DNA of 64,000 nucleotides, taken from NCBI GenBank assembly GCA_903960915.1, contig CAJCCO010000109.1, forward strand, positions 1 to 64,000. The letters run 5' to 3'. The notes below the pieces were generated by a model. The model saw only the letters and a list, made by a program, of their open reading frames with translations. It had not been told where the DNA came from and made no database searches. Shown here piece by piece: positions 1 through 64,000 of the stretch. A program made the position numbers and the translations under genes. How positions within the stretch are numbered: position 1 is the stretch's first letter; every line of letters begins with the position of its first letter. The DNA comes from an uncultured beta proteobacterium (GTDB taxonomy: Bacteria > Pseudomonadota > Gammaproteobacteria > Burkholderiales > Burkholderiaceae_C).

Positions 1-1
1 C

Positions 2-979
2 GCGCTGCTCAGCGCCGTGCCCAAGCGCGTCAAACAGCCGATTCCAATGGCGGTATTTTTCATTTACCTGCTGGTCTACAGCTCGCTGAACGCCCTGCCC
101 AGCCTGATCCATCTGGGCTGGATCGAGCCCCATCCGATCGTGTTGTTTAGCAATTTGGCGCATACCGTGCTGGACGGTATCGTGATGTTTGTGATGCTGC
201 AGATCCGCGCCCGCGCCATGCGCAAGACTCAGATACAGAACACCCTGGACCTACAAAGCAGCCAGCAGCAGGCCAAGGCTGAAAAGCGCCACCGAGAAGA
301 ACAAAGCCAGCTCTTTGCGATGCTGGCACACGAGATGAAAACCCCGCTGGCCACGCTACGCATGTGGATGGAGGCGGGACAGCTCAAGCCCGAGGCCATG
401 GAGCGTGCGATTGCCGACATGAACGCCGTCATCGAGCTCTGTGTGCACACCGGGCAACTGGCCGACCAGGGCCTGCAGCCCGACTGGCAGGCCGTTGATC
501 CACTGGCGTTGACGCGGGCATCCCGTGAGAGTTGTCGAAGCCCGACCCGGGTGGATCTGGACCTGCCCGAACGCGCCGATCTGCTGGCAGTCGATGCACA
601 GATGCTGTCCATCGTGTTGGGCAATCTGCTGGACAACGCCTGCAAGTACAGCGCACCCGACAGCCGTATCACTCTCATGCTAAGGGCAACGACCGAAGAC
701 GATCGCGCCGGCTGGTGCTGGCAGGTGAGCAACCAGGTCGGTAAGGCTGGCTTGCCCGATGCTGGGCGCCTTTTTGAAAAGTATTACCGCAGCCCCCAGG
801 CGCAACGCGTTTCCGGCTCAGGGCTGGGGCTGTTTCTGGTCAAGGGCTTGCTGGACTTGATGCAGGGCCGCATTGGGTACGAGGTGCGGGGACAGCAGGT
901 CATTTTCAGCGTGTGGTTGCCGCTGGAGCCACACGGCTTGCAAGCAGTGCCTGGACCTCAAAAGCTCATGGCACGTTAG
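2..979 (+). CDS. Sensor histidine kinase, 5' partial
   Basis: This is the C-terminal part of a membrane-bound two-component sensor kinase. The frame stays open to the left edge, so the GTG at 17 given in the ORF track is probably internal and the true start lies outside. Counting from that GTG, hydrophobic segments occupy about residues 11-35 and 40-62. A coiled linker follows, then the HisKA H-box (LAHEMKTPLATL, His about 105), the N-box (LLDNACKYS, about 204-212) and the G-box (GSGLGLFLVKG, about 267-277). The kinase should autophosphorylate on the H-box histidine and pass phosphate to the response regulator encoded 75 bases downstream on the same strand. The input signal cannot be read because the sensor part is missing. 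HATPase and HisKA assignments are firm. Confidence 0.93.
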   Translation, partial: ALLSAVPKRVKQPIPMAVFFIYLLVYSSLNALPSLIHLGWIEPHPIVLFSNLAHTVLDGIVMFVMLQIRARAMRKTQIQNTLDLQSSQQQAKAEKRHREEQSQLFAMLAHEMKTPLATLRMWMEAGQLKPEAMERAIADMNAVIELCVHTGQLADQGLQPDWQAVDPLALTRASRESCRSPTRVDLDLPERADLLAVDAQMLSIVLGNLLDNACKYSAPDSRITLMLRATTEDDRAGWCWQVSNQVGKAGLPDAGRLFEKYYRSPQAQRVSGSGLGLFLVKGLLDLMQGRIGYEVRGQQVIFSVWLPLEPHGLQAVPGPQKLMAR

Positions 980-1053
980 GTTTTGTTGGTTGTGTTGCAT
1001 AAAAAGTCGCAACATGGCCAGCATCGGCACTTGGATCACACCTGAAAACTACC

Positions 1054-1749
1054 ATGCAAGACATCGCCCTCAAGATTCTGGTGGTCGAAGACAACGACGC
1101 GCTGCGCGAGGCCACACTGGCTTTCTTGCAAAACGAGGGGCACTACGTGCGGGGTGTCGCACAGGCCGAAGAAATCGACGAACTGCCTGGGGGTTTCGTA
1201 CCTGATGTGTATGTGATCGACCTGAACCTGCCCGACGAAGATGGACTAAGCTTGACCCGGCGACTGCGTGCAGCACACCCTAATGTGGGCATCGTCATCA
1301 CCACAGCGCGCACACAGATTGGCGAGAAGGTGTTGGGCTATGGCAGTGGTGCAGACCTCTACCTGAGCAAACCAGTACACCCGCGCGAACTGATGGCCGG
1401 CATAAGCGCTCTGGGAAAACGTGTGCGTACCATCGGCCTGCAAACGAAGGCCATGGTGCTCGATCTGAAGCGCATGGTGCTCATCGGCCCAGAAACCCAG
1501 GTGGAAATAACGGCCAGCGATGCGCTGGTGCTAAGCGCCCTAGCGCGTGCGCCCGGTCACAAACTCGAACGCTGGCAAATTGCCGAAATTGTGCGTGGAA
1601 CGGATACCGATACACCTTCGGCCGCCACCCTGGAAATGCGCATCAGCCGCCTGCGAAAAAAGCTCGCAGCGGTTGGCGCGCCTGCACCCCACATCAAGGC
1701 CGTGCACAAGGTCGGCTACACCCTGTGCACGCCGGTGGTAATGCAATAA
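1054..1749 (+). CDS. OmpR/PhoB-family response regulator
   Basis: A 231-residue two-domain response regulator. The receiver domain (about 7-120) shows the acidic pair in VVEDND (13-14), the phospho-acceptor Asp56 in VIDLNLPDEDG, Thr in ITTAR and Lys106 in YLSKP. The C-terminal half (about 130-231) is a winged-helix DNA-binding domain, with LEMRISRLRKKL as recognition helix and the typical ending IKAVHKVGYTL. It follows the histidine kinase in the same direction and is presumably its partner. Target genes are not evident. The ATG start places the first receiver beta strand at the expected position. Confidence 0.95.
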   Translation: MQDIALKILVVEDNDALREATLAFLQNEGHYVRGVAQAEEIDELPGGFVPDVYVIDLNLPDEDGLSLTRRLRAAHPNVGIVITTARTQIGEKVLGYGSGADLYLSKPVHPRELMAGISALGKRVRTIGLQTKAMVLDLKRMVLIGPETQVEITASDALVLSALARAPGHKLERWQIAEIVRGTDTDTPSAATLEMRISRLRKKLAAVGAPAPHIKAVHKVGYTLCTPVVMQ

Positions 1750-2130
1750 CCCTGCCGTCTCAAAGGGGTCAATTCAACCGATCGGCAGACCAAGAGAACA
1801 TCAAAACATCAGTCGACAGCAAGCTACAACTCAGTTCATCATCAATCCGTTGTGATGTTGACATTTTTGACGGCCTATTTGTGCTCATGATCATTATTCT
1901 TGTTGTTGAGGCTGCTATTTGGTGCCGCCATGTAACTGGAAATTCGGATCAAATTGATTGCCTGCGCCAACGAAGCAACGATGCGCCTCCTCACACTTAT
2001 AGGACCACGCAACATGCAATCCATCACATGCGAAACCTGCTGGACTTGTGAGAGCTGGTTCCCGCCACGCCGGTTATTGGCGCCCTTCTCGCTTAAATGC
2101 CACCTGGTTGGCAACCGCCAAATTTTCAAC
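1750..2130. other. Intergenic region without a recognised gene
   Basis: About 380 bases between the response regulator and the convergent alpha/beta hydrolase. It is more AT-rich than the flanking genes. The ORFs the track lists here (for example 1725-2051 and 1954-2151) have no recognisable domain, no good ribosome binding site and low-quality composition. No RNA gene, clear terminator hairpin or repeat was seen. Confidence 0.5.
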
Positions 2131-2916
2131 CTACCCCGAATGCCGCAGTAAAAAATCTCGCACCGCGGCAAAAGACGCTTCCCGCATTTCTTCAAAGTAG
2201 CCATGCCGGGCGCCGGGCAGCAGGTGCAGTTCTGCACCGGCAATGCGCTGTGCCAGCAGGTGGGCATTGCTGGTCAGGTTGACCTGGTCGTCGGTGCCGT
2301 GAATGACCAGCGTGGGGTGGGTGATGCCGGGCAAGTTGTCCCACGCGTTGTGGTCTTCGCTGGCCTGGTAGTGCAGGCGGCGGGCATGGGCCGGCAAGGG
2401 AGCGGCCCACAGCGCGGCTATTTCATCGGCCAACGCCCGGTTGGCAGCAATCCATGCAGGCGTGAACGAGGTTTCCAGCAAGGCCACCACATCCGCGCTG
2501 CGCAGCGCTTTATCCACTGCGGCCGGCCGTTGCACGCCGTGGGCATTGCCTGGCGTGGTGGCGCCCAGCACCAGCGCCCTTAGCCTGTGCGGGTGGTCAA
2601 TGGCCAACCATTGCGCCACGCGGCCGCCCATGGAAATGCCATAAACGTGCGCCTGGGCCACCTCTAAATCGTCCAGCACAGCGATGGCATCGGCGGCAAA
2701 ACCGCGTGTGCTGTAGGCGGGGGCGGGGGGTTTATCGCTCTGACCGGTGCCCCGGTAGTCCCACACGATGACCTGAAACTGCGTGGCAAAGTCTTGCGCC
2801 ACACGCGTCCACTCGCGGTGGTCGCAGCATTGCCCGGCCAGCAGCAGCAGCGCCGGTCCCCTGCCGTGAGACTCGTAATACAGTTGGGCGCCGTCGGCGC
2901 TGTGGGCAATGGGCAT
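2131..2916 (-). CDS. Alpha/beta-fold hydrolase
   Basis: A 261-residue alpha/beta hydrolase of the 3-oxoadipate enol-lactonase/haloperoxidase-like group. It shows the oxyanion region (LLLAGQ, about 24-29), the conserved DYRGTGQSD block (about 53-61), the nucleophile elbow GISMGG with Ser95, the acid region HGTDDQV and the C-terminal catalytic His in GARHGYF. All catalytic elements are intact and the length is normal, so it is probably an active esterase, lactonase or C-C hydrolase. The substrate cannot be told. It is transcribed divergently from the dehydrogenase pair at 3086-5551, so a shared role is possible but not shown. Confidence 0.88.
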   Translation of the reverse strand: MPIAHSADGAQLYYESHGRGPALLLLAGQCCDHREWTRVAQDFATQFQVIVWDYRGTGQSDKPPAPAYSTRGFAADAIAVLDDLEVAQAHVYGISMGGRVAQWLAIDHPHRLRALVLGATTPGNAHGVQRPAAVDKALRSADVVALLETSFTPAWIAANRALADEIAALWAAPLPAHARRLHYQASEDHNAWDNLPGITHPTLVIHGTDDQVNLTSNAHLLAQRIAGAELHLLPGARHGYFEEMREASFAAVRDFLLRHSG

Positions 2917-3085
2917 CGTGTCTAAAAGTTCAAATCAAGCAGCAGCATACCAATCAATTTTAAAAATTGCATCCCTACCCCCGGCTGAATTCCCCCCTAA
3001 ACTGGCAGAATCATGACCGGCTTAGGCGCCAGTTGTGGCGCACGCACCGCTTGGTGAAACACCTTCCATTTTGTAGAGACTCAAC

Positions 3086-4015
3086 ATGACAACACACGCT
3101 TTGAAAATCGGTTTTATTGGCTTGGGCGCTTTGGGCGAGGGCCTTTGCAACAACCTGGTAAAGGCCGGCTACTCGGTCACGGTCAACGACCTGAACAAAG
3201 ACCTGGCGCAGCGCCTGCTGGCGGGTGGCGCCCAGTGGTCGGACGATGTGGCGGGCACCTGCCGCGATGCGGACGTGGTGATCACCGTATTGCCGTCGCC
3301 CGCTATTTCGCGCAAAGTGGTTGAAGGCGCCGGCGGCGTGTTTGACAACCTGAAGGCCGGCGGCACCTGGATTGAGATGAGCACCACCGACATGGAAGAC
3401 CTGCTGCGCCTGGCCGATGTGGCCAAAACCAAAGGCCTCACCGTGCTGGAATGCCCCGTCACCGGCGGCGTGCACCTGGCCAATTCAGGCGAAATCACCG
3501 TGCTGGTGGGCGGCGAGCAATCCACCTTTGACCGTGTCTCAAACGTGCTGAGCACCATGGGCGGCGAGATCATTTACATGGGCAAGATGGGCTACGCCTC
3601 GGTCGTGAAGGTAGTGACCAACATGCTGGCCTTTATTCACCTGATTGCAGCCGGCGAAGCCATGATGCTGCCCGCCAAATACGGCGTGGACCCTGATGCC
3701 ACCTACCGCGCCATTCGCGCCAGCTCAGGCAACAGCTTTGTGCATGAGACCGAGTCCAAGCTGGTGCTCTCGGGCAGCTACAACGTCAAGTTCACCATGG
3801 ACCTGGCCTGTAAAGATCTGGGCCTGGTCAACGGCATTGCCGAAAAAATTGGCGTGCCGCTGGAGCTGGGCTCCATGGCGCAACAAATCTTCCGCCGTGC
3901 GCGCGGTCTGTACGGCAGCCAGGCGCAGTCGCCTGAAGTGGTGCGCATGATTGAGCAGGCCTGCGGCCTGGAGTTGCGCGCCCCGGGTTACCCCACCGAG
4001 CTGGTAGCTGAATAA
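3086..4015 (+). CDS. NAD(P)-dependent beta-hydroxyacid dehydrogenase (3-hydroxyisobutyrate dehydrogenase family)
   Basis: A 309-residue member of the 3-hydroxyisobutyrate/tartronate-semialdehyde reductase family. The N-terminal Rossmann motif GFIGLGALGEGL (9-20) binds the dinucleotide. The substrate motif appears as ECPVTGGVH, and the catalytic lysine lies in SVVKVVTNM. The C-terminal all-alpha domain is complete. Known family members oxidise 3-hydroxyacids or reduce 2-hydroxy-3-oxoacids. An aldehyde dehydrogenase gene starts 30 bases downstream, so the two probably act in sequence on an alcohol and its aldehyde. The actual substrate is unknown. Confidence 0.92.
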   Translation: MTTHALKIGFIGLGALGEGLCNNLVKAGYSVTVNDLNKDLAQRLLAGGAQWSDDVAGTCRDADVVITVLPSPAISRKVVEGAGGVFDNLKAGGTWIEMSTTDMEDLLRLADVAKTKGLTVLECPVTGGVHLANSGEITVLVGGEQSTFDRVSNVLSTMGGEIIYMGKMGYASVVKVVTNMLAFIHLIAAGEAMMLPAKYGVDPDATYRAIRASSGNSFVHETESKLVLSGSYNVKFTMDLACKDLGLVNGIAEKIGVPLELGSMAQQIFRRARGLYGSQAQSPEVVRMIEQACGLELRAPGYPTELVAE

Positions 4016-4045
4016 GTTGTACGTTCTCCATTTCTAAGGTCTGCC

Positions 4046-5551
4046 ATGCATTCACTGAGTCACCAGGACTGGCTTGAAGAAGCCAAACACCTGAACATTG
4101 CCACCGGTTTGTTTCTGGACGGGCAGTATGTGCCGTCGCAAGACGGGGCCACGTTTGACTGCATCAACCCAGCCGATGGCTCGCTGATTGCAAAAATGGC
4201 CAAAGGCCAGGCCGCCGATGTGGACGCCGCCGTTGCCAGTGGCCTGCGGGCCTGGAACGACCGACGCTGGCGCGGCCTCGCCCCCCGGGCCCGCATGCAG
4301 GTGCTTTACAAGTTTGCCGACCTGATTGAGCAGCACGCCAATGAGCTGGCCTTGCTGGAAACGCTGGACATGGGCAAACCCATCAGCGATGTGCTGAACA
4401 TCGACCTGCCGGAAGTCACCAAAACCATTCGCTACTTTGCCGAGTGCATCGACAAAATGGAAGGCGCCGTCACGCACACCGCGCCTGAAGCCCTGCACCT
4501 CATCCTGCATGAGCCGCTGGGGGTGGTGGCTGCCATCACGCCGTGGAACTACCCCATGCTGATGGCCATCTGGAAGGTGGCACCGATTCTGGCTGCGGGC
4601 AACTGCGTGGTGCTCAAGCCGGCCGAGCAAGCGCCGCTGAGTTGCACCAAGCTGGCGCAACTGTTTGTAGAAGCGGGTGGCCCGGCCGGGGTGTTCAATG
4701 TGGTCAACGGCCTGGGGCCCGAGGCGGGCAAAGCGCTGGCTTTGCACCCCGATGTGATCAAGCTGTCGTTCACCGGTTCCACCGCCGTGGGCAAGCTGCT
4801 GCTGGGCTATGCCGGGCAGTCCAACATGAAGCGCGTGGCGCTGGAGACGGGTGGCAAAAGCCCGCAGATTTTCCTGTCCGACCTGTACGACCTGGACGCT
4901 GCCGTGGACCGCGCTGTGGGCGGCATTTATGACAACGCCGGCCAGGTCTGCAACGCCGGTTCGCGACTGCTGGTGCACCGTGACCTGCACGACGAGTTCG
5001 TCAAACGCTTCATCGCCCGCACCGCACAAACCTACGTGCCGGGCGACCCCCTGAACCCCGCCACCACGCTGGGCCCCTTGGTCAGCCATGCACAGCAAAG
5101 AAATGTGCAGGGCCGCATTCAGCGCGGGCTGCAAGAAGGTGCGCAACTGGTCATGGGCCGTGAAACCTTACCCGCACAGTTTGCCGCTGGTGCCTATGTG
5201 TGCCCTACCCTGCTGGTGTGCGCGCGGGCTGACTTGAGCGTGGTGCAAGAAGAAATTTTTGGCCCAGTCACCACGGTGCTCAGTTTTGAGACCGACGAAG
5301 AAGCCCTTGCCCTGGCCAACGACTCCGTCTACGGCCTGGCCGCCTCGGTATGGACGCGCGACCTGAAAAAAGCCAACCACTTTGTACGCGAACTAGAAGC
5401 CGGCGTGGTTTGGGTCAACTGCTTCGGCGACGGCGACATGACCCAGCCATTTGGCGGCTACAAACAGTCCGGCAACTCGCGCGACAAACACATGATGAGC
5501 CTGTTGTCTTACACCCAAAGCAAGTCAGCCTGGTTCAACATGGGGGCTTGA
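4046..5551 (+). CDS. Aldehyde dehydrogenase (NAD(P)+), ALDH superfamily
   Basis: A 501-residue aldehyde dehydrogenase of ordinary length. It has the cofactor segment ITPWNYP (about 164-170) and KPAEQAP, the glycine motif FTGSTAVGK (about 242-250), the general base Glu267 in LETGGKSP and the nucleophile Cys302 in GQVCNAGSR. It most resembles the betaine aldehyde/gamma-aminobutyraldehyde/phenylacetaldehyde group, but the substrate cannot be fixed from motifs. It follows the hydroxyacid dehydrogenase by 30 bases on the same strand and probably shares its transcript. The gene ends before an inverted-repeat element at 5597-5712. Confidence 0.92.
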   Translation: MHSLSHQDWLEEAKHLNIATGLFLDGQYVPSQDGATFDCINPADGSLIAKMAKGQAADVDAAVASGLRAWNDRRWRGLAPRARMQVLYKFADLIEQHANELALLETLDMGKPISDVLNIDLPEVTKTIRYFAECIDKMEGAVTHTAPEALHLILHEPLGVVAAITPWNYPMLMAIWKVAPILAAGNCVVLKPAEQAPLSCTKLAQLFVEAGGPAGVFNVVNGLGPEAGKALALHPDVIKLSFTGSTAVGKLLLGYAGQSNMKRVALETGGKSPQIFLSDLYDLDAAVDRAVGGIYDNAGQVCNAGSRLLVHRDLHDEFVKRFIARTAQTYVPGDPLNPATTLGPLVSHAQQRNVQGRIQRGLQEGAQLVMGRETLPAQFAAGAYVCPTLLVCARADLSVVQEEIFGPVTTVLSFETDEEALALANDSVYGLAASVWTRDLKKANHFVRELEAGVVWVNCFGDGDMTQPFGGYKQSGNSRDKHMMSLLSYTQSKSAWFNMGA

Positions 5552-5596
5552 TAGGGGCTGAAAGCCGTGGCGATCTATGCTGAACAGCCAACAACC

Positions 5597-5712
5597 TGGA
5601 TTGCCGCGCTTGCGCTCGCAATGACGAAGCGTTGGGCTAGCGGCGCTTTGATAACCTCAACAGTCTCGTCACTCAATAACAGCCGTCATCGCGAGCGAAG
5701 CGTGGCGATCCA
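5597..5712. repeat. Pair of inverted REP-like repeats
   Basis: Two copies of a roughly 30-base element lie in opposite orientation between convergent genes. 5597-5626 reads, on the minus strand, CGTCATTGCGAGCGCAAGCG followed by CGGCAATCCA. 5684-5712 reads CGTCATCGCGAGCGAAGCGT followed by GGCGATCCA. A partial copy (GCCGTGGCGATCTATG) lies at 5563-5578. The copies can pair into a long stem with a loop of about 57 bases. Elements with the core GTCATTGCGAGCG are widespread intergenic repeats in bacteria. A role in transcript ending or stability is inferred. Confidence 0.75.
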
Positions 5713-5744
5713 TGGGGGCGTAACTGGCCTAGGCCGCCCCCACC

Positions 5745-6836
5745 TCAAATCGTAATCACCAGCTTGCCGAAGTGTTTTCGGGTCTTGAAGTCTTGTTGCG
5801 CTTGCACCAGGTCTTTGAGCGCATAGGTGGCGCTGAGCAAGGGTTTGAGCAGGCCGCGTTCTACGTAATCGACAATTTGCAAAGACTCGGCTTGCGAGCC
5901 CATGGTGGCGCCCAGGATGCTCAGGTGTTTGAGGTAAATCTTGCGCCAGTCCAGCGTCACCATGGCGCCGGCTATGGCGCCGGCGGTGACGTAGCGGCCG
6001 CCGTCGCACAGCAATTCCAGCAACTGCGGCACTTGCTCGCCGGCCACCAGGTCGGCCACCACATCTACGCTGGCACGGCCCAGTTGTTGTTGCAGTTGCC
6101 CCGCCAGGTCGGGCTCGCCCCTGAACATGACGGCGGCCACGTCCAGGCCTTGCAGCGCAGGCGCCTTGTCTTGCCCAATGATGACGGCCACGCGGGCGCC
6201 GCGGATGCGCGCGAGTTGCACCAGGGCCGAGCCGACACCGCCCGAAGCGCCGGGCACCAGCAGGGTCTCACCCGCTGCTAATTGGGCGCGGTTGAGCATG
6301 TGCTGGGCCGTCATGTAGGAGGTCATGAAGGTGGCGAGTTCAGCGTCGCTCAAGGGGGAGTTGACGGCGTGGGCATTGCTGTCAGGCAGGCACAGGTACT
6401 GCGCAAAGCCGCCGTCAAACTCGCTGCCCAGGTAGGTGGCCTGGAACAAAGACGCCGGGCCTGCGACTGGCGCGTACAGCGTGGGGTTGACCATGACGCG
6501 CTGGCCCAGGCGCTCTGGCGGCACGCCCTGCCCCAGCGCCACAATGCGGCCCACGGCATCCATGCCCTGAATGCGCGGAAAGGTGAACGCGCTGCCCTGC
6601 CAGCCGGCCTCTTCGCTGGCGCCGTAAGCGCCTTCGCGGGTCCAGACATCGGTGTTGTTGACGCCACACGCTCCCACTTCAATCAGCACCTGGTGCGGGC
6701 CGGGCGTGGGCACGGGCACATCGTCGCGGTACTGGAGTTTGTCTGTACTGCCAAAACCGGTGAGCAGCATGGCCCGCATGTGGGTGGGAGTGTGCGTAGG
6801 CATGTGGGTGGGAATGTGTTGTGAGGTGCTGGACAT
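5745..6836 (-). CDS. Zinc-type alcohol dehydrogenase/quinone oxidoreductase family protein (MDR)
   Basis: A 363-residue medium-chain dehydrogenase/reductase. The GroES-like domain shows GACGVNNTDVW and a GxDxxG-type segment (IQGMDAVGRIV). The nucleotide-binding fold shows PGASGGVGSALVQLA. Zinc-ligand cysteines typical of classical alcohol dehydrogenases are not evident, which favours an NADPH:quinone-reductase-type enzyme. The first 19 residues are a low-complexity Thr-His-Met-Pro repeat coded by a near-perfect DNA repeat; the conserved fold begins at MRAMLLTGFGS, so the start may be at about 6779. It lies 12 bases after the Fe-S protein gene and is probably the last gene of the sox transcript. 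Substrate unknown. Confidence 0.85.
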   Translation of the reverse strand: MSSTSQHIPTHMPTHTPTHMRAMLLTGFGSTDKLQYRDDVPVPTPGPHQVLIEVGACGVNNTDVWTREGAYGASEEAGWQGSAFTFPRIQGMDAVGRIVALGQGVPPERLGQRVMVNPTLYAPVAGPASLFQATYLGSEFDGGFAQYLCLPDSNAHAVNSPLSDAELATFMTSYMTAQHMLNRAQLAAGETLLVPGASGGVGSALVQLARIRGARVAVIIGQDKAPALQGLDVAAVMFRGEPDLAGQLQQQLGRASVDVVADLVAGEQVPQLLELLCDGGRYVTAGAIAGAMVTLDWRKIYLKHLSILGATMGSQAESLQIVDYVERGLLKPLLSATYALKDLVQAQQDFKTRKHFGKLVITI

Positions 6837-6848
6837 GGAGCGCCGTCC

Positions 6849-7631
6849 TTAAACCGGCCCCATACCCGTTGGCACCGGTGGGTGACTGGCCAGAAAAGCC
6901 TGCATGTGAAACTGCTGGTGCTCGCGGTGGTAGCGGTACGGCGTCCCCTGGGGACAGGCCTGGCGCGACTGGCACCCATTCTGATGGCAGGCCTGCCCGG
7001 CGGGCTGGTGCACATGGTTCACACACGCCTGCAACTGAAAGCCACCCTGACTGAACGCCTGCACCGGACAGGCGGCTAGGCAGGGTTGGCCGTCGCAGGC
7101 CACGCAAATGTCGGTGGGTATGGTTCGCGTGTTGTCCGTGGCAACGGTTGCCTCAGGTGGCGACGACTGGGCCAGATCAGCGGTGGCAATGGAGGGCAAG
7201 GCCAACGCAAATCGGTAGGCGTGCCACAGACCGTAGGTGGCGTGCATGCGCAGCATCAGCGGGCTGGCCTGCAGGGGTTCGGCGCGCGCTGCCCAGGTTT
7301 GAAACGGGTGGTACGGTGGCGGCCCGAAAGGAAACAGGGCCAGGCCGCCCCAGCGCTGGGCCAGGGCCTCGCCCACATGGCGACTCCAGCGGTCCAGCGG
7401 GTCAGGCAGGCCGTCCTGAAAAAATGCCGAGGCCTTGAAAAGGGGCCAAAAGCCGGAGCCGGCCACCCCCACCATCCAGACCACGGCCGGCGCTTGACCA
7501 CTTGGCGAACTGGGAGAGCTGGGAGAGCTGGGCAAGCTTGGCAACACTTCATCAGCCGTGGGCCGCCAACCACCGCGCAGCACCAGCCCAAAGGGGCTTA
7601 ATGCGGCTTGCAGTTCTTGGCGGGTAGGCAT
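6849..7631 (-). CDS. 4Fe-4S protein with a possible CblC/QueG-like N-terminal domain
   Basis: A 260-residue protein with eight cysteines in two groups near the C-terminus: Cys176/179/184/188 (CVACDGQPCLAACP) and Cys203/215/220/226 (ending CQSRQACP). These could hold two [4Fe-4S] clusters. The N-terminal 150 residues contain DPLDRWSRHVGEAL and the block RMHATYGLWHAYRFALALP. To my eye these resemble segments of the cobalamin-binding fold of MMACHC (CblC) and of QueG-type reductases, but this is inference from memory. A Ser-Pro-rich stretch (about 31-45) is coded by a short tandem DNA repeat. The gene sits between hyuA-like and MDR genes downstream of sarcosine oxidase, in a neighbourhood containing a corrinoid methyltransferase. 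Confidence 0.75.
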   Translation of the reverse strand: MPTRQELQAALSPFGLVLRGGWRPTADEVLPSLPSSPSSPSSPSGQAPAVVWMVGVAGSGFWPLFKASAFFQDGLPDPLDRWSRHVGEALAQRWGGLALFPFGPPPYHPFQTWAARAEPLQASPLMLRMHATYGLWHAYRFALALPSIATADLAQSSPPEATVATDNTRTIPTDICVACDGQPCLAACPVQAFSQGGFQLQACVNHVHQPAGQACHQNGCQSRQACPQGTPYRYHREHQQFHMQAFLASHPPVPTGMGPV

Positions 7632-7647
7632 ATGGCAGCCTGTGGCG

Positions 7648-9684
7648 TCAGACTGGTTTCGTCAGGGGTGGGCCAAAAGCTGTGGCGGTGACTTGGGCCT
7701 CGAAGAACATGTGGCCGTCAATGTCGTTGCTCACGCTGTTGTCGGTCTGGCTGAATTGAAGCTCGATGCTGGCCGCACCGGCCTGGTAGGCACGGCGGCT
7801 GGCTTCGGCGGCAGCCAGGGTGCGGGCGTGCTCAAGGGCCGGGGCCACGGTCTCAAAGTCGAGCGGGCCTGCGGCGGTAAAAACCCGAAATATGCCGCGC
7901 ACCGGTTGGCTCACCGTGACATGCACCCGTTGCGCCACCTGACCAAACACGGCACCCACGGCGTTGGCTACGTGGGCATAAGGCGGCAGCACCAACTCCA
8001 CCCCCAGACCACGCGCCACCTCGGGGTAGTAACTGGCGGCGGGTGCGCCGACGGCAATCAGGGGCAGGTCGTGGGCAAACTGCAGCTTGAAGACCGGGGC
8101 GTGCGACAGCGCCTGGGGCTTGTCTTTTTTCACCAGGCGGTTTTGTAAAGCCATCTGGGTCAGCAAGGCTGCCACCTGCATGGCGCGGTCTTCGTTCAAT
8201 TCGCCGGCGTCGTTCAAACCGGCTTCAATCAGCTTTTGGCAAATGGTGTGAATGACTTTGTCCACCACCTGCTGCGAAGGCCCGATCTCGTCGCCCAGCA
8301 CCCAGGTGCCCAGGCCGTACATGTGACGCATCTGGCGGGCCCAGACGCGCGCGCCAAAAACCGCAGCGGGCCGGCTCCAGTGCGTCGACATGCCCAGCAC
8401 GTGCGCGGCATCGCTGGGGGTAAAACCACTGTAAATGGCCAGCCCCTTGCGCTCTAGCCGGGCCAGGGCGCGCGACAGCGGCCGGTCTTCTATGTTGGAC
8501 TTTTCCAGGTCGATCGGGCCTTTGGCCAGCAGCTCCCAGGCACGCAGCTCGTCGTCCGGCAGGTGGTCCACCATGGCCTGGTCAGCGCTCAGGCGCAGTG
8601 CGAAGCGAATTTGGCTGGCATGCGGGGTTTCGTTTTGCTGCCGCTCCAGCACCTTCAAAACCTGGGGGTGCTCATGCGCCAGCAGGCTCAGGGGCACCAC
8701 ACGGCGCGGCCCGATGGACAGCCCTGCGCAACCTTGAAAGCGCACCTCGCTGTCGCCGCCCAAGCCAATGGCGTAAACCTTGACGGCCTCGATCATGGGG
8801 CGCCAGTTGCCCACCATGGCACCGTCAAAGCTCAAATCGGGCAGGCCGTTTCTGACCACGGCAATGTCGGTGGTGGTGCCACCCATGTCGGCCACGATGG
8901 CGTTGCGCAGGCCGCTCAAAGCGCAGGCACCCAGCACGCTGGCCGCCGGGCCCGACAACACGGTACCCACTGGGCGTTGCATGGCGCTTTGCACGTTGAT
9001 GAGCGAACCGTCGCCCTTGACGATCATCAGCGGAGCGTCAATGTGGCGCACCTTGAGCATGCTTTGCACCGATTCGATCAAGGCCTTGACGTGAAAAATC
9101 ATGCGCGCGTTCAGCGCCACGGTCATGGCGCGTCGCGGGGCACCCAGGCTAGAGGCCAGTTCGTGTCCGCAGGTGACCGGTTTGTCGCACAGGGCTTCTA
9201 CCCAGGCGCGCAGTTGCAACTCGTGCGCCGGGTTGCGCACGCCAAAACTGGCCGAGATGGCAAACGCGCTCACGCGTGGCGCGTGTTTGAGAATGGCCGC
9301 CTTGGCTTGCGCTTCATCGAGGTCTTGCAAGGCCACGCCACCGGCGTCGTGCCCGCCCGGCAAAGACACCACGGCGTCTGCGCCCAGCAACTCCACCAGA
9401 CCGCTGCTCTTGATTTGAGGCGCTTCATAGCCGGCCAGCAGCACGCACACCGGCGAGCCCTTGCCTTCCACCACCGAGTTGGTGGTGAGCGTGGTAGACA
9501 AGGACACCAGCATCACCTGGCCCAGCAAGTCCGGGGGCAGTTGGTCCAGCGCGGCGCCAATACCCAGCGCCAGGTCAAAGCGCGTTGTCAGACTTTTGGC
9601 GGCGGATACCACCTGACGCTGCGCGTCCAGCAGCACGACATCGGTGAAAGTGCCACCCGTGTCAATGCCCAGAAAATACCTCAT
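7648..9684 (-). CDS. Hydantoinase/oxoprolinase A-family ATPase (HyuA-like)
   Basis: A 678-residue ASKHA-fold protein of the hydantoinase A/oxoprolinase family. The first phosphate loop GIDTGGTFTDVV is at residues 6-17. The second, ADMGGTTTDIAVV, lies near the middle and begins the Hydantoinase_A domain. The length matches HyuA subunits, but no HyuB gene lies next to it. Known members hydrolyse hydantoins, 5-oxoproline or N-methylhydantoin with ATP, or carboxylate acetone or acetophenone, and normally need a B subunit. It follows soxG by 33 bases and has a strong GGGAGG ribosome binding site. It could make N-carbamoylsarcosine from N-methylhydantoin upstream of sarcosine, or serve as an ATPase for a corrinoid protein; neither is shown. 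Confidence 0.85.
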   Translation of the reverse strand: MRYFLGIDTGGTFTDVVLLDAQRQVVSAAKSLTTRFDLALGIGAALDQLPPDLLGQVMLVSLSTTLTTNSVVEGKGSPVCVLLAGYEAPQIKSSGLVELLGADAVVSLPGGHDAGGVALQDLDEAQAKAAILKHAPRVSAFAISASFGVRNPAHELQLRAWVEALCDKPVTCGHELASSLGAPRRAMTVALNARMIFHVKALIESVQSMLKVRHIDAPLMIVKGDGSLINVQSAMQRPVGTVLSGPAASVLGACALSGLRNAIVADMGGTTTDIAVVRNGLPDLSFDGAMVGNWRPMIEAVKVYAIGLGGDSEVRFQGCAGLSIGPRRVVPLSLLAHEHPQVLKVLERQQNETPHASQIRFALRLSADQAMVDHLPDDELRAWELLAKGPIDLEKSNIEDRPLSRALARLERKGLAIYSGFTPSDAAHVLGMSTHWSRPAAVFGARVWARQMRHMYGLGTWVLGDEIGPSQQVVDKVIHTICQKLIEAGLNDAGELNEDRAMQVAALLTQMALQNRLVKKDKPQALSHAPVFKLQFAHDLPLIAVGAPAASYYPEVARGLGVELVLPPYAHVANAVGAVFGQVAQRVHVTVSQPVRGIFRVFTAAGPLDFETVAPALEHARTLAAAEASRRAYQAGAASIELQFSQTDNSVSNDIDGHMFFEAQVTATAFGPPLTKPV

Positions 9685-9717
9685 GCGCCCTCCCAGGCTT
9701 GGCTCACGCCATCAGCT

Positions 9718-10299
9718 TCAGTCGCCCGCTTCACACAGCCAGCGGTACAGGTAATCGGCAAAACTGCGGCGCACGGTCATCTCAAAATGCTCACCGGCTT
9801 GCACGCAAACGATGGTGGCGCCAGCCTTGGCCACATGGGTTTGGGCCACCGAACCCGCCTTGAACACGCTTGGGTGCAGGTCCAGCGGGCAACCGCGTGC
9901 CAGCAAATCAGCGGCAGCAGCGCCTTTGACCTGAAAGGTGGTGTTGCCGTCGCCCACGCGCACGACCGCGTGGTGCATGCCGGCCAGTGCCGTTTGCAGG
10001 GCCGACTCCAGCGCCTCGCCCTGGCCATCGTTGAGCTTGATGAGCCACTCATCCGGCCCCAACCACAGCACCTGGCGTTCGGCATTGGCGTGCACGGTGT
10101 TGGCGCTCAAGGGCAAGTCCAGCCCGATGCAGGCGGCAGCGGCGCTCAGAAAAGCGGCCTGCGAAGGCTCACCCCGCAGATTGATCATCTGGATAAAGGG
10201 GGTTTCTGAAAGGGTGCAGCTGTGGCCGTCCACCGTCAGCACGCGCTGGCCCAGACGGGTGATGCCCGCCAGCGGGCTTTGCAGTTCAATTTCAGACAT
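9718..10299 (-). CDS. soxG: Sarcosine oxidase subunit gamma
   Basis: The 193-residue gamma subunit of heterotetrameric sarcosine oxidase. The ORF track starts it at 10431, but that extension lies inside soxA. The true ATG (MSEIELQSPLAG) is at 10299 and overlaps the soxA stop by eight bases, indicating translational coupling. Family features include LRGEPSQAAFLSAA and the WLGPDEWLI block with a following VGDGNTTFQVKG segment. It is the last sox gene in the order B-D-A-G. The subunit pairs with the C-terminal aminomethyltransferase-like region of the alpha subunit; it has no known catalytic residues. Confidence 0.93.
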   Translation of the reverse strand: MSEIELQSPLAGITRLGQRVLTVDGHSCTLSETPFIQMINLRGEPSQAAFLSAAAACIGLDLPLSANTVHANAERQVLWLGPDEWLIKLNDGQGEALESALQTALAGMHHAVVRVGDGNTTFQVKGAAAADLLARGCPLDLHPSVFKAGSVAQTHVAKAGATIVCVQAGEHFEMTVRRSFADYLYRWLCEAGD

Positions 10300-13294
10300 G
10301 GTGACGATCCCCTTTCGGGTCATAAAACACAGGGCTGCACACCGTGGCAGCCACATAACGACCATCGGCCAGGGCGGCATAGACTTTGCCGCCCATACGC
10401 TGCTGGCCCGAACGCACCACCGCCATGGCAATGGAGCGCTTCAAGGTGGGGCTGTAGTAGCTGGAGGTCACGTGCCCCAGCATGGGCACCGGCGGCGGAC
10501 TGGCCTGCGACTGCGCCGTCAATTGCGCGCCTTCGGGCAACACGATCTGCGGCTCGTCGGTGAGCAAGCCCACCAGCTGCTTGCGGTCTGCGCCCGCGGT
10601 GTGGCTGCGGGTGAGCGAGCGGCGGCCCAAAAAGTCTTTGGTCTTGGCCACCATGGCGCTCATGCCCAGGTCGTGCGGGGTGATGGAGCCGTCGGTTTCC
10701 TGGCCCACAATGATGTAGCCTTTTTCGGCCCGCAGCACGTGCATGGACTCGGTGCCGTAGGGCGTGATCTGGTGCTCGGCGCCCGCTTGCATCAAGGCTT
10801 TCCAAACAAACGCGCCGCAGTTGGACGGCACGTTCACTTCCAGCGACAACTCGCCTGAGAAGCTGATGCGCATGATGCGCGCTGCCACGCCGGCCACGGT
10901 GCCCTGGCGGTGCGTCATGAAGGGAAAGGCGGCTGCCGACAGGTCGACATCGGTGCAAACTTTTTCCAGCACGGCGCGGGCCTTGGGGCCAGCCAGCACA
11001 AAGGTGGACCATTGGTCGGTCACGGTGGTCATGAAGACCTTCATGTCGGGCCACTCGGTTTGTACCCAGCGCTCCATCCAGCCCAGCACGCGCGCTGCAC
11101 CACCGGTGGTGGTGGTCATCAAGAAGTGGTTCTCGCCCAGGCGCGCGGTGACGCCGTCGTCAAACACCATGCCGTTTTCGTCGAGCATGAGGCCGTAGCG
11201 GCACTTGCCCGCTTCCAGCTTGAGGAAGGGGTTGGTGTACATCCAGTTGAGCAGCTTGGCCGCGTCTGGGCCTTGAATGTCGATCTTGCCCAGGGTGGAG
11301 GCGTCCATGATGCCTACGCCATGGCGCACGGCCAACACCTCGCGCTCTACCGCCTGGTGCATGTCTTCTTGGCCCTGCGGGAAATACCAGGGCCGCTTCC
11401 ACTGGCCCACGTCTTCAAACAGGCAACTGGCGGCCACATGGTGTTCATGCGGGCTGGTCTTGCGGGCGGGGTCAAACAAATCACCGCGCTCGAGCCCGGC
11501 AAACAAGCCAAAGCTGATGGGCAGGTAGTTGGGGCGGAAGGTGGTGGTGCCCACCTTGTCGATGGGTTTTTTCAAGGCCCGGGCGGCCAGCGCCATGCCG
11601 TTGATATTGCCCAGCTTGCCTTGGTCGGTGCCAAAGCCTAAGGCGGTGTAGCGCTTGATGTGCTCGATGGATTCAAACCCTTCGCGAATGGCCAGCTCTA
11701 TGTCACTGGCCGACACATCGTTTTGGTAGTCCACAAAGGCCTTGGCCCGGCGTGAAACGGGTTCACCGGTTTCGGCAATCCAGAAAGGTTTGATGGGCTC
11801 GGTGACCGGCTCCACCACCTGCAGCGGCAGCGCCGTGGCCGTAAAACCGGTGCGGCTGGCCGCTTGCACAGCGCAGCGACTGGCGTCAGCCAGCGTCTGG
11901 CTCAGCGTCCAGGTGGCGTTGCAGGCCCCCACGCTGACCTGATCGGTCACGGGCTCGCCCGGGGCAAAACACACGGTCTGGTCGTTCCAGCGCACTTTGC
12001 CGCCCGAATGCGAATACAGATGAATAGCCGGGTTCCAGCCGCCGGACATGCCCAGCGCATCGCAGCTGATCTGGCGTTCGCTGCCATTGGCCTGGTCGCC
12101 CACCATCTGGCGCACGGTGATGGCACTGACGCTCAAACTGCCTTTGGCCTCCACCGGCACGTAACCGCGCAAGACCTCAATACCGGCGTCATGTGCTTTT
12201 TGCACCAGGCCGCCCACCACAGACTTGCCAGCGCGCACGTCCACCACGGTGACCTGCGCACCGGTTTGCTTGAGCAGCAAGGCATCGGCGTAAGCGCTGT
12301 CGTTGTTGGTGAGGAGCACGATGCGCTGGCCCACGCGCACGCCGTACAGCTGCGCGTAGTCGGCCATGGCCGAGGACAGCATGACACCGGGCAAATCATT
12401 GTTGCCAAACACCATGGGGCGCTCATGGGCGCCCGTGGCCAGAATCACCTGGTGGGCTCGCACGCGCCACATGCGCTCCCGAAAGCCCTGGCGGTCCTTG
12501 ACGGGTTGGTGGTCGGTCAACGACTCACGGATGGTCAGGAAGTTGTGGTCATGGCAACCAAACACCACACCACGGCGGATGATGCGCACATTGGCCATGC
12601 TGGCGAGCTCACGCTCGGCGCTCTTGACCCAGTCGCTGGCGGACTGGCCGTCTATCTTGCCCTGCAAGCGGTGGGCCGCACCGCCCAGGTGCGCACCGAG
12701 TTCAGCCAGGATGACGCGTGCGCCACTGCGCCCGCTCACCAGCGCGGCGGCCAAACCGGCCACGCCGCCACCGGCAATCAGTACATCGCAATGGACGTTT
12801 TGCTGCACATAACGGTCAGCGTCTTCCACCGCAGGCGCGGCACCCAGGCCACCGGCCTTGCGGATGAAACGCTCATAAAACATCCAGGCCTTGCTGGGCC
12901 ACATGAAGGTTTTGTAATAGAAACCGGCGGGGAACAAAGGCGTACCCCAGCGGTTGATACTGAACAGGTGCTTGAGCGGGCTAGGCCAGGGGTTCACGCT
13001 CTCGCCGTGGAGCGACTCATACAGCTCCACCTCGGGCAACTTGGCGTTGGGAATGGTGTAGGCACCGGTCTCCAGTTGCACCAGGGCCGAGGGCTCTTCA
13101 ATGCCACAACTCACCACGCTGCGCGGGCGGTGGTATTTCCAGGAGCGCGTGAGCGCAGGGTCACCCGCACCCAGCAGGGCCGAGGCCAGGGTGTCGCCGG
13201 CAAAGCCCTTGAACTTGGCGCCGTTAAAAGTAAAACTGACCTGACGGCTGCGATCAATGCGATCGCCTCGGTCGGAAATTCGGGTAGCGCTCAC
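10292..13294 (-). CDS. soxA: Sarcosine oxidase subunit alpha
   Basis: The 1000-residue alpha subunit of heterotetrameric sarcosine oxidase, the usual size. In order: an N-terminal ferredoxin-fold (Fer2_4-like) domain (about 15-100) carrying SWKYHRPRSVVSCGIEEP, a dinucleotide-binding domain starting VLIAGGGVAGLAAAL (about 171-185), and a C-terminal half of GCV_T/aminomethyltransferase type that passes the methyl carbon to tetrahydrofolate. The enzyme converts sarcosine, oxygen and THF to glycine, 5,10-methylene-THF and hydrogen peroxide. The start is a GTG sharing GTGA with the soxD stop. Methylene-THF can be used by FolD, encoded 3.3 kb upstream on the same strand. Confidence 0.97.
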   Translation of the reverse strand: MSATRISDRGDRIDRSRQVSFTFNGAKFKGFAGDTLASALLGAGDPALTRSWKYHRPRSVVSCGIEEPSALVQLETGAYTIPNAKLPEVELYESLHGESVNPWPSPLKHLFSINRWGTPLFPAGFYYKTFMWPSKAWMFYERFIRKAGGLGAAPAVEDADRYVQQNVHCDVLIAGGGVAGLAAALVSGRSGARVILAELGAHLGGAAHRLQGKIDGQSASDWVKSAERELASMANVRIIRRGVVFGCHDHNFLTIRESLTDHQPVKDRQGFRERMWRVRAHQVILATGAHERPMVFGNNDLPGVMLSSAMADYAQLYGVRVGQRIVLLTNNDSAYADALLLKQTGAQVTVVDVRAGKSVVGGLVQKAHDAGIEVLRGYVPVEAKGSLSVSAITVRQMVGDQANGSERQISCDALGMSGGWNPAIHLYSHSGGKVRWNDQTVCFAPGEPVTDQVSVGACNATWTLSQTLADASRCAVQAASRTGFTATALPLQVVEPVTEPIKPFWIAETGEPVSRRAKAFVDYQNDVSASDIELAIREGFESIEHIKRYTALGFGTDQGKLGNINGMALAARALKKPIDKVGTTTFRPNYLPISFGLFAGLERGDLFDPARKTSPHEHHVAASCLFEDVGQWKRPWYFPQGQEDMHQAVEREVLAVRHGVGIMDASTLGKIDIQGPDAAKLLNWMYTNPFLKLEAGKCRYGLMLDENGMVFDDGVTARLGENHFLMTTTTGGAARVLGWMERWVQTEWPDMKVFMTTVTDQWSTFVLAGPKARAVLEKVCTDVDLSAAAFPFMTHRQGTVAGVAARIMRISFSGELSLEVNVPSNCGAFVWKALMQAGAEHQITPYGTESMHVLRAEKGYIIVGQETDGSITPHDLGMSAMVAKTKDFLGRRSLTRSHTAGADRKQLVGLLTDEPQIVLPEGAQLTAQSQASPPPVPMLGHVTSSYYSPTLKRSIAMAVVRSGQQRMGGKVYAALADGRYVAATVCSPVFYDPKGDRHHV

Positions 13295-13587
13295 TCAACA
13301 CCTCCGGAAACTTGTGGCGTGTCGGGGTTCTCCCCCGGCTTGTAAAACTTGGTGAACGCGTAGCTCACGGTGTGGCGCTCGGCATTGAACCAACGCCGGC
13401 AGCCTTGCGCGTGCAGCCACTGCTCGCGGTGCAGGCCCTTGGGGTTTTTACGCATGAAGAGGTAGTCGGCCCACTCGGCGTCGGTCAGGGCATCGGTGTC
13501 GAGCGGGCGGGCGATATGCGCCTCACCGCCACAGCTGAATTCACTTTCGGCGCGGGGACCGCACCAGGGGCAGGTAATTTTTAGCAT
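13291..13587 (-). CDS. soxD: Sarcosine oxidase subunit delta
   Basis: The 98-residue delta subunit. It has the zinc-binding N-terminal motif CPWCGPRAESEFSCGG and the family block HAQGCRRWFNAERHT, including the additional metal-ligand Cys. It ends with the common YKPGE segment. It lies between soxB (24 bases upstream) and soxA (GTGA overlap), the standard arrangement. It is a structural zinc subunit of the heterotetramer. Confidence 0.96.
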   Translation of the reverse strand: MLKITCPWCGPRAESEFSCGGEAHIARPLDTDALTDAEWADYLFMRKNPKGLHREQWLHAQGCRRWFNAERHTVSYAFTKFYKPGENPDTPQVSGGVE

Positions 13588-13611
13588 CTTGAAGGTTCTC
13601 TTGGATCGCGT

Positions 13612-14862
13612 TCAGTGCGCAACGCCGGCCGCGCCGTGTTCGTCAATCAGGTGGCCGGAGGTGAAGCGGTTCAGGTCAAACGCCGCGTTCAGTGCATGGG
13701 GCCGGTCTTGCGCCATGGTGTGCGCCATGACCCAGCCCGAGCCGGGCGTGGCCTTGAAGCCACCCGTGCCCCAGCCGCAGTTGAAGTACAGGCCCTTGAT
13801 ATGCGTCTTGGAGATGATGGGGCAGGCGTCGGGCGCCACGTCCACAATGCCGCCCCACTGGCGGTTCATGCGCACCCGGCGGAAGATGGGGAACAGCTCG
13901 CAAATGGCTTGCAGCGTGTGCTCAATCACCGGGAACGAGCCGCGCTGGCCGTAGCCCACATACGAGTCAATGCCCGCACCAATCACCAGGTCGCCCTTGT
14001 CAGACTGGCTGGCATAGGCGTGAATGGCGTTGGACATGACCACGGTGTGCAAAATAGGTTTCATGGGTTCAGACACCAGCGCTTGCAGCGGATGACTCTC
14101 CAGCGGCAGGCGAATGCCCGCCATGTCCGCAATCACGGTGCTGTGGCCGGCCGCGACCACACCAATCTTCTTGCTCTTGATGACGCCGCGGGTGGTCTCA
14201 ATCCCCACCACCTGGTCGCCGTCGCGCTGCACGCCAATCACTTCGCAGTTCTGGATGATGTCCACGCCCAGCCGATCGGCGGCGCGGGCAAAGCCCCAGG
14301 CAATCGCGTCGTGGCGCGCCACACCGGCGCGCGGCTGGAACGACGCGCCCATGACCGGATAGCGCAAGCTGTTGCTGGTGTTCATGATGGGCACCATGGC
14401 CTTGATTTCTTCGGGGCTGAGCACCACGCCGTCCACACCGTTCAAGCGGTTGGCATTCACGCGGCGGTGAATGTCGCGCATGTCTTGCAGCGAGTGGCCC
14501 ACGTTCATCACGCCACGCTGGCTGAACATGGTGTTGTAGTTGAGGTCTTGCGACAGGCCTTCCCACAACTGCAGCGCCTTTTCATACAAATGCGTGGCGT
14601 CGTCCCACAGGTAGTTGGAGCGCACGATGGTGGTGTTGCGCGCGGTGTTACCGCCGCCCAGCCAGCCGCGCTCGACCACCGCAATATTGCGCATGCCGTG
14701 CTCTTTGGCCAGGTAATAGGCCGTGGCCAAGCCGTGGCCGCCACCACCTACGATGATGGCGTCGTAACTGGCCTTGGGTTCAGGACTGCGCCACTGCTTT
14801 TGCCAGTTCTCGTGGTAAGACATGGCATTGCGGGCGAGGGAAAAAATTGAAAAATGGCTCAT
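13612..14862 (-). CDS. soxB: Sarcosine oxidase subunit beta
   Basis: The 416-residue catalytic beta subunit, a DAO-family flavoprotein. The FAD motif [17 protein letters not shown] spans about residues 36-52. His184 in [13 protein letters not shown] corresponds to the histidine that covalently binds FMN in characterised heterotetrameric enzymes. The segment [19 protein letters not shown] is typical of the family. It oxidises sarcosine to its imine. It is the first sox gene, 90 bases after sdaA, with GAGA before the ATG. An internal Met14 (MSYHENW) is an alternative start. Confidence 0.96.
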
Positions 14863-14952
14863 AAATATCTCGGTTCATCCGTTCCCCGCCTACTCAGGCA
14901 GGCTTGAGGCTTGCCCATGGCGGACAGCATGCGGCGGAGGTGTTCCACAGGT

Positions 14953-16356
14953 TTAGCATTCGATCACGTTGACGGCCAGGCCACCGCGGCTGGTTTCCTT
15001 GTATTTTGTCATCATGTCCCGGCCGGTATCGCGCATGGTCTTGATGACCTGGTCGAGCGAAACAAAGTGCGTGCCGTCGCCGCGCAGTGCCATGCGCGCC
15101 GCATTGAGCGCTTTGACCGAACCCATGGCGTTACGCTCGATGCACGGAATTTGCACCCGCCCACCCACCGGGTCGCAGGTCAGTCCCAGGTTGTGCTCCA
15201 TGCCAATTTCGGCGGCGTTTTCGACTTGCATCGGGGTGCCGCCCGTGACAGCAGCCAAACCGGCAGCCGCCATGGAGCAGGCCACACCGACCTCCCCCTG
15301 GCAGCCCACTTCAGCGCCGCTAATCGACGCATTTTCCTTGTACAACAAGCCAATCGCGCCTGCGGTCAGCAAAAAGTCGCGGATGCCATCCTGGTTGGCA
15401 CCGGCACAAAACCGGTCGTAGTAATGCATGACGGAAGGCACTATGCCAGCGGCCCCGTTGGTGGGCGCGGTGACCACACGGCCTCCGGCGGCGTTTTCTT
15501 CATTCACCGCCATGGCGTAGACGTTGACAAAGTCCAGGGTGGTGAGTTGGTCTTTGATGGCCTGCTCCGGGCGGCTGCTTAAGGAGCGGTGCAACTCGGC
15601 GGCACGGCGCTTGACCAACAAGTTGCCGGGCAGATGGCCTTCGGTGCGGATGCCGCGGTCCACGCAGGCTTTCATGGCGTCCCAGATGCGGTCCAGCCCG
15701 GCGTTGAGCTCAGCATCGGTGCGCCAGGACAGCTCGTTGGCGCGCATCACCTGGGCAATGGACAGGCCGCTGCCCGCACAGATGGCCAGCAAAGCATCGC
15801 CACTGGAAAAGGGAAACCGAACCTTGGTCGGGTCGGGCACGATGCGCGGCACCTCACCGGTGCTGGCGTTTTGGGCGTCTGCCACCTCCTGCGACACCAC
15901 AAAGCCACCGCCTACCGAAAAATAGCGCCGCTCCTGAATCAGCGTGCCAGCCGCGTCGAAGGCCATGAATTTGACCCCGTTGGGATGGTAAGACAAGGTC
16001 TCGCGGCGCAGGAAAAGAAGGTCCGTCTTTTCGGCGAAGGCGATGTCTTTTTGGCTATTCACCCGCAGTGTTTTGGCGGCGCGCATGGCCTTCAGGCGCC
16101 CGGTGATGGTGTCTGGGTCAATGGTGTCAGGCTGTGCGCCCTCCAGACCCAGCATCACCGCCGTGTCGGTGCCATGGCCTTTGCCCGTGGCACCCAGCGA
16201 GCCATAAAGACGCACTTCAATCCGCTCGGTTTGCGCCAACTGCCCATCGGCCTGGAGCGCCGCAGCAAACATGGCAGCGGCTTTCATGGGGCCCACCGTA
16301 TGCGAGGAAGAGGGGCCAATGCCAATCTTGAACAAATCAAAAACACTCAGTGCCAT
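14953..16356 (-). CDS. sdaA: L-serine ammonia-lyase (iron-sulfur type)
   Basis: A 467-residue single-chain L-serine dehydratase that converts serine to pyruvate and ammonia using a [4Fe-4S] cluster. The start is set at the ATG of [19 protein letters not shown], the standard family N-terminus; the ORF track adds 31 unrelated residues. Conserved features are [14 protein letters not shown], the cysteines in [20 protein letters not shown] and [10 protein letters not shown], and the beta-domain segment [15 protein letters not shown]. Placed between folD and sox, it fits conversion of sarcosine-derived glycine through serine to pyruvate. Eleven-base tandem repeats lie about 85-150 bases upstream of its start. 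Confidence 0.96.
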
Positions 16357-16440
16357 GCTTAACTTTCTAGTTTTGACCTGCCGGGAATGCAGCCGGACTG
16401 CGGCAAAGGGTTGCCTGGGTTCGGCGCCACCCCGCTGCCA

Positions 16441-16505
16441 TAGGTACATTGGAGGTACGTTATCGGTGCGTTGTCGGTGCGTAATCGGTGCTTAATAGAT
16501 GCTTG
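16441..16505. repeat. 11-base degenerate tandem repeats upstream of sdaA
   Basis: About six consecutive units share the core CGGTGCGT with a period of 11 (the first is 10): TAGGTACATT, GGAGGTACGTT, ATCGGTGCGTT, GTCGGTGCGTA, ATCGGTGCTTA, ATAGATGCTTG. The three middle units are nearly identical. They lie in the sdaA promoter region (sdaA starts at 16356 on the minus strand). A period of 11 is close to one helical turn, so binding of a regulator to one face is possible. Replication slippage is the simpler explanation. Confidence 0.7.
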
Positions 16506-16629
16506 TACTGGCTGTACCAAGTGCCTTGGATTGTGGAGAGTTGCAGGGCTTTCAGTGTCCGCTTTACGACATAGAGACAGTCTTATGCGACAAAGCAGCC
16601 TGCCGCGCGCTCTGAAGGCGGTATGGGCT

Positions 16630-17571
16630 TCAGGCAGGGACCGGCGCCTGATACGCTTTTGGCAGGCTTTCTACGCTCTCTCCCGTTTTCACCCCAGCCA
16701 ACTTGCCCAACTTGCCCAGCTTATCCGCCTGGCGCTTGGCCGCGTGCACCGTGTTGTAAACCAGCATGGTGACGGTCATGGGGCCCACGCCGCCCGGTAC
16801 CGGGGTGATGTACGAGGCTTTTTGGCGCACGCCTTCAAAATCGACGTCGCCCACCAAGCGGCCATCTGGCAGGCGGTTGATACCCACGTCAATCACCACC
16901 GCGCCGGTACGCACCATTTCCTTTGTAATGAGGTTGGGCCGGCCAGCAGCCACCACCAGAATGTCCGCCAGAATGGTGAACTGGGCCAGGTCACGCGTCT
17001 TGGCGTGGCAAATACACACGGTGGCGTCTTGCTGCATCAGCATCAGCGCCATGGGCTTGCCCACAATGTTGCTGGCGCCCACCACCACCACGTTTTGCCC
17101 CTCGATACGAATGTTCTCGAACTCCAGCATTTTTTGCACCCCAAACGGGGTACAAGGCGGAAATACGGTGTCGCCCAGCACCAGGCCACCCACGTTGTAG
17201 AGGTGAAAACCGTCCACATCCTTGTCAATGGAGATGGCGCCCAGCACCCGGCGCACATCAAAATGCTTGGGCAGCGGCAGCTGCACCAAAATGCCGTGCA
17301 CCGTGGGGTCGGCGTTCAGGCGCTCAATTTCTGCTTCTACAACGGCGCCTTCCACCCCGGCCTCAAAGGCGTACACCGTAGAGCTCAGGCCCACCTCCGA
17401 GCAGGCCTTGATCTTGTTGGCCACATAGACTTTGGAGGCCGGGTCGTTGCCCACAATGATCACCGCCAGGCCTGGCGTGACGCCCCCGGCCTTGAGTGAA
17501 TCGCTGATGTCACGGCACTGCGCCCTGACCTGACGGGCCACGGCATGGCCATCGATAATTTTTGCAACCAT
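16630..17571 (-). CDS. folD: Bifunctional methylene-THF dehydrogenase/methenyl-THF cyclohydrolase
   Basis: A 313-residue FolD starting at MVAKIIDGHAVARQ; the ORF track adds 11 upstream residues. The catalytic Lys lies in YVANKIKACSEVGL. Other conserved blocks are ILVQLPLPKH, PCTPFGVQKML, the NADP site VVVVGASNIVGKPMA (usually GRSNIVGKP) and PVPGGVGPMTVTML. It oxidises 5,10-methylene-THF to formyl-THF, a natural partner for sarcosine oxidase. The C-terminus carries about 25-30 extra residues (DKLGKLGKLAGVKTGESVES region) beyond the usual roughly 285. It is divergent from the MttB-family gene. Confidence 0.96.
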   Translation of the reverse strand: MVAKIIDGHAVARQVRAQCRDISDSLKAGGVTPGLAVIIVGNDPASKVYVANKIKACSEVGLSSTVYAFEAGVEGAVVEAEIERLNADPTVHGILVQLPLPKHFDVRRVLGAISIDKDVDGFHLYNVGGLVLGDTVFPPCTPFGVQKMLEFENIRIEGQNVVVVGASNIVGKPMALMLMQQDATVCICHAKTRDLAQFTILADILVVAAGRPNLITKEMVRTGAVVIDVGINRLPDGRLVGDVDFEGVRQKASYITPVPGGVGPMTVTMLVYNTVHAAKRQADKLGKLGKLAGVKTGESVESLPKAYQAPVPA

Positions 17572-17856
17572 GGGGGTCCTGAAATGTGGGGGCTGTTGGC
17601 GCACTTTTGCGCCGAGCGAATGCTATGCCCCGGCGCTGCAGGGCAGGACCGCAGCACACGACTACGACCATTCCGCTTGCGACAAGCGCTCTGGGCCGAC
17701 AAGCAGCCGGCGCCGCGCCTGCAGCATGGTGTCTGGGGGATGACGTTGGGTAACAAGCGCGGGTCGCTTGCTGACTACCCGAGAGCCTGTGGCTTCACCA
17801 TACTGCAGCCTATACGGGGTTGATTCGTAACCCCCAGCACGATCTGGAGTCAAGTT
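17572..17856. promoter_or_regulatory. Divergent promoter region between folD and mttB-like gene
   Basis: The 285 bases between divergent genes contain two inverted repeats built from the same hexamers: CGCTTG-CGA-CAAGCG at 17674-17688 and CAAGCG-CGGGT-CGCTTG at 17754-17770. They could be operators for a shared regulator such as the GlxA/AraC-type protein at 25126-26100, but no site for that family is confirmed. The mttB-like ATG has GGAG at 17846-17849. Confidence 0.4.
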
Positions 17857-19452
17857 ATGAATGAGGCACTCACCCAAGTAGAAAACCCAGCAGAACAGGC
17901 ACCGCGCACCGGTCGCCGTGCTGGTGGTGGACGCGAGGCCAAGCGCGCCGCCCGCACTGCGCGCAGCGGCCAGTCCGTGCCTTACATCACCCGCAAAATT
18001 CCCTACTTTGAAGTGCTGGACGAAGAGGGTCTGCAAATCATCGAGCGCAACGCTGACACCATTCTGGAAGAAGTCGGTATCGACTTCCGCGACGATGCCG
18101 AGGCGCTGGACATCCTGCGCGCAGCGGGTGCCGACGTCAAAGGTGAGCGCGTTCGTTTCCCTCGCGGTTTGTGCCGCCAGTTGGTTCAGGCCACCGCCCC
18201 GCGTGAATTCACCCAGCATGCCCGCAACCCGGCGCACAACGTGGTCATTGGTGGCAAGAACACCGTGTTTGCCCCCGCTTACGGCTCGCCGTTTGTGCGC
18301 GACCTGGACAAGGGCCGCCGCTACGCCACCATTGAAGACTTTCAAAACTTCGTGAAGCTGGCTTACACGGCCCAGTCGCTGCACCATTCGGGCGGCACTA
18401 TTTGCGAGCCGGTTGACCTGCCAGTGAACAAACGCCACTTCGACATGGTGTATGCGCACATGAAATACAGCGACAAGCCCTTCATGGGCTCAGTCACCCA
18501 CCCCGACCGCGCCAAAGACACGGTAGAGATGACCAAGTTGCTGTTTGGCGACAACTACATGGACCCGTTGACCGGTCGCCCCAAGACCTGCGTCATCAAC
18601 CTGATCAACGCCAACTCGCCGATGACTTTCGACGAGACCATGCTGGGTGCCGCCAAGGTGTACGCCCGGGCCAACCAGGCCACCATCATCACGCCGTTCA
18701 TTCTGGCGGGTGCCATGTCGCCGGTCACCGTAGCCGGTACCGCCGCTCAAACCCTGGCTGAAGCGCTGGCTGGCATGGCGTTTGTGCAGCTGGTCAACCC
18801 CGGTGCGCCGGTGGTCATGGGCAGCTTTGCCTCCTCCATTTCCATGCAGTCTGGCGCGCCCACCTTTGGCACACCCGAGCCTGCGCTGGTCTTGTACGTG
18901 ATGGCTGCGCTGGCCCGCCGTCTGGGCGTGCCCTTCCGCTCCGGTGGCGGCTTGTGCGGCTCCAAAATTTCTGATGCCCAAGCGGCCTCCGAGTCGGCCA
19001 ACACCATGTTGCCCACCTGCTTGGGTGGCGTTAATTTTGTGTTGCACACCGCAGGTTGGCTCGAAGGCGGTTTGTCCATGGGCTATGAAAAGTTCATCAT
19101 GGACGTCGACCAGGCCGGCATGATGCACACCCTGCTCGCAGGCGTAGACATGAGCGAGAACGGTCAGGCCATGGACGCCATCCGCGAAGTCGGCCCCGGC
19201 AAGCACTTTCTGGGTTGCGCCCACACCCAGGCCAACTTCGAGAGTGCGTTCTACCGCTCCCCGATTACCGACAACAACAGCTATGAACAGTGGGAAGCCG
19301 AAGGCGCCCGCGACCTCACCTCACGCGCCAACGCCATGTGGAAGAAGCAGCTCTCCGAATACGAAGCACCGGCCATGGATGTCGCCACCGACGAGGCGAT
19401 TCTTGACTATGTGAGCCGGCGCAAGTCCTCGTTCCCTGACTCCAACGTCTGA
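17857..19452 (+). CDS. MttB-family (non-pyrrolysine) corrinoid methyltransferase, putative glycine betaine/quaternary amine demethylase
   Basis: A 531-residue member of the trimethylamine methyltransferase (MttB) superfamily. There is no in-frame amber codon, so it belongs to the non-pyrrolysine branch, whose characterised members demethylate glycine betaine (MtgB), proline betaine, carnitine or gamma-butyrobetaine and pass the methyl to a corrinoid protein. Visible family segments are YGSPFVRDLDKGRRYAT, SGGTICEPVDLP, GSVTHPDRAKDTVEM and VLYVMAALARRLGVPFRSGG. The N-terminal 40 residues are basic and Arg-rich. The gene stands alone on the plus strand, convergent with an ABC operon and divergent from folD. 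No corrinoid-binding protein gene is in the window. Function as betaine demethylase is inferred from the sox, folD and carnitine neighbours. Confidence 0.88.
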   Translation: MNEALTQVENPAEQAPRTGRRAGGGREAKRAARTARSGQSVPYITRKIPYFEVLDEEGLQIIERNADTILEEVGIDFRDDAEALDILRAAGADVKGERVRFPRGLCRQLVQATAPREFTQHARNPAHNVVIGGKNTVFAPAYGSPFVRDLDKGRRYATIEDFQNFVKLAYTAQSLHHSGGTICEPVDLPVNKRHFDMVYAHMKYSDKPFMGSVTHPDRAKDTVEMTKLLFGDNYMDPLTGRPKTCVINLINANSPMTFDETMLGAAKVYARANQATIITPFILAGAMSPVTVAGTAAQTLAEALAGMAFVQLVNPGAPVVMGSFASSISMQSGAPTFGTPEPALVLYVMAALARRLGVPFRSGGGLCGSKISDAQAASESANTMLPTCLGGVNFVLHTAGWLEGGLSMGYEKFIMDVDQAGMMHTLLAGVDMSENGQAMDAIREVGPGKHFLGCAHTQANFESAFYRSPITDNNSYEQWEAEGARDLTSRANAMWKKQLSEYEAPAMDVATDEAILDYVSRRKSSFPDSNV

Positions 19453-19466
19453 ACGCACACACCCAC

Positions 19467-19498
19467 AAAAAAGCCCTGTACGAACAGGGCTTTTTTTT
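19467..19498. terminator. Bidirectional rho-independent terminator
   Basis: AAGCCCTGT (19471-19479), loop ACGA and ACAGGGCTT (19484-19492) form a perfect nine-base stem flanked by an A-run and a T-run. It sits between the convergent mttB-like gene and the ABC ATPase gene and can serve both directions. Confidence 0.92.
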
Positions 19499-19538
19499 GC
19501 CTTGACTCGTTGAGAGCCAAGGCCGGAGTGCAGCGCCT

Positions 19539-21155
19539 TCAGGCGGTTGCGGCTTCGCGTTTGGCCAGCACGCCGTCCAGCCAGTCGCTGCGCATCACCG
19601 GCACCGCCGTGATGAGGCGCTCGGTGTAGGGGTGGTAAGGGCCTTCAAAAATGGTGTCGGTGTTCTCAAACGCCACAAACTCGCCCTTGAGCATGACCGC
19701 GGTGCGGTGGGCCACGCGGTGCACCACATCCAGGTCATGGGTGATGAGCACGTACGACAGACTCAACTCGGTTTGCAGGCGCCGCAGCAGCTTGAGAATT
19801 TCTTCTGCCACCAAGGGGTCGAGCGCCGAAGTGGGTTCGTCCAAAATGATCAGGTCCGGGTTGGCGGCCAGCGCACGGGCAATGCAAACGCGTTGCTTTT
19901 GTCCGCCAGACAACTCGCCGGGGCGACGGGTCAGGAAGTCTTCGGGCAGTTCCACCAGGGCCAACAATTCCTTGACGCGTTTGAGCGTCTCCTTGCGGCT
20001 GGCACCAAAATAAAACTGCACCGGCCGTCCAATGATTTCCAGCAAATTCTGGCGCGGGTTGATGGCCACGTCAGGGATTTGGTAAACCAACTGAATGCGG
20101 CGCTTGAGCTCTTTGTCACGCGCTTTCAAGGCCGCTGGCAACACTTTGCCCTGGAACACAATCTCGCCGCTACGGGAAGGCAACAGGCCGGTGACGATAC
20201 GCGCCAGGGTGGATTTACCCGAGCCCGACTCGCCCACAACCGCCACTGTCTCGCCACGGCGCACGTCCAGGGACACGCCCTTGACGACATGAAAATCACC
20301 GTAATACGCATGGATGTTCTTGAGGGACAAAACGGTCTCGTTCTTGACGGTACCTTGCACAGCACGCTCACTGGCTGCCGCACCGCGCACCGCCACCAGA
20401 CGGGCGGTGTAGTCTTGCGCCGCATTGTGCAGAATTTGGTCAGTCAGGCCCTCTTCCACTTCCTTGCCATGGCGCAGCACCTTGATACGGTCGGCCACCT
20501 GCGCCACCACCGCCAGGTCATGGGTGATGTAAATAGCGGCGGTGCCGTACTCCTTGATCAAAGACTTCAGCAGAATCAGCACCTCAATCTGGGTGGTGAC
20601 GTCGAGTGCCGTGGTGGGCTCATCAAGCACCAGCACATCAGGCCGGCATGACATGGCCATGGCGGCCATGGCACGCTGCAACTGGCCGCCAGAAGCCTGG
20701 TGCGGGTATCGGGCGCCAAAGCTGTCGGGATCGGGCAGGTCCAAGGAGCGGAACAACTGCCGCGCCCAGGCTTCTGCCTCGGTGCGCGTCATCAGTTTGT
20801 GAATCAGCGGGGCTTCACAGACCTGGTCCATCAAGGTATGGGCCGGGTTGAAGGCCGCTGCCGCCGACTGGGCAATGTAGGCAATGCGCTTGCCGCGCAC
20901 ACTGCGTCGGCCTTCAGCATCGAGGGCGCGAATGTTGGTGCCGCCCAAAACAACCTCGCCCTCAGCAATGTGCACCCCGGCGCGGGCGTAGCACAGGCTG
21001 GACAGGCCAATAGTGGATTTACCCGCGCCGCTCTCGCCAATGAGACCAAGCACCTCACCTTGCCTGAGTTGCAGGCTCACGTTGTCCACAATCAGCAGGC
21101 CAGAGACACTTTCGAGGCGCAAGCCTTTGATTTCAAGAATGATGGGTTCTTTCAT
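19539..21155 (-). CDS. ABC transporter ATP-binding protein, fused double ATPase (DppD-DppF type)
   Basis: A 538-residue protein carrying two ABC ATPase domains of the peptide/nickel/opine importer family. The first has Walker A GESGAGKST (about 38-46), signature ASGGQLQRA and Walker B VLVLDEPTTALD. The second has Walker A GESGSGKST, signature LSGGQKQRVCIARALA and Walker B LIILDEPTSALD. It energises uptake with the two permeases directly upstream (stop of the first permease 15 bases away) and the substrate-binding protein at 23185-24759. Context with betaine and carnitine catabolism suggests a quaternary amine or related substrate, but this ABC family mostly imports peptides or opines, so the cargo is open. 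Confidence 0.93.
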   Translation of the reverse strand: MKEPIILEIKGLRLESVSGLLIVDNVSLQLRQGEVLGLIGESGAGKSTIGLSSLCYARAGVHIAEGEVVLGGTNIRALDAEGRRSVRGKRIAYIAQSAAAAFNPAHTLMDQVCEAPLIHKLMTRTEAEAWARQLFRSLDLPDPDSFGARYPHQASGGQLQRAMAAMAMSCRPDVLVLDEPTTALDVTTQIEVLILLKSLIKEYGTAAIYITHDLAVVAQVADRIKVLRHGKEVEEGLTDQILHNAAQDYTARLVAVRGAAASERAVQGTVKNETVLSLKNIHAYYGDFHVVKGVSLDVRRGETVAVVGESGSGKSTLARIVTGLLPSRSGEIVFQGKVLPAALKARDKELKRRIQLVYQIPDVAINPRQNLLEIIGRPVQFYFGASRKETLKRVKELLALVELPEDFLTRRPGELSGGQKQRVCIARALAANPDLIILDEPTSALDPLVAEEILKLLRRLQTELSLSYVLITHDLDVVHRVAHRTAVMLKGEFVAFENTDTIFEGPYHPYTERLITAVPVMRSDWLDGVLAKREAATA

Positions 21156-21170
21156 GCTGTCGCTTTCTTC

Positions 21171-22010
21171 TTACAGTTCGGCCTGCGCGCCGGAGGGGCG
21201 GGCATCGATGGACAACATCCAGTCCACCACCAGATTGATCGACACCGTCAACAGCGCAATGGCTGTCGCGGGGTAGATGGGTGCCATCATGCCGAAGTTG
21301 ATGGCGGCGGCGTTCTCACGCACCATACCGCCCAGGTCGGCATAGGGTGGCTGAATACCCAGGCCCAAAAATGACAGACCGGCAATGAAGAGGAAGTTGA
21401 AACAAAAGCGCAGCCCGAATTCAGACACCAGGGGTGCCCAGGCATTGGGCAGAATCTCACGGCGAATCACCCACCACAGGCCTTCACCGCGCAGACGCGC
21501 GGCCTCGACATATTCCAGCACCGAGAGGTTCATGCCCAAGGCCCGCGCCAAGCGGAACACGCGGGTGGAGTCGAGGACGGCAATGGTCAAGATCAGCACC
21601 GGAATGCTAGAGCCAAACACGCCCAAAATAATCAGCGCAAAGATCAGGCTGGGAATAGACAACATCACATCCACCAGCCGGGTGAAGAAAATATCCACCC
21701 AACCGCCCACCACCGAACTGGTAAAGCCCAGCACGATGCCAATGAAGAACGACAGGGTGGTAATAGCCAAAGCCACCCCAATGGTCATGCGCGAGCCGTA
21801 CATCATGCGCGTGAGCATGTCACGGCCAATTTGGTCAGCGCCCAGCCAGAGTTTGGCTGAGGGCAAGTCCCAGGTTCCGCCTACATTGGCAGACTCGGCG
21901 TAAGGCGCCAACCAGGGGGTCAGCAGGGAGACCAGAATGAAAATAGCCACCACGGTCAGGCCGAAAGCGGCTGACAGGGTCAGTTTTTGCCCAAAAAGTT
22001 TCATGTGCAC
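21171..22010 (-). CDS. ABC transporter permease (DppC/OppC type)
   Basis: A 279-residue inner-membrane permease of the peptide/nickel family. It has an N-terminal membrane segment (about 12-35), a periplasmic loop with WLGADQIGRDMLTRMMYGSR, several further membrane segments and the cytoplasmic EAA-like loop (EAARLRGEGLWWVIRREILP) that contacts the ATPase. MKLFGQKLTL at the third residue is an equally good start. It is the second permease, 21 bases after the first, and forms the channel with it. Confidence 0.93.
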   Translation of the reverse strand: MHMKLFGQKLTLSAAFGLTVVAIFILVSLLTPWLAPYAESANVGGTWDLPSAKLWLGADQIGRDMLTRMMYGSRMTIGVALAITTLSFFIGIVLGFTSSVVGGWVDIFFTRLVDVMLSIPSLIFALIILGVFGSSIPVLILTIAVLDSTRVFRLARALGMNLSVLEYVEAARLRGEGLWWVIRREILPNAWAPLVSEFGLRFCFNFLFIAGLSFLGLGIQPPYADLGGMVRENAAAINFGMMAPIYPATAIALLTVSINLVVDWMLSIDARPSGAQAEL

Positions 22011-22031
22011 TTCTTTCTAAACGAGGATGCG

Positions 22032-22979
22032 TCAGGACCGGTGCCGAAGCCGCGGATTGACCAAAATAACCAGGACATCAGCCAGGGTGTTGAGAAACAC
22101 AAACACCAAAGCGAACACCAGACCACAGGCCTGAATCACCGGCACATCACGTTTGGAAACCGCATCAACCATCAATTGCCCGAGCCCCGGGTACACAAAC
22201 ACCGACTCGATCACCACCACGCCCACCACCAGATAAGCCATGTTCATGGCCACAATGGTGATGATGGGCGCCGCCGCATTGGGCAGCGCATGGCGGGTAA
22301 TGACCCGGTTGCGTTTGGCGCCCTTGAGGAAAGCCATTTCAATATAGGCCGTGGACATCACCGACAACACCGAACTGCGCGTCATGCGCTGCATGTGGGC
22401 GGCCACCAGCAAGGTGAGCGTGATGGCGGGCAGGGTTGACTGGTAAATCCGCTCTGAAAAAGGCATGCTGGGAAACACGGTGGACAACGAGGGGAACCAG
22501 GGAAAGTTGACCGCCAGGAGAATGATCAACAGGTAGCCAATGAAAAATTCAGGCAGAGAGATGGCCACAAGCGTCACGACGTTGGCCAACCGGTCTGAGA
22601 TTTTGCCTTCGTTGATGGCCGAAAAAATGCCGAGACCCACGGCCAGGGGAATGGCAATCAGCGCGGCATAACCGGCCAAAAAAAGCGTGTTGGACAAACG
22701 TGGAATGACTTCATTCACGATGTCGCGCTTGTTGGTCATGGCCACACCAAGGTCGCCTTGCAAGGCAGCCACCAGCCAATTCCAATACCTCAGGTGGGCC
22801 GGAACATCCAGGCCAAGCTCGCGGCGGTAAATAACCAGTGCCTCGGGCGTAGCGCCTTGACCCAGGACGGCAGAGGCCACATCACCGGGGAGAATTTGGG
22901 TGCATACAAAGATGAGCAGTGAAACTGCAAAAAGTGTCAGAACGCCCAATAACAGGCGTTGAATGATGAGTTTTCCCAT
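22032..22979 (-). CDS. ABC transporter permease (DppB/OppB type)
   Basis: A 315-residue inner-membrane permease. It begins with the typical MGKLIIQRLLLGVLTLFAVSLL first membrane segment, followed by the large periplasmic loop, and carries the EAA-like loop around STAYIEMAFLKGAKRNRVI. It is the first permease gene downstream of the substrate-binding protein gene, from which it is separated by a 205-base gap holding a strong hairpin. Confidence 0.94.
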   Translation of the reverse strand: MGKLIIQRLLLGVLTLFAVSLLIFVCTQILPGDVASAVLGQGATPEALVIYRRELGLDVPAHLRYWNWLVAALQGDLGVAMTNKRDIVNEVIPRLSNTLFLAGYAALIAIPLAVGLGIFSAINEGKISDRLANVVTLVAISLPEFFIGYLLIILLAVNFPWFPSLSTVFPSMPFSERIYQSTLPAITLTLLVAAHMQRMTRSSVLSVMSTAYIEMAFLKGAKRNRVITRHALPNAAAPIITIVAMNMAYLVVGVVVIESVFVYPGLGQLMVDAVSKRDVPVIQACGLVFALVFVFLNTLADVLVILVNPRLRHRS

Positions 22980-23071
22980 ATATCTTTTTATAAATAGTGC
23001 ACCAAAGAGAGACGGAAGGTCTGGGCCAACAACTCCTACGCATGATCAGTGCCAAAAAGCTGTTGAATTAA

Positions 23072-23106
23072 AAATGGGGCGGGAATTCCCGCCCCATCCT
23101 TTTTAA
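23072..23106 (-). terminator. Hairpin terminator/attenuator between binding-protein and permease genes
   Basis: ATGGGGCGGG (23074-23083), AATT and CCCGCCCCAT (23088-23097) form a perfect ten-base GC-rich stem. On the minus strand it is followed by TTTTTAATTC, a terminator-like tail. The hairpin probably lets the binding protein be made in excess over the membrane components, either by partial termination or by protecting the 3' end of the upstream mRNA. Confidence 0.85.
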
Positions 23107-23184
23107 ATACCGTGAACGTCTGGAGGGTAAGGCCAAGGGCAGGCTAAAGCCACCCTTGCTTACCACCCAGACATACAACGCTAA

Positions 23185-24759
23185 TTAGGCAAACCAGCCT
23201 TTTTCAGCGATACGGCCGTCACCCAGGTCGTAGCGGCCAGAAGGTGTCAAACCTTGCAGCTTGGTCACGTGTGCATCCAGGTAATCCTGCACTGCAAAGT
23301 TGACCATGCCTGAAGTTTGGGCAATCAGTTCCTGGCATCGTGCATACATCTGGGCACGTTTAGTTTGATCCAGCTCAACGCGAGCACCGACCAGCAGTTT
23401 GCTGAATTCGTCATTCACAAAGTGCGTGTCGTTCCATGGATTGCCCAAGCCGCCACCAAATGTGCTGGTCAACTGGTTATCAATGGTAGGACGGTTGCCC
23501 CAGTACACGGCACAGAATGGCACTTTGAGCCAGACGTTGTCCCAGTAGCCATCGCCAGACACGCGCTTCAGGTCCATCTTGATACCGGCTTGAGCCAACG
23601 ATTCCTGGAAGATCTGACCAGAGTCAGTAGCACCCGAGAACGCACCTTCAGACACTTGCAGCTCGATTGCCGCAGTGATGTTGGCCTTCTTGTAATGGAA
23701 CTTGGCTTTGTCTGGATCGTAGGCATTGACCTTTTGCTTGGTATCGAAATACTTCATGCGAGGGCCGACATTGTGGTCATTACCCACGGTTGCGTAGCCA
23801 GAGAAAACGTTTTCCACAATTTTCTTACGGTCGATACCATGCTTCAAAGCCAGCATCAGATCCTGGTTTTTGTACGGATCTTTGTCGGTATGCGCGACGA
23901 AGGCGTAGCGGTTACCCATACCTGGCGTACGAGCGACCTTCAGGGCACTGTTCTTGGCCAGCAATCCGGCAGTCTTTGGATCCACGCGGTTGATGACGTC
24001 GACTTGGCCAGTCACCAAGGCTTGGGTGCGGGCAGCACGGTCGCCGATGTAGCGCACTTCGATGCGGTCGAAGTTGCCACGGTTGGGCTTCCAGTAGTTG
24101 CCGGGCTTGCGCTTGAAGGTGGCACGCACGCCAGGCTGGAACTCTTCGAGCACGAAGGCGCCGGTACCGTCAGGCTTGGCCCAGTCTTTGAAGCCGTTTG
24201 GCACCACGATGATGTGGTAGTCGCTCAGGTTGTAAGGCAAGTCAACGTTGCCGTTCTTCATGAGAATCTGAATCTGGGTGGCGGAGATTTTTTTGATCTC
24301 GGTGATGTCAGCCAGCAGCGCTTTGGCAGGTGACTTGGACTCGCCGCGGTGCATGTTGAGGGAGTAGATCACGTCATCAGCATCCAGCGTTTTGCCAGAA
24401 GTGAAGGTGATGCCTTTACGGACGTTGAAGGTCCAGTCGGCAGCGCCAGGTTTGGCTGTCCAGCTCTCAAACAGTTCGCCGGTAGCGTCGCCGTTGTCAG
24501 CCACTTCAACCAAGTTGTTCCACAACATCAAGCTCATGCCGATTGGGATGGAGTCAGCGTAGGTCAGTGGGTCCAGGCTGTCGGAGGCAGAACCGCCTTC
24601 AAGCCCCATGCGCAGGGTGCCGCCCTTTTTTGGTGCGCCTTGTGCCATGGCAGGCATGGCACCGAAAACGGAAGACAAGCCCAGTGCCGAAGCGCCTGCG
24701 ATGATCTGACGACGGTCCAAAACAAGACCTGACTCAGATTTGGTTTCGATATTTGCCAT
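23185..24759 (-). CDS. ABC transporter substrate-binding protein, family 5 (peptide/opine type)
   Basis: A 524-residue periplasmic solute-binding protein of the SBP_bac_5 family. The start is MANIETKSESG at 24759, preceded by GGAG; the track's 17 extra residues are doubtful. Residues about 16-42 look like a Tat-type signal (DRRQIIAGASALGLSSVFG, cleavage near AMAQG). Family segments include GGTLRMGLEGG at the mature N-terminus and GTGAFVLEEFQPG. Its ligand is unknown: family 5 binds peptides, opines, nickel and other small solutes. The location next to an MttB-family gene and a GlxA-type regulator suggests a betaine-related compound. Confidence 0.93.
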   Translation of the reverse strand: MANIETKSESGLVLDRRQIIAGASALGLSSVFGAMPAMAQGAPKKGGTLRMGLEGGSASDSLDPLTYADSIPIGMSLMLWNNLVEVADNGDATGELFESWTAKPGAADWTFNVRKGITFTSGKTLDADDVIYSLNMHRGESKSPAKALLADITEIKKISATQIQILMKNGNVDLPYNLSDYHIIVVPNGFKDWAKPDGTGAFVLEEFQPGVRATFKRKPGNYWKPNRGNFDRIEVRYIGDRAARTQALVTGQVDVINRVDPKTAGLLAKNSALKVARTPGMGNRYAFVAHTDKDPYKNQDLMLALKHGIDRKKIVENVFSGYATVGNDHNVGPRMKYFDTKQKVNAYDPDKAKFHYKKANITAAIELQVSEGAFSGATDSGQIFQESLAQAGIKMDLKRVSGDGYWDNVWLKVPFCAVYWGNRPTIDNQLTSTFGGGLGNPWNDTHFVNDEFSKLLVGARVELDQTKRAQMYARCQELIAQTSGMVNFAVQDYLDAHVTKLQGLTPSGRYDLGDGRIAEKGWFA

Positions 24760-25125
24760 TTGTCTAAAACTCCATAAAGGTCGATAAACATATCCCAGGC
24801 AGTACAACACTGCATGAAGGAACTGGGTGTTAGCCCGAGGGCAATAAGCCTTGCACTCGTGACTGATATTAACGGACTATTTGAGCCTTCGGGTATACAG
24901 ATATTCCCTTATACAAAACGGTGCGTGCACGAGGGGCGTCATTTACTGACAATGAAAGAACAGCAAAATCAGCCGTCAAAGTCGCTAACTGATCACTTTA
25001 AGTCGTCTTTATCTCTAGGTTTGCGCATGCAGGTGCTAAGCGCTTAATTTTTCACCCAAGCGGCTGAAATGGGCCTCAACGGTTACCCATTTTTCAGAAC
25101 CCGTCGCCCACGGTTGTGATTTGCT
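24760..25125. other. Intergenic region, presumed promoter of the ABC importer
   Basis: The 366 bases between the regulator gene (stop 25126) and the binding-protein gene (start 24759) hold no supported gene. The short ORF at 24814-25047 has no recognisable features. The region is more AT-rich than the flanks and should contain the promoter of the importer operon. No palindrome strong enough to name as an operator was seen. Confidence 0.5.
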
Positions 25126-26100
25126 TCATCCAGGCTTGGGGCTGGCGATGCGCAAAGCCATGCGCTCCTTGGCAGGGCTCAGGCCAAAACGCTGCCGGTA
25201 GGCCCTGGAAAAATGGGCCACCGAGCCAAAACCACAGGCCACACCCACTGCCAGCACACCCATGCCGGTTTGCTGCACCAACTGGCGTGAACGGTCCAGC
25301 CTGAAGCTCAGGTACAGGCCCGAAGGTGTCTGGTCCAGGTGGTGCCGAAAAAGCCGCTCCAGTTGGCGCGACGTCACCCCAATCAGGGCCGCCAGCTGCG
25401 CATTGGACAAAGGGTCTTCCAGGCTGCGCTGCATGGCGTGAATGACTTGCAGCACCTTGGGGTTGTGCACGCCAAAGCGCGATGCGGTCTCCAGGCGCTG
25501 ATGGTCAGACGGGCTGCGTATTTGGCTGAGCACGAATTGCTCAGACACCGAAGTGGCCAAATCACGGCCGAAGGTTTTCCCGATCAGGGCCAGCATCAGG
25601 TCAATGCCCGCCGTACCCCCGGCACAGGTGATGCAGCGAGGGCTCCATTCAAACAATTCCTGCGTGACCGACAACTTGGGGTAGCGCTCTGCAAAAGCCG
25701 AATGGGCTTCCCAATGCACGGTGACGGGGTACTGCCCGATCACATGGGCTTGCGCCAAAATGAAGGCGCCGGTATCCAGGGCGCCCAGGGTAGCGCCCTG
25801 CCCTTGGGCGGCACGCAACCAACTGCCCAGTTCGTCCCAGTAGCCATCCAGCGGATTGAAGCCCGCCACGATGAACACGGTGTCCACGCTTGACACGTCC
25901 ACCAGCGCACTTTGCGCGTTCACCGACATGCCGTTGCTGGCCACCACCGGCCCGCCGTCGCGGCTCATGATGTGCCACTGAAACGAGTGCTCCCGAAACC
26001 GGTTAGCCACCCGCAAGGGTTCAATGGCCGAGGCAAAGCCCAGGAATGAGAAACCCGGCAGCAGTAAAAAATGGAAAACCTGTGTACTCACGTCACGCAA
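25126..26100 (-). CDS. GlxA-family transcriptional regulator (DJ-1/PfpI-like domain plus AraC HTH)
   Basis: A 324-residue regulator with an N-terminal DJ-1/PfpI-like amidotransferase-fold domain (about 5-190, including CITCAGGTAGIDLMLALIG) and a C-terminal AraC-type DNA-binding domain (about 215-315, with LIGVTSRQLERLFRHHL and VACGFGSVAHFSRAYRQRF). GbdR and CdhR, which activate glycine betaine and carnitine catabolism in Pseudomonas, have this architecture. It lies 58 bases after the enoyl-CoA hydratase gene at the end of the carnitine operon and upstream of the importer genes. It is probably the regulator of this block; the inducer is not known. Confidence 0.92.
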   Translation of the reverse strand: MRDVSTQVFHFLLLPGFSFLGFASAIEPLRVANRFREHSFQWHIMSRDGGPVVASNGMSVNAQSALVDVSSVDTVFIVAGFNPLDGYWDELGSWLRAAQGQGATLGALDTGAFILAQAHVIGQYPVTVHWEAHSAFAERYPKLSVTQELFEWSPRCITCAGGTAGIDLMLALIGKTFGRDLATSVSEQFVLSQIRSPSDHQRLETASRFGVHNPKVLQVIHAMQRSLEDPLSNAQLAALIGVTSRQLERLFRHHLDQTPSGLYLSFRLDRSRQLVQQTGMGVLAVGVACGFGSVAHFSRAYRQRFGLSPAKERMALRIASPKPG

Positions 26101-26158
26101 TCAGGGCATGTGCTGAACAGGGATAACTGTGTTGGCCGCGAGCGTGGCGTGAGCGGGC

Positions 26159-26941
26159 TTACACACCGCGCCAATGCGGCGCGCGCTTCTCGGAGAAGGC
26201 CAAAGGGCCTTCTCTGGCGTCGCTGGAGGCGAGCATGGCCGGGTAGGCGGTCAGCGTGCCATGGCGCATGGTGTCGTACGCCTGCTGCACCGTTTGCCCT
26301 TCGGTTTCGCGCAACACTTCTTTGATGGCGGCCAGTGCCAGCGGGGCCGCTTTAACCAGCTGTTGCGCCAACGCTTGCGCGGCATCCAGCAATTGGTCGG
26401 CCGCCACCACTTGGTTGGCCAAGCCCCAACGCAAGGCTTCTTGCGCGCCCATGCGCCGCCCGGTCATCAACAACTCTGTGGCGACCGCACGGGGCACGCG
26501 CCGGGGTAAACGCAGAACGCCACCCGAGTCCGGGATCATGCCCAGGTTGACCTCGGAGAGCGCGAACTCGGCGTGCTCGGCCACCACCATCAAATCGGCG
26601 GCCAGCGCCAGTTCAAAGCCACCACCAATCGCCAGCCCGTTGACGGCGGCAATCACTGGTTTGCTCAGGCTATGGAACTCGGTCAAGCCAGCAAAACCGC
26701 CCGGGCCGTGGTTGGCATCAATGGCCTCCCCTTGCGTGGCCGCAGTCAAGTCCCAGCCGGCCGAAAAAAAGCGTCCGCTGCCGGTGATGATGGCCACGCG
26801 CAGGCTCGGGTCGTTTTGCAAGCGCGACAACGCAGCGTACAAAGCCAGGCTGGTGGGCACGTTGATGGCGTTGGCCTTGGGCCGGTTGAGCGTGATGGTC
26901 AGCACGCCCTCGTGCACCACCGTCAGAACTTCTTCGGTCAT
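26159..26941 (-). CDS. Enoyl-CoA hydratase/isomerase family protein
   Basis: A 260-residue crotonase-superfamily enzyme. The oxyanion-hole segments are [12 protein letters not shown] and [18 protein letters not shown]. The acid/base region reads [14 protein letters not shown], where the first glutamate is in place. The C-terminal region contains the usual [16 protein letters not shown]. Members hydrate or isomerise acyl-CoAs. It is the seventh gene in the carnitine dehydrogenase operon, 32 bases after the CoA synthetase. A crotonobetainyl-CoA hydratase-like role (CaiD analogue) is conceivable but unproven. Confidence 0.9.
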
Positions 26942-26973
26942 CGTTTATTCCTGGTTTCAGGGCCTATTAAGGC

Positions 26974-29067
26974 CTATTCAGACGTATTAAGCCGTATCAG
27001 CGCGTCTACCGCCAGCGCACCCTGGCCTTGCGGCAACACCAGCAAGGGGTTGACATCCAACTCCACCAAGGTATCAGCGTGGGCTTGCGCGTAAGCGGCA
27101 ATGGCCAGCACGGCATCCAGCAAAGCCGGCACGTCGCCCGCCAGGCGGCCCCGGTAGCCAGTCACCAGGGGCCAGAGCTTGAGCGACTGCAGAGCAGTCA
27201 GCACATCGTCGCGCGACACCGGCAGCAACAAGGTCGTACTGTCTTGCAGCAGCTCTACAAATATGCCACCCGCCCCCAGGGTCAGCGACAAGCCAAACTG
27301 CGGGTCGCGCTGCACCCCGACGATGAACTCGGCCAGCACGCCAACCGCCATTTGCTCCACCAGAAACTGATTCGACAAACCCGCCATGGCAGCCACCGCC
27401 TCGCGCACGTGCGCTGCCGTGTGCAGGTTCAGGCGCACCGCGCCGGCCTCGGTTTTGTGCGCCAACTGGTCAGAAACTGCCTTCACCACCACGGGGAATC
27501 CCAATTGCGCCGCCACCTCGGGCGCTTGCGCAGCCGACACCACCTGGCCCTGCGGCGTGCGCAGGCCAAAGGCAGCCAGGGCCTGTTTGCTCTTCGCCTC
27601 GTCCAGCAAGCGCACGGCACCCAAGGCCCTGGGCGGTAAATCGGGCAAGGCTTGGAGCTGCGCCAGCTTGTGTTGCGCGCGCCCGATCATGGCCGCGTGG
27701 GCAATAGCGTCCAGGCAGTCGGGCAAGCCCTGCATGGGCACCAGGCCCTGCGCCATCAGGTGTTGCGCCACCGCTTCGGGCAGGCTTTCGGGCAGACTGG
27801 ACACCACGATGCTGCAGCCGCCGTGCTGCTGGTGCGCCGCCACAAAAGCGTCCACCGTGGTGGTCCAGGAACTGGCCTCGCAGCGGTCGGCCCGGGGGAA
27901 ATCGAGCACCAGCACATGGGCGTCAAACCCGCAGTCCATCAAACCGGCAAAACACTCGGTCTGCGCGGCCAGATCGCCCCAAATGTAGGTGTGGTAATCG
28001 AGCGGGTTAGCCACGTTGACCTTGTCGCCCAACACCGCATGCAGACGCTGGTAGGCGGGTGCAGGCAGGGCTGGCATCTCGAGCCCGCGGGCTTGCGCCA
28101 GGTCGGCCACCAGCGAGGCCTCGCCGCCCGAACAGCTCGCCGAAATAAAGCGCGAGCCCGCCAGGGCGCCACGCACATGCAAGAGTTTCAAGGTTTCAAT
28201 CAGGCCCACCGGGTCAAACACGCGCGCCACGCCCAGGCGGGCAAACAGCGCGCTGTACAAGGCATCGGGCCCGGCCAGTGAACTGGTGTGGCTCATGGTG
28301 ATCTGCGCGCCCAGGGTGGAGCTGCCCGACTTGATCGCCACCAGCGGCACCTTGCGCGCCAGCGCCTTGAGCGCCACCCGCGAAAAAGCGGGTACGTCGT
28401 CCAGCCCCTCAATGTGCAGGCCGATGGCGGTGATGCGCTCGTCTTGCAACAAGGTGTCCACAATGGCCTCCATGCTGACACCGGCCTTGTTGCCAACCGT
28501 GATGAGGCAGGCCAAGGGCAAACCGCGCAGCTGCATGGTGAGGTTCAGGCCAATGTTGCCGCTTTGGGTCAGGATGGCCACGCCCCGGTTCACGCGCTGG
28601 CCACCGTGCTGGTCGGGCCAGGGCGCTGCGCCGTCCAGGTAATTGAGCATGCCGTAGCAATTGGGCCCGAGCAGCGCCATGTCGCCGGCGGCTTGCACCA
28701 GCTGCGCCTGTAAGGCTGCGCCCTGCGGGCCGACCTCGGCAAAACCGGAGGCATAGGCAATCACCCCGCCGCCACCGCGCGCCGCCAGTTGGCCCACGAT
28801 GTCTACCGTGGCGTGGCTGTGCACGGCAATAAAACTGGCATCTGGCGCGCCCGGCAAGTCGGCCACCGAGGCGTAGCAGGGCAAACCCTCCACGCTTTGA
28901 AGCTGCGGATGAACCGGCCAGATCTCGCCCGCAAAACCCAGTTTTTGGCATTGCCGCACCACCTCGGCTGCGGCACGCCCACCAAACACGGCCAGGCTGT
29001 CCGGCCGCAGCAAACGCTGCATGGGGCTGCGCTGGCTGGGCAACACGGGCGAACCGAGGGCTGACAT
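26974..29067 (-). CDS. NDP-forming acyl-CoA synthetase (acetate-CoA ligase family)
   Basis: A 697-residue fused ADP-forming acyl-CoA synthetase. It has an N-terminal CoA-binding domain (about 18-110), succinyl-CoA-ligase-like domains with the phospho-histidine region MSHTSSLAGPDALY, and a C-terminal ATP-grasp domain (FPVVVKAVSDQLAHKTEAGAV onward). It should make a CoA thioester from a carboxylate with ATP reversibly. The stop of the upstream acyl-CoA dehydrogenase gene is three bases from its start. The substrate is unknown. With ACAD and hydratase partners it could activate a carnitine-related acid such as gamma-butyrobetaine or crotonobetaine, which is inference only. Confidence 0.92.
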   Translation of the reverse strand: MSALGSPVLPSQRSPMQRLLRPDSLAVFGGRAAAEVVRQCQKLGFAGEIWPVHPQLQSVEGLPCYASVADLPGAPDASFIAVHSHATVDIVGQLAARGGGGVIAYASGFAEVGPQGAALQAQLVQAAGDMALLGPNCYGMLNYLDGAAPWPDQHGGQRVNRGVAILTQSGNIGLNLTMQLRGLPLACLITVGNKAGVSMEAIVDTLLQDERITAIGLHIEGLDDVPAFSRVALKALARKVPLVAIKSGSSTLGAQITMSHTSSLAGPDALYSALFARLGVARVFDPVGLIETLKLLHVRGALAGSRFISASCSGGEASLVADLAQARGLEMPALPAPAYQRLHAVLGDKVNVANPLDYHTYIWGDLAAQTECFAGLMDCGFDAHVLVLDFPRADRCEASSWTTTVDAFVAAHQQHGGCSIVVSSLPESLPEAVAQHLMAQGLVPMQGLPDCLDAIAHAAMIGRAQHKLAQLQALPDLPPRALGAVRLLDEAKSKQALAAFGLRTPQGQVVSAAQAPEVAAQLGFPVVVKAVSDQLAHKTEAGAVRLNLHTAAHVREAVAAMAGLSNQFLVEQMAVGVLAEFIVGVQRDPQFGLSLTLGAGGIFVELLQDSTTLLLPVSRDDVLTALQSLKLWPLVTGYRGRLAGDVPALLDAVLAIAAYAQAHADTLVELDVNPLLVLPQGQGALAVDALIRLNTSE

Positions 29068-29070
29068 GCT

Positions 29071-30231
29071 TTAAGCCCCGTGGGCGCGCAACATGGCGCG
29101 CGAAATGATGTGGCGCTGGATTTCGCTGGTGCCGTCCCAGATGCGCTCGACCCGGGCGTCGCGCCAGAAACGTTCAATGGGCATCTCGCTCATCAGGCCC
29201 ATGCCGCCAAAAATTTGCAGCGTCTGGTCGGTGATGCGCGCCAGCGCCTCCGAGGCAAACAACTTGGCCATGGCCGCATCCGAATCTGTCATGCGGCCCT
29301 GGTCGCATTTCCAGGCAGCGTGCAGGGTCAGCAGCTCGGCGGCTTGCAGCTCGGTGGCCATGTCGGCGAGCTTGAAGCCGGTGCCCTGAAAGCGGCCAAT
29401 GGCTTGGCCAAACTGGTGCCGGGTTGCGGCCCATTCGGTGGCCAGGTCCAGCACACGCCGCCCCCGCCCCACGCTGGTAGCAGCCACGGTCAGGCGCGTG
29501 GCGCCCAGCCATTCGCCCATCAGGTCAAACCCTTTGCCCTCTTCGCCCAGGCGCTTGTAGACCGGCACCTTGCAATCGGTAAAAAACAGTTCGCTTTGGT
29601 GGTAGCCGCGGTGCGACACGCAGGCCGGGCCACGGCGGGCGGTCAGCCCTGGGGTATCCAGATCGACCAGAAAGCCGGTGATTTTTTTCTTCGGGCCGTG
29701 CGCAGTTTCTTCAACATCGGTGGCGGCAAACAGCACCACAAAATCAGACTTGTCGGCATGGCTGATGAAATGTTTGCCGCCGTTGATGACGTAATGGTCG
29801 CCTTGCAGCACCGCCCGCGTGCGCATGCCGCGCACATCGGAGCCGGCGTTGGGTTCGGTCATGGCCAGGCAGTCGTGGCGCTCACCGCGAATGGTGGGCA
29901 GCAAGTACTCTTCAATCTGCTGGCCCTGGCAGGCGCGCAAGATATTGCTGGGGCGCGCCACCAGCATTTGCAGGCCGTAAGAGGCCCGACCCAGCTCGCG
30001 CTCCATCAGCGTGATGTCAAAGTTGTTCAGGCCACCACCACCGAATTCTTCGGGCATGTTGGCCGCGTACAGGCCCAGGTCGATGGCGCGTTGTTGCAAA
30101 TGCGCGGCCAGCTCTGCGGGCACGTCGTCCAGACGCTCGACCTCGGCTTCGTGCGGGTACAACTCTTTTTCGACAAAGGTGCGCACTGTGTCGACCAGCA
30201 TGGTTTGTTCGGTGGAGAGTTCGAAATGCAT
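29071..30231 (-). CDS. Acyl-CoA dehydrogenase
   Basis: A 386-residue FAD-dependent acyl-CoA dehydrogenase starting at MHFELSTEQTMLVDTVRTF. The ORF track extends 63 residues into the upstream region, but those have no ACAD character. Conserved parts include CLAMTEPNAGSDV, the FAD/substrate loop around INGGKHFISHAD and the C-terminal RIWDGTSEIQRHIISRAML. Length and domains are normal. It is the fifth gene of the operon, 76 bases after the second thioesterase. Possible substrates are branched or betaine-type acyl-CoAs such as gamma-butyrobetainyl-CoA (CaiA-like), or ordinary short acyl-CoAs. Confidence 0.93.
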   Translation of the reverse strand: MHFELSTEQTMLVDTVRTFVEKELYPHEAEVERLDDVPAELAAHLQQRAIDLGLYAANMPEEFGGGGLNNFDITLMERELGRASYGLQMLVARPSNILRACQGQQIEEYLLPTIRGERHDCLAMTEPNAGSDVRGMRTRAVLQGDHYVINGGKHFISHADKSDFVVLFAATDVEETAHGPKKKITGFLVDLDTPGLTARRGPACVSHRGYHQSELFFTDCKVPVYKRLGEEGKGFDLMGEWLGATRLTVAATSVGRGRRVLDLATEWAATRHQFGQAIGRFQGTGFKLADMATELQAAELLTLHAAWKCDQGRMTDSDAAMAKLFASEALARITDQTLQIFGGMGLMSEMPIERFWRDARVERIWDGTSEIQRHIISRAMLRAHGA

Positions 30232-30307
30232 CTGGGTTCTGCCTAAAAAATGGGTCAATAAAAACGCGGCATCGGAAACGGAAATGACAACGGCAACGGC
30301 AACAGCC

Positions 30308-30874
30308 TCAGCGCCTGATGCCGATAGCCTGGCCCGCCTGCTTGGGCCGGGGCAAAGCCGCATGGGCCTGGTGAATGGCTTGCAGGCGGTGCTGCAAATC
30401 GGCCGGCATGGGCGCGGCACGCCCGGCTTGCATGTTCACATGCACCAGCATCTGCTCGCCCGTGGCCAGCAACTCACCGCTTGTGGCGTGGTACATGGCG
30501 TGAAAAATATGCAGCCGCTTGTCGTCCAGGTCTAGCAGTTGCAGCGTCAGGCGCAAGGGCGCGTGAAGCGCGGCTTCGCGCAGGTTGTGTATTTGCGTCT
30601 GCACCGTGTAGAGCGAATGGCCACCCTGGTCGCGGTAGGCCTCGTCTATACCGATGGTGCGAAAGAAGGCGTCCGAGTTGTCGCCAAACACCAGCAAGTA
30701 GCACGACTCGCTCATGTGGCCGTTGTAGTCCACCCAGGCGGCTTGCACCTGGGTTTGCATGAGCTGCAGGGGCGCATCAATAGGCGCCTGCGGGTCCCAG
30801 GGGCGGTGGCCGGTGCCTTCGAGCGGCGTGGACAGACGCTCTGGTTTGGACGGTTGTTCGGGCAGTGTTGTCAT
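30308..30874 (-). CDS. Thioesterase family protein (hotdog fold), second tandem copy
   Basis: A 188-residue 4HBT-type thioesterase starting at MTTLPEQPSK; the longer track ORF runs back into the preceding gene. The active-site block is WVDYNGHMSESCYLLVFGD, followed by HSLYTVQTQIHNLREA. It shares the same motif layout and C-terminal LPRP ending as the gene 10 bases upstream, so the two look like a tandem duplication. In Pseudomonas carnitine operons a thioesterase (CdhB) hydrolyses betainyl-CoA to glycine betaine. This copy has an extra N-terminal stretch of about 40 residues. Confidence 0.88.
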   Translation of the reverse strand: MTTLPEQPSKPERLSTPLEGTGHRPWDPQAPIDAPLQLMQTQVQAAWVDYNGHMSESCYLLVFGDNSDAFFRTIGIDEAYRDQGGHSLYTVQTQIHNLREAALHAPLRLTLQLLDLDDKRLHIFHAMYHATSGELLATGEQMLVHVNMQAGRAAPMPADLQHRLQAIHQAHAALPRPKQAGQAIGIRR

Positions 30875-30884
30875 GGGTTGGTCC

Positions 30885-31364
30885 TCAGCGCGGTTTCGGC
30901 AAGGCCATGACGCGCCCCACATGCTCGGGCCGGGGCAGCGCCTGGTGGGCTGCCGCCAGCGCCTGCACCTGCTCCAGTACCGGCGGCACAAACTCGGTGG
31001 CACGTGGCCCGTCCATGGCCACGTGCAGCAGCATTTGTTCATTGGCCGCCAGCACCGTGGGCTGACCGGCCAGGTGCAAGGTGTGGTGAATGTGCAGGCG
31101 CTTGGCGTCCAGGCCCAGCACTTGCGTGCGCACTTCCACCAGCGCGCCGACCTTGACCTCGTGCAGGTAATTCAGGTGGCACTCCAGCGTGAACAGGCTG
31201 TGGCCGGAGGCGGCGCGGCCCGCGCTGTCCAGACCGATCTGGTCCATCAGACCGTCGGTGGCGTAGCTGAAAATCAGCAGGTAATAGGCATCGCGCAAGT
31301 GCCCGTTGTAGTCCACCCAATCGGGCAACACCGGGCCTTGGTAGGTGGTTAACAAGCCAGACAT
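30885..31364 (-). CDS. Thioesterase family protein (hotdog fold), likely betainyl-CoA thioesterase
   Basis: A 159-residue hotdog-fold thioesterase starting at MSGLLTTYQGPVLPDWVDYNGH. The motif DYNGHLRDAYYL carries the catalytic acid region of the 4HBT family. The LECHLNYLHEVKVG strand is typical of CdhB-like enzymes. It lies 10 bases after carnitine dehydrogenase and 10 before a second thioesterase, matching the known cdhC/cdhB/cdhA gene set. The inferred reaction is betainyl-CoA to glycine betaine and CoA. Confidence 0.88.
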   Translation of the reverse strand: MSGLLTTYQGPVLPDWVDYNGHLRDAYYLLIFSYATDGLMDQIGLDSAGRAASGHSLFTLECHLNYLHEVKVGALVEVRTQVLGLDAKRLHIHHTLHLAGQPTVLAANEQMLLHVAMDGPRATEFVPPVLEQVQALAAAHQALPRPEHVGRVMALPKPR

Positions 31365-31374
31365 GAACGCGCCC

Positions 31375-32349
31375 TTACTCGTCCAGCGAAATGCCGTGCT
31401 TGATCTTGGTGGCACGCACGGCAGCTTGCACGGCCAGCAGGCAGTCGTCGCGGTAACGCTCCAGGTCGGCAATGCTGTGCTTTCCGAGCTGCACCGTGGT
31501 GCCGTCCACCACGCCTTCAATCAGCGCGTCGGTCAACTCTGGCGCTTCCAGCTTGGTCCAGGGCAGCTTGAGGGCCGGGCCAAACTGGGCCATGAAGTGG
31601 CGCATACCAGCATCGCCACCGGCCAGGGTGTAGATCAAAAAGCTGCCCATGAAAGACCAGCGAATGCCCGCACCGTAGCGAATGGCGTCGTCAATTTCGC
31701 CCGTGGTGGCAATGCCGTCGTTGACCAAATGCAGCGACTCGCGCCACATCGCTTCGAGCAAGCGGTCAGCAATGAAACCAGGGATTTCCTTGCGTACATG
31801 CAAAGGCTTCATGCCCAGGTCGCGGTAGACCTGCATGGCAGCGGCCACGGCGTCGGGAGAGGTCTTGACCCCACCCACCACCTCCACCAGCGGCAGCAGG
31901 TAGACCGGGTTGAACGGGTGACCCACCACGCAGCGCTCGGGGTGCTGGGCCTGAGCGTAAAACTCGCTGGGCAACAGGCCTGAGGTGCTGGAGCCAATCA
32001 GCACATTGGCGCGTGCGGCAGCGGTAATTTTGGCGTGCAGCTCAATTTTCAGGTCCAGCCGCTCGGGCGCGCTTTCCTGGATGAAGTCGGCCGTGGCTAC
32101 GCATTCCTCAACCGTGGCGACAAAGCGCAAACGGCTGGGTGAAGCGCCGGCTTTTAAGCCCTGCTTTTCCAGCGCGGGCCAGGCATTGGCCACGCGCTTG
32201 CGCAGCTGCTCTTCAGCGCCGGGCGCTGGGTCCCAGGCGATAACGTCCAGCCCGTTGGCCAGCGCACGCGCCACCCAGCCGCTGCCGATGACGCCACTGC
32301 CAATGGCGGCAAAGGTTTTGATGTCAGTTACAAATGTTGAAGCACTCAT
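31375..32349 (-). CDS. cdhA: L-carnitine 3-dehydrogenase
   Basis: A 324-residue member of the 3-hydroxyacyl-CoA dehydrogenase fold. The NAD motif [18 protein letters not shown] is at about 14-31. [10 protein letters not shown] and the catalytic [16 protein letters not shown] follow. The segments [15 protein letters not shown] and the C-terminal [13 protein letters not shown] are typical of characterised carnitine dehydrogenases, which oxidise L-carnitine to 3-dehydrocarnitine. The gene lies 47 bases after the dehydrocarnitine cleavage enzyme. The specific call rests on these motifs plus the cdhC and thioesterase neighbours. Confidence 0.92.
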
Positions 32350-32396
32350 GGCGATTCCTTGCAGTCTTGAAATGGTGGGGGGGCAAAAAGCCAGCT

Positions 32397-33287
32397 TTAT
32401 TGGCGGCGTGGCTTGAGGTTCATCTTGACCCGGCCTTGCGCTGGCGTCATGGGCTTGGCGCCCATGCAGCGAATCAGTTCAATCACCCGCTCCACCAGTT
32501 GGCCGTTGCTGGCGTGCACGCCTTTGTCGAGCCAGATGTTGTCTTCCAGCCCCACCCGCACCTGGCCGCCCAACAACACGGCTTGCGCAGCCATGGGCAT
32601 TTGCATGCGCCCAATGCCAAAGGCGGCCCAGGTGGCACCCTGGGGCACGTTGTCCACCATGGCCTTCATGGTGGTGGTGTCCGCCGGCGCGCCCCACGGA
32701 ATGCCCATGCAGAGCTGGAACAGCGGGTCGTGCAGCAAGCCTTCCTTGATCATCTGGTTGGCAAACCAGAGGTGACCGGTGTCAAAAATTTCCAGCTCGG
32801 CCTTCACGCCCAGCTCGGTGATGCGCTTGGCGCCTGCGCGCAAAGCCGCCGGGGTGGAGACGTAAATGGTGTCGCCGTCGCCAAAGTTGAGCGTGCCGCA
32901 GTCCAGGGTGCAAATGTCAGGCAACAGCTGCTCCACGTGCACCAGGCGGGTCAAAGGGCCCACCAGATCGGTGCCGGGGCCAAAGTTCATGGGGTTTTCG
33001 CCCGCGCCAATCTCCAGGTCACCGCCCATGCCGGCGGTCAGGTTGACGATGATGTCCACGCCCGAGTCGGCAATGCGCTCCATCACCTCGCGGTACAACA
33101 TGGGGTCGCGGCTGCCCTTGCCGGTTTGGGGGTCGCGCACATGGCAATGCACCACGGTGGCGCCGGCCTTGGCGGCCTCAACGGCAGCGGCGGCAATTTG
33201 CGCGGGCGTGACAGGAATGGCCGGGTGTTTGTCGACAGTGTCGCCAGCCCCGGTCAGGGCACAAGTAATGATGACGTCGTGGTTCAT
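32397..33287 (-). CDS. cdhC: 3-keto-acid cleavage enzyme (BKACE), likely dehydrocarnitine:acetyl-CoA trimethylamine transferase
   Basis: A 296-residue beta-keto acid cleavage enzyme (DUF849) starting at [17 protein letters not shown]; the track's 45 extra residues are upstream sequence. Metal-binding residues are visible in [12 protein letters not shown], and NLTAGMGG and [10 protein letters not shown] are conserved. With carnitine dehydrogenase next door, the likely reaction is 3-dehydrocarnitine plus acetyl-CoA to betainyl-CoA plus acetoacetate. It is the first gene of a seven-gene operon and faces an MFS transporter gene across a promoter region. Confidence 0.9.
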
Positions 33288-33561
33288 GCAAGGGTTCCTC
33301 GGTAAGTGATCAAGGGCAGACGACCGGCCTGCGGTTTGGCTGGGGTCAGGGCCTTGGGGTACTTCGCAATGTAGCCCTGAACCTTGCCACACATCCAACC
33401 GATACCGACATGGTATTGACATTTAGCGACACAACCTCACCCTCGTTTACCCTGTAGATGCGGCAGCACGCCACCTAGCACCCAGCGCGCTTGTGCCACA
33501 CTCGCGCCACTTCATGGCTGCGCTTGCTTCAAGATGCGCCATTTATTTCCAAGGATTTGTT
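33288..33561. promoter_or_regulatory. Divergent promoter region of the carnitine operon and MFS gene
   Basis: About 270 bases between divergent starts. It contains the inverted repeat ATACC-GACAT-GGTAT at 33402-33416, next to TTGACATTTAGCGACA. This is a candidate operator for the operon's activator, but no consensus was available to test it. Confidence 0.4.
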
Positions 33562-34824
33562 TTGGGTAAATTACTGTTACCGCTCACCGCTTTGCTCAGC
33601 GGTGTCGGCATGCTGGTGGTAGGAACGGGCTTGTTGTTCTCAGCCATTGGTGCGCAGGCCGGCCAGGCCAAGTTTTCCAGCCTGGTGACCGGTTTGGTGA
33701 TGTCAGCCTACTTTGCCGGCTTTGTTTACGGCACCTATGCCTGCCCGGTCATCATTCGTACGGTGGGGCATATCCGGGCCTTTGCGGCCATGGCCTCCAT
33801 CGCCTCAGCGCTGCCCATTTTGCACGCGCTCTGGATCAACCCCTGGTCTTGGGGCGTGCTGCGCTTCGTCACCGGTGTGTGCCTGGTGGGGCTGTATATC
33901 GTGGTGGAGAGCTGGCTCAACGTGGTGGCCGTCAGCGAGCAACGCGGCAAGGTGTTTGCCATTTATATGGCGGTCAATGGCGTGGCCATGGCTTTGGGCC
34001 AGTGGCTGATTTTGGTGGGTGACCGCTTTGGTTTTGTGCCGTTTGCGATGGTCTCCATTCTGTTTTCTTTTGCGCTTTTGCCCATCACACTCACGCCGGT
34101 GCAAGAACCGCAGCCGACCGAGGCCCCCAAGCTGGGCTTGTTCAAGCTGTTTGCCATCTCGCCAATTGGCGTGATTGCGGCGGTGGGCTCGGGTTTGCTC
34201 AACGGTGCGCTTTACAGCCTGGGCCATTTGTTTGGCCAGGGCGTGGGCTTTAGCGAGGCCGGTATTGCCACCTTCATGGCCGCCACCATTTTGGGCGGCG
34301 CTGTTTTTCAGTGGCCGGTGGGGCACTTGTCTGACACCTATGACCGGCGTTGGGTGCTGTTTTGGGTGTGCGTGGCCAGTGCGGTCGTCGCCAGTACCGG
34401 CTTTTACCTGGCGCGCGAGTACGAAGGCTCTCTGATTGTGCTGGGCATCATCTACGGCGGCCTGTCTTTCACCATTTACGGCTTGGCAGTGGCCCACGTG
34501 AACGATTTGATTGACCAATCCAGGGTGTTGGAGGTGACGGGCGGCTTGCTGCTTTTGTACGGCATTGGCGCCACAATTGGCCCCACGCTGGGTGGCGCCA
34601 TCATGGACTGGCTGGGGCCAGAGAGCCTGATGCTTTACTTTGCGGTGATGCTGTTGCTGCTGGCGGTCAACATTTGGCACTTCACCCGCAGCAAGAAACG
34701 CGGCACCGTCAAACCCGAACACAAGGCCGACTATGTGCTCATGGGCAGTGGTTCGCAGGCTTTGTTGCAGATGGACCCACGCCGCGAACAGCCCCCCAAG
34801 CCTGAAGCACCGCCCCCACCCTAA
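33562..34824 (+). CDS. MFS transporter (YcaD-like)
   Basis: A major facilitator superfamily protein with about twelve membrane segments. I place the start at the TTG at 33562 (product LGKLLLPLTALLSG, 420 residues) because AAGGA lies six bases upstream and the first helix then begins at the N-terminus. The track's GTG at 33493 or ATG at 33514 are alternatives. Visible features are an inter-helix RGKVFAIYMAVNG loop, DTYDRRWVLFW as the MFS motif between helices, and a C-terminal Pro-rich tail. It is divergent from the carnitine operon. The substrate is unknown; no betaine/carnitine/choline transporter signature is present. Confidence 0.87.
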   Translation: MGKLLLPLTALLSGVGMLVVGTGLLFSAIGAQAGQAKFSSLVTGLVMSAYFAGFVYGTYACPVIIRTVGHIRAFAAMASIASALPILHALWINPWSWGVLRFVTGVCLVGLYIVVESWLNVVAVSEQRGKVFAIYMAVNGVAMALGQWLILVGDRFGFVPFAMVSILFSFALLPITLTPVQEPQPTEAPKLGLFKLFAISPIGVIAAVGSGLLNGALYSLGHLFGQGVGFSEAGIATFMAATILGGAVFQWPVGHLSDTYDRRWVLFWVCVASAVVASTGFYLAREYEGSLIVLGIIYGGLSFTIYGLAVAHVNDLIDQSRVLEVTGGLLLLYGIGATIGPTLGGAIMDWLGPESLMLYFAVMLLLLAVNIWHFTRSKKRGTVKPEHKADYVLMGSGSQALLQMDPRREQPPKPEAPPPP

Positions 34825-35021
34825 ACCCCAGCACCCCAGGAAACCCCGGCAAACCGGGCGCTCCACCCCAGCCCAGCCCAGCCCAGCCAGCGCGGGTCAA
34901 TTATTCAGATTGAAACCAGCCCGGCACAGGCCATGGCGCCCGGCGGGGTACGGGGCTTGCCCTACACTTTGCGGCAGCCCCCCGCAACCCGGGCGCGGCA
35001 TGATATTTTGAGAGGTGTGCC

Positions 35022-36641
35022 TTGACCCCGAATGAATACGATTACATCGTTGTTGGCAGTGGCTCAGCCGGCTGCGTGCTGGCCGACCGGCTGAGCGCCG
35101 ATGGCACCAACACCGTGTTGGTGCTCGAAGCCGGTGGCCACGACCGGCGCCTGTGGATCAACATGCCCATTGGCTACGGCAAGACGTTTTACGACGAGCG
35201 CGTGAACTGGAAATTTGAAGCCCAGCCTGATGCGGGCCTGCACGACCGACGCATCTACTTTCCGCGTGGCCGCGTGGTGGGAGGCTCCAGCTCCATCAAC
35301 GCCATGGTGTACTGCCGCGGCTTACCCGGTGACTTTGACGACTGGGCGAAGGCGGGCAACCCGGGTTGGTCCTGGAATGATGTGCGTCCGGTCTACGAGA
35401 AATTTGAACGCCGCGTGGATGCCCAGGGCCGGGCTGCCCAGGGCGGCCCCCTGTTTGTGAGCGATGTGCGCCAAGAACTGCACCCCATGGCAGACATCTT
35501 TTTTGAGGGCGCGCGCCAGATGGGCATTCCTTTCACTGAAGACTTCAACGGCCCGCAGCCTGAGGGCGTGGGCCGCTACCACATCAACACCCGCCATGGC
35601 ATGCGCTGGTCTGCGGCCGATGCGTTTTTGCGCCCTGCCCTGAAGCGGCCCCATGTCAAACTGCAAACCGGCGCCCTGGTGGAGCGCGTGCTGTTCGAGG
35701 GCAACAAAGCCGTCGGCGTGCGCTACCAGATGGACGGCGTGCAACACACCGCGCGGGCGCGCGCCGCCGTGGTCTTGAGCGCCGGAGCGGTGCAAACCCC
35801 GCAGCTGCTGCAACTCTCTGGCGTTGGGCCGGGGGCGCTCTTGCAAGAAAAAGGTATTCCTGTGTTGCTGGCGCAAAACAATGTGGGCGGCCATCTGCAA
35901 GACCACCTGGCCATGAGCTATTACTACAAGGCCACGCAACCCACCCTCAACAACGTGCTGAGCTCGCTCTGGGGAAAACTCAAGGTGGGTCTGCAATACG
36001 TCACCACCCTGGGCGGGCCCTTGAGCATCAGCGTCAACCAGGCGGGCGGCTTTGTCAAATCAAGTCCTGACGCTGCACAGGCTGATTTGCAGCTGTATTG
36101 CAACCCGGTGACCTACACACTGGCGCCGTCCACCAAGGGCACGCAAATCGTGCCGGACTCGTTTGCTGGATTTATTTTGTGCTTTCAGCCCTGCCGGCCG
36201 TTGAGCCGTGGCCGCATTGACATTGCCAGCCCCGACATTCACAGCGCCCCCTCCATTCAGCCCAATTACCTGTCGCACCCGGACGATGTGCAGGTGGCTT
36301 TGCGGGGTGCACAGCTGGTGAAACGCCTGAACCAGACGGCGGCCTTTCGCGGCCTGATCAAGGAGCCGATGGCCCCGGTGGTGGACTTGCTCGATGACGC
36401 CGGCATGATTGACGACTTCCGCGCCCGGGCCAGCACCTGCTACCACCCGGTGGGCACCTGCGTGATGGGCCGTGACCCGGCCCATTCCGTGGTGGACGCG
36501 AACCTCAAGGTGCACGGCCTGGACGGCCTGTACGTGGTGGACGCCTCGGTCTTTCCTACGGTCACCTCCGGCAACACCCACGCGCCCACCACCATGGTGG
36601 CGCACAAGGGGGCGGACGCCATTTTGGCGGCACGGCGTTAA
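35022..36641 (+). CDS. GMC-family oxidoreductase (choline dehydrogenase-like)
   Basis: A 539-residue FAD-dependent GMC alcohol oxidoreductase starting with TTG. The FAD motif is YIVVGSGSAGCVLADRLSAD (about 7-26). GMC signature 1 is around GRVVGGSSSINAMVYCRG, signature 2 is SAGAVQTPQLLQLSGVGP, and the C-terminal catalytic His/Asn regions are TCYHPVGTC and SGNTHAPTTM. Members oxidise choline, other alcohols or sugars. A choline role would feed betaine metabolism, but the downstream enolase-superfamily and AldA-like genes point more to a polyol or hydroxy-acid pathway. It is probably co-transcribed with them (82-base gap). Confidence 0.9.
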   Translation: MTPNEYDYIVVGSGSAGCVLADRLSADGTNTVLVLEAGGHDRRLWINMPIGYGKTFYDERVNWKFEAQPDAGLHDRRIYFPRGRVVGGSSSINAMVYCRGLPGDFDDWAKAGNPGWSWNDVRPVYEKFERRVDAQGRAAQGGPLFVSDVRQELHPMADIFFEGARQMGIPFTEDFNGPQPEGVGRYHINTRHGMRWSAADAFLRPALKRPHVKLQTGALVERVLFEGNKAVGVRYQMDGVQHTARARAAVVLSAGAVQTPQLLQLSGVGPGALLQEKGIPVLLAQNNVGGHLQDHLAMSYYYKATQPTLNNVLSSLWGKLKVGLQYVTTLGGPLSISVNQAGGFVKSSPDAAQADLQLYCNPVTYTLAPSTKGTQIVPDSFAGFILCFQPCRPLSRGRIDIASPDIHSAPSIQPNYLSHPDDVQVALRGAQLVKRLNQTAAFRGLIKEPMAPVVDLLDDAGMIDDFRARASTCYHPVGTCVMGRDPAHSVVDANLKVHGLDGLYVVDASVFPTVTSGNTHAPTTMVAHKGADAILAARR

Positions 36642-36723
36642 CGCTCGGTTGGCCTGAACCCCACCTCCCTCACCCCACCCCCCCAAACCCCCAACCTGAA
36701 TTCCTCATTTTCTGGAGATTTGC

Positions 36724-37917
36724 ATGAAACTCGAATCGATCAAGACCTTCATCGTGGCCAACCCGCCCCCCAGCTTTGGCGGGCGCTATTTCGTCTTTGT
36801 CAAAATCCGCACCACCTGCGGTATCGAAGGCGTGGGCGAAGCCTATGCCGCCACCTTCAGCCCGCAAGTGGTGGCCAGCATGGCCGAAGACTTGTTTGAG
36901 CGCGTATTTGCCGGCCAGGACCCCATGCAAGTGGAAACGCTGTGGCGCAAGGCCTATGGCGAAGGCTTCTCCCTGCGGCCCGATATTTCGCTGATGGGCG
37001 TGCTCAGCGCGCTGGAGATGGCGTGCTGGGACATCACCGGCAAAGCCCTGAACCAGCCGGTCTACAAACTGCTGGGTGGCCTGGTGAACCCGCGCCTGCG
37101 CAGCTACACCTACCTGTACCCCGACGCTGACGAGGACGACTCGTTTTATGGCGACCCCGACCGCTCGGCCGAGCGTGCCGCACGCTACGTGCAAGAGGGT
37201 TTCACCGCCGTCAAGTTTGACCCGGTGGGCGGCTATTCGGTGTTTGATCCGCGCCAGCCCACGCTGGAACGCATGGATTTGTCCGAGCGTTTTTGCGCCC
37301 GCATTCGTGAAGCTGTGGGCGACAAGGCCGACTTGCTGTTTGGCACCCACGGCCAGTTCACCGTGTCGGGGGCCAAGCGCCTGGCGCGCCGCCTGGAGCC
37401 CTACAACCCATTGTGGTTTGAAGAGCCCACACCACCCGAGCGCCCTGAGATGATGGCCGAGGTGGCGCACTACACCTGCATTCCGGTGGCCACGGGCGAA
37501 CGCCTGACCACCAAATACGAGTTTGCCCGCGTGCTGGAAACCGGTGCGGCCACTATTCTGCAACCCAACCTGGGCCGCGTGGGCGGCATTCTGGAAGCCA
37601 AGAAAATTGCCGCACTGGCTGAAGTGCATTACGCGCAAATTGCGCCCCACCTCTACTGCGGCCCCATCGTGGCGGCGGCCAATATTCAATTGGCGGCCTG
37701 CATTCCCAACTTCCTGATTCTCGAAAGCATTCAGCAGTTTGGCGGCTTCCACGCCGAGTTGTTGAAGAAGCCGCTGCAGTGGGAAGGCGGCTATGTGATT
37801 CCGAGCAAAGAACCCGGCCTGGGCGTGGAGTTGAACGAAGAGGTGGCACTGGCCCACCCCTACGACAGCCGCCGCCTGCACCTGGACATGGCGCAGCACC
37901 CGCTGGGCTACTTCTGA
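36724..37917 (+). CDS. Mandelate racemase/muconate lactonizing (enolase superfamily) protein
   Basis: A 397-residue enolase-superfamily protein with capping domain (about 1-125) and barrel. Visible catalytic elements are Lys164 (TAVKFDP), Glu233/234 in LWFEEPTPPE and Glu259 in VATGERLTT. The site of the first metal ligand reads LLFGTHGQFT, where Asp is expected in place of Gly207 by alignment with sugar-acid dehydratases (DFHGR). The protein may therefore use an altered metal site. The usual activity in this subgroup is dehydration of sugar acids. It is followed 59 bases later by an AldA-like aldehyde dehydrogenase, so a sugar-acid pathway is plausible. Substrate unknown. Confidence 0.9.
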   Translation: MKLESIKTFIVANPPPSFGGRYFVFVKIRTTCGIEGVGEAYAATFSPQVVASMAEDLFERVFAGQDPMQVETLWRKAYGEGFSLRPDISLMGVLSALEMACWDITGKALNQPVYKLLGGLVNPRLRSYTYLYPDADEDDSFYGDPDRSAERAARYVQEGFTAVKFDPVGGYSVFDPRQPTLERMDLSERFCARIREAVGDKADLLFGTHGQFTVSGAKRLARRLEPYNPLWFEEPTPPERPEMMAEVAHYTCIPVATGERLTTKYEFARVLETGAATILQPNLGRVGGILEAKKIAALAEVHYAQIAPHLYCGPIVAAANIQLAACIPNFLILESIQQFGGFHAELLKKPLQWEGGYVIPSKEPGLGVELNEEVALAHPYDSRRLHLDMAQHPLGYF

Positions 37918-37976
37918 ACTTTGCCCACCATTTGCCTGACTCCTTTGCCCTCATCCCGTTACCCACGGCCGTACCC

Positions 37977-39401
37977 ATGAAAAGTTACCTCAACCTCATC
38001 AACAACCAATGGGTCGCCAGTGACACGGGCGCCAGCTTCTCGGTGGACAACCCGGCCACGCAAGCAGTCATTGGCCAGGTTAGCGCCGCCAGCACGGCTC
38101 AGGCCATGGCGGCCTGCGACGCGGCAGCAGCGGCGCAAAAAGGCTGGCGCAAACTCAGCAGCGTAGAACGTGGCCAGTACCTGCACAAACTGGCCGTCGC
38201 CCTGGACGCGCGCAAAGAGGCGATTGGCCAGGCGCTGGCACTGGAATCTGGCAAGAGCCTGGAAGACGCCACCTTCGAGGCGGTCTACGCCGCTGAGGTG
38301 ACGCGCTACCACGCCGAATGGGCGCGCCGGATTGAAGGCGAGATCATCCCCAGCGACTCGCCCAACGAAAACCTGATGCTGCACCGCGAACCAATGGGCG
38401 TGGTGGCCTGCCTGATTCCGTTCAACTACCCCGTCTACACCTTGCTGCGCAAGATTGCGCCCGCGCTGATCACCGGCAACACCGTGGTGGTGCGCCCCAG
38501 CAACAACACGCCCTGCTCCGCCTTCGAGAGTGCGCAGGCCGTGCTCGACGCTGGACTGCCCGCCGGCGTGGTGAACATTTTGACCATGGGCCATGCCGAA
38601 GCGCAGGCCATGTGCACGCACCCCAAGGTGGCCATGATCACGCTCACCGGTGGCTTGAGCGCAGGCCGGCGCGTGCTGGACTACGCCAAAACCAACATCG
38701 CCAAATCGTCGCTGGAGCTCGGCGGCAAAACGCCCGCCATTGTGGCCGCCGATGCCGATCTGGAAAAAGCCGCCAGCGACATCGTGCGCTCCAAAACCAC
38801 CAACTGCGGCCAACTGTGCACGGCCGTGGAGCGGGTGTATGTGCAGCACAGCGTGCACGACGCACTGGTGGCCAAGCTGCAGGAAAAACTGGCGGCCCGC
38901 ACCTTTGGCGACCGCGCGCAACACCCCGATCGCATGGGACCACTGATCAGCGCCGAGGCGCGCCAGGGCATTCATGCCATGGTGGAACAAGCTATGGCAG
39001 AGGGCGCGCAGCTTTTGTGTGGCGGCGTCATGCCCGATGGCCCGGGTTATTTTTACCCGCCCACCTTGCTGACCCAGGTGCGCCAGGACATGGCCATCGT
39101 GCAAGAAGAAGTGTTTGGCCCGGTGCTGTGCGTGCTGCCCTACACCGACATTGAGCATGCGTTGGCGCTGGCCAACGACCACCAGTTTGGCCTGGCCTCG
39201 GTGCTTTACACCGAGGACTACCGCAGCGTGATGAAAGCCAGCAACGAGATTGAAGCCGGTGAGCTCTACATCAACCGCACCCCGGCCGACCCCTACCAGG
39301 GTTACCACGCGGGCTGGAAACGCTCAGGGCTGGGCGGCGACGACGGCAAGCACGGCATGCTGGAATTTACCCAGACCCGGCTGGTCATCATGAATTATTG
39401 A
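37977..39401 (+). CDS. Aldehyde dehydrogenase, lactaldehyde/glycolaldehyde dehydrogenase-like
   Basis: A 474-residue aldehyde dehydrogenase. The start is MKSYLNLINNQW at 37977; the ORF track's 540-residue version reads back into the upstream gene. Catalytic residues are Glu247 (LELGGKTP) and Cys281 (GQLCTAVERVYV), and LTGGLSAGRRV is the cofactor motif. The CTAVERVYV block resembles E. coli AldA, which oxidises lactaldehyde and glycolaldehyde. It ends the GMC-enolase-ALDH set and converges with a LysR regulator gene. Confidence 0.91.
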   Translation: MKSYLNLINNQWVASDTGASFSVDNPATQAVIGQVSAASTAQAMAACDAAAAAQKGWRKLSSVERGQYLHKLAVALDARKEAIGQALALESGKSLEDATFEAVYAAEVTRYHAEWARRIEGEIIPSDSPNENLMLHREPMGVVACLIPFNYPVYTLLRKIAPALITGNTVVVRPSNNTPCSAFESAQAVLDAGLPAGVVNILTMGHAEAQAMCTHPKVAMITLTGGLSAGRRVLDYAKTNIAKSSLELGGKTPAIVAADADLEKAASDIVRSKTTNCGQLCTAVERVYVQHSVHDALVAKLQEKLAARTFGDRAQHPDRMGPLISAEARQGIHAMVEQAMAEGAQLLCGGVMPDGPGYFYPPTLLTQVRQDMAIVQEEVFGPVLCVLPYTDIEHALALANDHQFGLASVLYTEDYRSVMKASNEIEAGELYINRTPADPYQGYHAGWKRSGLGGDDGKHGMLEFTQTRLVIMNY

Positions 39402-39423
39402 GTGCGGGGCAAGAGAAGCGCCC

Positions 39424-40347
39424 TCAGGCCTCAGTTGACGGGCCCATTTCACGCAACAGCCAGCCTTTGAACGCCAACGCGGCGGCGTTGATGCGCGTGC
39501 CCTCAGGCGCAATCAGAAAGTAAGCTTCTTTCATGGGCAGCGCAAAGGGCAAGGGGCGCACCAAGCGGCCCGAGGCGATCAAATCTTGCGCCACCGTGTC
39601 GTGCGCCAAGGCCACCCCCAAACCGTTTTGCGCCCACGCCAGGCTGACCGCCCAGGTGCTGGCACGGTGAATCATGGGCACCGGGCGCTGAGGCTTGTCC
39701 GGCACGGCCTCCAGCCAGCTGTCCCAGCTTTGCAGCGTACCGGGCAAGTCAAACAGACGCTGTTGCAGCAAGTCGTCCACGCTGTGAATACGTGCTGCCA
39801 CCTCGGGCGAACAGACGGGGAATATGTGGTCGTGCGTGAGGCGCTTGCCGACGCGGCTTTCCCATTTGCCCTGCCCAAACACAATCTCCACGGCGGCTGA
39901 GGCGCTGGGTTTTTCTTCGGCCCAGATGGAGGTCTCGACGTTGAGCTGCACCCAGGGAAATTCGTCCATGAAACGGCCCAGCCGGGGCGAGAGCCAAAAC
40001 AGCGCGAACGACAGGTTGACGTGCAGCTCCAGCACATCGGGGTCATTGCGGCCGGTGAGCACGCTGGTGCCCTCCTCCAGCATGGCAAACGCGGCCTGCA
40101 CGGTGGGCAAATAGCCCCGTCCTTCGTCGGTGAGCTCCAGCCCGCGCACGCGCCGCACAAACAACAAACGCCCGAGCGCGCTCTCCAGACTTTTAATCTG
40201 CTGGCTGACGGCCGACTGGGTCATGTTGAGTTCCTGCGCCGCCGCCGTGAAACTCAGGGCACGGGCCGAGGCTTCAAAGGCGCGCAGCCAGTTCAAGGGG
40301 GGAAGTCGGGCCATGGCGGATTTGCGCGTGGGGGGTGAGGCGGTCAT
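39424..40347 (-). CDS. LysR-family transcriptional regulator (GcvA-like)
   Basis: A 307-residue LysR regulator. The winged HTH (about 17-76) contains NWLRAFEASARALSFTAAAQ and LNMTQSAVSQQIKSLE, typical of the GcvA/AmpR subgroup. The remainder is the effector-binding domain. It is convergent with the ALDH gene (22-base gap), and its start lies near the fbpC stop. It may control the GMC-enolase-ALDH genes, though it is not divergent from them. Its upstream leader holds two copies of TCATGCGGTCA. Confidence 0.92.
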   Translation of the reverse strand: MTASPPTRKSAMARLPPLNWLRAFEASARALSFTAAAQELNMTQSAVSQQIKSLESALGRLLFVRRVRGLELTDEGRGYLPTVQAAFAMLEEGTSVLTGRNDPDVLELHVNLSFALFWLSPRLGRFMDEFPWVQLNVETSIWAEEKPSASAAVEIVFGQGKWESRVGKRLTHDHIFPVCSPEVAARIHSVDDLLQQRLFDLPGTLQSWDSWLEAVPDKPQRPVPMIHRASTWAVSLAWAQNGLGVALAHDTVAQDLIASGRLVRPLPFALPMKEAYFLIAPEGTRINAAALAFKGWLLREMGPSTEA

Positions 40348-40374
40348 GCGGTCAGACAGTCATGCGGTCATGCA

Positions 40375-41451
40375 TTAAAGCGCAAGTGGCGGGAAGACGT
40401 GGGCCATACCCTGCACGCGCACCCGCACCTTGGCGCCAGGTGCGGGGGCTTGCAAACCGGCGGTGTGGATGTGAATGGGCTTGTCTTGGGGGTGCTCATT
40501 CAGGCTGACCAGCAGGTCGCAGGTGGGGCCAAAAAAATCCACCTCCTGCACCACGCCCAGGCAAGCCAGATCATCCAGCGCGGGTGCGGGGTTTGTGTCA
40601 TCTAGCACCTCCAGATGCAACTGCTCGGGGCGCAGCATGACAGTGGCCATGCCGCTGCGCTGGGCGTCGTCCACGGCAATTCGGCCCAAGGGGCACTGGC
40701 ACCAACCTTGGGACACGGGCGCCTGCATCACCAGCGCCTCACCCAAAAATTCGGCGGTCAGCGGGTCTGCCGGGCGCAAGTACACGTCTCTGGGCGCACC
40801 GGTTTGCACCAGTTGGCCGTTTCGCATGATGGCGACCTGGTCTGCAAAAGACAGGGCCTCGCCTTGGTCGTGGGTGACCAGAATGGTGGTGATGCCGGCC
40901 TTGTCGAGCAACTGGGCCACCGCTTTGCGGGTGGCCGCGCGCAGGCCAGTGTCGAGGGCCGAGAACGGCTCGTCCATCAGCATCAGCTTGGGGCGTTGCG
41001 CCAGGGCGCGGGCCAGCGCCACGCGTTGTTGCTGTCCACCGGAGAGTTCATGCGGGCGGCGTTGGAGCATGGCACGGTCCAGCGCCACCATGTCCATCAA
41101 TTCTTCTATGCGGTGCTTGCGCTGCGCGTCATGGCGGGGCAAGCCAAATCCCACGTTGTCGGCAATGCTCAAGTGGGGAAACAACGCGCCTTCCTGGGGC
41201 ACATAACCAATACCGCGCCGATGGGCTGGCACCAGGGTGGTGGCGTCGGCCAGCAGTTCACCGTCAAGCACCAGCTGGCCGGCATCTGGCGCTTCAAAGC
41301 CCGCAAGAATTCTGAGCAAGGTGGTTTTGCCAGAGCCCGAAGGGCCCACGATGGCGGTGTGGCTGCCTTTTTCAACCGCCAGCGAAACGCCGCTCAGCGC
41401 TTGCACCGAGCCATAGGATTTGCGCACTGCGCTTATGTGTAGAAAGGTCAT
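40375..41451 (-). CDS. fbpC: Ferric iron ABC transporter ATP-binding protein
   Basis: A 358-residue ATPase of the iron/spermidine/sulfate importer class. The true start is the ATG at 41451 ([14 protein letters not shown]), which overlaps the permease stop by four bases (ATGA). The track's 568-residue version runs antisense-like through the permease gene and is rejected. Walker [12 protein letters not shown] (about 37-47), signature [15 protein letters not shown], Walker [13 protein letters not shown] and a C-terminal TOBE-like domain are present. It works with the adjacent permease and binding protein, likely under Fur control. Confidence 0.92.
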
Positions 41452-42986
41452 CGGCCTGCCAAGCGTTGGGATTGGGTGTGAAGAAGCCAGGTCAGCGGCA
41501 GCGACAGCAGCACCATCAGCACCGCGTGGGGGGCCGCCGCGGCGTAGTCGATCTCGCTGCTGTGGGCCCAGAAAGCGGTGGCCAGTGTTTGCGTGCCATT
41601 GGGCGCCAGCAACAAGGTGGCGGTCAGTTCGTTGGTGATGGCCAGGAACACCATGGCCATGCCGCTGGCCACACCAGGCGCTGCCAGGCGCAGGGTGATG
41701 TGCCAGAGGGCTTGCGCAGGGGTGCGGCCCAGGCTGCGGGCAGCCTGCTCCAGTTCCAGCGGTGCCTGCGCAATGCCGGCACGCAGGTTGATCATGGCGC
41801 GTGGCAAGAACATCAGCACGTAGGCCAGCAGCACACTGAACACGGTTTGGTACAGCGGCAACGCCACCCGCACGGTGAGGGTCACCAGGGCTAAGGCAAT
41901 GACGATACCGGGCAAGGAGCCCGTCAGGTAATTGCTGCTTTCCAGCCAGCGCTGCAAACGTCCCGGCGCACGGATGGACAGCCAGGCCATGGGCACGGCC
42001 ACCAGCGTGGTGAGTACAGCCCCCGCTGCGGCCAGCCCCAGGGTTTGCGTCAGCGCGGCGGACAGCTCGTTCCAGCGCCAAACCTCTGCCCCACCCGCGA
42101 TCAACCAGCGCGTCAGCGTTGCCAAGGGCACACCCAAAGACAAAGCGGCGGTGAGCGTGGGCAGCAGCAAGACCAGCCAGGTCCAGGTGCCCAAGCGCTG
42201 CCGCTGGGGCAGGCGCGCCGAGCTGCTACCGACCCGGGCATAGCGCTCATGGCCACGCGTGCCGCCTTCGAGCCCCAGCAACACCAAGCAGCACAGCACC
42301 AGCACGCCGGCCAGCATATTGGCCGCCGGGCCGTTGTAGGTGGACTGGTACTGGTCGACGATGGCGGTGGTGAAGGTGTCAAAGCGAATCATCACAAACA
42401 GGCCGTACTCGGCCAACAGATGCAAGCCCACCAACAGGGCGCCGCCCCAGATAGCCAGCTTGAGCTGGGGCAGAACCACCCGCACATACACCGCCCAGGC
42501 GCCCCAACCGAGCGAGGCTGCGGTGTCTTCCAGGGCCGGGTCAAGTCGGCGCATGGCGGCGGCTATGGGCAAGTACAAAAAGGGGAAATAGGCCAGCACC
42601 GACACCAACACAGCGCCACCCAGCCCGTGCAGCCCAGGTACCACAGAGATCCAAGCGTAGCTGTGCACAAAGGCCGGCACGGCCAGGGGGGCTGCGGCCA
42701 GCCAAGCCCAGGTGCGCGCCCCGGGCAGGTCACTGCGTTCGGTCAACCAAGCCAGGGCCAGGGCCAGCACGGTGGCCAGCGGCACGGTGACGCCTACCAG
42801 CCAGAAGGTGTTGATCAGCAGTTCGGCCACACGCGGCCGAAACACCAGCGTCAGCACGGTTTGCCAGCCGGACTGCACCGCGACCCACAGCACAAAACCG
42901 AGCGGCAGCAGCGCCAGTACCGACACCGCCAGCGCAGCCGCAGCCATCCAGGGCATGCGGGTGAAGGCAGGTAAGCCGGAATTCAT
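41448..42986 (-). CDS. fbpB: Ferric iron ABC transporter permease (fused two-domain)
   Basis: A 512-residue inner-membrane protein with two BPD-transp domains in tandem and about twelve membrane segments, the usual FbpB/SfuB layout. The EAA loops appear as [20 protein letters not shown] and [21 protein letters not shown] start it at the ATG at 42986 ([12 protein letters not shown]); the track's TTG two codons earlier is possible. It lies 51 bases after the binding-protein gene and overlaps fbpC by four bases. Confidence 0.92.
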
Positions 42987-43037
42987 GGGCAAGGCTATCA
43001 GGGCAAGTGAGGAAAGCGTTTGGGGTGCAGGCCGGGG

Positions 43038-44072
43038 TCAGAACAAGCCGGCTTGGGTCATCAGGTCAGACACCTTTTTACTGTTGAGCTTGGACGGCTC
43101 CACCTTGGGCGATTGCAACTCGGCCAAAGGCACCAGTTGGGGGTGGGAGGCAGCGCCTGTGCCCACGGCATATTCGAAGGAGTCGCCCGTGCGCAAAATA
43201 CCCTGCCCGCCCTTGCCAGTGACCCATTTCACAAAGGCCTGTGCCTGCGCCTGGCGTTTGCTGGAGGCCAGCACGCCGCCGCCAGAAATGCTGACGAAAG
43301 CGCCTGGGTCTTCATTTTTAAAGTAATGCACCCCCAGGTTGTTGCTGTTCTCGCCGGTCTTGGCCTGGTCGGCCACGCGGTAGTAGTGGTAGATGACAGC
43401 GGCGTCCACTTGTCCGGCGTTCACCGCTTTCATGGCCACACCATTGCCTTTGAAAGTGACAGCGTTTTCCTTCATGGCCTTGAGCCAGGCCAGGGTGCTG
43501 GCCTCGCCTTTGAGTTCCAGTAGCGCGCTGACGATGGCCTGGAAGTCTGCGCCCGCTGGCGATGCAGCCCAGCGGCCTTTCCATTCGGGCTTGGCCAGGT
43601 CCAGCAACGATTTGGGCAATTGCGCCGGCGACAGGCTGCGTTTGTTGTAGACAAACACCGTGCTGCGCGCGGCAATGCCGGTCCATCGGCCATGGGCTGG
43701 GCGGTAGTTGGCGACTGTTTGCGCCAGCGTGTCGCCGGCCAACGGCGCCAACAGGCCACGCGAATCAACCAGCGCGATGGCGGGTGAGTTTTCGGTCAGA
43801 AATACGTCGGCCGGAGACGCCGCCCCTTCCTGCACGATCTGGTTACCCAGCTCGGTATCACTGCCATTGCGCAGGGTAACCTTGATACCGGTCTCGGCGG
43901 TAAATGCTTGTGCCCAGGCCTGGGTCAGGCTGACGTGCTGCGCGTTGTAAACCAGAATACCTTCCGGGTTGGCCCCGGTTTGGGCCGCAGACAAAGTGGC
44001 GCTGGCCAGTAAACCGAAAGCCAGTGCCCCGCCGCTGAGGCGACGCACCATCGAAAAAACTGCTTTTCTCAT
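43038..44072 (-). CDS. fbpA: Ferric iron ABC transporter substrate-binding protein
   Basis: A 344-residue periplasmic iron-binding protein with an N-terminal signal peptide (hydrophobic ALAFGLLASATLSAA, about 16-30). The mature part starts near ILVYNAQHVSLTQAWAQAF. The tyrosine-rich segment VIYHYYRVADQ matches the paired iron-ligating tyrosines of FbpA-type proteins. It is the first gene of an fbpABC operon, and a Fur-box-like site lies 59 bases upstream of the ATG, supporting iron over other ligands. Confidence 0.92.
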   Translation of the reverse strand: MRKAVFSMVRRLSGGALAFGLLASATLSAAQTGANPEGILVYNAQHVSLTQAWAQAFTAETGIKVTLRNGSDTELGNQIVQEGAASPADVFLTENSPAIALVDSRGLLAPLAGDTLAQTVANYRPAHGRWTGIAARSTVFVYNKRSLSPAQLPKSLLDLAKPEWKGRWAASPAGADFQAIVSALLELKGEASTLAWLKAMKENAVTFKGNGVAMKAVNAGQVDAAVIYHYYRVADQAKTGENSNNLGVHYFKNEDPGAFVSISGGGVLASSKRQAQAQAFVKWVTGKGGQGILRTGDSFEYAVGTGAASHPQLVPLAELQSPKVEPSKLNSKKVSDLMTQAGLF

Positions 44073-44130
44073 TGAATAAACTCACAAGGATGAACGGACA
44101 CCAACGTCCGAATTAACATACCTTCATTCT

Positions 44131-44155
44131 AAATGAGAACAGTTACTATTTGCAT
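44131..44155 (-). promoter_or_regulatory. Putative Fur box upstream of fbpABC
   Basis: Read on the minus strand the site is ATGCAAATAGTAACTGTTCT followed by CATTT. This is close to Fur boxes of the form GCAAATGATAATNATTNTCATTT. It lies 59-83 bases before the fbpA start, a usual operator position. Iron-dependent repression is inferred. Confidence 0.75.
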
Positions 44156-44164
44156 CAAAGGCAG

Positions 44165-44200
44165 AAAAAAACCGCCCAACGCGCGCCCCGCGCGCGCTGA
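44165..44200 (-). terminator. Probable terminator of the coniferyl aldehyde dehydrogenase-like gene
   Basis: Just after the stop at 44203 (minus strand), CGCGCG (44191-44196), loop CGGGG and CGCGCG (44180-44185) can pair. After GGGCGG an eight-base T-run follows on the minus strand. The spacing from stem to T-run is a little long, so this is moderate evidence. Confidence 0.5.
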
Positions 44201-44202
44201 AA

Positions 44203-45645
44203 TTACAAAATTTTGAAGGCCGATTTCATCAAGCGACGCACCAGGACGGGTACTTTGCCGGCAGAAAACAGCGTTGCCACCAAGGAAATTTGCGTGCGAA
44301 CCACGGCCCGCTCATGGCTGAACGCCATAAAGCCGTAATGCCCGTGCGCGTTGCCAATGCCTGAGTTGTTGATGCCGCCAAACGGCAGGTTGCCGTGCAA
44401 AAACTGCATCAGCGCATGGTTGACGCAGGCGCCGCCGGACACGGTGTTCATCAGCACACGGTCAATGTTGGCGTTGTCGCGGCTATAGATATAGAGCGAA
44501 AGCGGCTTGGGACCGGCATTGATGCTGGCCACCACCGCGTTGATGTCGGTGTAGCCAATAACTGGCAACAGCGGGCCAAACACCTCTTCATGCATGATGC
44601 GCGCGTTGCCTGGAATTTGGTCAAGCAAAGTGGGCTGCACAAAACAATCGGCGGTCACCGCCTCGCCCCCGGTGAGGGTACGAGCGCCCAGCGCTTTGGC
44701 ATCATCGAGCAAAGCTTTCACGCGGGAGGTATGACGCGCATTGACGATGTGCGCCAGGTGCGGGCTGTTTTGCTGCTCAGCCAGGCTGGCGCCATAGGCC
44801 CGAGTCAACTCTGCGCGGCACAGGGTGACCCACTGCTCCTTGACACTTTCGTGGACAAACACGTGGTCTGGCGCGATGCAGGTTTGCCCGGAGTTGGCAA
44901 ACTTGGCCCACATGATGTTGGTGGCGGCCAGCTTCAGGTTGGCGGAGGCGTCGATGATGGTAGGACTTTTGCCCCCCAGCTCAAGCGTCACGCTGCTGAG
45001 GTTTTTGGCCGCAGCGGTCATGACATGGCGGCCAATAGCCGGGCTGCCAGTGAAGAAGATGTGGTCAAACGGCAGTTCCAGCAAGGCTTGCGCCACATCC
45101 GCCTCCCCTTCAAAAATGGCCACTTCGTCTTCGCTGAAAATTTCCTGCACCAGCTTGACCATCAAGGCCGACAAATGGGGCGTCAACTCGGACGGTTTGA
45201 GAATGGCGGTGTTGCCCGCCGCAATGGCCGACACCAGCGGCCCCAACGTGAGGTTGACCGGGTAATTGAACGGCCCCACGATCAGGCAGCGCCCACGGGG
45301 CACATATTGCACATGGCTGCGGGTTCCACCGGTCAAAAGCGTGGGCCAGACACGCTTGGGTTTCATCCATTTCTTGAGGTGGCGAATGGCGTCGTTGGCC
45401 TCCACACACACCGGCAAAATCTCGGCCAGATCAACCTCGCCCTGGGGCTTTTTGAAGTCTGCGTAGGCGGCGCGGTACCAGTCCTCGGTATGTGCAATCA
45501 CCGCGTCGCGCAAGCGGCGAATCTTGGCAATACGCTCCAGCGCCGTAGAACTGCGCAAGCGCAGAGCCGTCGCTTCCTGACGCGCAAACACGTCTTGCAT
45601 GCGGGTCTTGCTCACAACAGATTGGGGCGTATCAAGGTTCATCAC
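44203..45645 (-). CDS. Coniferyl aldehyde dehydrogenase-like ALDH
   Basis: A 480-residue aldehyde dehydrogenase of the short class-3/CalB type, which lacks the longer N-terminus and ends in a hydrophobic tail (LVRRLMKSAFKIL). Motifs are FNYPVNLTLGPL, FFTGSPAIGRHV, the base Glu in LELGGKSPTIID and the nucleophile Cys in GQTCIAPDHVFV. Known relatives oxidise coniferyl aldehyde or fatty aldehydes at membranes. It stands alone between fbpA and the AT-rich island. The start at 45645 follows a run of weak RBS sequence; a second Met (residue 2) is equally possible. Confidence 0.9.
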   Translation of the reverse strand: MMNLDTPQSVVSKTRMQDVFARQEATALRLRSSTALERIAKIRRLRDAVIAHTEDWYRAAYADFKKPQGEVDLAEILPVCVEANDAIRHLKKWMKPKRVWPTLLTGGTRSHVQYVPRGRCLIVGPFNYPVNLTLGPLVSAIAAGNTAILKPSELTPHLSALMVKLVQEIFSEDEVAIFEGEADVAQALLELPFDHIFFTGSPAIGRHVMTAAAKNLSSVTLELGGKSPTIIDASANLKLAATNIMWAKFANSGQTCIAPDHVFVHESVKEQWVTLCRAELTRAYGASLAEQQNSPHLAHIVNARHTSRVKALLDDAKALGARTLTGGEAVTADCFVQPTLLDQIPGNARIMHEEVFGPLLPVIGYTDINAVVASINAGPKPLSLYIYSRDNANIDRVLMNTVSGGACVNHALMQFLHGNLPFGGINNSGIGNAHGHYGFMAFSHERAVVRTQISLVATLFSAGKVPVLVRRLMKSAFKIL

Positions 45646-45856
45646 TCGGCCTTTAAATAGTTAACTGGCGGGTTGGGTAAAGCTGGAGCGATTACAGCAC
45701 TTTCTGGATGCGGCCTGCATTGGGGAAGCTCCTACTGAACACAGAGCTATGCATCAGCACCAGTTGTCCAGATGCAAAGCCAGGGGAATGATTAATTCAA
45801 AGGTGCAACGGGAATTAAGAAACTTTCAGCCATTTGCTTAGATGCAAGGAATTTTT
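45646..45856. other. Short AT-rich intergenic region, edge of an atypical segment
   Basis: The 211 bases between the ALDH start and the glycosyltransferase stop contain no supported gene. Base composition falls from GC-rich to AT-rich here, marking the left edge of the island that runs to about 47050. No direct repeats, tRNA end or transposase remnant was seen. Confidence 0.45.
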
Positions 45857-46789
45857 TCATCGAAAACGCGTATCCCCGTTCAATATATCTTCGTATAAAG
45901 CCACATAATTTTCTGCACATTTTTTTGACGAAAATTTGCTGACTGCATACTCTCTGCAGTCCATTGGCGAACAAGACAAGGCGTGCTCCAATGCTTGTTC
46001 GAACTCGTCATCCTTCTCAAACAACGCCCCTACAACATCTGTAATTAACTCCGGGACGGAACCTCTTGGCGTTGCAATGACAGGCGTTCCGGACATGAGT
46101 GCCTCAATCATGACGAGACCAAAGGGCTCATCCCAGTCAATGGGGAAAACTAACGCCTTGGCATCTGCAAAACAGTTCGCTTTTTCAACGCCACCTATTT
46201 CACCCATAAATCGTATGTCGCGGTTAAGACTATCCATGAAGCCGCCGACCTTCAACAAGTCGAGACGATTACCACCTGCAAAGACCATTTTTTGACGAAA
46301 CTTCTTCGCAAGTTCTAAAGCGCGTCTTGCGCCCTTTACACGACGTCGTACTTTGGAAAAAAACAGCAAAAAATCATGCTTACTTTGTTTAAAAATGAAT
46401 TCTTCAGGGTCAATCCCGTTGTAGACAAACCGTCTTAGTCCATGGCGAATGGCATGGTCTGAACTAATTCCCACCGTATGCAAGGGCAACAAATGCAAAT
46501 TGTTAGTGTTGCCGTGGAGTGTGTATACCCAGGGTTTAGAGTAATGTTCCGATGGCGCCCATCCATGAAAATGAACGAAATCAGCATCTTGAGGTACAGC
46601 TAGTAATGCTTGGTGGGCATTTCTGGCAGGAAAACAAGTCACCCCTGGCAAACTGGAGCTGGGTTGGGCTACCAAACTTACCTGGTGCCCCATGCGAACT
46701 AACTCCTTGGCCAACCATTGAACAATTCGCTCAGTCCCTCCATAATTTTTGACAGGTATGCGTGCTTCACTAACAAGACAAATATGCAT
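45857..46789 (-). CDS. Glycosyltransferase family 4-like protein
   Basis: A 310-residue GT-B glycosyltransferase. The N-terminus is MHICLVSEARIPVKNYGGTE with RIVQWLAKELVRMGHQVSL. The C-terminal sugar-nucleotide part shows FPIDWDEPFGLVMIEALMSGTPVIA, where E-x7-E is in place, and RGSVPELI. It would transfer a sugar to a polysaccharide or glycoconjugate on the cytoplasmic face. Codon use and GC content are lower than all neighbours, indicating recent acquisition. It is somewhat short (typical 340-380). There are no partner polysaccharide genes around it. Confidence 0.85.
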   Translation of the reverse strand: MHICLVSEARIPVKNYGGTERIVQWLAKELVRMGHQVSLVAQPSSSLPGVTCFPARNAHQALLAVPQDADFVHFHGWAPSEHYSKPWVYTLHGNTNNLHLLPLHTVGISSDHAIRHGLRRFVYNGIDPEEFIFKQSKHDFLLFFSKVRRRVKGARRALELAKKFRQKMVFAGGNRLDLLKVGGFMDSLNRDIRFMGEIGGVEKANCFADAKALVFPIDWDEPFGLVMIEALMSGTPVIATPRGSVPELITDVVGALFEKDDEFEQALEHALSCSPMDCREYAVSKFSSKKCAENYVALYEDILNGDTRFR

Positions 46790-47052
46790 TTTTCCCTTTA
46801 TTTTTTCCCACCAATGGGCCGACTTGAAGAAAAATTGCTCAATACTCTCTTGTCAAATTCGACATGATCAACAGCGTTTTTTTTGTTGTCAGGCTAACTA
46901 TTTACGATACCTACGAAAAATTTCTAGAGAGAAATATATTTCCTTTAAAAATTATATCCAAATAACAATTATTATAAAAATAGATAAGTTATCTGGCGAA
47001 GACTCCACCCACTCTGTAAGGATCCTGAAAAGCTTTCGCTTACAATGAAAAC
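46790..47052. other. AT-rich intergenic region
   Basis: This is the most AT-rich stretch of the window, between the glycosyltransferase start and the asd leader. ORFs listed here (for example 46749-47048) have no domain or ribosome binding site support. TACAAT at 47041-47046 could be a -10 box for the asd transcript; no clear -35 was seen. Confidence 0.45.
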
Positions 47053-47169
47053 ATGCAACGCACCCAATTCACACCACATCAGGCTATGCACTGCGCAATG
47101 GGTCTGGTCGCGGGTGCGGGTTCGCTGGCTGGTTTTTCAACCACCAAAACGACAACCATTAAAGGCTGA
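47053..47169 (+). CDS. Possible small 38-residue protein upstream of asd
   Basis: An ATG-TGA frame too short for the ORF track (MQRTQFTPHQAMHC start, AGAGSLAGFSTT in the middle). It is read in the same direction as asd and ends 84 bases before it. A weakly hydrophobic stretch (about 16-28) is present, but no signal or lipoprotein motif is convincing. It might be a leader peptide or chance. Confidence 0.25.
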   Translation: MQRTQFTPHQAMHCAMGLVAGAGSLAGFSTTKTTTIKG

Positions 47170-47252
47170 CACAGCCCGGTTCGTCGCGCCCCTCCCGGCC
47201 AGACGAGCCGGGCAGATGAAATCCTTGTATTTCAACCATCTGAAAGGGCATC

Positions 47253-48392
47253 ATGAAAAAAATTGGCAATCTGGTCGGCTTGGTAGGCTGGCGTGGCATG
47301 GTGGGCTCGGTCCTGATTGACCGCATGCAAGCTGAAGGCGACTTCGCGCTGATAGAACCGGTGTTTTTCTCCACCTCCAACGCCGGCGGCAAAGCCCCAG
47401 CGCTGGCCAAGAACGAGACCACGCTGAAAGACGCGTTTGATATTTCGGCCCTCATCAAGTGCGACATCATCATCAGCGCCCAGGGCGGCGACTACACCAC
47501 CGAAGTGTTCCCCAAGCTGCGTGCTGCAGGCTGGGCGGGCCACTGGATTGACGCCGCCTCCACCCTGCGCATGGAAAAAGACGCGGTCATCATTCTGGAC
47601 CCCGTCAACATGCCCGTTATTCAGAACGCGCTGACCCAGGGTGGCAAAAACTGGATAGGCGGCAATTGCACGGTGAGTTGCATGCTGATGGGCGTGGGCG
47701 CTTTGTACAAGGCCGGACTGGTGGAGTGGATGAGCACCCAAACCTACCAAGCGGCCTCTGGCGGTGGCGCCCAGCATATGCGGGAACTGCTGACGCAATA
47801 CGGCACCCTGAATGCGGAAGTCAAAGCCCTGCTGGACGACCCCAAGAGCGCCATTTTGGAGATTGACCGCAAGGTGATTGCCAAGCAGCGCGCGCTGACA
47901 GCGTCTGAGATGGCCAACTTTGGCGCACCCCTGGGCGGCTCCCTGATTCCCTGGATTGACAAAGATCTAGGCAATGGCATGTCCAAAGAGGAATGGAAAG
48001 GCATGGCCGAGACCAACAAGATTTTGGGCATGGGCGAGGGTTTCAACTCCGCCGCCATCCCTGTGGATGGCTTTTGCGTTCGGGTGGGCGCCATGCGCTG
48101 CCACAGCCAGGCGCTGACCATCAAGCTGAAGAAAGATGTGCCCGTAGCCGATATTGAAGCCATGATTGCCGCTGACAACCCCTGGGTCAAAGTGGTGCCC
48201 AACACGCGTGAAGCTACCCTGCAGGACCTGACGCCCGTGGCCGTCACCGGCACCATGACCATTCCTGTGGGCCGTATCCGCAAAATGGCCATGGGGCCGG
48301 AGTATCTGGGCGCCTTCACCATTGGCGACCAATTGCTGTGGGGCGCTGCGGAGCCGCTGCGGCGCATGTTGCGGATTTTGCTGGCGGCCTGA
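47253..48392 (+). CDS. asd: Aspartate-semialdehyde dehydrogenase
   Basis: A 379-residue Asd of the Gram-negative type. It has the NADP-binding N-terminus [15 protein letters not shown] (about 7-21), the catalytic Cys in [16 protein letters not shown] and the substrate segment [18 protein letters not shown]. It reduces aspartyl phosphate to aspartate semialdehyde for lysine, threonine and methionine synthesis. GAAAGGG lies before the ATG. In related bacteria leuB usually precedes asd; here it is replaced by the AT-rich region. A terminator follows before fimV. Confidence 0.96.
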
Positions 48393-48420
48393 TTCCCGCG
48401 CCAGTCAGAAAAATGCAAGC

Positions 48421-48456
48421 AAAAAGGCCCGGGGCTTCCAGCCTCGGGCCTTTCTT
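48421..48456 (+). terminator. Rho-independent terminator after asd
   Basis: AAAGGCCCG-G-GGC, loop TTCCA and GCC-T-CGGGCCTTT form a GC-rich stem with an A-run before and TTTCTT after, 28 bases past the asd stop. Confidence 0.85.
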
Positions 48457-48562
48457 ATTGCGGCTTAAAATGCGCCGAACAGGCGGTTTACAGATAGTAT
48501 GGACAGCCAACTGTTCTAGCCTTGGCGCTTAGTCCAGGGTTTCATACCCGGGAGTTCACAAA

Positions 48563-50455
48563 TTGGTTTTTAAATCAAAACAATGGCAACACCATGCCAT
48601 GGCTGCTGCGGTGGCCACACTGGTAGGTTTGTGGAGCACCCAAACGCTGGCGCTCTCCCTCGGCCGGCTCACGGTTGAATCCGCGCTGGGTGAAGCTTTT
48701 CGTGCCCAGGTAGATATCGCTGCCATCAGCGAGGAAGAAGCCGCCACCTTGAAAACCACCGTAGCCTCGCCAGAAGCCTACAAGGCGGTCGGCTTGAACT
48801 ACAACCCCGCCCTGCCCGGCATGAACATTGCCCTGCAAAAGCGCGCCAACGGCAGCTACTACTTTCAGTTAAGCAGCGAACAGTCCATCAATGATCCATT
48901 TATTGATCTGATTTTGGAAGCCAACTGGGCCTCGGGCCGCCTGGTGCGCAGTTACGCCATGTTGTTTGACACGCCCAAGCCCAAAACCCCGGACGCGGTT
49001 GAAGTGACGCCGGCTCAACTTACAGCACCAGCCACCCCAGCGGCACCGGCACCTGTGCCGGCGGTAACGCCAGCGCCATTACCTGCCACATTACCTGCGC
49101 CAGCAACTGCACCAGCGACTGCACCAACACCCGCCCCAGCCAAGGCAGCTGCGACCCAACCCGCCGAGTCCGTCAAGGTCAAAGCTGGCGACACCGCCGG
49201 GGCGATTGCCGCCACCCTCAAACCCGCAAACATTTCGCTAGACCAGATGCTGGTGGCCATGCTGGCCGCCAACCCGGATGCGTTCATTCAGGGCAATGTC
49301 AACCTGCTCAAAGCCGGTGCCACCCTCAGCCTGCCGTCTGCCGAGCAGGCCAGCGCCACGTCTGCCGCTCAGGCGCAACAAATCATCGTCACGCAAAGCA
49401 AAGACTTCAACGCCTTGCGCGCCAAGCTGGCTGGCAGTGCGCCCATGACTGCGGTCGATATGGCCGACCGCCAGGCCAGCGGCAAGGTGCAGGCCAAAGT
49501 TGAAGAAAAAAAATCAGCCGCCCCCACACCCGACAAGCTCACCCTCTCCAAGGGCGCTGTTCAAAGCAATGCCGCCGAAGACAATCTGGCCAAAGAGCGC
49601 AGTGGCAAAGAAACGGCCAGCCGATCGGCGGAGATTGCCAAGAACCTCAGCGATCTGAACAAGCTGGGCTTGGCCTCCAGCACCCCGGCATCCGGCGCAT
49701 CAGCCGCTGCTTCTGCGGCCAGCGCCGCCAGTCCAACTCTGGCGATGGAAACTCCAGCACCAGCCAAACCCGCAGCCGCCAACACCGGTTTGATGGCCCA
49801 GCTGATCAAAAATCCCCTGCTGTCCGCTGGCGCCGGCGGACTCATTGCCTTGCTGCTGGGCTTGGCTTTTTACCGCGCCAGACAGCGCAATAAAGAATTG
49901 CTTGAAGAGCATGTCTTTCTGAACAGCATCAAGCCGGTCCCCTTTGAAGCCGACGAATCTCTGGCCGATGAACCGGTATTTGGGCCATCTGCCACAAGCC
50001 CAGAGACAGCGACGAAGGCCAGTGCGGCTACGGCGAGTTTTCAAGAGGCGGTTGCCGGGCTCGACCTGAATTTGAATCCGGATGTGAATGGCGATCAAGC
50101 GCCAGTCGACAGACCGGCGCTGGCAGCCTCCCCGCTGCCAGAACTGGAAGAAGAAGCAACAGAAGCCACCGAGCCCACAGCCGGGCCAGCCCAGTCTGCC
50201 GTCAAGCTGGACTTCGACTTTGGTGACTTGTCGCTTGACCTGGATGCGCCTGTTACGCCCAGCAGCAGCCTGGCTTCTGCAGACCTGGCGGAGCAGGAAG
50301 ACCCATTGGCCACCAAGCTGGCCTTGGCCGAGGAGTTCAGTGCCATTGGTGACCATGAGGGTGCCCGCGCCTTGATGGAAGAAGTCTTGGCCCAAGCCTC
50401 TGGCGACTTGAAAACCAGCGCGCAAGCCGCTCTGGACAAGTTGCCTGCCGCCTGA
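48563..50455 (+). CDS. fimV: FimV/HubP-family polar membrane protein
   Basis: A 630-residue FimV-type protein with a TTG start. Features in order: N-terminal signal peptide and FimV N-domain (LGRLTVESALGEAFRAQVDI, then the NYNPALPGM segment), a Pro/Ala-rich stretch (about 145-205), a LysM-like domain (VKVKAGDTAGAIAATL to ATLSLPS, about 207-260), coiled region, one membrane segment (AGAGGLIALLLGLAFYRA, about 420-440), a long acidic cytoplasmic part and the FimV C-terminal TPR-like domain (LATKLALAEEFSAIGDHEGAR). FimV supports type IV pilus function and cell-pole organisation. It precedes truA, the usual Burkholderiales order. Confidence 0.93.
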   Translation: MVFKSKQWQHHAMAAAVATLVGLWSTQTLALSLGRLTVESALGEAFRAQVDIAAISEEEAATLKTTVASPEAYKAVGLNYNPALPGMNIALQKRANGSYYFQLSSEQSINDPFIDLILEANWASGRLVRSYAMLFDTPKPKTPDAVEVTPAQLTAPATPAAPAPVPAVTPAPLPATLPAPATAPATAPTPAPAKAAATQPAESVKVKAGDTAGAIAATLKPANISLDQMLVAMLAANPDAFIQGNVNLLKAGATLSLPSAEQASATSAAQAQQIIVTQSKDFNALRAKLAGSAPMTAVDMADRQASGKVQAKVEEKKSAAPTPDKLTLSKGAVQSNAAEDNLAKERSGKETASRSAEIAKNLSDLNKLGLASSTPASGASAAASAASAASPTLAMETPAPAKPAAANTGLMAQLIKNPLLSAGAGGLIALLLGLAFYRARQRNKELLEEHVFLNSIKPVPFEADESLADEPVFGPSATSPETATKASAATASFQEAVAGLDLNLNPDVNGDQAPVDRPALAASPLPELEEEATEATEPTAGPAQSAVKLDFDFGDLSLDLDAPVTPSSSLASADLAEQEDPLATKLALAEEFSAIGDHEGARALMEEVLAQASGDLKTSAQAALDKLPAA

Positions 50456-50519
50456 AGCCCACCCGGCCGCGGCTGATGTCTGTGTTGCGAGACCTGCGTG
50501 AAGACGCTGTGACAAAACC

Positions 50520-51302
50520 GTGAGGCTGGCGCTCGGCATCAGTTACCACGGCGGTGCCTACCAAGGCTGGCAAAGCCAGTTGTCCGGCCTCACCGTGCAG
50601 GACAAGCTCGAAGCTGCTTTGGGGAAATTTACCCGGCAACGCGTGTCTACCTTGTGTGCGGGCCGCACCGATGCCGGCGTGCACGGCCTCATGCAAGTGG
50701 TCCATTTCGACACCCAGGTGGACCGGACAGCATCGTCCTGGGTCCGCGGCACCAACGCATTTTTACCCCGTGACATTGCGGTGCAGTGGGCCCAGGTGGT
50801 GCCCGACAGCTTTCATTGCCGTGCCAGCGCCACCTCACGCCGCTACGCCTACATCGTGCTCGAATCTGCCGTGCGCCCCTGCTTAGACCATGGCCGCGTC
50901 GGTTGGGCTTACCGCCCGCTCGACCAAGACGCCATGCTCGCTGCGGCCGCGCACCTCCTGGGTGAGCACGACTTCACCTCGTTTCGGGCCTCGGCCTGCC
51001 AGGCCTTGTCGCCCGTCAAGACGCTGCAACGGCTGGAGATTTCAAGGCGTGGGGCTTACTGGCGCTTTGAGTTCGAGGCCAATGCCTTCTTGCACCACAT
51101 GATTCGCAACATCATGGGTTGCCTGGTGGCGGTGGGACAGCACAAACACGGGCCGGCCTGGATAGTTGACGTGTTGGCCGCCCGCGACCGCGACGCCGCT
51201 GCCCCCACCTTTTCCCCCGATGGCCTGTATTTTTTAGGGCCGCGCTACGACCCCCACTGGGGCCTGCCCGAGCGCACGCCCGCTTTTGATGGACTGCCAT
51301 GA
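50520..51302 (+). CDS. truA: tRNA pseudouridine(38-40) synthase
   Basis: A 260-residue TruA with GTG start (MRLALGISYHGGAYQGWQ). The catalytic Asp51 is in CAGRTDAGVHG. SRRYAYIV and the EANAFLHHMIRNIMG block are conserved. It modifies uridines 38-40 in the anticodon stem-loop. Its stop overlaps the trpF start by four bases (ATGA), coupling it to the tryptophan genes. Confidence 0.97.
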   Translation: MRLALGISYHGGAYQGWQSQLSGLTVQDKLEAALGKFTRQRVSTLCAGRTDAGVHGLMQVVHFDTQVDRTASSWVRGTNAFLPRDIAVQWAQVVPDSFHCRASATSRRYAYIVLESAVRPCLDHGRVGWAYRPLDQDAMLAAAAHLLGEHDFTSFRASACQALSPVKTLQRLEISRRGAYWRFEFEANAFLHHMIRNIMGCLVAVGQHKHGPAWIVDVLAARDRDAAAPTFSPDGLYFLGPRYDPHWGLPERTPAFDGLP

Positions 51303-52024
51303 CCGCTGAAACGATTGCCCCAAGAACCCGCATCAAGATCTGCGGCCTGACCCGTGAAGAAGATGTAGACGCGGCCGTCGCAGCCGGGGTAGATGCCATT
51401 GGGTTCGTCATGTACGAGAAAAGCCCGCGCTATGTATCACCCCTGCGCGCAGCCGAACTGGCCCGCCGACTGCCCCCTTTCATCACCCCGGTGTTGCTGT
51501 TCGTCAATGAAGATGCCGCCAAAATAGCTGCGGCCTGCGCGTTATTGGCCAGCGCCACCGTTCAATTTCATGGCGATGAAACACCCGCCCAGTGCTTCAC
51601 CAGCGCACAACATGGCGCAAGGCCCTATATGCGGGCGGCGCGTATTCCCCTGGGCGAAGCAGGCCGCAGCTTCGATCTCGTAAAATACGCGCAAGATTAT
51701 TTCCAGGCTCAGGCCATCTTGCTCGATGCAGACATTGCAGGGTACGGTGGTGGCGGGCAAACATTCAATTGGTCACTGCTTCCTCCAAACGTCAACGCTC
51801 ACCTCGTCTTGAGTGGTGGGCTGAACGCTGCCAACGTGATCGACGGCATTGCCCAGCTACGGCCACGTTGTAAAACGCTGGCTGTGGATGTGAGCTCCGG
51901 GGTGGAGTTATCCGGCCCAGACGGTCAAGGCTTGAAAGGCCTGAAAGACCCCCACAAAATCAATCAGTTTGTCGCCGCCGTTCGTGCCGCCGACCAACAA
52001 TTTACAGAGATGCACCATGTTTGA
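51299..52024 (+). CDS. trpF: Phosphoribosylanthranilate isomerase
   Basis: A 241-residue (beta/alpha)8 PRAI. The general base Cys lies in [13 protein letters not shown], and the catalytic Asp is in the [12 protein letters not shown] region. The C-terminal phosphate site is VDVSSGVEL. The sequence [10 protein letters not shown] is typical. It isomerises phosphoribosylanthranilate in tryptophan synthesis. Its last eight bases overlap the trpB start. Confidence 0.96.
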
Positions 52025-53318
52025 CTACCAACAACCGGACGCCAAGGGCCACTTTGGCATGTATGGCGGCAGTTTTGTCTCCGAGACGCTGACCCACGCC
52101 ATCAACGAACTCAAGGCCGCCTACGCCAAGTACCAGCACGACCCAGCCTTCATGGCCGAGTTCAAGTACGAGCTGGCCCACTTTGTTGGCCGCCCCTCCC
52201 CCATTTACCACGCCGACCGCATGAGCCGTGAAATGGGTGGGGCACAAATTTTTCTCAAGCGTGAAGACCTGAACCACACGGGTGCGCACAAGGTTAACAA
52301 CACCATTGGCCAAGCCATGTTGGCCAAGCGCATGGGCAAGCCGCGCATCATTGCCGAAACCGGCGCGGGTCAGCACGGCGTGGCCACCGCCACCATCTGC
52401 GCACGCTACGGCCTGGAATGTGTGGTTTACATGGGCAGCGAGGACATCAAACGCCAAAGCCCCAACGTCTACCGCATGAAGCTCTTGGGCGCCACTGTGG
52501 TACCGGTCGAATCAGGCAGCCGCACGCTGAAAGACGCGCTCAATGAAGCCATGCGCGACTGGGTGGCCAACGTGGACAACACCTTCTACATCATTGGCAC
52601 CGTGGCCGGGCCGCACCCCTACCCCATGATGGTGCGTGACTTTCAAAGCGTCATCGGCAACGAATGCCTGGTGCAAATGCCAGAGATGCTGGCCCAGCAA
52701 GGCTGCACCAACAGCCAGCCCGATGCGGTGCTGGCCTGCGTGGGTGGCGGCTCCAACGCGATGGGCATTTTTCACCCTTACATTCGCCATGAAAACACCC
52801 GCCTGATTGGCATTGAAGCCGCTGGCGAAGGCATGGACAGTGGCAAACACTCGGCCTCGCTGCAACGCGGCAGCCCCGGTGTGCTGCACGGCAACCGTAC
52901 CTATGTGCTGCAGGACGACAACGGCCAGGTGACCGAAACCCACAGCATCAGCGCCGGTCTGGACTATCCCGGCGTAGGCCCCGAGCACGCCTTCCTCAAA
53001 GACATTGGGCGTGCCGAGTACGTCGGTATCACCGACACCGAAGCGCTGGCCGCCTTTCACTACCTGTGCCAAACCGAGGGCATCATTCCCGCGCTCGAAT
53101 CCAGCCACGCCATTGCCTACGCCATGAAGCTGGCCAAAACCATGCGCACTGACCAGTCCATTCTGGTCAACCTCTCAGGCCGGGGTGACAAGGACATTGG
53201 CACCGTGGCTGACCTGAGCAACGCCGACTTTTACTGCCGCCCTAGCTGCAAAGGCCAATCCGTCAAAGGCGGGGCCGAGCAGCCCATCCAGATGGTGAAC
53301 CTGGGAGCACGCGCATGA
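52017..53318 (+). CDS. trpB: Tryptophan synthase beta chain
   Basis: A 433-residue TrpB starting at [20 protein letters not shown]; the track's longer version lies in trpF. The PLP lysine is in [14 protein letters not shown]. The phosphate-binding [10 protein letters not shown], the [11 protein letters not shown] segment and the indole-site [11 protein letters not shown] are intact. It makes tryptophan from indole and serine. Four-base ATGA overlap with trpA. Confidence 0.98.
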
Positions 53319-54136
53319 GCCGCATTGACGCCACCTTTGCCCAGCTCAAGGCTTCTGGCCGCAAGGCGCTGATCCCCTATGTGACGGCCGGCTTTCCGTT
53401 CCCCGATGTCACGCCTGAGCTGATGCATGCCATGGTGGCAGGCGGCGCAGACGTGATTGAACTCGGCGTGCCGTTTTCAGACCCCAGCGCGGACGGCCCG
53501 GTGATTCAAAAAGCCGGTGACAAGGCCCTGGCCGCCGGCATTGGCATGGTGCAGGTGCTGGCCATGGTGAGCGCCTTTCGCACCACAAACGCCACCACGC
53601 CCGTGGTGCTGATGGGCTACGCCAACCCGGTGGAGCGCTACAACCAGAAGCACAAGCGCCAGGATGGCGCAAGCGCGTTTGTGGTGGACGCTGCTGCTGC
53701 GGGCGTGGACGGTATGCTGATCGTCGACTACCCGCCTGAAGAATGCGAAGAATTTGCTGCCGAATTGAAAAGCCACGGCCTGGACCTGATTTTTTTGCTG
53801 GCCCCCACCAGCACCGACGAACGCATGGCGCAAGTGGCCCGTGTGGCCAGTGGCTATGTGTATTACGTATCGCTCAAGGGTGTCACCGGCTCGGGCGCGC
53901 TCGATACCGATGCCGTAGAAGCCATGCTGCCCCGCATTCGCCAGCATGTGCGCGTGCCGGTCGGCGTGGGCTTTGGCATACGCGACGCAGCCACCGCCCG
54001 CACCATCGGTCAGGTGGCCGATGCGGTCGTGATCGGCAGCAAAATCATTCAATTGATTGATCAGCAGCCGCGCGACCAGGTAGCCCCGGTGGCGCAACAG
54101 TTTTTAAGCGAAATTCGCGCTGCTTTAGACTCATAA
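53315..54136 (+). CDS. trpA: Tryptophan synthase alpha chain
   Basis: A 273-residue TrpA. The catalytic Glu in [17 protein letters not shown] and Asp in the same block are present, and the phosphate site near [11 protein letters not shown] is conserved. It cleaves indole-3-glycerol phosphate and channels indole to TrpB. It is the last trp gene, 61 bases before accD. Confidence 0.97.
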
Positions 54137-54197
54137 TCCCGGCATGACACCTGGTGGGACTGCGCGCAGCCCCACCCTACTGAGGAAGGAACTCTCC

Positions 54198-55070
54198 ATG
54201 AGCTGGCTTGAAAAACTACTCCCCCCAAAAATTCTGCACACCGACCCGGCCGACCGGCGCAGTGTGCCCGAAGGGCTGTGGATCAAATGCCCCAGTTGCG
54301 AAACCGTGCTGTACAAGACCGACCTGGAACAAAACCAAAATGTCTGCCCCACCTGCAGCCACCACCACCGCATGGGCGCACGGGCGCGGCTCAACGCCTT
54401 TCTGGACAATGAAGGCCGCTTTGAGATTGGCCAGGAAGTGTTGCCCGTGGATGCGCTCAAGTTCAAGGACAGCCGCAAATACCCCGAACGTCTGAAAGAA
54501 GCGCTGGAAAACACGGGCGAAACTGACGCCCTGGTGGTCATGGGGGGCTCCGTGCTGGGCATAGGCGCTGTGGCGGCCTGCTTTGAATTCGACTTCATGG
54601 GCGGCAGCATGGGCTCGGTGGTGGGCGAGCGCTTTGTGCGTGGCGTTCACACAGCCATTGAGCAAAAAGTGCCCTTCATCTGCTTTACCTCCACCGGTGG
54701 CGCACGCATGCAGGAAGGGTTGCTCAGCCTGATGCAAATGGCCAAAACCAACGCTTCACTGACCCACCTGGCCAAGAAGGGCTTGCCCTACATCAGCGTG
54801 CTGACCGACCCCACCATGGGTGGCGTCAGCGCCGGCTTCGCCTTTTTGGGTGACGTGGTGATTGCCGAGCCCAAGGCCCTGATCGGCTTTGCTGGCCCGC
54901 GCGTGATTGAAAGCACCGTGCGTGTGACCTTGCCTGAAGGTTTTCAACGTGCCGAATTCTTGCAGACCAAAGGCGCCATTGACTTTATCTGCGACCGCCG
55001 TGAATTGCGCAAAACCATTGCCAACACCCTGGCCATGTTGCAACGCCAACCGGCAGACGCTGTCAGCTAA
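54198..55070 (+). CDS. accD: Acetyl-CoA carboxylase carboxyltransferase subunit beta
   Basis: A 290-residue AccD starting at [13 protein letters not shown] after a GAGGAAGGA ribosome binding site. The N-terminal zinc ribbon is [11 protein letters not shown] to CPTC (about 31-53). The crotonase-fold carboxyltransferase domain has [11 protein letters not shown] and [16 protein letters not shown]. Together with AccA it carboxylates acetyl-CoA. The trpA-accD order is standard in Burkholderiales. The folC gene that often follows is absent; a convergent gene comes next. Confidence 0.97.
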
Positions 55071-55079
55071 GACGCTTCC

Positions 55080-55101
55080 GGGCTGAGTCTCTACTCAGCC
55101 C
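55080..55101. terminator. Hairpin between convergent accD and YggT-family genes
   Basis: GGGCTGAGT (55080-55088), loop CTCT and ACTCAGCCC (55093-55101) form a perfect nine-base stem. It overlaps the end of the minus-strand gene and lies just after accD. There is no T-run, so it may protect 3' ends or act with other signals. Confidence 0.6.
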
Positions 55102-55661
55102 ATCATCAACACCCAGCCCTGCAACTGGCCCACCACAATAGAGGCCACTTGCAGCAACACCAGCAGCGCCAGGGTGGACAAATCGATGCCGCCTACCAAA
55201 GGCACATAGCGCCGTACCGGTGCCAGCAGTGGCGCGCACAGCCGGTCAATCAAATCTGCTACGGGTGAGCGACTGGGCATCCAGGACAAGAGCGCATAAA
55301 CAATCACCAGCCCGGTCATGCCCGACAGCGCCATGCGCACCACGCCAAACACCGCCAAAATGGCCAACGAACCCAGACCGCTGTGCCCCCCGGCTAACAA
55401 CCACAGCACCAGAAACTGCAGCAACTCGAGCAACAAGACCGCCACCAGGCTGGCCAGATCCCAGCGCCCAAGTGGCGGTACGATTTTGCGCAGCGGCAGC
55501 ACCAACCAGTCCGTCAGGGCAAAGATAAAGCTGCCCAGCGGGTTGCCTGATCGACTGGACATGGGAATGCGCTGAAACTGCATGTACAAGCGCAGCAGAC
55601 AGGCCCCGCCTATCAAACCGGTCAAAACTTCAAGCAGGAGCGAAATGATGGAGTAAAGCAT
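55095..55661 (-). CDS. YggT family membrane protein
   Basis: A 188-residue inner-membrane protein with two YggT repeats. Each has a pair of hydrophobic segments; the family motifs read LLSWMPSRSPVADLIDRLCAPLLAPVRRYVP (quoted in parts) and FALTDWLVLPLRKIVPP. Membrane segments cover about 1-25, 62-92, 100-125 and 165-185. The function of the family is not well established; links to osmotic tolerance and cell division have been suggested. Convergent with accD. Confidence 0.9.
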   Translation of the reverse strand: MLYSIISLLLEVLTGLIGGACLLRLYMQFQRIPMSSRSGNPLGSFIFALTDWLVLPLRKIVPPLGRWDLASLVAVLLLELLQFLVLWLLAGGHSGLGSLAILAVFGVVRMALSGMTGLVIVYALLSWMPSRSPVADLIDRLCAPLLAPVRRYVPLVGGIDLSTLALLVLLQVASIVVGQLQGWVLMMG

Positions 55662-55905
55662 GGGCGTTTTCTCAGGCTTGTGGCCCCGCGCCAGGGGCTG
55701 GGCGGAATTCTTGCCAGGTGGACGAAAAAGTTATTCTTGCCGAATCATAGCGGCGAGGTGCAGGCCACTTAAAATCAGCACTTTTAGCTTGCGGGCGGCT
55801 TTCATACCGTGTGAGCTGAGACCCTGAGAATTCTCACCAGACCCGTCCCCAAGACCCTGTCTGAACTATTTGCCCTGTCCCTTTACCGTTTTGAATTTGC
55901 GCCCC

Positions 55906-57462
55906 ATGTCTGACCACTACACCCCACCAGCCGCCCCCCAGGATGAAAACCAGCTGATTCTGGAGCGTCGCGAGAAGCTCAAGGTCATTCGCCAGCAGCA
56001 GGCTTTGGGCAAAGGCGTGGCCTTCCCCAACGATTTCAAACCGGCTCACCATGCCGCTGCTATTTTTGCCGCCCACCAGGGCCAAACCCCTGAAGGTTTG
56101 CTGGAACAAGGCGCCATCGTCACCGTGGCCGGACGCATGATGCTCAAGCGCGTGATGGGCAAAGCCAGCTTTGCCACTCTGCAGGACAGCACCGGTCGCA
56201 TCCAGGTCTACATCAAGGGCGAGGAAGTGGGCGAAGAACTCTACGCCAGCTTCAAACACTGGGATTTGGGCGACATCGTGGGCGCCGTTGGCCGGGTCTT
56301 TAAAACCAAGACAGGTGAGCTGTCCATTCATGCCACCGAGGTGCGCCTGCTGACCAAAAGCCTGCGTCCCATGCCCGACAAATTTCATGGCATGAACGAC
56401 CAAGAAGTGAAGTACCGCCAACGCTACGTGGACCTGATGACCGACGAAGATGCCCGCAAGCGCTTCACGGCCCGCTCCAAAGCCGTCAGCGGCATTCGCG
56501 AGTTCATGGTGGCACACAACTTTCTAGAAGTTGAAACCCCCATGCTGCACCCCATTCCCGGCGGTGCCAATGCCAAGCCCTTCACCACGCACCACAATGC
56601 GCTGGACCAGCAAATGTTCTTGCGCATCGCCCCCGAGCTGTATTTGAAGCGCCTGATCGTGGGTGGCTTTGACCGCGTGTTTGAGATCAACCGCAGCTTT
56701 CGCAATGAAGGCATTTCAGTGCGCCATAACCCTGAATTCACCATGATGGAGTTCTACGCCGCGTACTGGGACTACCAAGACCTGATGACCTTCACCGAAG
56801 CGCTGATTCGCGATGCCGCGCAGAAATCCGTGGGCACATTGGCCCTGAGCTACGGCGGCAAGGCGGTCGACCTGAGCCTGCCGTTTGAGCGCCTCACCAT
56901 CCATGAGGCCATCTGCAAATACACCGAAGCGGCCCTGCCGCTGGAAGACGGCATTGGTTTGCGCGTGGACAACGCCGCCTGGCTCATCAACGCCCTGCGC
57001 AAGCTCGGCCTCTCCGAAGGCAAAAACAAACTCTCCACCCGCTCGCTGGCCAGCCTGCAGGTGATGTATTTTGAAGAAACCGTGGAAGAAAAACTCTGGC
57101 AGCCCACCTTCATCTGTGAACACCCGGTTGAGATCTCGCCCCTGGCCCGCGCCAGCGACCACAAACCTGGCGTGACCGAGCGCTATGAGCTTTACATCAC
57201 CGGCCGCGAATTCGGCAACGGCTTCTCCGAGCTCAACGATGCCGAAGAGCAAGCTGCCCGCTTTCACGCCCAAGTGGCGGCCAAAGACGACGGCGATGAC
57301 GAAGCCATGTACTACGACCACGACTTCATCCGCGCCCTCGAATACGGCATGCCGCCCACGGGCGGTTGTGGCGTAGGCCTGGACCGGCTGATGATGCTCT
57401 TGACCGACAGCAGCAGCATTCGCGACGTGATTCTGTTCCCGGCCCTGCGCCGGGAAGCCTGA
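55906..57462 (+). CDS. lysS: Lysyl-tRNA synthetase, class II
   Basis: A 518-residue class II LysRS. I start at [16 protein letters not shown] (55906) because the family N-terminus begins with LxxRREKLxxxR soon after; the track's upstream extension adds 12 residues. The anticodon-binding OB fold covers about 60-170. Class II motif 2 is [20 protein letters not shown] and motif 3 is [15 protein letters not shown]. The gene lies alone, 150 bases upstream of nothing else on its strand, and is followed by a metalloprotease-like gene 40 bases on. Confidence 0.97.
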
Positions 57463-57502
57463 CCGAAAACTGGCGACAAAAAGCGCCTTGGCGGAGCCCG
57501 TC

Positions 57503-58072
57503 ATGACAGCCCACGCGCTGCGCTACCTGCAGGGTTACCCGCCAGACGTGCTGGCCCAGGTGGCGCAACTGCTCGCAGACAACCGGCTGGGTGAACGGCT
57601 GAAGAAGAAATACGCCCTGGCCCACGCGGTGCGCACCGACAAAGCGCTCTACGACTACGTGCAAGACCTCAAACAAGACTACTTGCGCGGTGCAGAAACG
57701 CTGAGCAAGGTGGCCTTCGACAGCAAGTTGCATGTGGTGCAACACGCGCTGGGCACACACACCACCATCTCGCGGGTACAGGGCAACAAACTCAAATCCA
57801 AGCGGGAGATTCGCATTGCTTCCCTGTTCAAGGACACGCCGCCCGAGTTTTTAAAGATGATCACGGTGCATGAGCTGGCGCACTTGAAAGAACGCCAGCA
57901 TGACAAGGCGTTTTACCAACTGTGCGCCTACATGGAGCCCAGCTACCACCAGCTTGAATTTGATGTGCGCCTGTACCTGACGCACCTAGAGGCCACCGGC
58001 ACGCGCCTGTGGGGCGCCACCACGCTGGACAACGCCAGCCCGGACTCAGCCGACGTTGCACTCCCGCCGTAA
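57503..58072 (+). CDS. YgjP-like M48-type metallopeptidase domain protein
   Basis: A 189-residue protein of the YgjP/DUF45 metallopeptidase-like group. The zinc motif VHELAHLKERQHDKAFYQLC gives HExxH plus a downstream His, and KSKREIRIASLF is typical of the fold. I choose the ATG at 57503 (MTAHALRYLQGY); the track's TTG lies five codons earlier. Its last 27 bases overlap the convergent hypothetical gene. Biological role unknown. Confidence 0.83.
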   Translation: MTAHALRYLQGYPPDVLAQVAQLLADNRLGERLKKKYALAHAVRTDKALYDYVQDLKQDYLRGAETLSKVAFDSKLHVVQHALGTHTTISRVQGNKLKSKREIRIASLFKDTPPEFLKMITVHELAHLKERQHDKAFYQLCAYMEPSYHQLEFDVRLYLTHLEATGTRLWGATTLDNASPDSADVALPP

Positions 58073-59341
58073 CACGGCCAGCGCGTCGTTCAGCGCGTAG
58101 TCCATGTCACTTTGCAGCGTGCGTTGCGACTCTTCCATGAAGTCTTGCCACAGCGCGGCGTAGCCCTCCTGCAGCGGCTGGGGCGCGTGGGTCTGAATAA
58201 AGGCCTCGGCCAGGTCTGACTGCAGGCCGCTTTTGCGAATCTTGCGAATCAGGGTGGCGGCCGCTTTTTCGGTCAGGAGAGTTTTGGGCGGGCTGCCAGC
58301 GGCGACACACAAAAAGAGCGTGAGCAGCGAGCCCTCGTCGCTGTGCCCACCGGTGAATTTTTGCCAGACGCCTGAGATCTCGCGCTCAAAGTGATCCACC
58401 TCAGCCAAGCTGTCTTCGAGCCAGAAGTAGCGGCCCATGAAGGCCGGGGTCTGGTCGAACAACTGACGCACCGGCAAGCTTGTGTCCAGAATTTTGGGGC
58501 CATCGGCCAGGATGGAGCGCCACAGCTTGTTCACCACCGCTTGAAAAGCAGGGGGCATGCCCGGCGGCACCAGCAGCTTCAAAGCCAGTGCGGCCAGCGC
58601 GGGTTGACCCTTGGGCTCAGGTTTGTCTGTGGGCTCGGATTGGCCCGCCTTGTGTTTTTTACGCAGCGCGGTGATCAGTTTTTCAAAGCCCACCCAATCG
58701 GGCATGTCCGTGCGTTTGAGTGCCAACATCAGCAAAGCGGTGCGGATCACGGCCTCTCCGTCCTTGCCCGCATCTTCCAGCGCTGCCTCGTACAGCCCCA
58801 GCTGATCGGCCAGCCAAATAGCCGCGTCGGTGACCTGCGCCACCTGGCTGCGTTTGGCCAGCTCTTGCTGGTAATCGGGCAAGCTTTTGAGCGTCCACTT
58901 GGCCAGCACGGGAATCTGATCGTCGCTAAAACCAGCGCGCTCGTTCATGCCGAAATGGCTGTTTTGCGGCATGGCAATCAGCGCCTTGAGCAGGTCTGAG
59001 CCCCCTTTGGAGCGCGACAAAAAGGAGTTGTCCCGCAGCAACACGGCGGCCTGGTGCACATCACCGCCGGTGGCGTGCTCAAGTTGCAAACTCACCAAAT
59101 TAACCAGCCGGTCCCGGGCTTTCTCGAGGTCGGGGCGCAGGAACTCGTTGCCGAAATAACGCGCAATTTGCACCATGCCTTTGGGCGCATCGGTGCAGAT
59201 GGCGTCAAGCTTGTCCTGGTTGATGAGACCGTGCTGCACGCCGTAAGCCAGCGCTTTCTCAAAAAACGGGCGGGCGTCAAACAGCGAGACGCCTGAAGAC
59301 ACGGGAGAAGTGTGGGCAGAAGTGCGGGCAGAGGCGGACAA
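58046..59341 (-). CDS. Hypothetical protein, 431 residues
   Basis: I do not recognise a domain. The protein is mainly helical by composition, with no signal peptide or membrane segment. An N-terminal stretch (about 1-18) is Ser/Thr-rich; the conserved-looking core runs from FFEKALAYGVQHGLINQDKLD onward. A basic EPTDKPEPKGQ linker lies near residue 230. It is the last gene of a minus-strand cluster with a 253-residue acidic protein (32 bases upstream), a 188-residue acidic protein and a J-domain protein. Convergent overlap of 27 bases with the YgjP-like gene. Confidence 0.8.
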   Translation of the reverse strand: MSASARTSAHTSPVSSGVSLFDARPFFEKALAYGVQHGLINQDKLDAICTDAPKGMVQIARYFGNEFLRPDLEKARDRLVNLVSLQLEHATGGDVHQAAVLLRDNSFLSRSKGGSDLLKALIAMPQNSHFGMNERAGFSDDQIPVLAKWTLKSLPDYQQELAKRSQVAQVTDAAIWLADQLGLYEAALEDAGKDGEAVIRTALLMLALKRTDMPDWVGFEKLITALRKKHKAGQSEPTDKPEPKGQPALAALALKLLVPPGMPPAFQAVVNKLWRSILADGPKILDTSLPVRQLFDQTPAFMGRYFWLEDSLAEVDHFEREISGVWQKFTGGHSDEGSLLTLFLCVAAGSPPKTLLTEKAAATLIRKIRKSGLQSDLAEAFIQTHAPQPLQEGYAALWQDFMEESQRTLQSDMDYALNDALAVLRRECNVG

Positions 59342-59373
59342 ATGAAAGGGTCTCCAGCGTGGGCTGTACGGGC

Positions 59374-60135
59374 TTAAATGGCCGACTCTTCATCCGACTC
59401 CAGCACCGCAGGCGTAGCCTTGCCACGGTCGGTGTCGCCGGTTTCCACCTTGCCGTCATCGTCGTCTTCGCTGCCTGATGCGCTGTCGTCTTCGTCCAGG
59501 CCCAGGTCATGGGCACGGGCTTTGGCGCGCAGCACAATCAGCATTTCAGAAAACAGGTCCGGGCATTCGTGGCGCAACAGCCAGGCGGCCTGCATCCAGT
59601 CCTGGTCGGCCACTTCGTCAAGCTCCACTCGCGGGCTCACGTAGGCGCTGGCCAGCAGCGCGGCCTCCGACAGCATCTCACCGTCATCTTCGGCGGTGTC
59701 AAACGTACCGCAGCGGGCAAAGGCTTCCACCCGGCTCCATTTTTCAGAAAAATAGTCGGCCAGCGCTTCACTGCCGCCCTCCAAATCACCAATGGCGGTC
59801 AAGAACTCGATGGGGTCAGCGTCTTCGCGAAAGATGATGGCGTTGACCATGCCGCGCAGGTGGGTGCGGGTCAGGTCTTTGTATTGCTTTTCAATCACCA
59901 CGGCGCGTGCAAACTGGGCCGGCGTGACCATGAGGTTGATGACCGATTCTTTGGAATTGTCGTACTCGCGAATCACGGCCAGAATATCTTTGGCAGGCAA
60001 TTGCTCCAGCACCAGCATCAGCGCTGAGTCGCCTTCGGTGTCGGCCAGTTCTACCAGCGCCGACTCGGCGCCCACGATGTCGCCAGCGGCAATCAGGCTT
60101 TGGGTTTTGGTGATCAGGGCCAGGTGGTTTGTCAT
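59374..60135 (-). CDS. Hypothetical acidic protein, 253 residues
   Basis: Not recognised. The start is MTNHLALITKTQSLIAAGD (60135); the track's earlier start adds a Thr/Lys-rich stretch that is the antisense of an acidic tail. It is a soluble helical protein whose N-terminal part (SLIAAGDIVGAESALVELAD) resembles a repeat-like helical hairpin. The C-terminus is strongly acidic (DEDDSASGSEDDDDG). There is no catalytic motif visible. It lies 10 bases after the 188-residue gene, so they are co-transcribed. Confidence 0.8.
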   Translation of the reverse strand: MTNHLALITKTQSLIAAGDIVGAESALVELADTEGDSALMLVLEQLPAKDILAVIREYDNSKESVINLMVTPAQFARAVVIEKQYKDLTRTHLRGMVNAIIFREDADPIEFLTAIGDLEGGSEALADYFSEKWSRVEAFARCGTFDTAEDDGEMLSEAALLASAYVSPRVELDEVADQDWMQAAWLLRHECPDLFSEMLIVLRAKARAHDLGLDEDDSASGSEDDDDGKVETGDTDRGKATPAVLESDEESAI

Positions 60136-60145
60136 GGGGTTCTCT

Positions 60146-60712
60146 TCAGTCTTTGCGGTCAAAGCCTTGCTCGACCATCCAGTCGGCACCGGCTTCTTCA
60201 CGGGCACGGGCGTCGTCTTCGTCGCCGTCTTCGTCCGCGTTGTAGGCGTTGCGCTCATCGTGTGCGGCTTCGTCTTCGTCCTTGTCGTCGCTGTGGGTGT
60301 CGCCACTCGCAGCGCGCGTCTTGTCGGGGCGGCTGTACATGTACTCCAGCCCGGCCGCCACGCTCATGAACCACTCGCCGGTGGGTTCTTTCACGATCAC
60401 ATCGGCCAGCGCCTGCGCCCAAGGGGTGAGCACCAGCGCATCGGCCAGCACGTCCCAACCGGGAAATTCGTCCGACTCCTGGGTCAGCAAGTGCTCCATG
60501 GCCGCGGGTGATTTGAACTGAAAACCTTGGTGAAACACCACCGCCACCATCTCCGGACTCAGGTCGAGCATGCTGAGCAAAAAACCCAGCTCCTTGCGTC
60601 TTTCGGACAGGCGCTGGCGCAGCACGTCGCGGCCATCCGAGTCAAAGGTCATGTCGTCAATTTCGGCCTGGTAGGCCGAGCGCAGCTCGTGGAAAAAAGG
60701 AGAAATGCTCAT
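60146..60712 (-). CDS. Hypothetical acidic protein, 188 residues
   Basis: Not recognised. The N-terminal two thirds look folded and helical (RQRLSERRKELGFLLSMLD, FPGWDVLADALVLTPWAQA). The last 55 residues are an Asp/Glu-rich, probably disordered tail (DEDEAAHDERNAYNADEDGD). No signal or membrane segment. It lies 39 bases after the J-domain gene and 10 before the 253-residue gene. The acidic tails suggest interaction with basic partners or a chaperone-like role, which is inference. Confidence 0.8.
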   Translation of the reverse strand: MSISPFFHELRSAYQAEIDDMTFDSDGRDVLRQRLSERRKELGFLLSMLDLSPEMVAVVFHQGFQFKSPAAMEHLLTQESDEFPGWDVLADALVLTPWAQALADVIVKEPTGEWFMSVAAGLEYMYSRPDKTRAASGDTHSDDKDEDEAAHDERNAYNADEDGDEDDARAREEAGADWMVEQGFDRKD

Positions 60713-60751
60713 GCGGTGGTCGGTTTCAAAATCAAGGGGTCAAAGTCAAAA

Positions 60752-61027
60752 TCAAACGATCTGGCTGAAGTAGTTCTGCCAAATGGTGCGCGCTGTCTCC
60801 AGCGGGTTGTCGAGCAGGTTGCGCCTGCGGTTGTCGTCATAAGCCTGGCGGCGCGCGTCGTCCGAGAGCACCTCATAGGCCTCCTGGACTTGGCGAAAAC
60901 GCTGCGCTGCATCCGCCGCCGGGTTGCGGTCAGGATGGAAAAAAGAAGCTTTTTGCCGAAAGGCTTTTTTAACGTCGGCCAACGAGGCGGCGCTGTCCAG
61001 ACCCAAAGCGGCGTAGTGGTCGGTCAT
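60752..61027 (-). CDS. Small J-domain (DnaJ-like) protein
   Basis: A 91-residue protein that is essentially a J-domain alone. [23 protein letters not shown] starts helix I, the HPD motif is in [11 protein letters not shown], and [18 protein letters not shown] closes helix III. There is no Gly/Phe region, zinc domain or client-binding domain. It should stimulate an Hsp70 (DnaK) ATPase, with targeting supplied by other proteins, perhaps the adjacent hypothetical ones. Its start overlaps the luciferase-like gene's stop by four bases (ATGA). Confidence 0.93.
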
Positions 61028-62064
61028 GAGGATGAACGTTCAGCGTTTTCAACGTTTTCAACCAAGGGACGCATGGCAGCGGCGGCGATGTCGAGCGAGC
61101 GCAAACGCAGCGCGGGGTCAAAAATATCGCAGACCAGCATGAATTCATCGGCCTGGGTCACTCGCGCTAACTCGCTGAGGCCACGGCGCACGGTGTCGGG
61201 CCCACCAATCACGGCGGCGGCTAGAAAGTCGGCAATAGCGTTGCGTTCCTGGGGCTGCAATTGCGCCATGTAGTGGGCTTGTGGCGGCTGCAAGCGGCGG
61301 CGACTGCCGGTCAGTATGCCCAAGATGCGCTGGTAGGTGCTGCTGGCCAGGAAATCGGCTTCCTCGTCAGTGGGCGCTGCTATCAGCGGCACGCCAATCG
61401 CCACCCGGGGCTGGGCCAACGTGGCCGAGGGCTTGAAACGGCTGCGGTAAACATCGAGCGCTTGCAACAGCAAGCCCGGTGCAAAGTGCGAGGCAAAGGC
61501 AAAGGACAGGCCGCGCTCAGCCGCCAAGCGGGCAGAGAACAGGCTGGAGCCCAGCAGCCAGATGGGCACATGGGTGCCCGCACCGGGCATGGCCACCAGG
61601 CGCTGGCCCGGCTGGGCATCGCCCAGCAGGTACTGGAGTTCGAGCACGTCACGCGAGTAGTCGTCTTCGCTTTCGACACGGTCACGGCGCAGGGCGCGCA
61701 TGGTGGCGCCATCGGTGCCGGGGGCGCGGCCCAGCCCCAGGTCGATGCGGTCGGGGTACAACTCGGCCAAGGTGCCAAAGGCTTCAGCCACCACCAGCGG
61801 CGCGTGGTTGGGCAGCATGATGCCGCCCGAGCCCACCCGAATGCGCTGGGTGCCGCCCGCAATATGCCCCACCAGCACCGCAGTGGCAGAACAGGCAATG
61901 CCCACCATGTTGTGGTGTTCAGCCAGCCAGTAGCGTTTGAAACCTAGCGACTCGGCATGTTGCGCGGTGCGCAAGGCGACGGCGATGGCGTCGGCCACCG
62001 AGGTGCCCTCGCGCACCGAGACCAGGTCGAGCATGGACAGGGAGATATCTGGAAGTGCTTTCAT
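61024..62064 (-). CDS. LLM-class flavin-dependent oxidoreductase (luciferase-like)
   Basis: A 346-residue bacterial luciferase-like monooxygenase family protein. Characteristic segments are [61 protein letters not shown] and the C-terminal region [11 protein letters not shown]. It resembles the YhbW/MsnO8-like group. It uses reduced flavin; the substrate is unknown. It is the first gene of the minus-strand cluster and overlaps the J-domain gene. Confidence 0.91.
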
Positions 62065-62174
62065 GGGGAGTGATTGTCGTTGCTTGCCGCCTCGCGTGCC
62101 ACGGCACGGACTTTGGCTGGCATTTGGTTCGTCCTTCGGGTGCTTGTCTCGGGTGCTTGTATCAGGTGTGTGTT

Positions 62175-62417
62175 TCAGGTGTGTGACCCTGGCCGCTTGG
62201 GCACGCTTCCCGTGCGCAGGGGCTTGAGCAGGTCGGACAAGCCATTGTGGTCAATCTCGTGCATGAGCGCCAGCAGTCGGCCAATTTCGCCCTTGGGCAC
62301 GCCTTCGCGCGCAAACCATTGCAGGTAATTGCCGGGCAAATCAGCCAGCAAACGGCCTTTGTATTTGCCAAAGGGCATGGTGCGCGTCACCAACAGTTGC
62401 AGGTCTTCGGGGTTCAT
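62175..62417 (-). CDS. DUF3820 family protein
   Basis: An 80-residue protein with the DUF3820 signature [22 protein letters not shown] and the following [21 protein letters not shown]. The family has been called a putative quorum-sensing-regulated virulence factor, but no biochemical function is established. It lies 24 bases after the SUI1-family gene. Confidence 0.85.
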
Positions 62418-62441
62418 AGCGGGTAAGGGTGAGGCAAGGGC

Positions 62442-62804
62442 TTAGCCACCCGCGCGCTTGACGGTGAATCCCTGCTTCTTGAGGGCCTCCATGACACGCT
62501 CCACATGGTCGCCCTGCACTTCAATCACGCCGTCTTTGACGGTGCCACCCGAGCCGCAGGTGGCTTTAAGTTGCTTGCCCAGGGCGATGAGCGCCTCGCT
62601 CTCCAGGGCCACCCCTTTGACCAAAGTCACCCCCTTGCCGGCGCGGCCCTTGGTCTCACGGGAGACTCGCACGATGCCATCGCCTGCAGGGAGGGGCTTG
62701 GCGGTGCGGCACTGGCACTGGGCTTGGGGTTGGCGGCACACCGGGCACATGCGCCCGCTGTCGGTGGAGTAGACAAGACCGCCAGTGGCTGGGCGAGATT
62801 TCAT
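62442..62804 (-). CDS. yciH: SUI1/YciH-family translation initiation factor
   Basis: A 120-residue protein with an N-terminal Cys-rich segment (CPVCRQPQAQCQCRTAKP, about 19-36) and a C-terminal SUI1 domain. The domain shows KGRAGKGVTLVKGV, TCGSGGTVKDGVIEVQGDH and KKQGFTVKRAGG. The eukaryotic counterpart is eIF1; the bacterial homologue YciH affects initiation fidelity under stress. The start gives a normal-length product. It forms a pair with the DUF3820 gene. Confidence 0.93.
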   Translation of the reverse strand: MKSRPATGGLVYSTDSGRMCPVCRQPQAQCQCRTAKPLPAGDGIVRVSRETKGRAGKGVTLVKGVALESEALIALGKQLKATCGSGGTVKDGVIEVQGDHVERVMEALKKQGFTVKRAGG

Positions 62805-62942
62805 GGGGTAGTGCTTTCCAGGTTCGGTGGGCTAAAGGGGGAGAAGATACCAGTTTGCAGCGCTGGCACTTAAGGGCCGTGTGCCACAATGGTTTGCGCC
62901 ATTGAGGCGTGTGTTCAACGTCTGTCTGTCAGGATCAATTTC

Positions 62943-63170
62943 ATGTCGCGTCAAAGTGTGTGGGCCAGCAAGGTAGCCGCCCTGATTCAAGGGGGCAACG
63001 CGGCGGCGGCTCTGGCGCAGATCAAGGTGGCCCCCACGGTGAAAGACCTGAAAGACTTGCGCGCCCTGCTCACGGCCAGCAAGCTGATGGCCAAACACCC
63101 CAACGTGGATGCGGCCACGGCAGACCAGATCGTGGCGCTGTCGTCCCCCCGGCTACACCGTTCGCCCTGA
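62943..63170 (+). CDS. Small hypothetical protein, 75 residues
   Basis: Not recognised with certainty. The likely start is MSRQSVWASKVAALIQGGN with AGGA nine bases upstream; the track's longer start is less supported. It is a soluble helical protein (VAPTVKDLKDLRALLTASKLM). It is alone on the plus strand between yciH (divergent) and nagZ (convergent). Composition matches the host, so it is probably a real gene. Confidence 0.65.
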   Translation: MSRQSVWASKVAALIQGGNAAAALAQIKVAPTVKDLKDLRALLTASKLMAKHPNVDAATADQIVALSSPRLHRSP

Positions 63171-63267
63171 CTATTTTCCCCTTCTTCTTTCACTTTTACG
63201 GATGACTTCGCGCTGAGTAGCCAGCCGCTTTTGTGGCTGGGCTTCTGGTCATTGGTCGATCAAGTAA

Positions 63268-64000
63268 TCAGGCAATCAGGCTCAGGGCCTGCATGTAGTC
63301 AGACTGCACCATCAAGTCGTCCCACACCGGCGCCGGGCTGCGTGGCAACAAGGCCAGTCGACGCTCTTCACTGCGCTCTTCTGGCTGCCACTGCCCTTTG
63401 AGCTGGGCTTCGGTCAGGCCGTTGATCAAGGCGTCCAAACCAGCGCCGCCGTTCAGTGACTGGTTACACAACAACACCAGATCACAACCGGCATGGAGCG
63501 CCGCCAGGGCGGCCTCGGTGTAGCTGACCTGCTGGCCATCTATCAGGCGGGCACCGGCCATGGACAGGTCGTCGCTGAAGATGGCGCCGCCAAAGCCGAG
63601 TTGAGCGCGCAAAATTTCGTTGAGCCATTTGCTGGAGAAACCGGCCGGGCGCGTGTCTACTTTGGGGTAGATCACGTGCGCGGGCATCACGCTGGACAGG
63701 CTGTTGCCGAGCCAGCCGTAAGGGGCGGCGTCATCTGCCAAAAGGGTTTTTAGGCTGCGTTTGTCCACGGGAACGTCGGTGTGCGAGTCGGCTTTGACAC
63801 CCCCATGGCCGGGAAAGTGTTTGCCACAGTTGGCCATGCCGCTTTGCAGCAGACCGTGCATCAGGCTTTTGGCCAGCAGGCTGACCACGCGCGGGTCACG
63901 CGCCAGGGCGCGGTCGCCAATCACGCTGCTCTCGCCAAAGTCCAGATCAAGCACAGGCGTGAAGCTGAAGTCGACACCGCAGGCGCGCAACTCGGCGCCC
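63268..64000 (-). CDS. nagZ: Beta-N-acetylhexosaminidase, 5' partial
   Basis: The C-terminal about 244 residues of a family 3 glycoside hydrolase; the open frame continues past the right edge, and the ATG in the track at 63990 is internal. It has VDFSFTPVLDLDFG, the family signature CGKHFPGHGGVKADSHTDVP (catalytic His/Asp region) and the nucleophile Asp in FSDDLSMAGA. NagZ removes GlcNAc from peptidoglycan turnover products in the cytoplasm. The end (DYMQALSLIA) is normal for the family. Confidence 0.94.
   Translation of the reverse strand, partial: GAELRACGVDFSFTPVLDLDFGESSVIGDRALARDPRVVSLLAKSLMHGLLQSGMANCGKHFPGHGGVKADSHTDVPVDKRSLKTLLADDAAPYGWLGNSLSSVMPAHVIYPKVDTRPAGFSSKWLNEILRAQLGFGGAIFSDDLSMAGARLIDGQQVSYTEAALAALHAGCDLVLLCNQSLNGGAGLDALINGLTEAQLKGQWQPEERSEERRLALLPRSPAPVWDDLMVQSDYMQALSLIA

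Follow-up and report, generated by a model that had tools for sequence, protein, structure and literature searches.

A HyuA-like ATPase subtype very probably linked to the MttB corrinoid methyltransferase system in Pseudomonadota

The HyuA-like ATPase encoded next to the sarcosine oxidase genes of an uncultured beta proteobacterium belongs to a distinct subtype with a replaced substrate loop, and a link between this subtype and the MttB methyltransferase system is very probable. The protein is probably a descendant of the HyuA superfamily that no longer works as a hydantoinase or oxoprolinase subunit. Judging from sequence comparisons, there is about an even chance that it serves the MttB/corrinoid/RamA system as an ATP-driven accessory, most likely a reactivase or chaperone.

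The window, i.e., the whole stretch of DNA analyzed here, comprises 64,000 nucleotides (GenBank assembly GCA_903960915.1, contig CAJCCO010000109.1, positions 1 to 64,000) of a 3.7-Mb genome in 146 contigs that is 98.8% complete. The hyuA-like gene is located at 7648 to 9684 on the minus strand; the ORF is intact, starts with ATG, and codes for 678 amino acids. It is a conserved gene and no chance ORF, with dN/dS values of 0.11 to 0.17 against its relatives, which among public MAGs come chiefly from freshwater Comamonadaceae and other Betaproteobacteria. The original prediction, a HyuA-type gene right after soxG with no HyuB encoded nearby, was borne out in every part. Reading leftward, the operon consists of sda (L-serine ammonia-lyase, 14953 to 16449), soxB (13612 to 14862), soxD (13291 to 13587), soxA (10292 to 13294), soxG (sarcosine oxidase gamma, 9718 to 10299, with the start set at the ATG at 10299), hyuA, a gene for a 260-amino-acid Fe-S protein (6849 to 7631), and an alcohol dehydrogenase-like gene (5745 to 6836), all on the minus strand. 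It is a tight operon, since only 33 bases separate the end of soxG (9718) from the hyuA ATG, 16 the hyuA stop from the start of the Fe-S gene, and 12 the latter from the alcohol dehydrogenase-like gene. Just upstream there are folD (16630 to 17604, minus strand) and a divergent mttB (17857 to 19452, plus strand, 777 bits, free of in-frame stops), which codes for an MttB superfamily methyltransferase, probably of the glycine betaine type and MtgB-like. These neighbors (sda, soxBDAG, folD, and mttB) place hyuA in the catabolism of glycine betaine, dimethylglycine, and sarcosine. The order hyuA-Fe-S gene, with sox and/or sda upstream, recurs in tens of freshwater betaproteobacterial MAGs, and the alcohol dehydrogenase-like gene is kept in only part of the loci.

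The first half of the protein clearly resembles HyuA. Pfam Hydant_A_N matched nearly in full length (residues 5 to 163, E value of 9e-27), Hydantoinase_A only over model positions 1 to 145 of 291, and the best PDB match was a 5-oxoprolinase (6yra). In hhalign comparisons with eight canonical HyuA sequences, residues 1 to 331 aligned with a probability of 100% (E value of ca. 1e-49), and then the match ended. Thus, residues 1 to 330 are homologous to the HyuA/Hydantoinase_A subunits of 5-oxoprolinase, N-methylhydantoinase, and acetone/acetophenone carboxylase. The two ATP-binding motifs are retained: phosphate-1, IDTGGTFTD (residues 7 to 15, 9640 to 9666, minus strand), is near-invariant across the subtype alignment, and phosphate-2, DMGGTTTD (residues 266 to 273, 8866 to 8889, minus strand), aligned with that of canonical HyuA. 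The profile match ends at ca. residue 330 because the substrate loop has been replaced by an insert of ca. 90 residues. Where canonical HyuA reads GAGGGS...VGP.SAGA.PGPACYGRGG..TVTDA in the joint alignment, the subtype has GLGGDSE...IGPRRVVPLSL, then the insert (residues ca. 332 to 420, 8425 to 8691, minus strand), and then FTPSDAAHVLG. The C-terminal remainder aligned only weakly to HyuA, including the GGAGPLHA segment, to which VGAPAASYYP of the subtype (residues 545 to 554, 8023 to 8052, minus strand) was aligned. Unlike the HyuA subunits, the subtype lacks the PGPACYG loop, has a shortened C-terminal domain, and comes without HyuB. When the C-terminal half was searched by profile against PDB and Pfam, no solid match emerged besides a weak winged-helix hint, and the AlphaFold model, built from an alignment of close relatives only, was too weak for a structure search (pLDDT of 51). 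In the tree, the subtype forms one separate clade on a long branch.

No cognate HyuB was found nearby in the window, and none is free in the rest of the genome. Two HyuB genes (PF02538) do exist, one on contig C87, fused to its canonical HyuA, and one on contig C32, beside its own canonical HyuA; since both are already paired, none is left for the subtype ATPase.

We ran the subtype profile over 398 Pseudomonadota genomes, drawn evenly although the phylogenetic spread of the sample is uneven, and scanned the same genomes for MttB (PF06253), RACo_C_ter (PF14574), and the Fe-S protein. Members were well separated, with full-length matches of 683 to 1090 bits, from non-members, which reached at most 203 bits over only ca. 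the first 350 positions; the sole exception was one member fragment at 467 bits. MttB was present in 54 genomes, leaving out one short fragment in G088, and RACo, at 283 bits or more, in 55, namely, the same 54 plus G103. The subtype was detected in 37 genomes, and every one of them also had MttB and a canonical RamA/RACo. It was never found without MttB, either in the 398 genomes or in 135 genomes of the host's own family, where subtype and MttB were confined to the same two. Consistent occurrence of the subtype apart from mttB homologues would have spoken against the original prediction; the opposite was found, in 37 of 37 genomes and in both of those from its own family. Fisher tests gave P values of ca. 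2e-39 by genome and ca. 7e-23 by genus, kinship being ignored in both, and chance co-occurrence was rejected on the two scans. The same pattern was seen in each of five families (f1, f39, f49, f59, and f63). Among the genomes listed for f59, all 14 with MttB carry the subtype, and it is absent from the five without MttB (G043, G107, G209, G339, and G370); similarly, among the five members listed for genus g128, the subtype is restricted to the single member with MttB. The copy number of MttB tends to be higher in subtype carriers, up to 11 in G384. A requirement for some particular extra MttB paralogue was rejected, as G217 carries the subtype with a single MttB. However, 17 of the 54 MttB genomes, about a third, have no subtype gene, so that it would be helpful rather than essential to MttB chemistry, and because RamA is always present alongside, energy coupling would not depend on the subtype ATPase alone. 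As a separate observation, G103 has RamA and an mtgD-type methyltransferase on contig C17 (L169), with neither MttB nor the subtype.

The position of the gene in other bacteria is variable. The clearest arrangement is found in G363, of the gammaproteobacterial class, where hyuA is the last gene of an operon with the order mttB, corrinoid protein (mtgC), DUF1638, C-terminal part of metF (metFC), metF, mtgD (methyltetrahydrofolate:corrinoid methyltransferase), ramA, and hyuA, with its ATG overlapping the ramA stop by 4 bases. In Mesorhizobium amorphae, the subtype gene lies ca. 2 kb from mttB, and in Azoarcus KH32C it is next to betA/betB, and both mttB and ramA are found no more than ca. 10 kb away. 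Among the 45 loci retrieved from Betaproteobacteria, 15 have mttB inside the contig stretch, and in seven hyuA directly follows sda without sox genes in between, which indicates that it can be separated from sarcosine oxidase. Most of the Rhizobiaceae-like and Rhodobacteraceae-like genomes have hyuA at a distance from mttB, surrounded by housekeeping genes. Three Rhodobacteraceae-like genera (L130, L131, and L132) have it directly after queG, which codes for a cobalamin-dependent Fe-S enzyme, although this may be a coincidence.

The rest of the corrinoid system of the host is located on contig C103, where genes for the corrinoid protein, DUF1638, a small protein annotated as a virulence factor, metF parts, an mtgD-type methyltransferase, and RamA are found in a row. 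We found four MttB paralogues in the genome (contigs C109, C106, C61, and C141) versus a single match for the corrinoid protein (PF02607), so that several methyltransferases may share one corrinoid protein. Together, the mttB of the window and the mtgC-DUF1638-metF-mtgD-ramA cluster of C103 resemble the MtgBCD glycine betaine demethylase of aerobic marine bacteria (Mausz et al. 2025, PMC12478193), the main text of which does not mention a hydantoinase-like component. Nor does a hydantoinase-like gene figure in the main text of the work on Phaeobacter inhibens, in which fitness data showed that RamA and DUF1638 homologues are needed for B12-dependent methionine synthesis, both being necessary for corrinoid reactivation (PMC5764234). 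On the other hand, in "Ca. Formimonas warabiya" DCMF a HyuA-type protein ("HydA") is encoded within the cluster for glycine betaine methyltransferase; it is strongly raised on glycine betaine, and no function was proposed for it (PMC9768040). We liken it to the subtype by description, both being HyuA-type and encoded with MttB, and in DCMF also with the corrinoid protein and MTII; unlike the hosts of the subtype, DCMF is a strict anaerobe outside the Pseudomonadota. Full-text literature searches found no other paper linking a hydantoinase to MttB. In Methanosarcina acetivorans, predicted hydantoinases (MA4395-MA4396) adjoin the methanol methyltransferase genes mtaCB2 (PMC11619418), another neighborhood of HyuA and a corrinoid methyltransferase.

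The product of the gene following hyuA is likely a B12-binding, Fe-S-carrying protein, with a resemblance to MMACHC that is modest and at the level of the fold. Its N-terminal part appears MMACHC/CblC-like and is accompanied by a cysteine-rich ferredoxin-like part. No Pfam family scored above the cut-off, MMACHC remaining below it with an E value of 0.12, and a PDB profile search gave a weak pointer to MMACHC/CblC. In a Foldseek search of PDB with the predicted structure (pLDDT of 67.5, pTM of 0.69), the top two matches were human MMACHC and Caenorhabditis elegans CblC, with probabilities of 0.94 and 0.21 and a best E value of 0.016. This MMACHC-like appearance fits a corrinoid-related function. 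Homologues directly follow mttB in Sinorhizobium meliloti and Paracoccus. In the co-occurrence check, the association of the ATPase with mttB was without exception, but not that with the Fe-S gene, which is found in all subtype genomes but G363 (36 of 37) and also in a few of the 398 genomes without MttB. Likewise, it is absent downstream of hyuA in 11 of the betaproteobacterial loci that extend ca. 1 kb or further beyond that gene. We thus rejected an obligate two-gene unit, and the pairing is a local feature of the operon, not a rule. In-frame stops inside the matched Fe-S stretch were seen at L035 (ca. 11277 to 12020) and in G131, G225, G285, G390, and G396; they could be due to misplaced starts or to decay.

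If the ATPase is an accessory of the MttB system, it would most likely open or remodel the corrinoid protein or the MttB-corrinoid complex, and this opening would let an inactive (e.g., oxidized) corrinoid be re-reduced or exchanged. In this operon, B12 handling or reduction would fall to the co-transcribed MMACHC-like protein, whereas the routine reduction of Co(II) to Co(I) would be left to the separate canonical RamA. More tentatively, and with less confidence than in the general role, we propose that it is a second, previously unrecognized ATPase besides RamA, a reactivase of the ASKHA class derived from HyuA that here would work with the MMACHC-like Fe-S protein. An accessory role is suggested by the co-occurrence, the G363 operon, the neighborhoods in Mesorhizobium and Azoarcus, the loss of the substrate loop while the ATP motifs were kept, the lack of a spare HyuB, and the modest likeness of the Fe-S partner to MMACHC/CblC; the HyuA-type protein of the DCMF cluster (PMC9768040) would provide independent support by analogy. 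Against it stand the MttB genomes without the subtype, the frequent distance from mttB in the Rhizobiaceae-like and Rhodobacteraceae-like genomes, and the fact that the host already possesses RamA and DUF1638, the necessary factors in P. inhibens (PMC5764234). Were it true, a group annotated as hydantoinase/oxoprolinase in many genomes would have been repurposed for the maintenance of vitamin B12 enzymes. Such a component, conserved with the system in Alpha-, Beta-, and Gammaproteobacteria, would complete its parts list and correct many hydantoinase annotations, and it makes testable how aerobic cells sustain an oxygen-sensitive Co(I) corrinoid system.

It is rather unlikely that the ATPase is instead an enzyme that uses ATP to act on a small metabolite, cyclic or carbonyl, from the breakdown of methylated amines, either free of HyuB or with an unrecognized partner, the co-occurrence with MttB then reflecting a shared diet. 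The HyuA superfamily does act on small molecules (5-oxoproline, hydantoins, and ketones), and hyuA is found among catabolic genes. Besides, the host has a second copy of the subtype on contig C55 (L069:8192-10213, 39% identical and also without HyuB) near a DUF898 protein and a TauD dioxygenase resembling gamma-butyrobetaine hydroxylase, the dioxygenase arrangement being kept in contig C7 of G469. However, an enzyme of this kind is hard to reconcile with the loss of the substrate loop and of HyuB, with the translational coupling of hyuA to ramA in G363, and with the occurrence of the subtype, in five families, strictly in genomes that have MttB and RamA, even if 17 MttB genomes lack it.

We consider improbable that the ATPase replaces or duplicates RACo as reductive activase, with the Fe-S protein as the electron-carrying half of a split enzyme. 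This would explain why the operon has an ASKHA ATPase next to an MMACHC-like Fe-S protein, and why the ATPase is associated with MttB. RamA/RACo (DUF4445), of the same ASKHA fold class as the subtype ATPase, belongs to the same corrinoid methyltransferase system. However, hhalign detected no similarity between the ATPase and RACo beyond one ATP-binding motif of 30 residues; the RACo_C_ter domain is not in the ATPase, and its only match in the host genome is on C103, clustered with the corrinoid gene. Pfam and NCBIfam scans found no Fe-S domain on the ATPase chain, nor does its sequence contain a CxxC cluster motif. In addition, G363 has the ATPase without any Fe-S homologue, and most of the 17 MttB genomes without the ATPase do carry the Fe-S gene. 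Since each of the 37 subtype genomes has a genuine RACo/RamA, and for lack of similarity, we rejected a RACo substitute. The original prediction of an energy-coupling partner for MttB is thus strongly supported as to the link, and what it had suggested by way of RACo is not, the ATPase being an additional component. The preferred accessory role shares with the ASKHA reactivases of B12 enzymes (GlmL/MutL, DdrA, and EutA) the idea of an ATP-driven protein that services a B12 enzyme; the match of the ATPase to GlmL/MutL covers only ca. 45 residues around the N-terminal ATP motif, and its overall architecture is HyuA-like.

The insert has also been considered as a DNA-binding element, in which case the ATPase would be a regulator that senses a metabolite through its ATPase fold and controls the quaternary-amine genes. 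We regard this as quite improbable: the winged-helix match (DprA_WH) appeared in four of the 22 members, with a weak best E value of 0.003, winged-helix folds also serve protein contacts, and the position in a catabolic operon together with the overlap with ramA argue for a member of a complex.

Finally, the hydrolysis of N-methylhydantoin to feed sarcosine to the adjacent SoxBDAG, with a HyuB elsewhere, which had been proposed from the position right behind soxG and agrees with the general hydantoinase/oxoprolinase annotation, is very unlikely and was rejected, because the substrate loop is absent, both HyuB proteins of the genome have canonical partners, and hyuA follows sda without sox genes in seven loci and ramA in the sox-free operon of G363. 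A scan of viral contigs returned four relatives at 39 to 40% identity.
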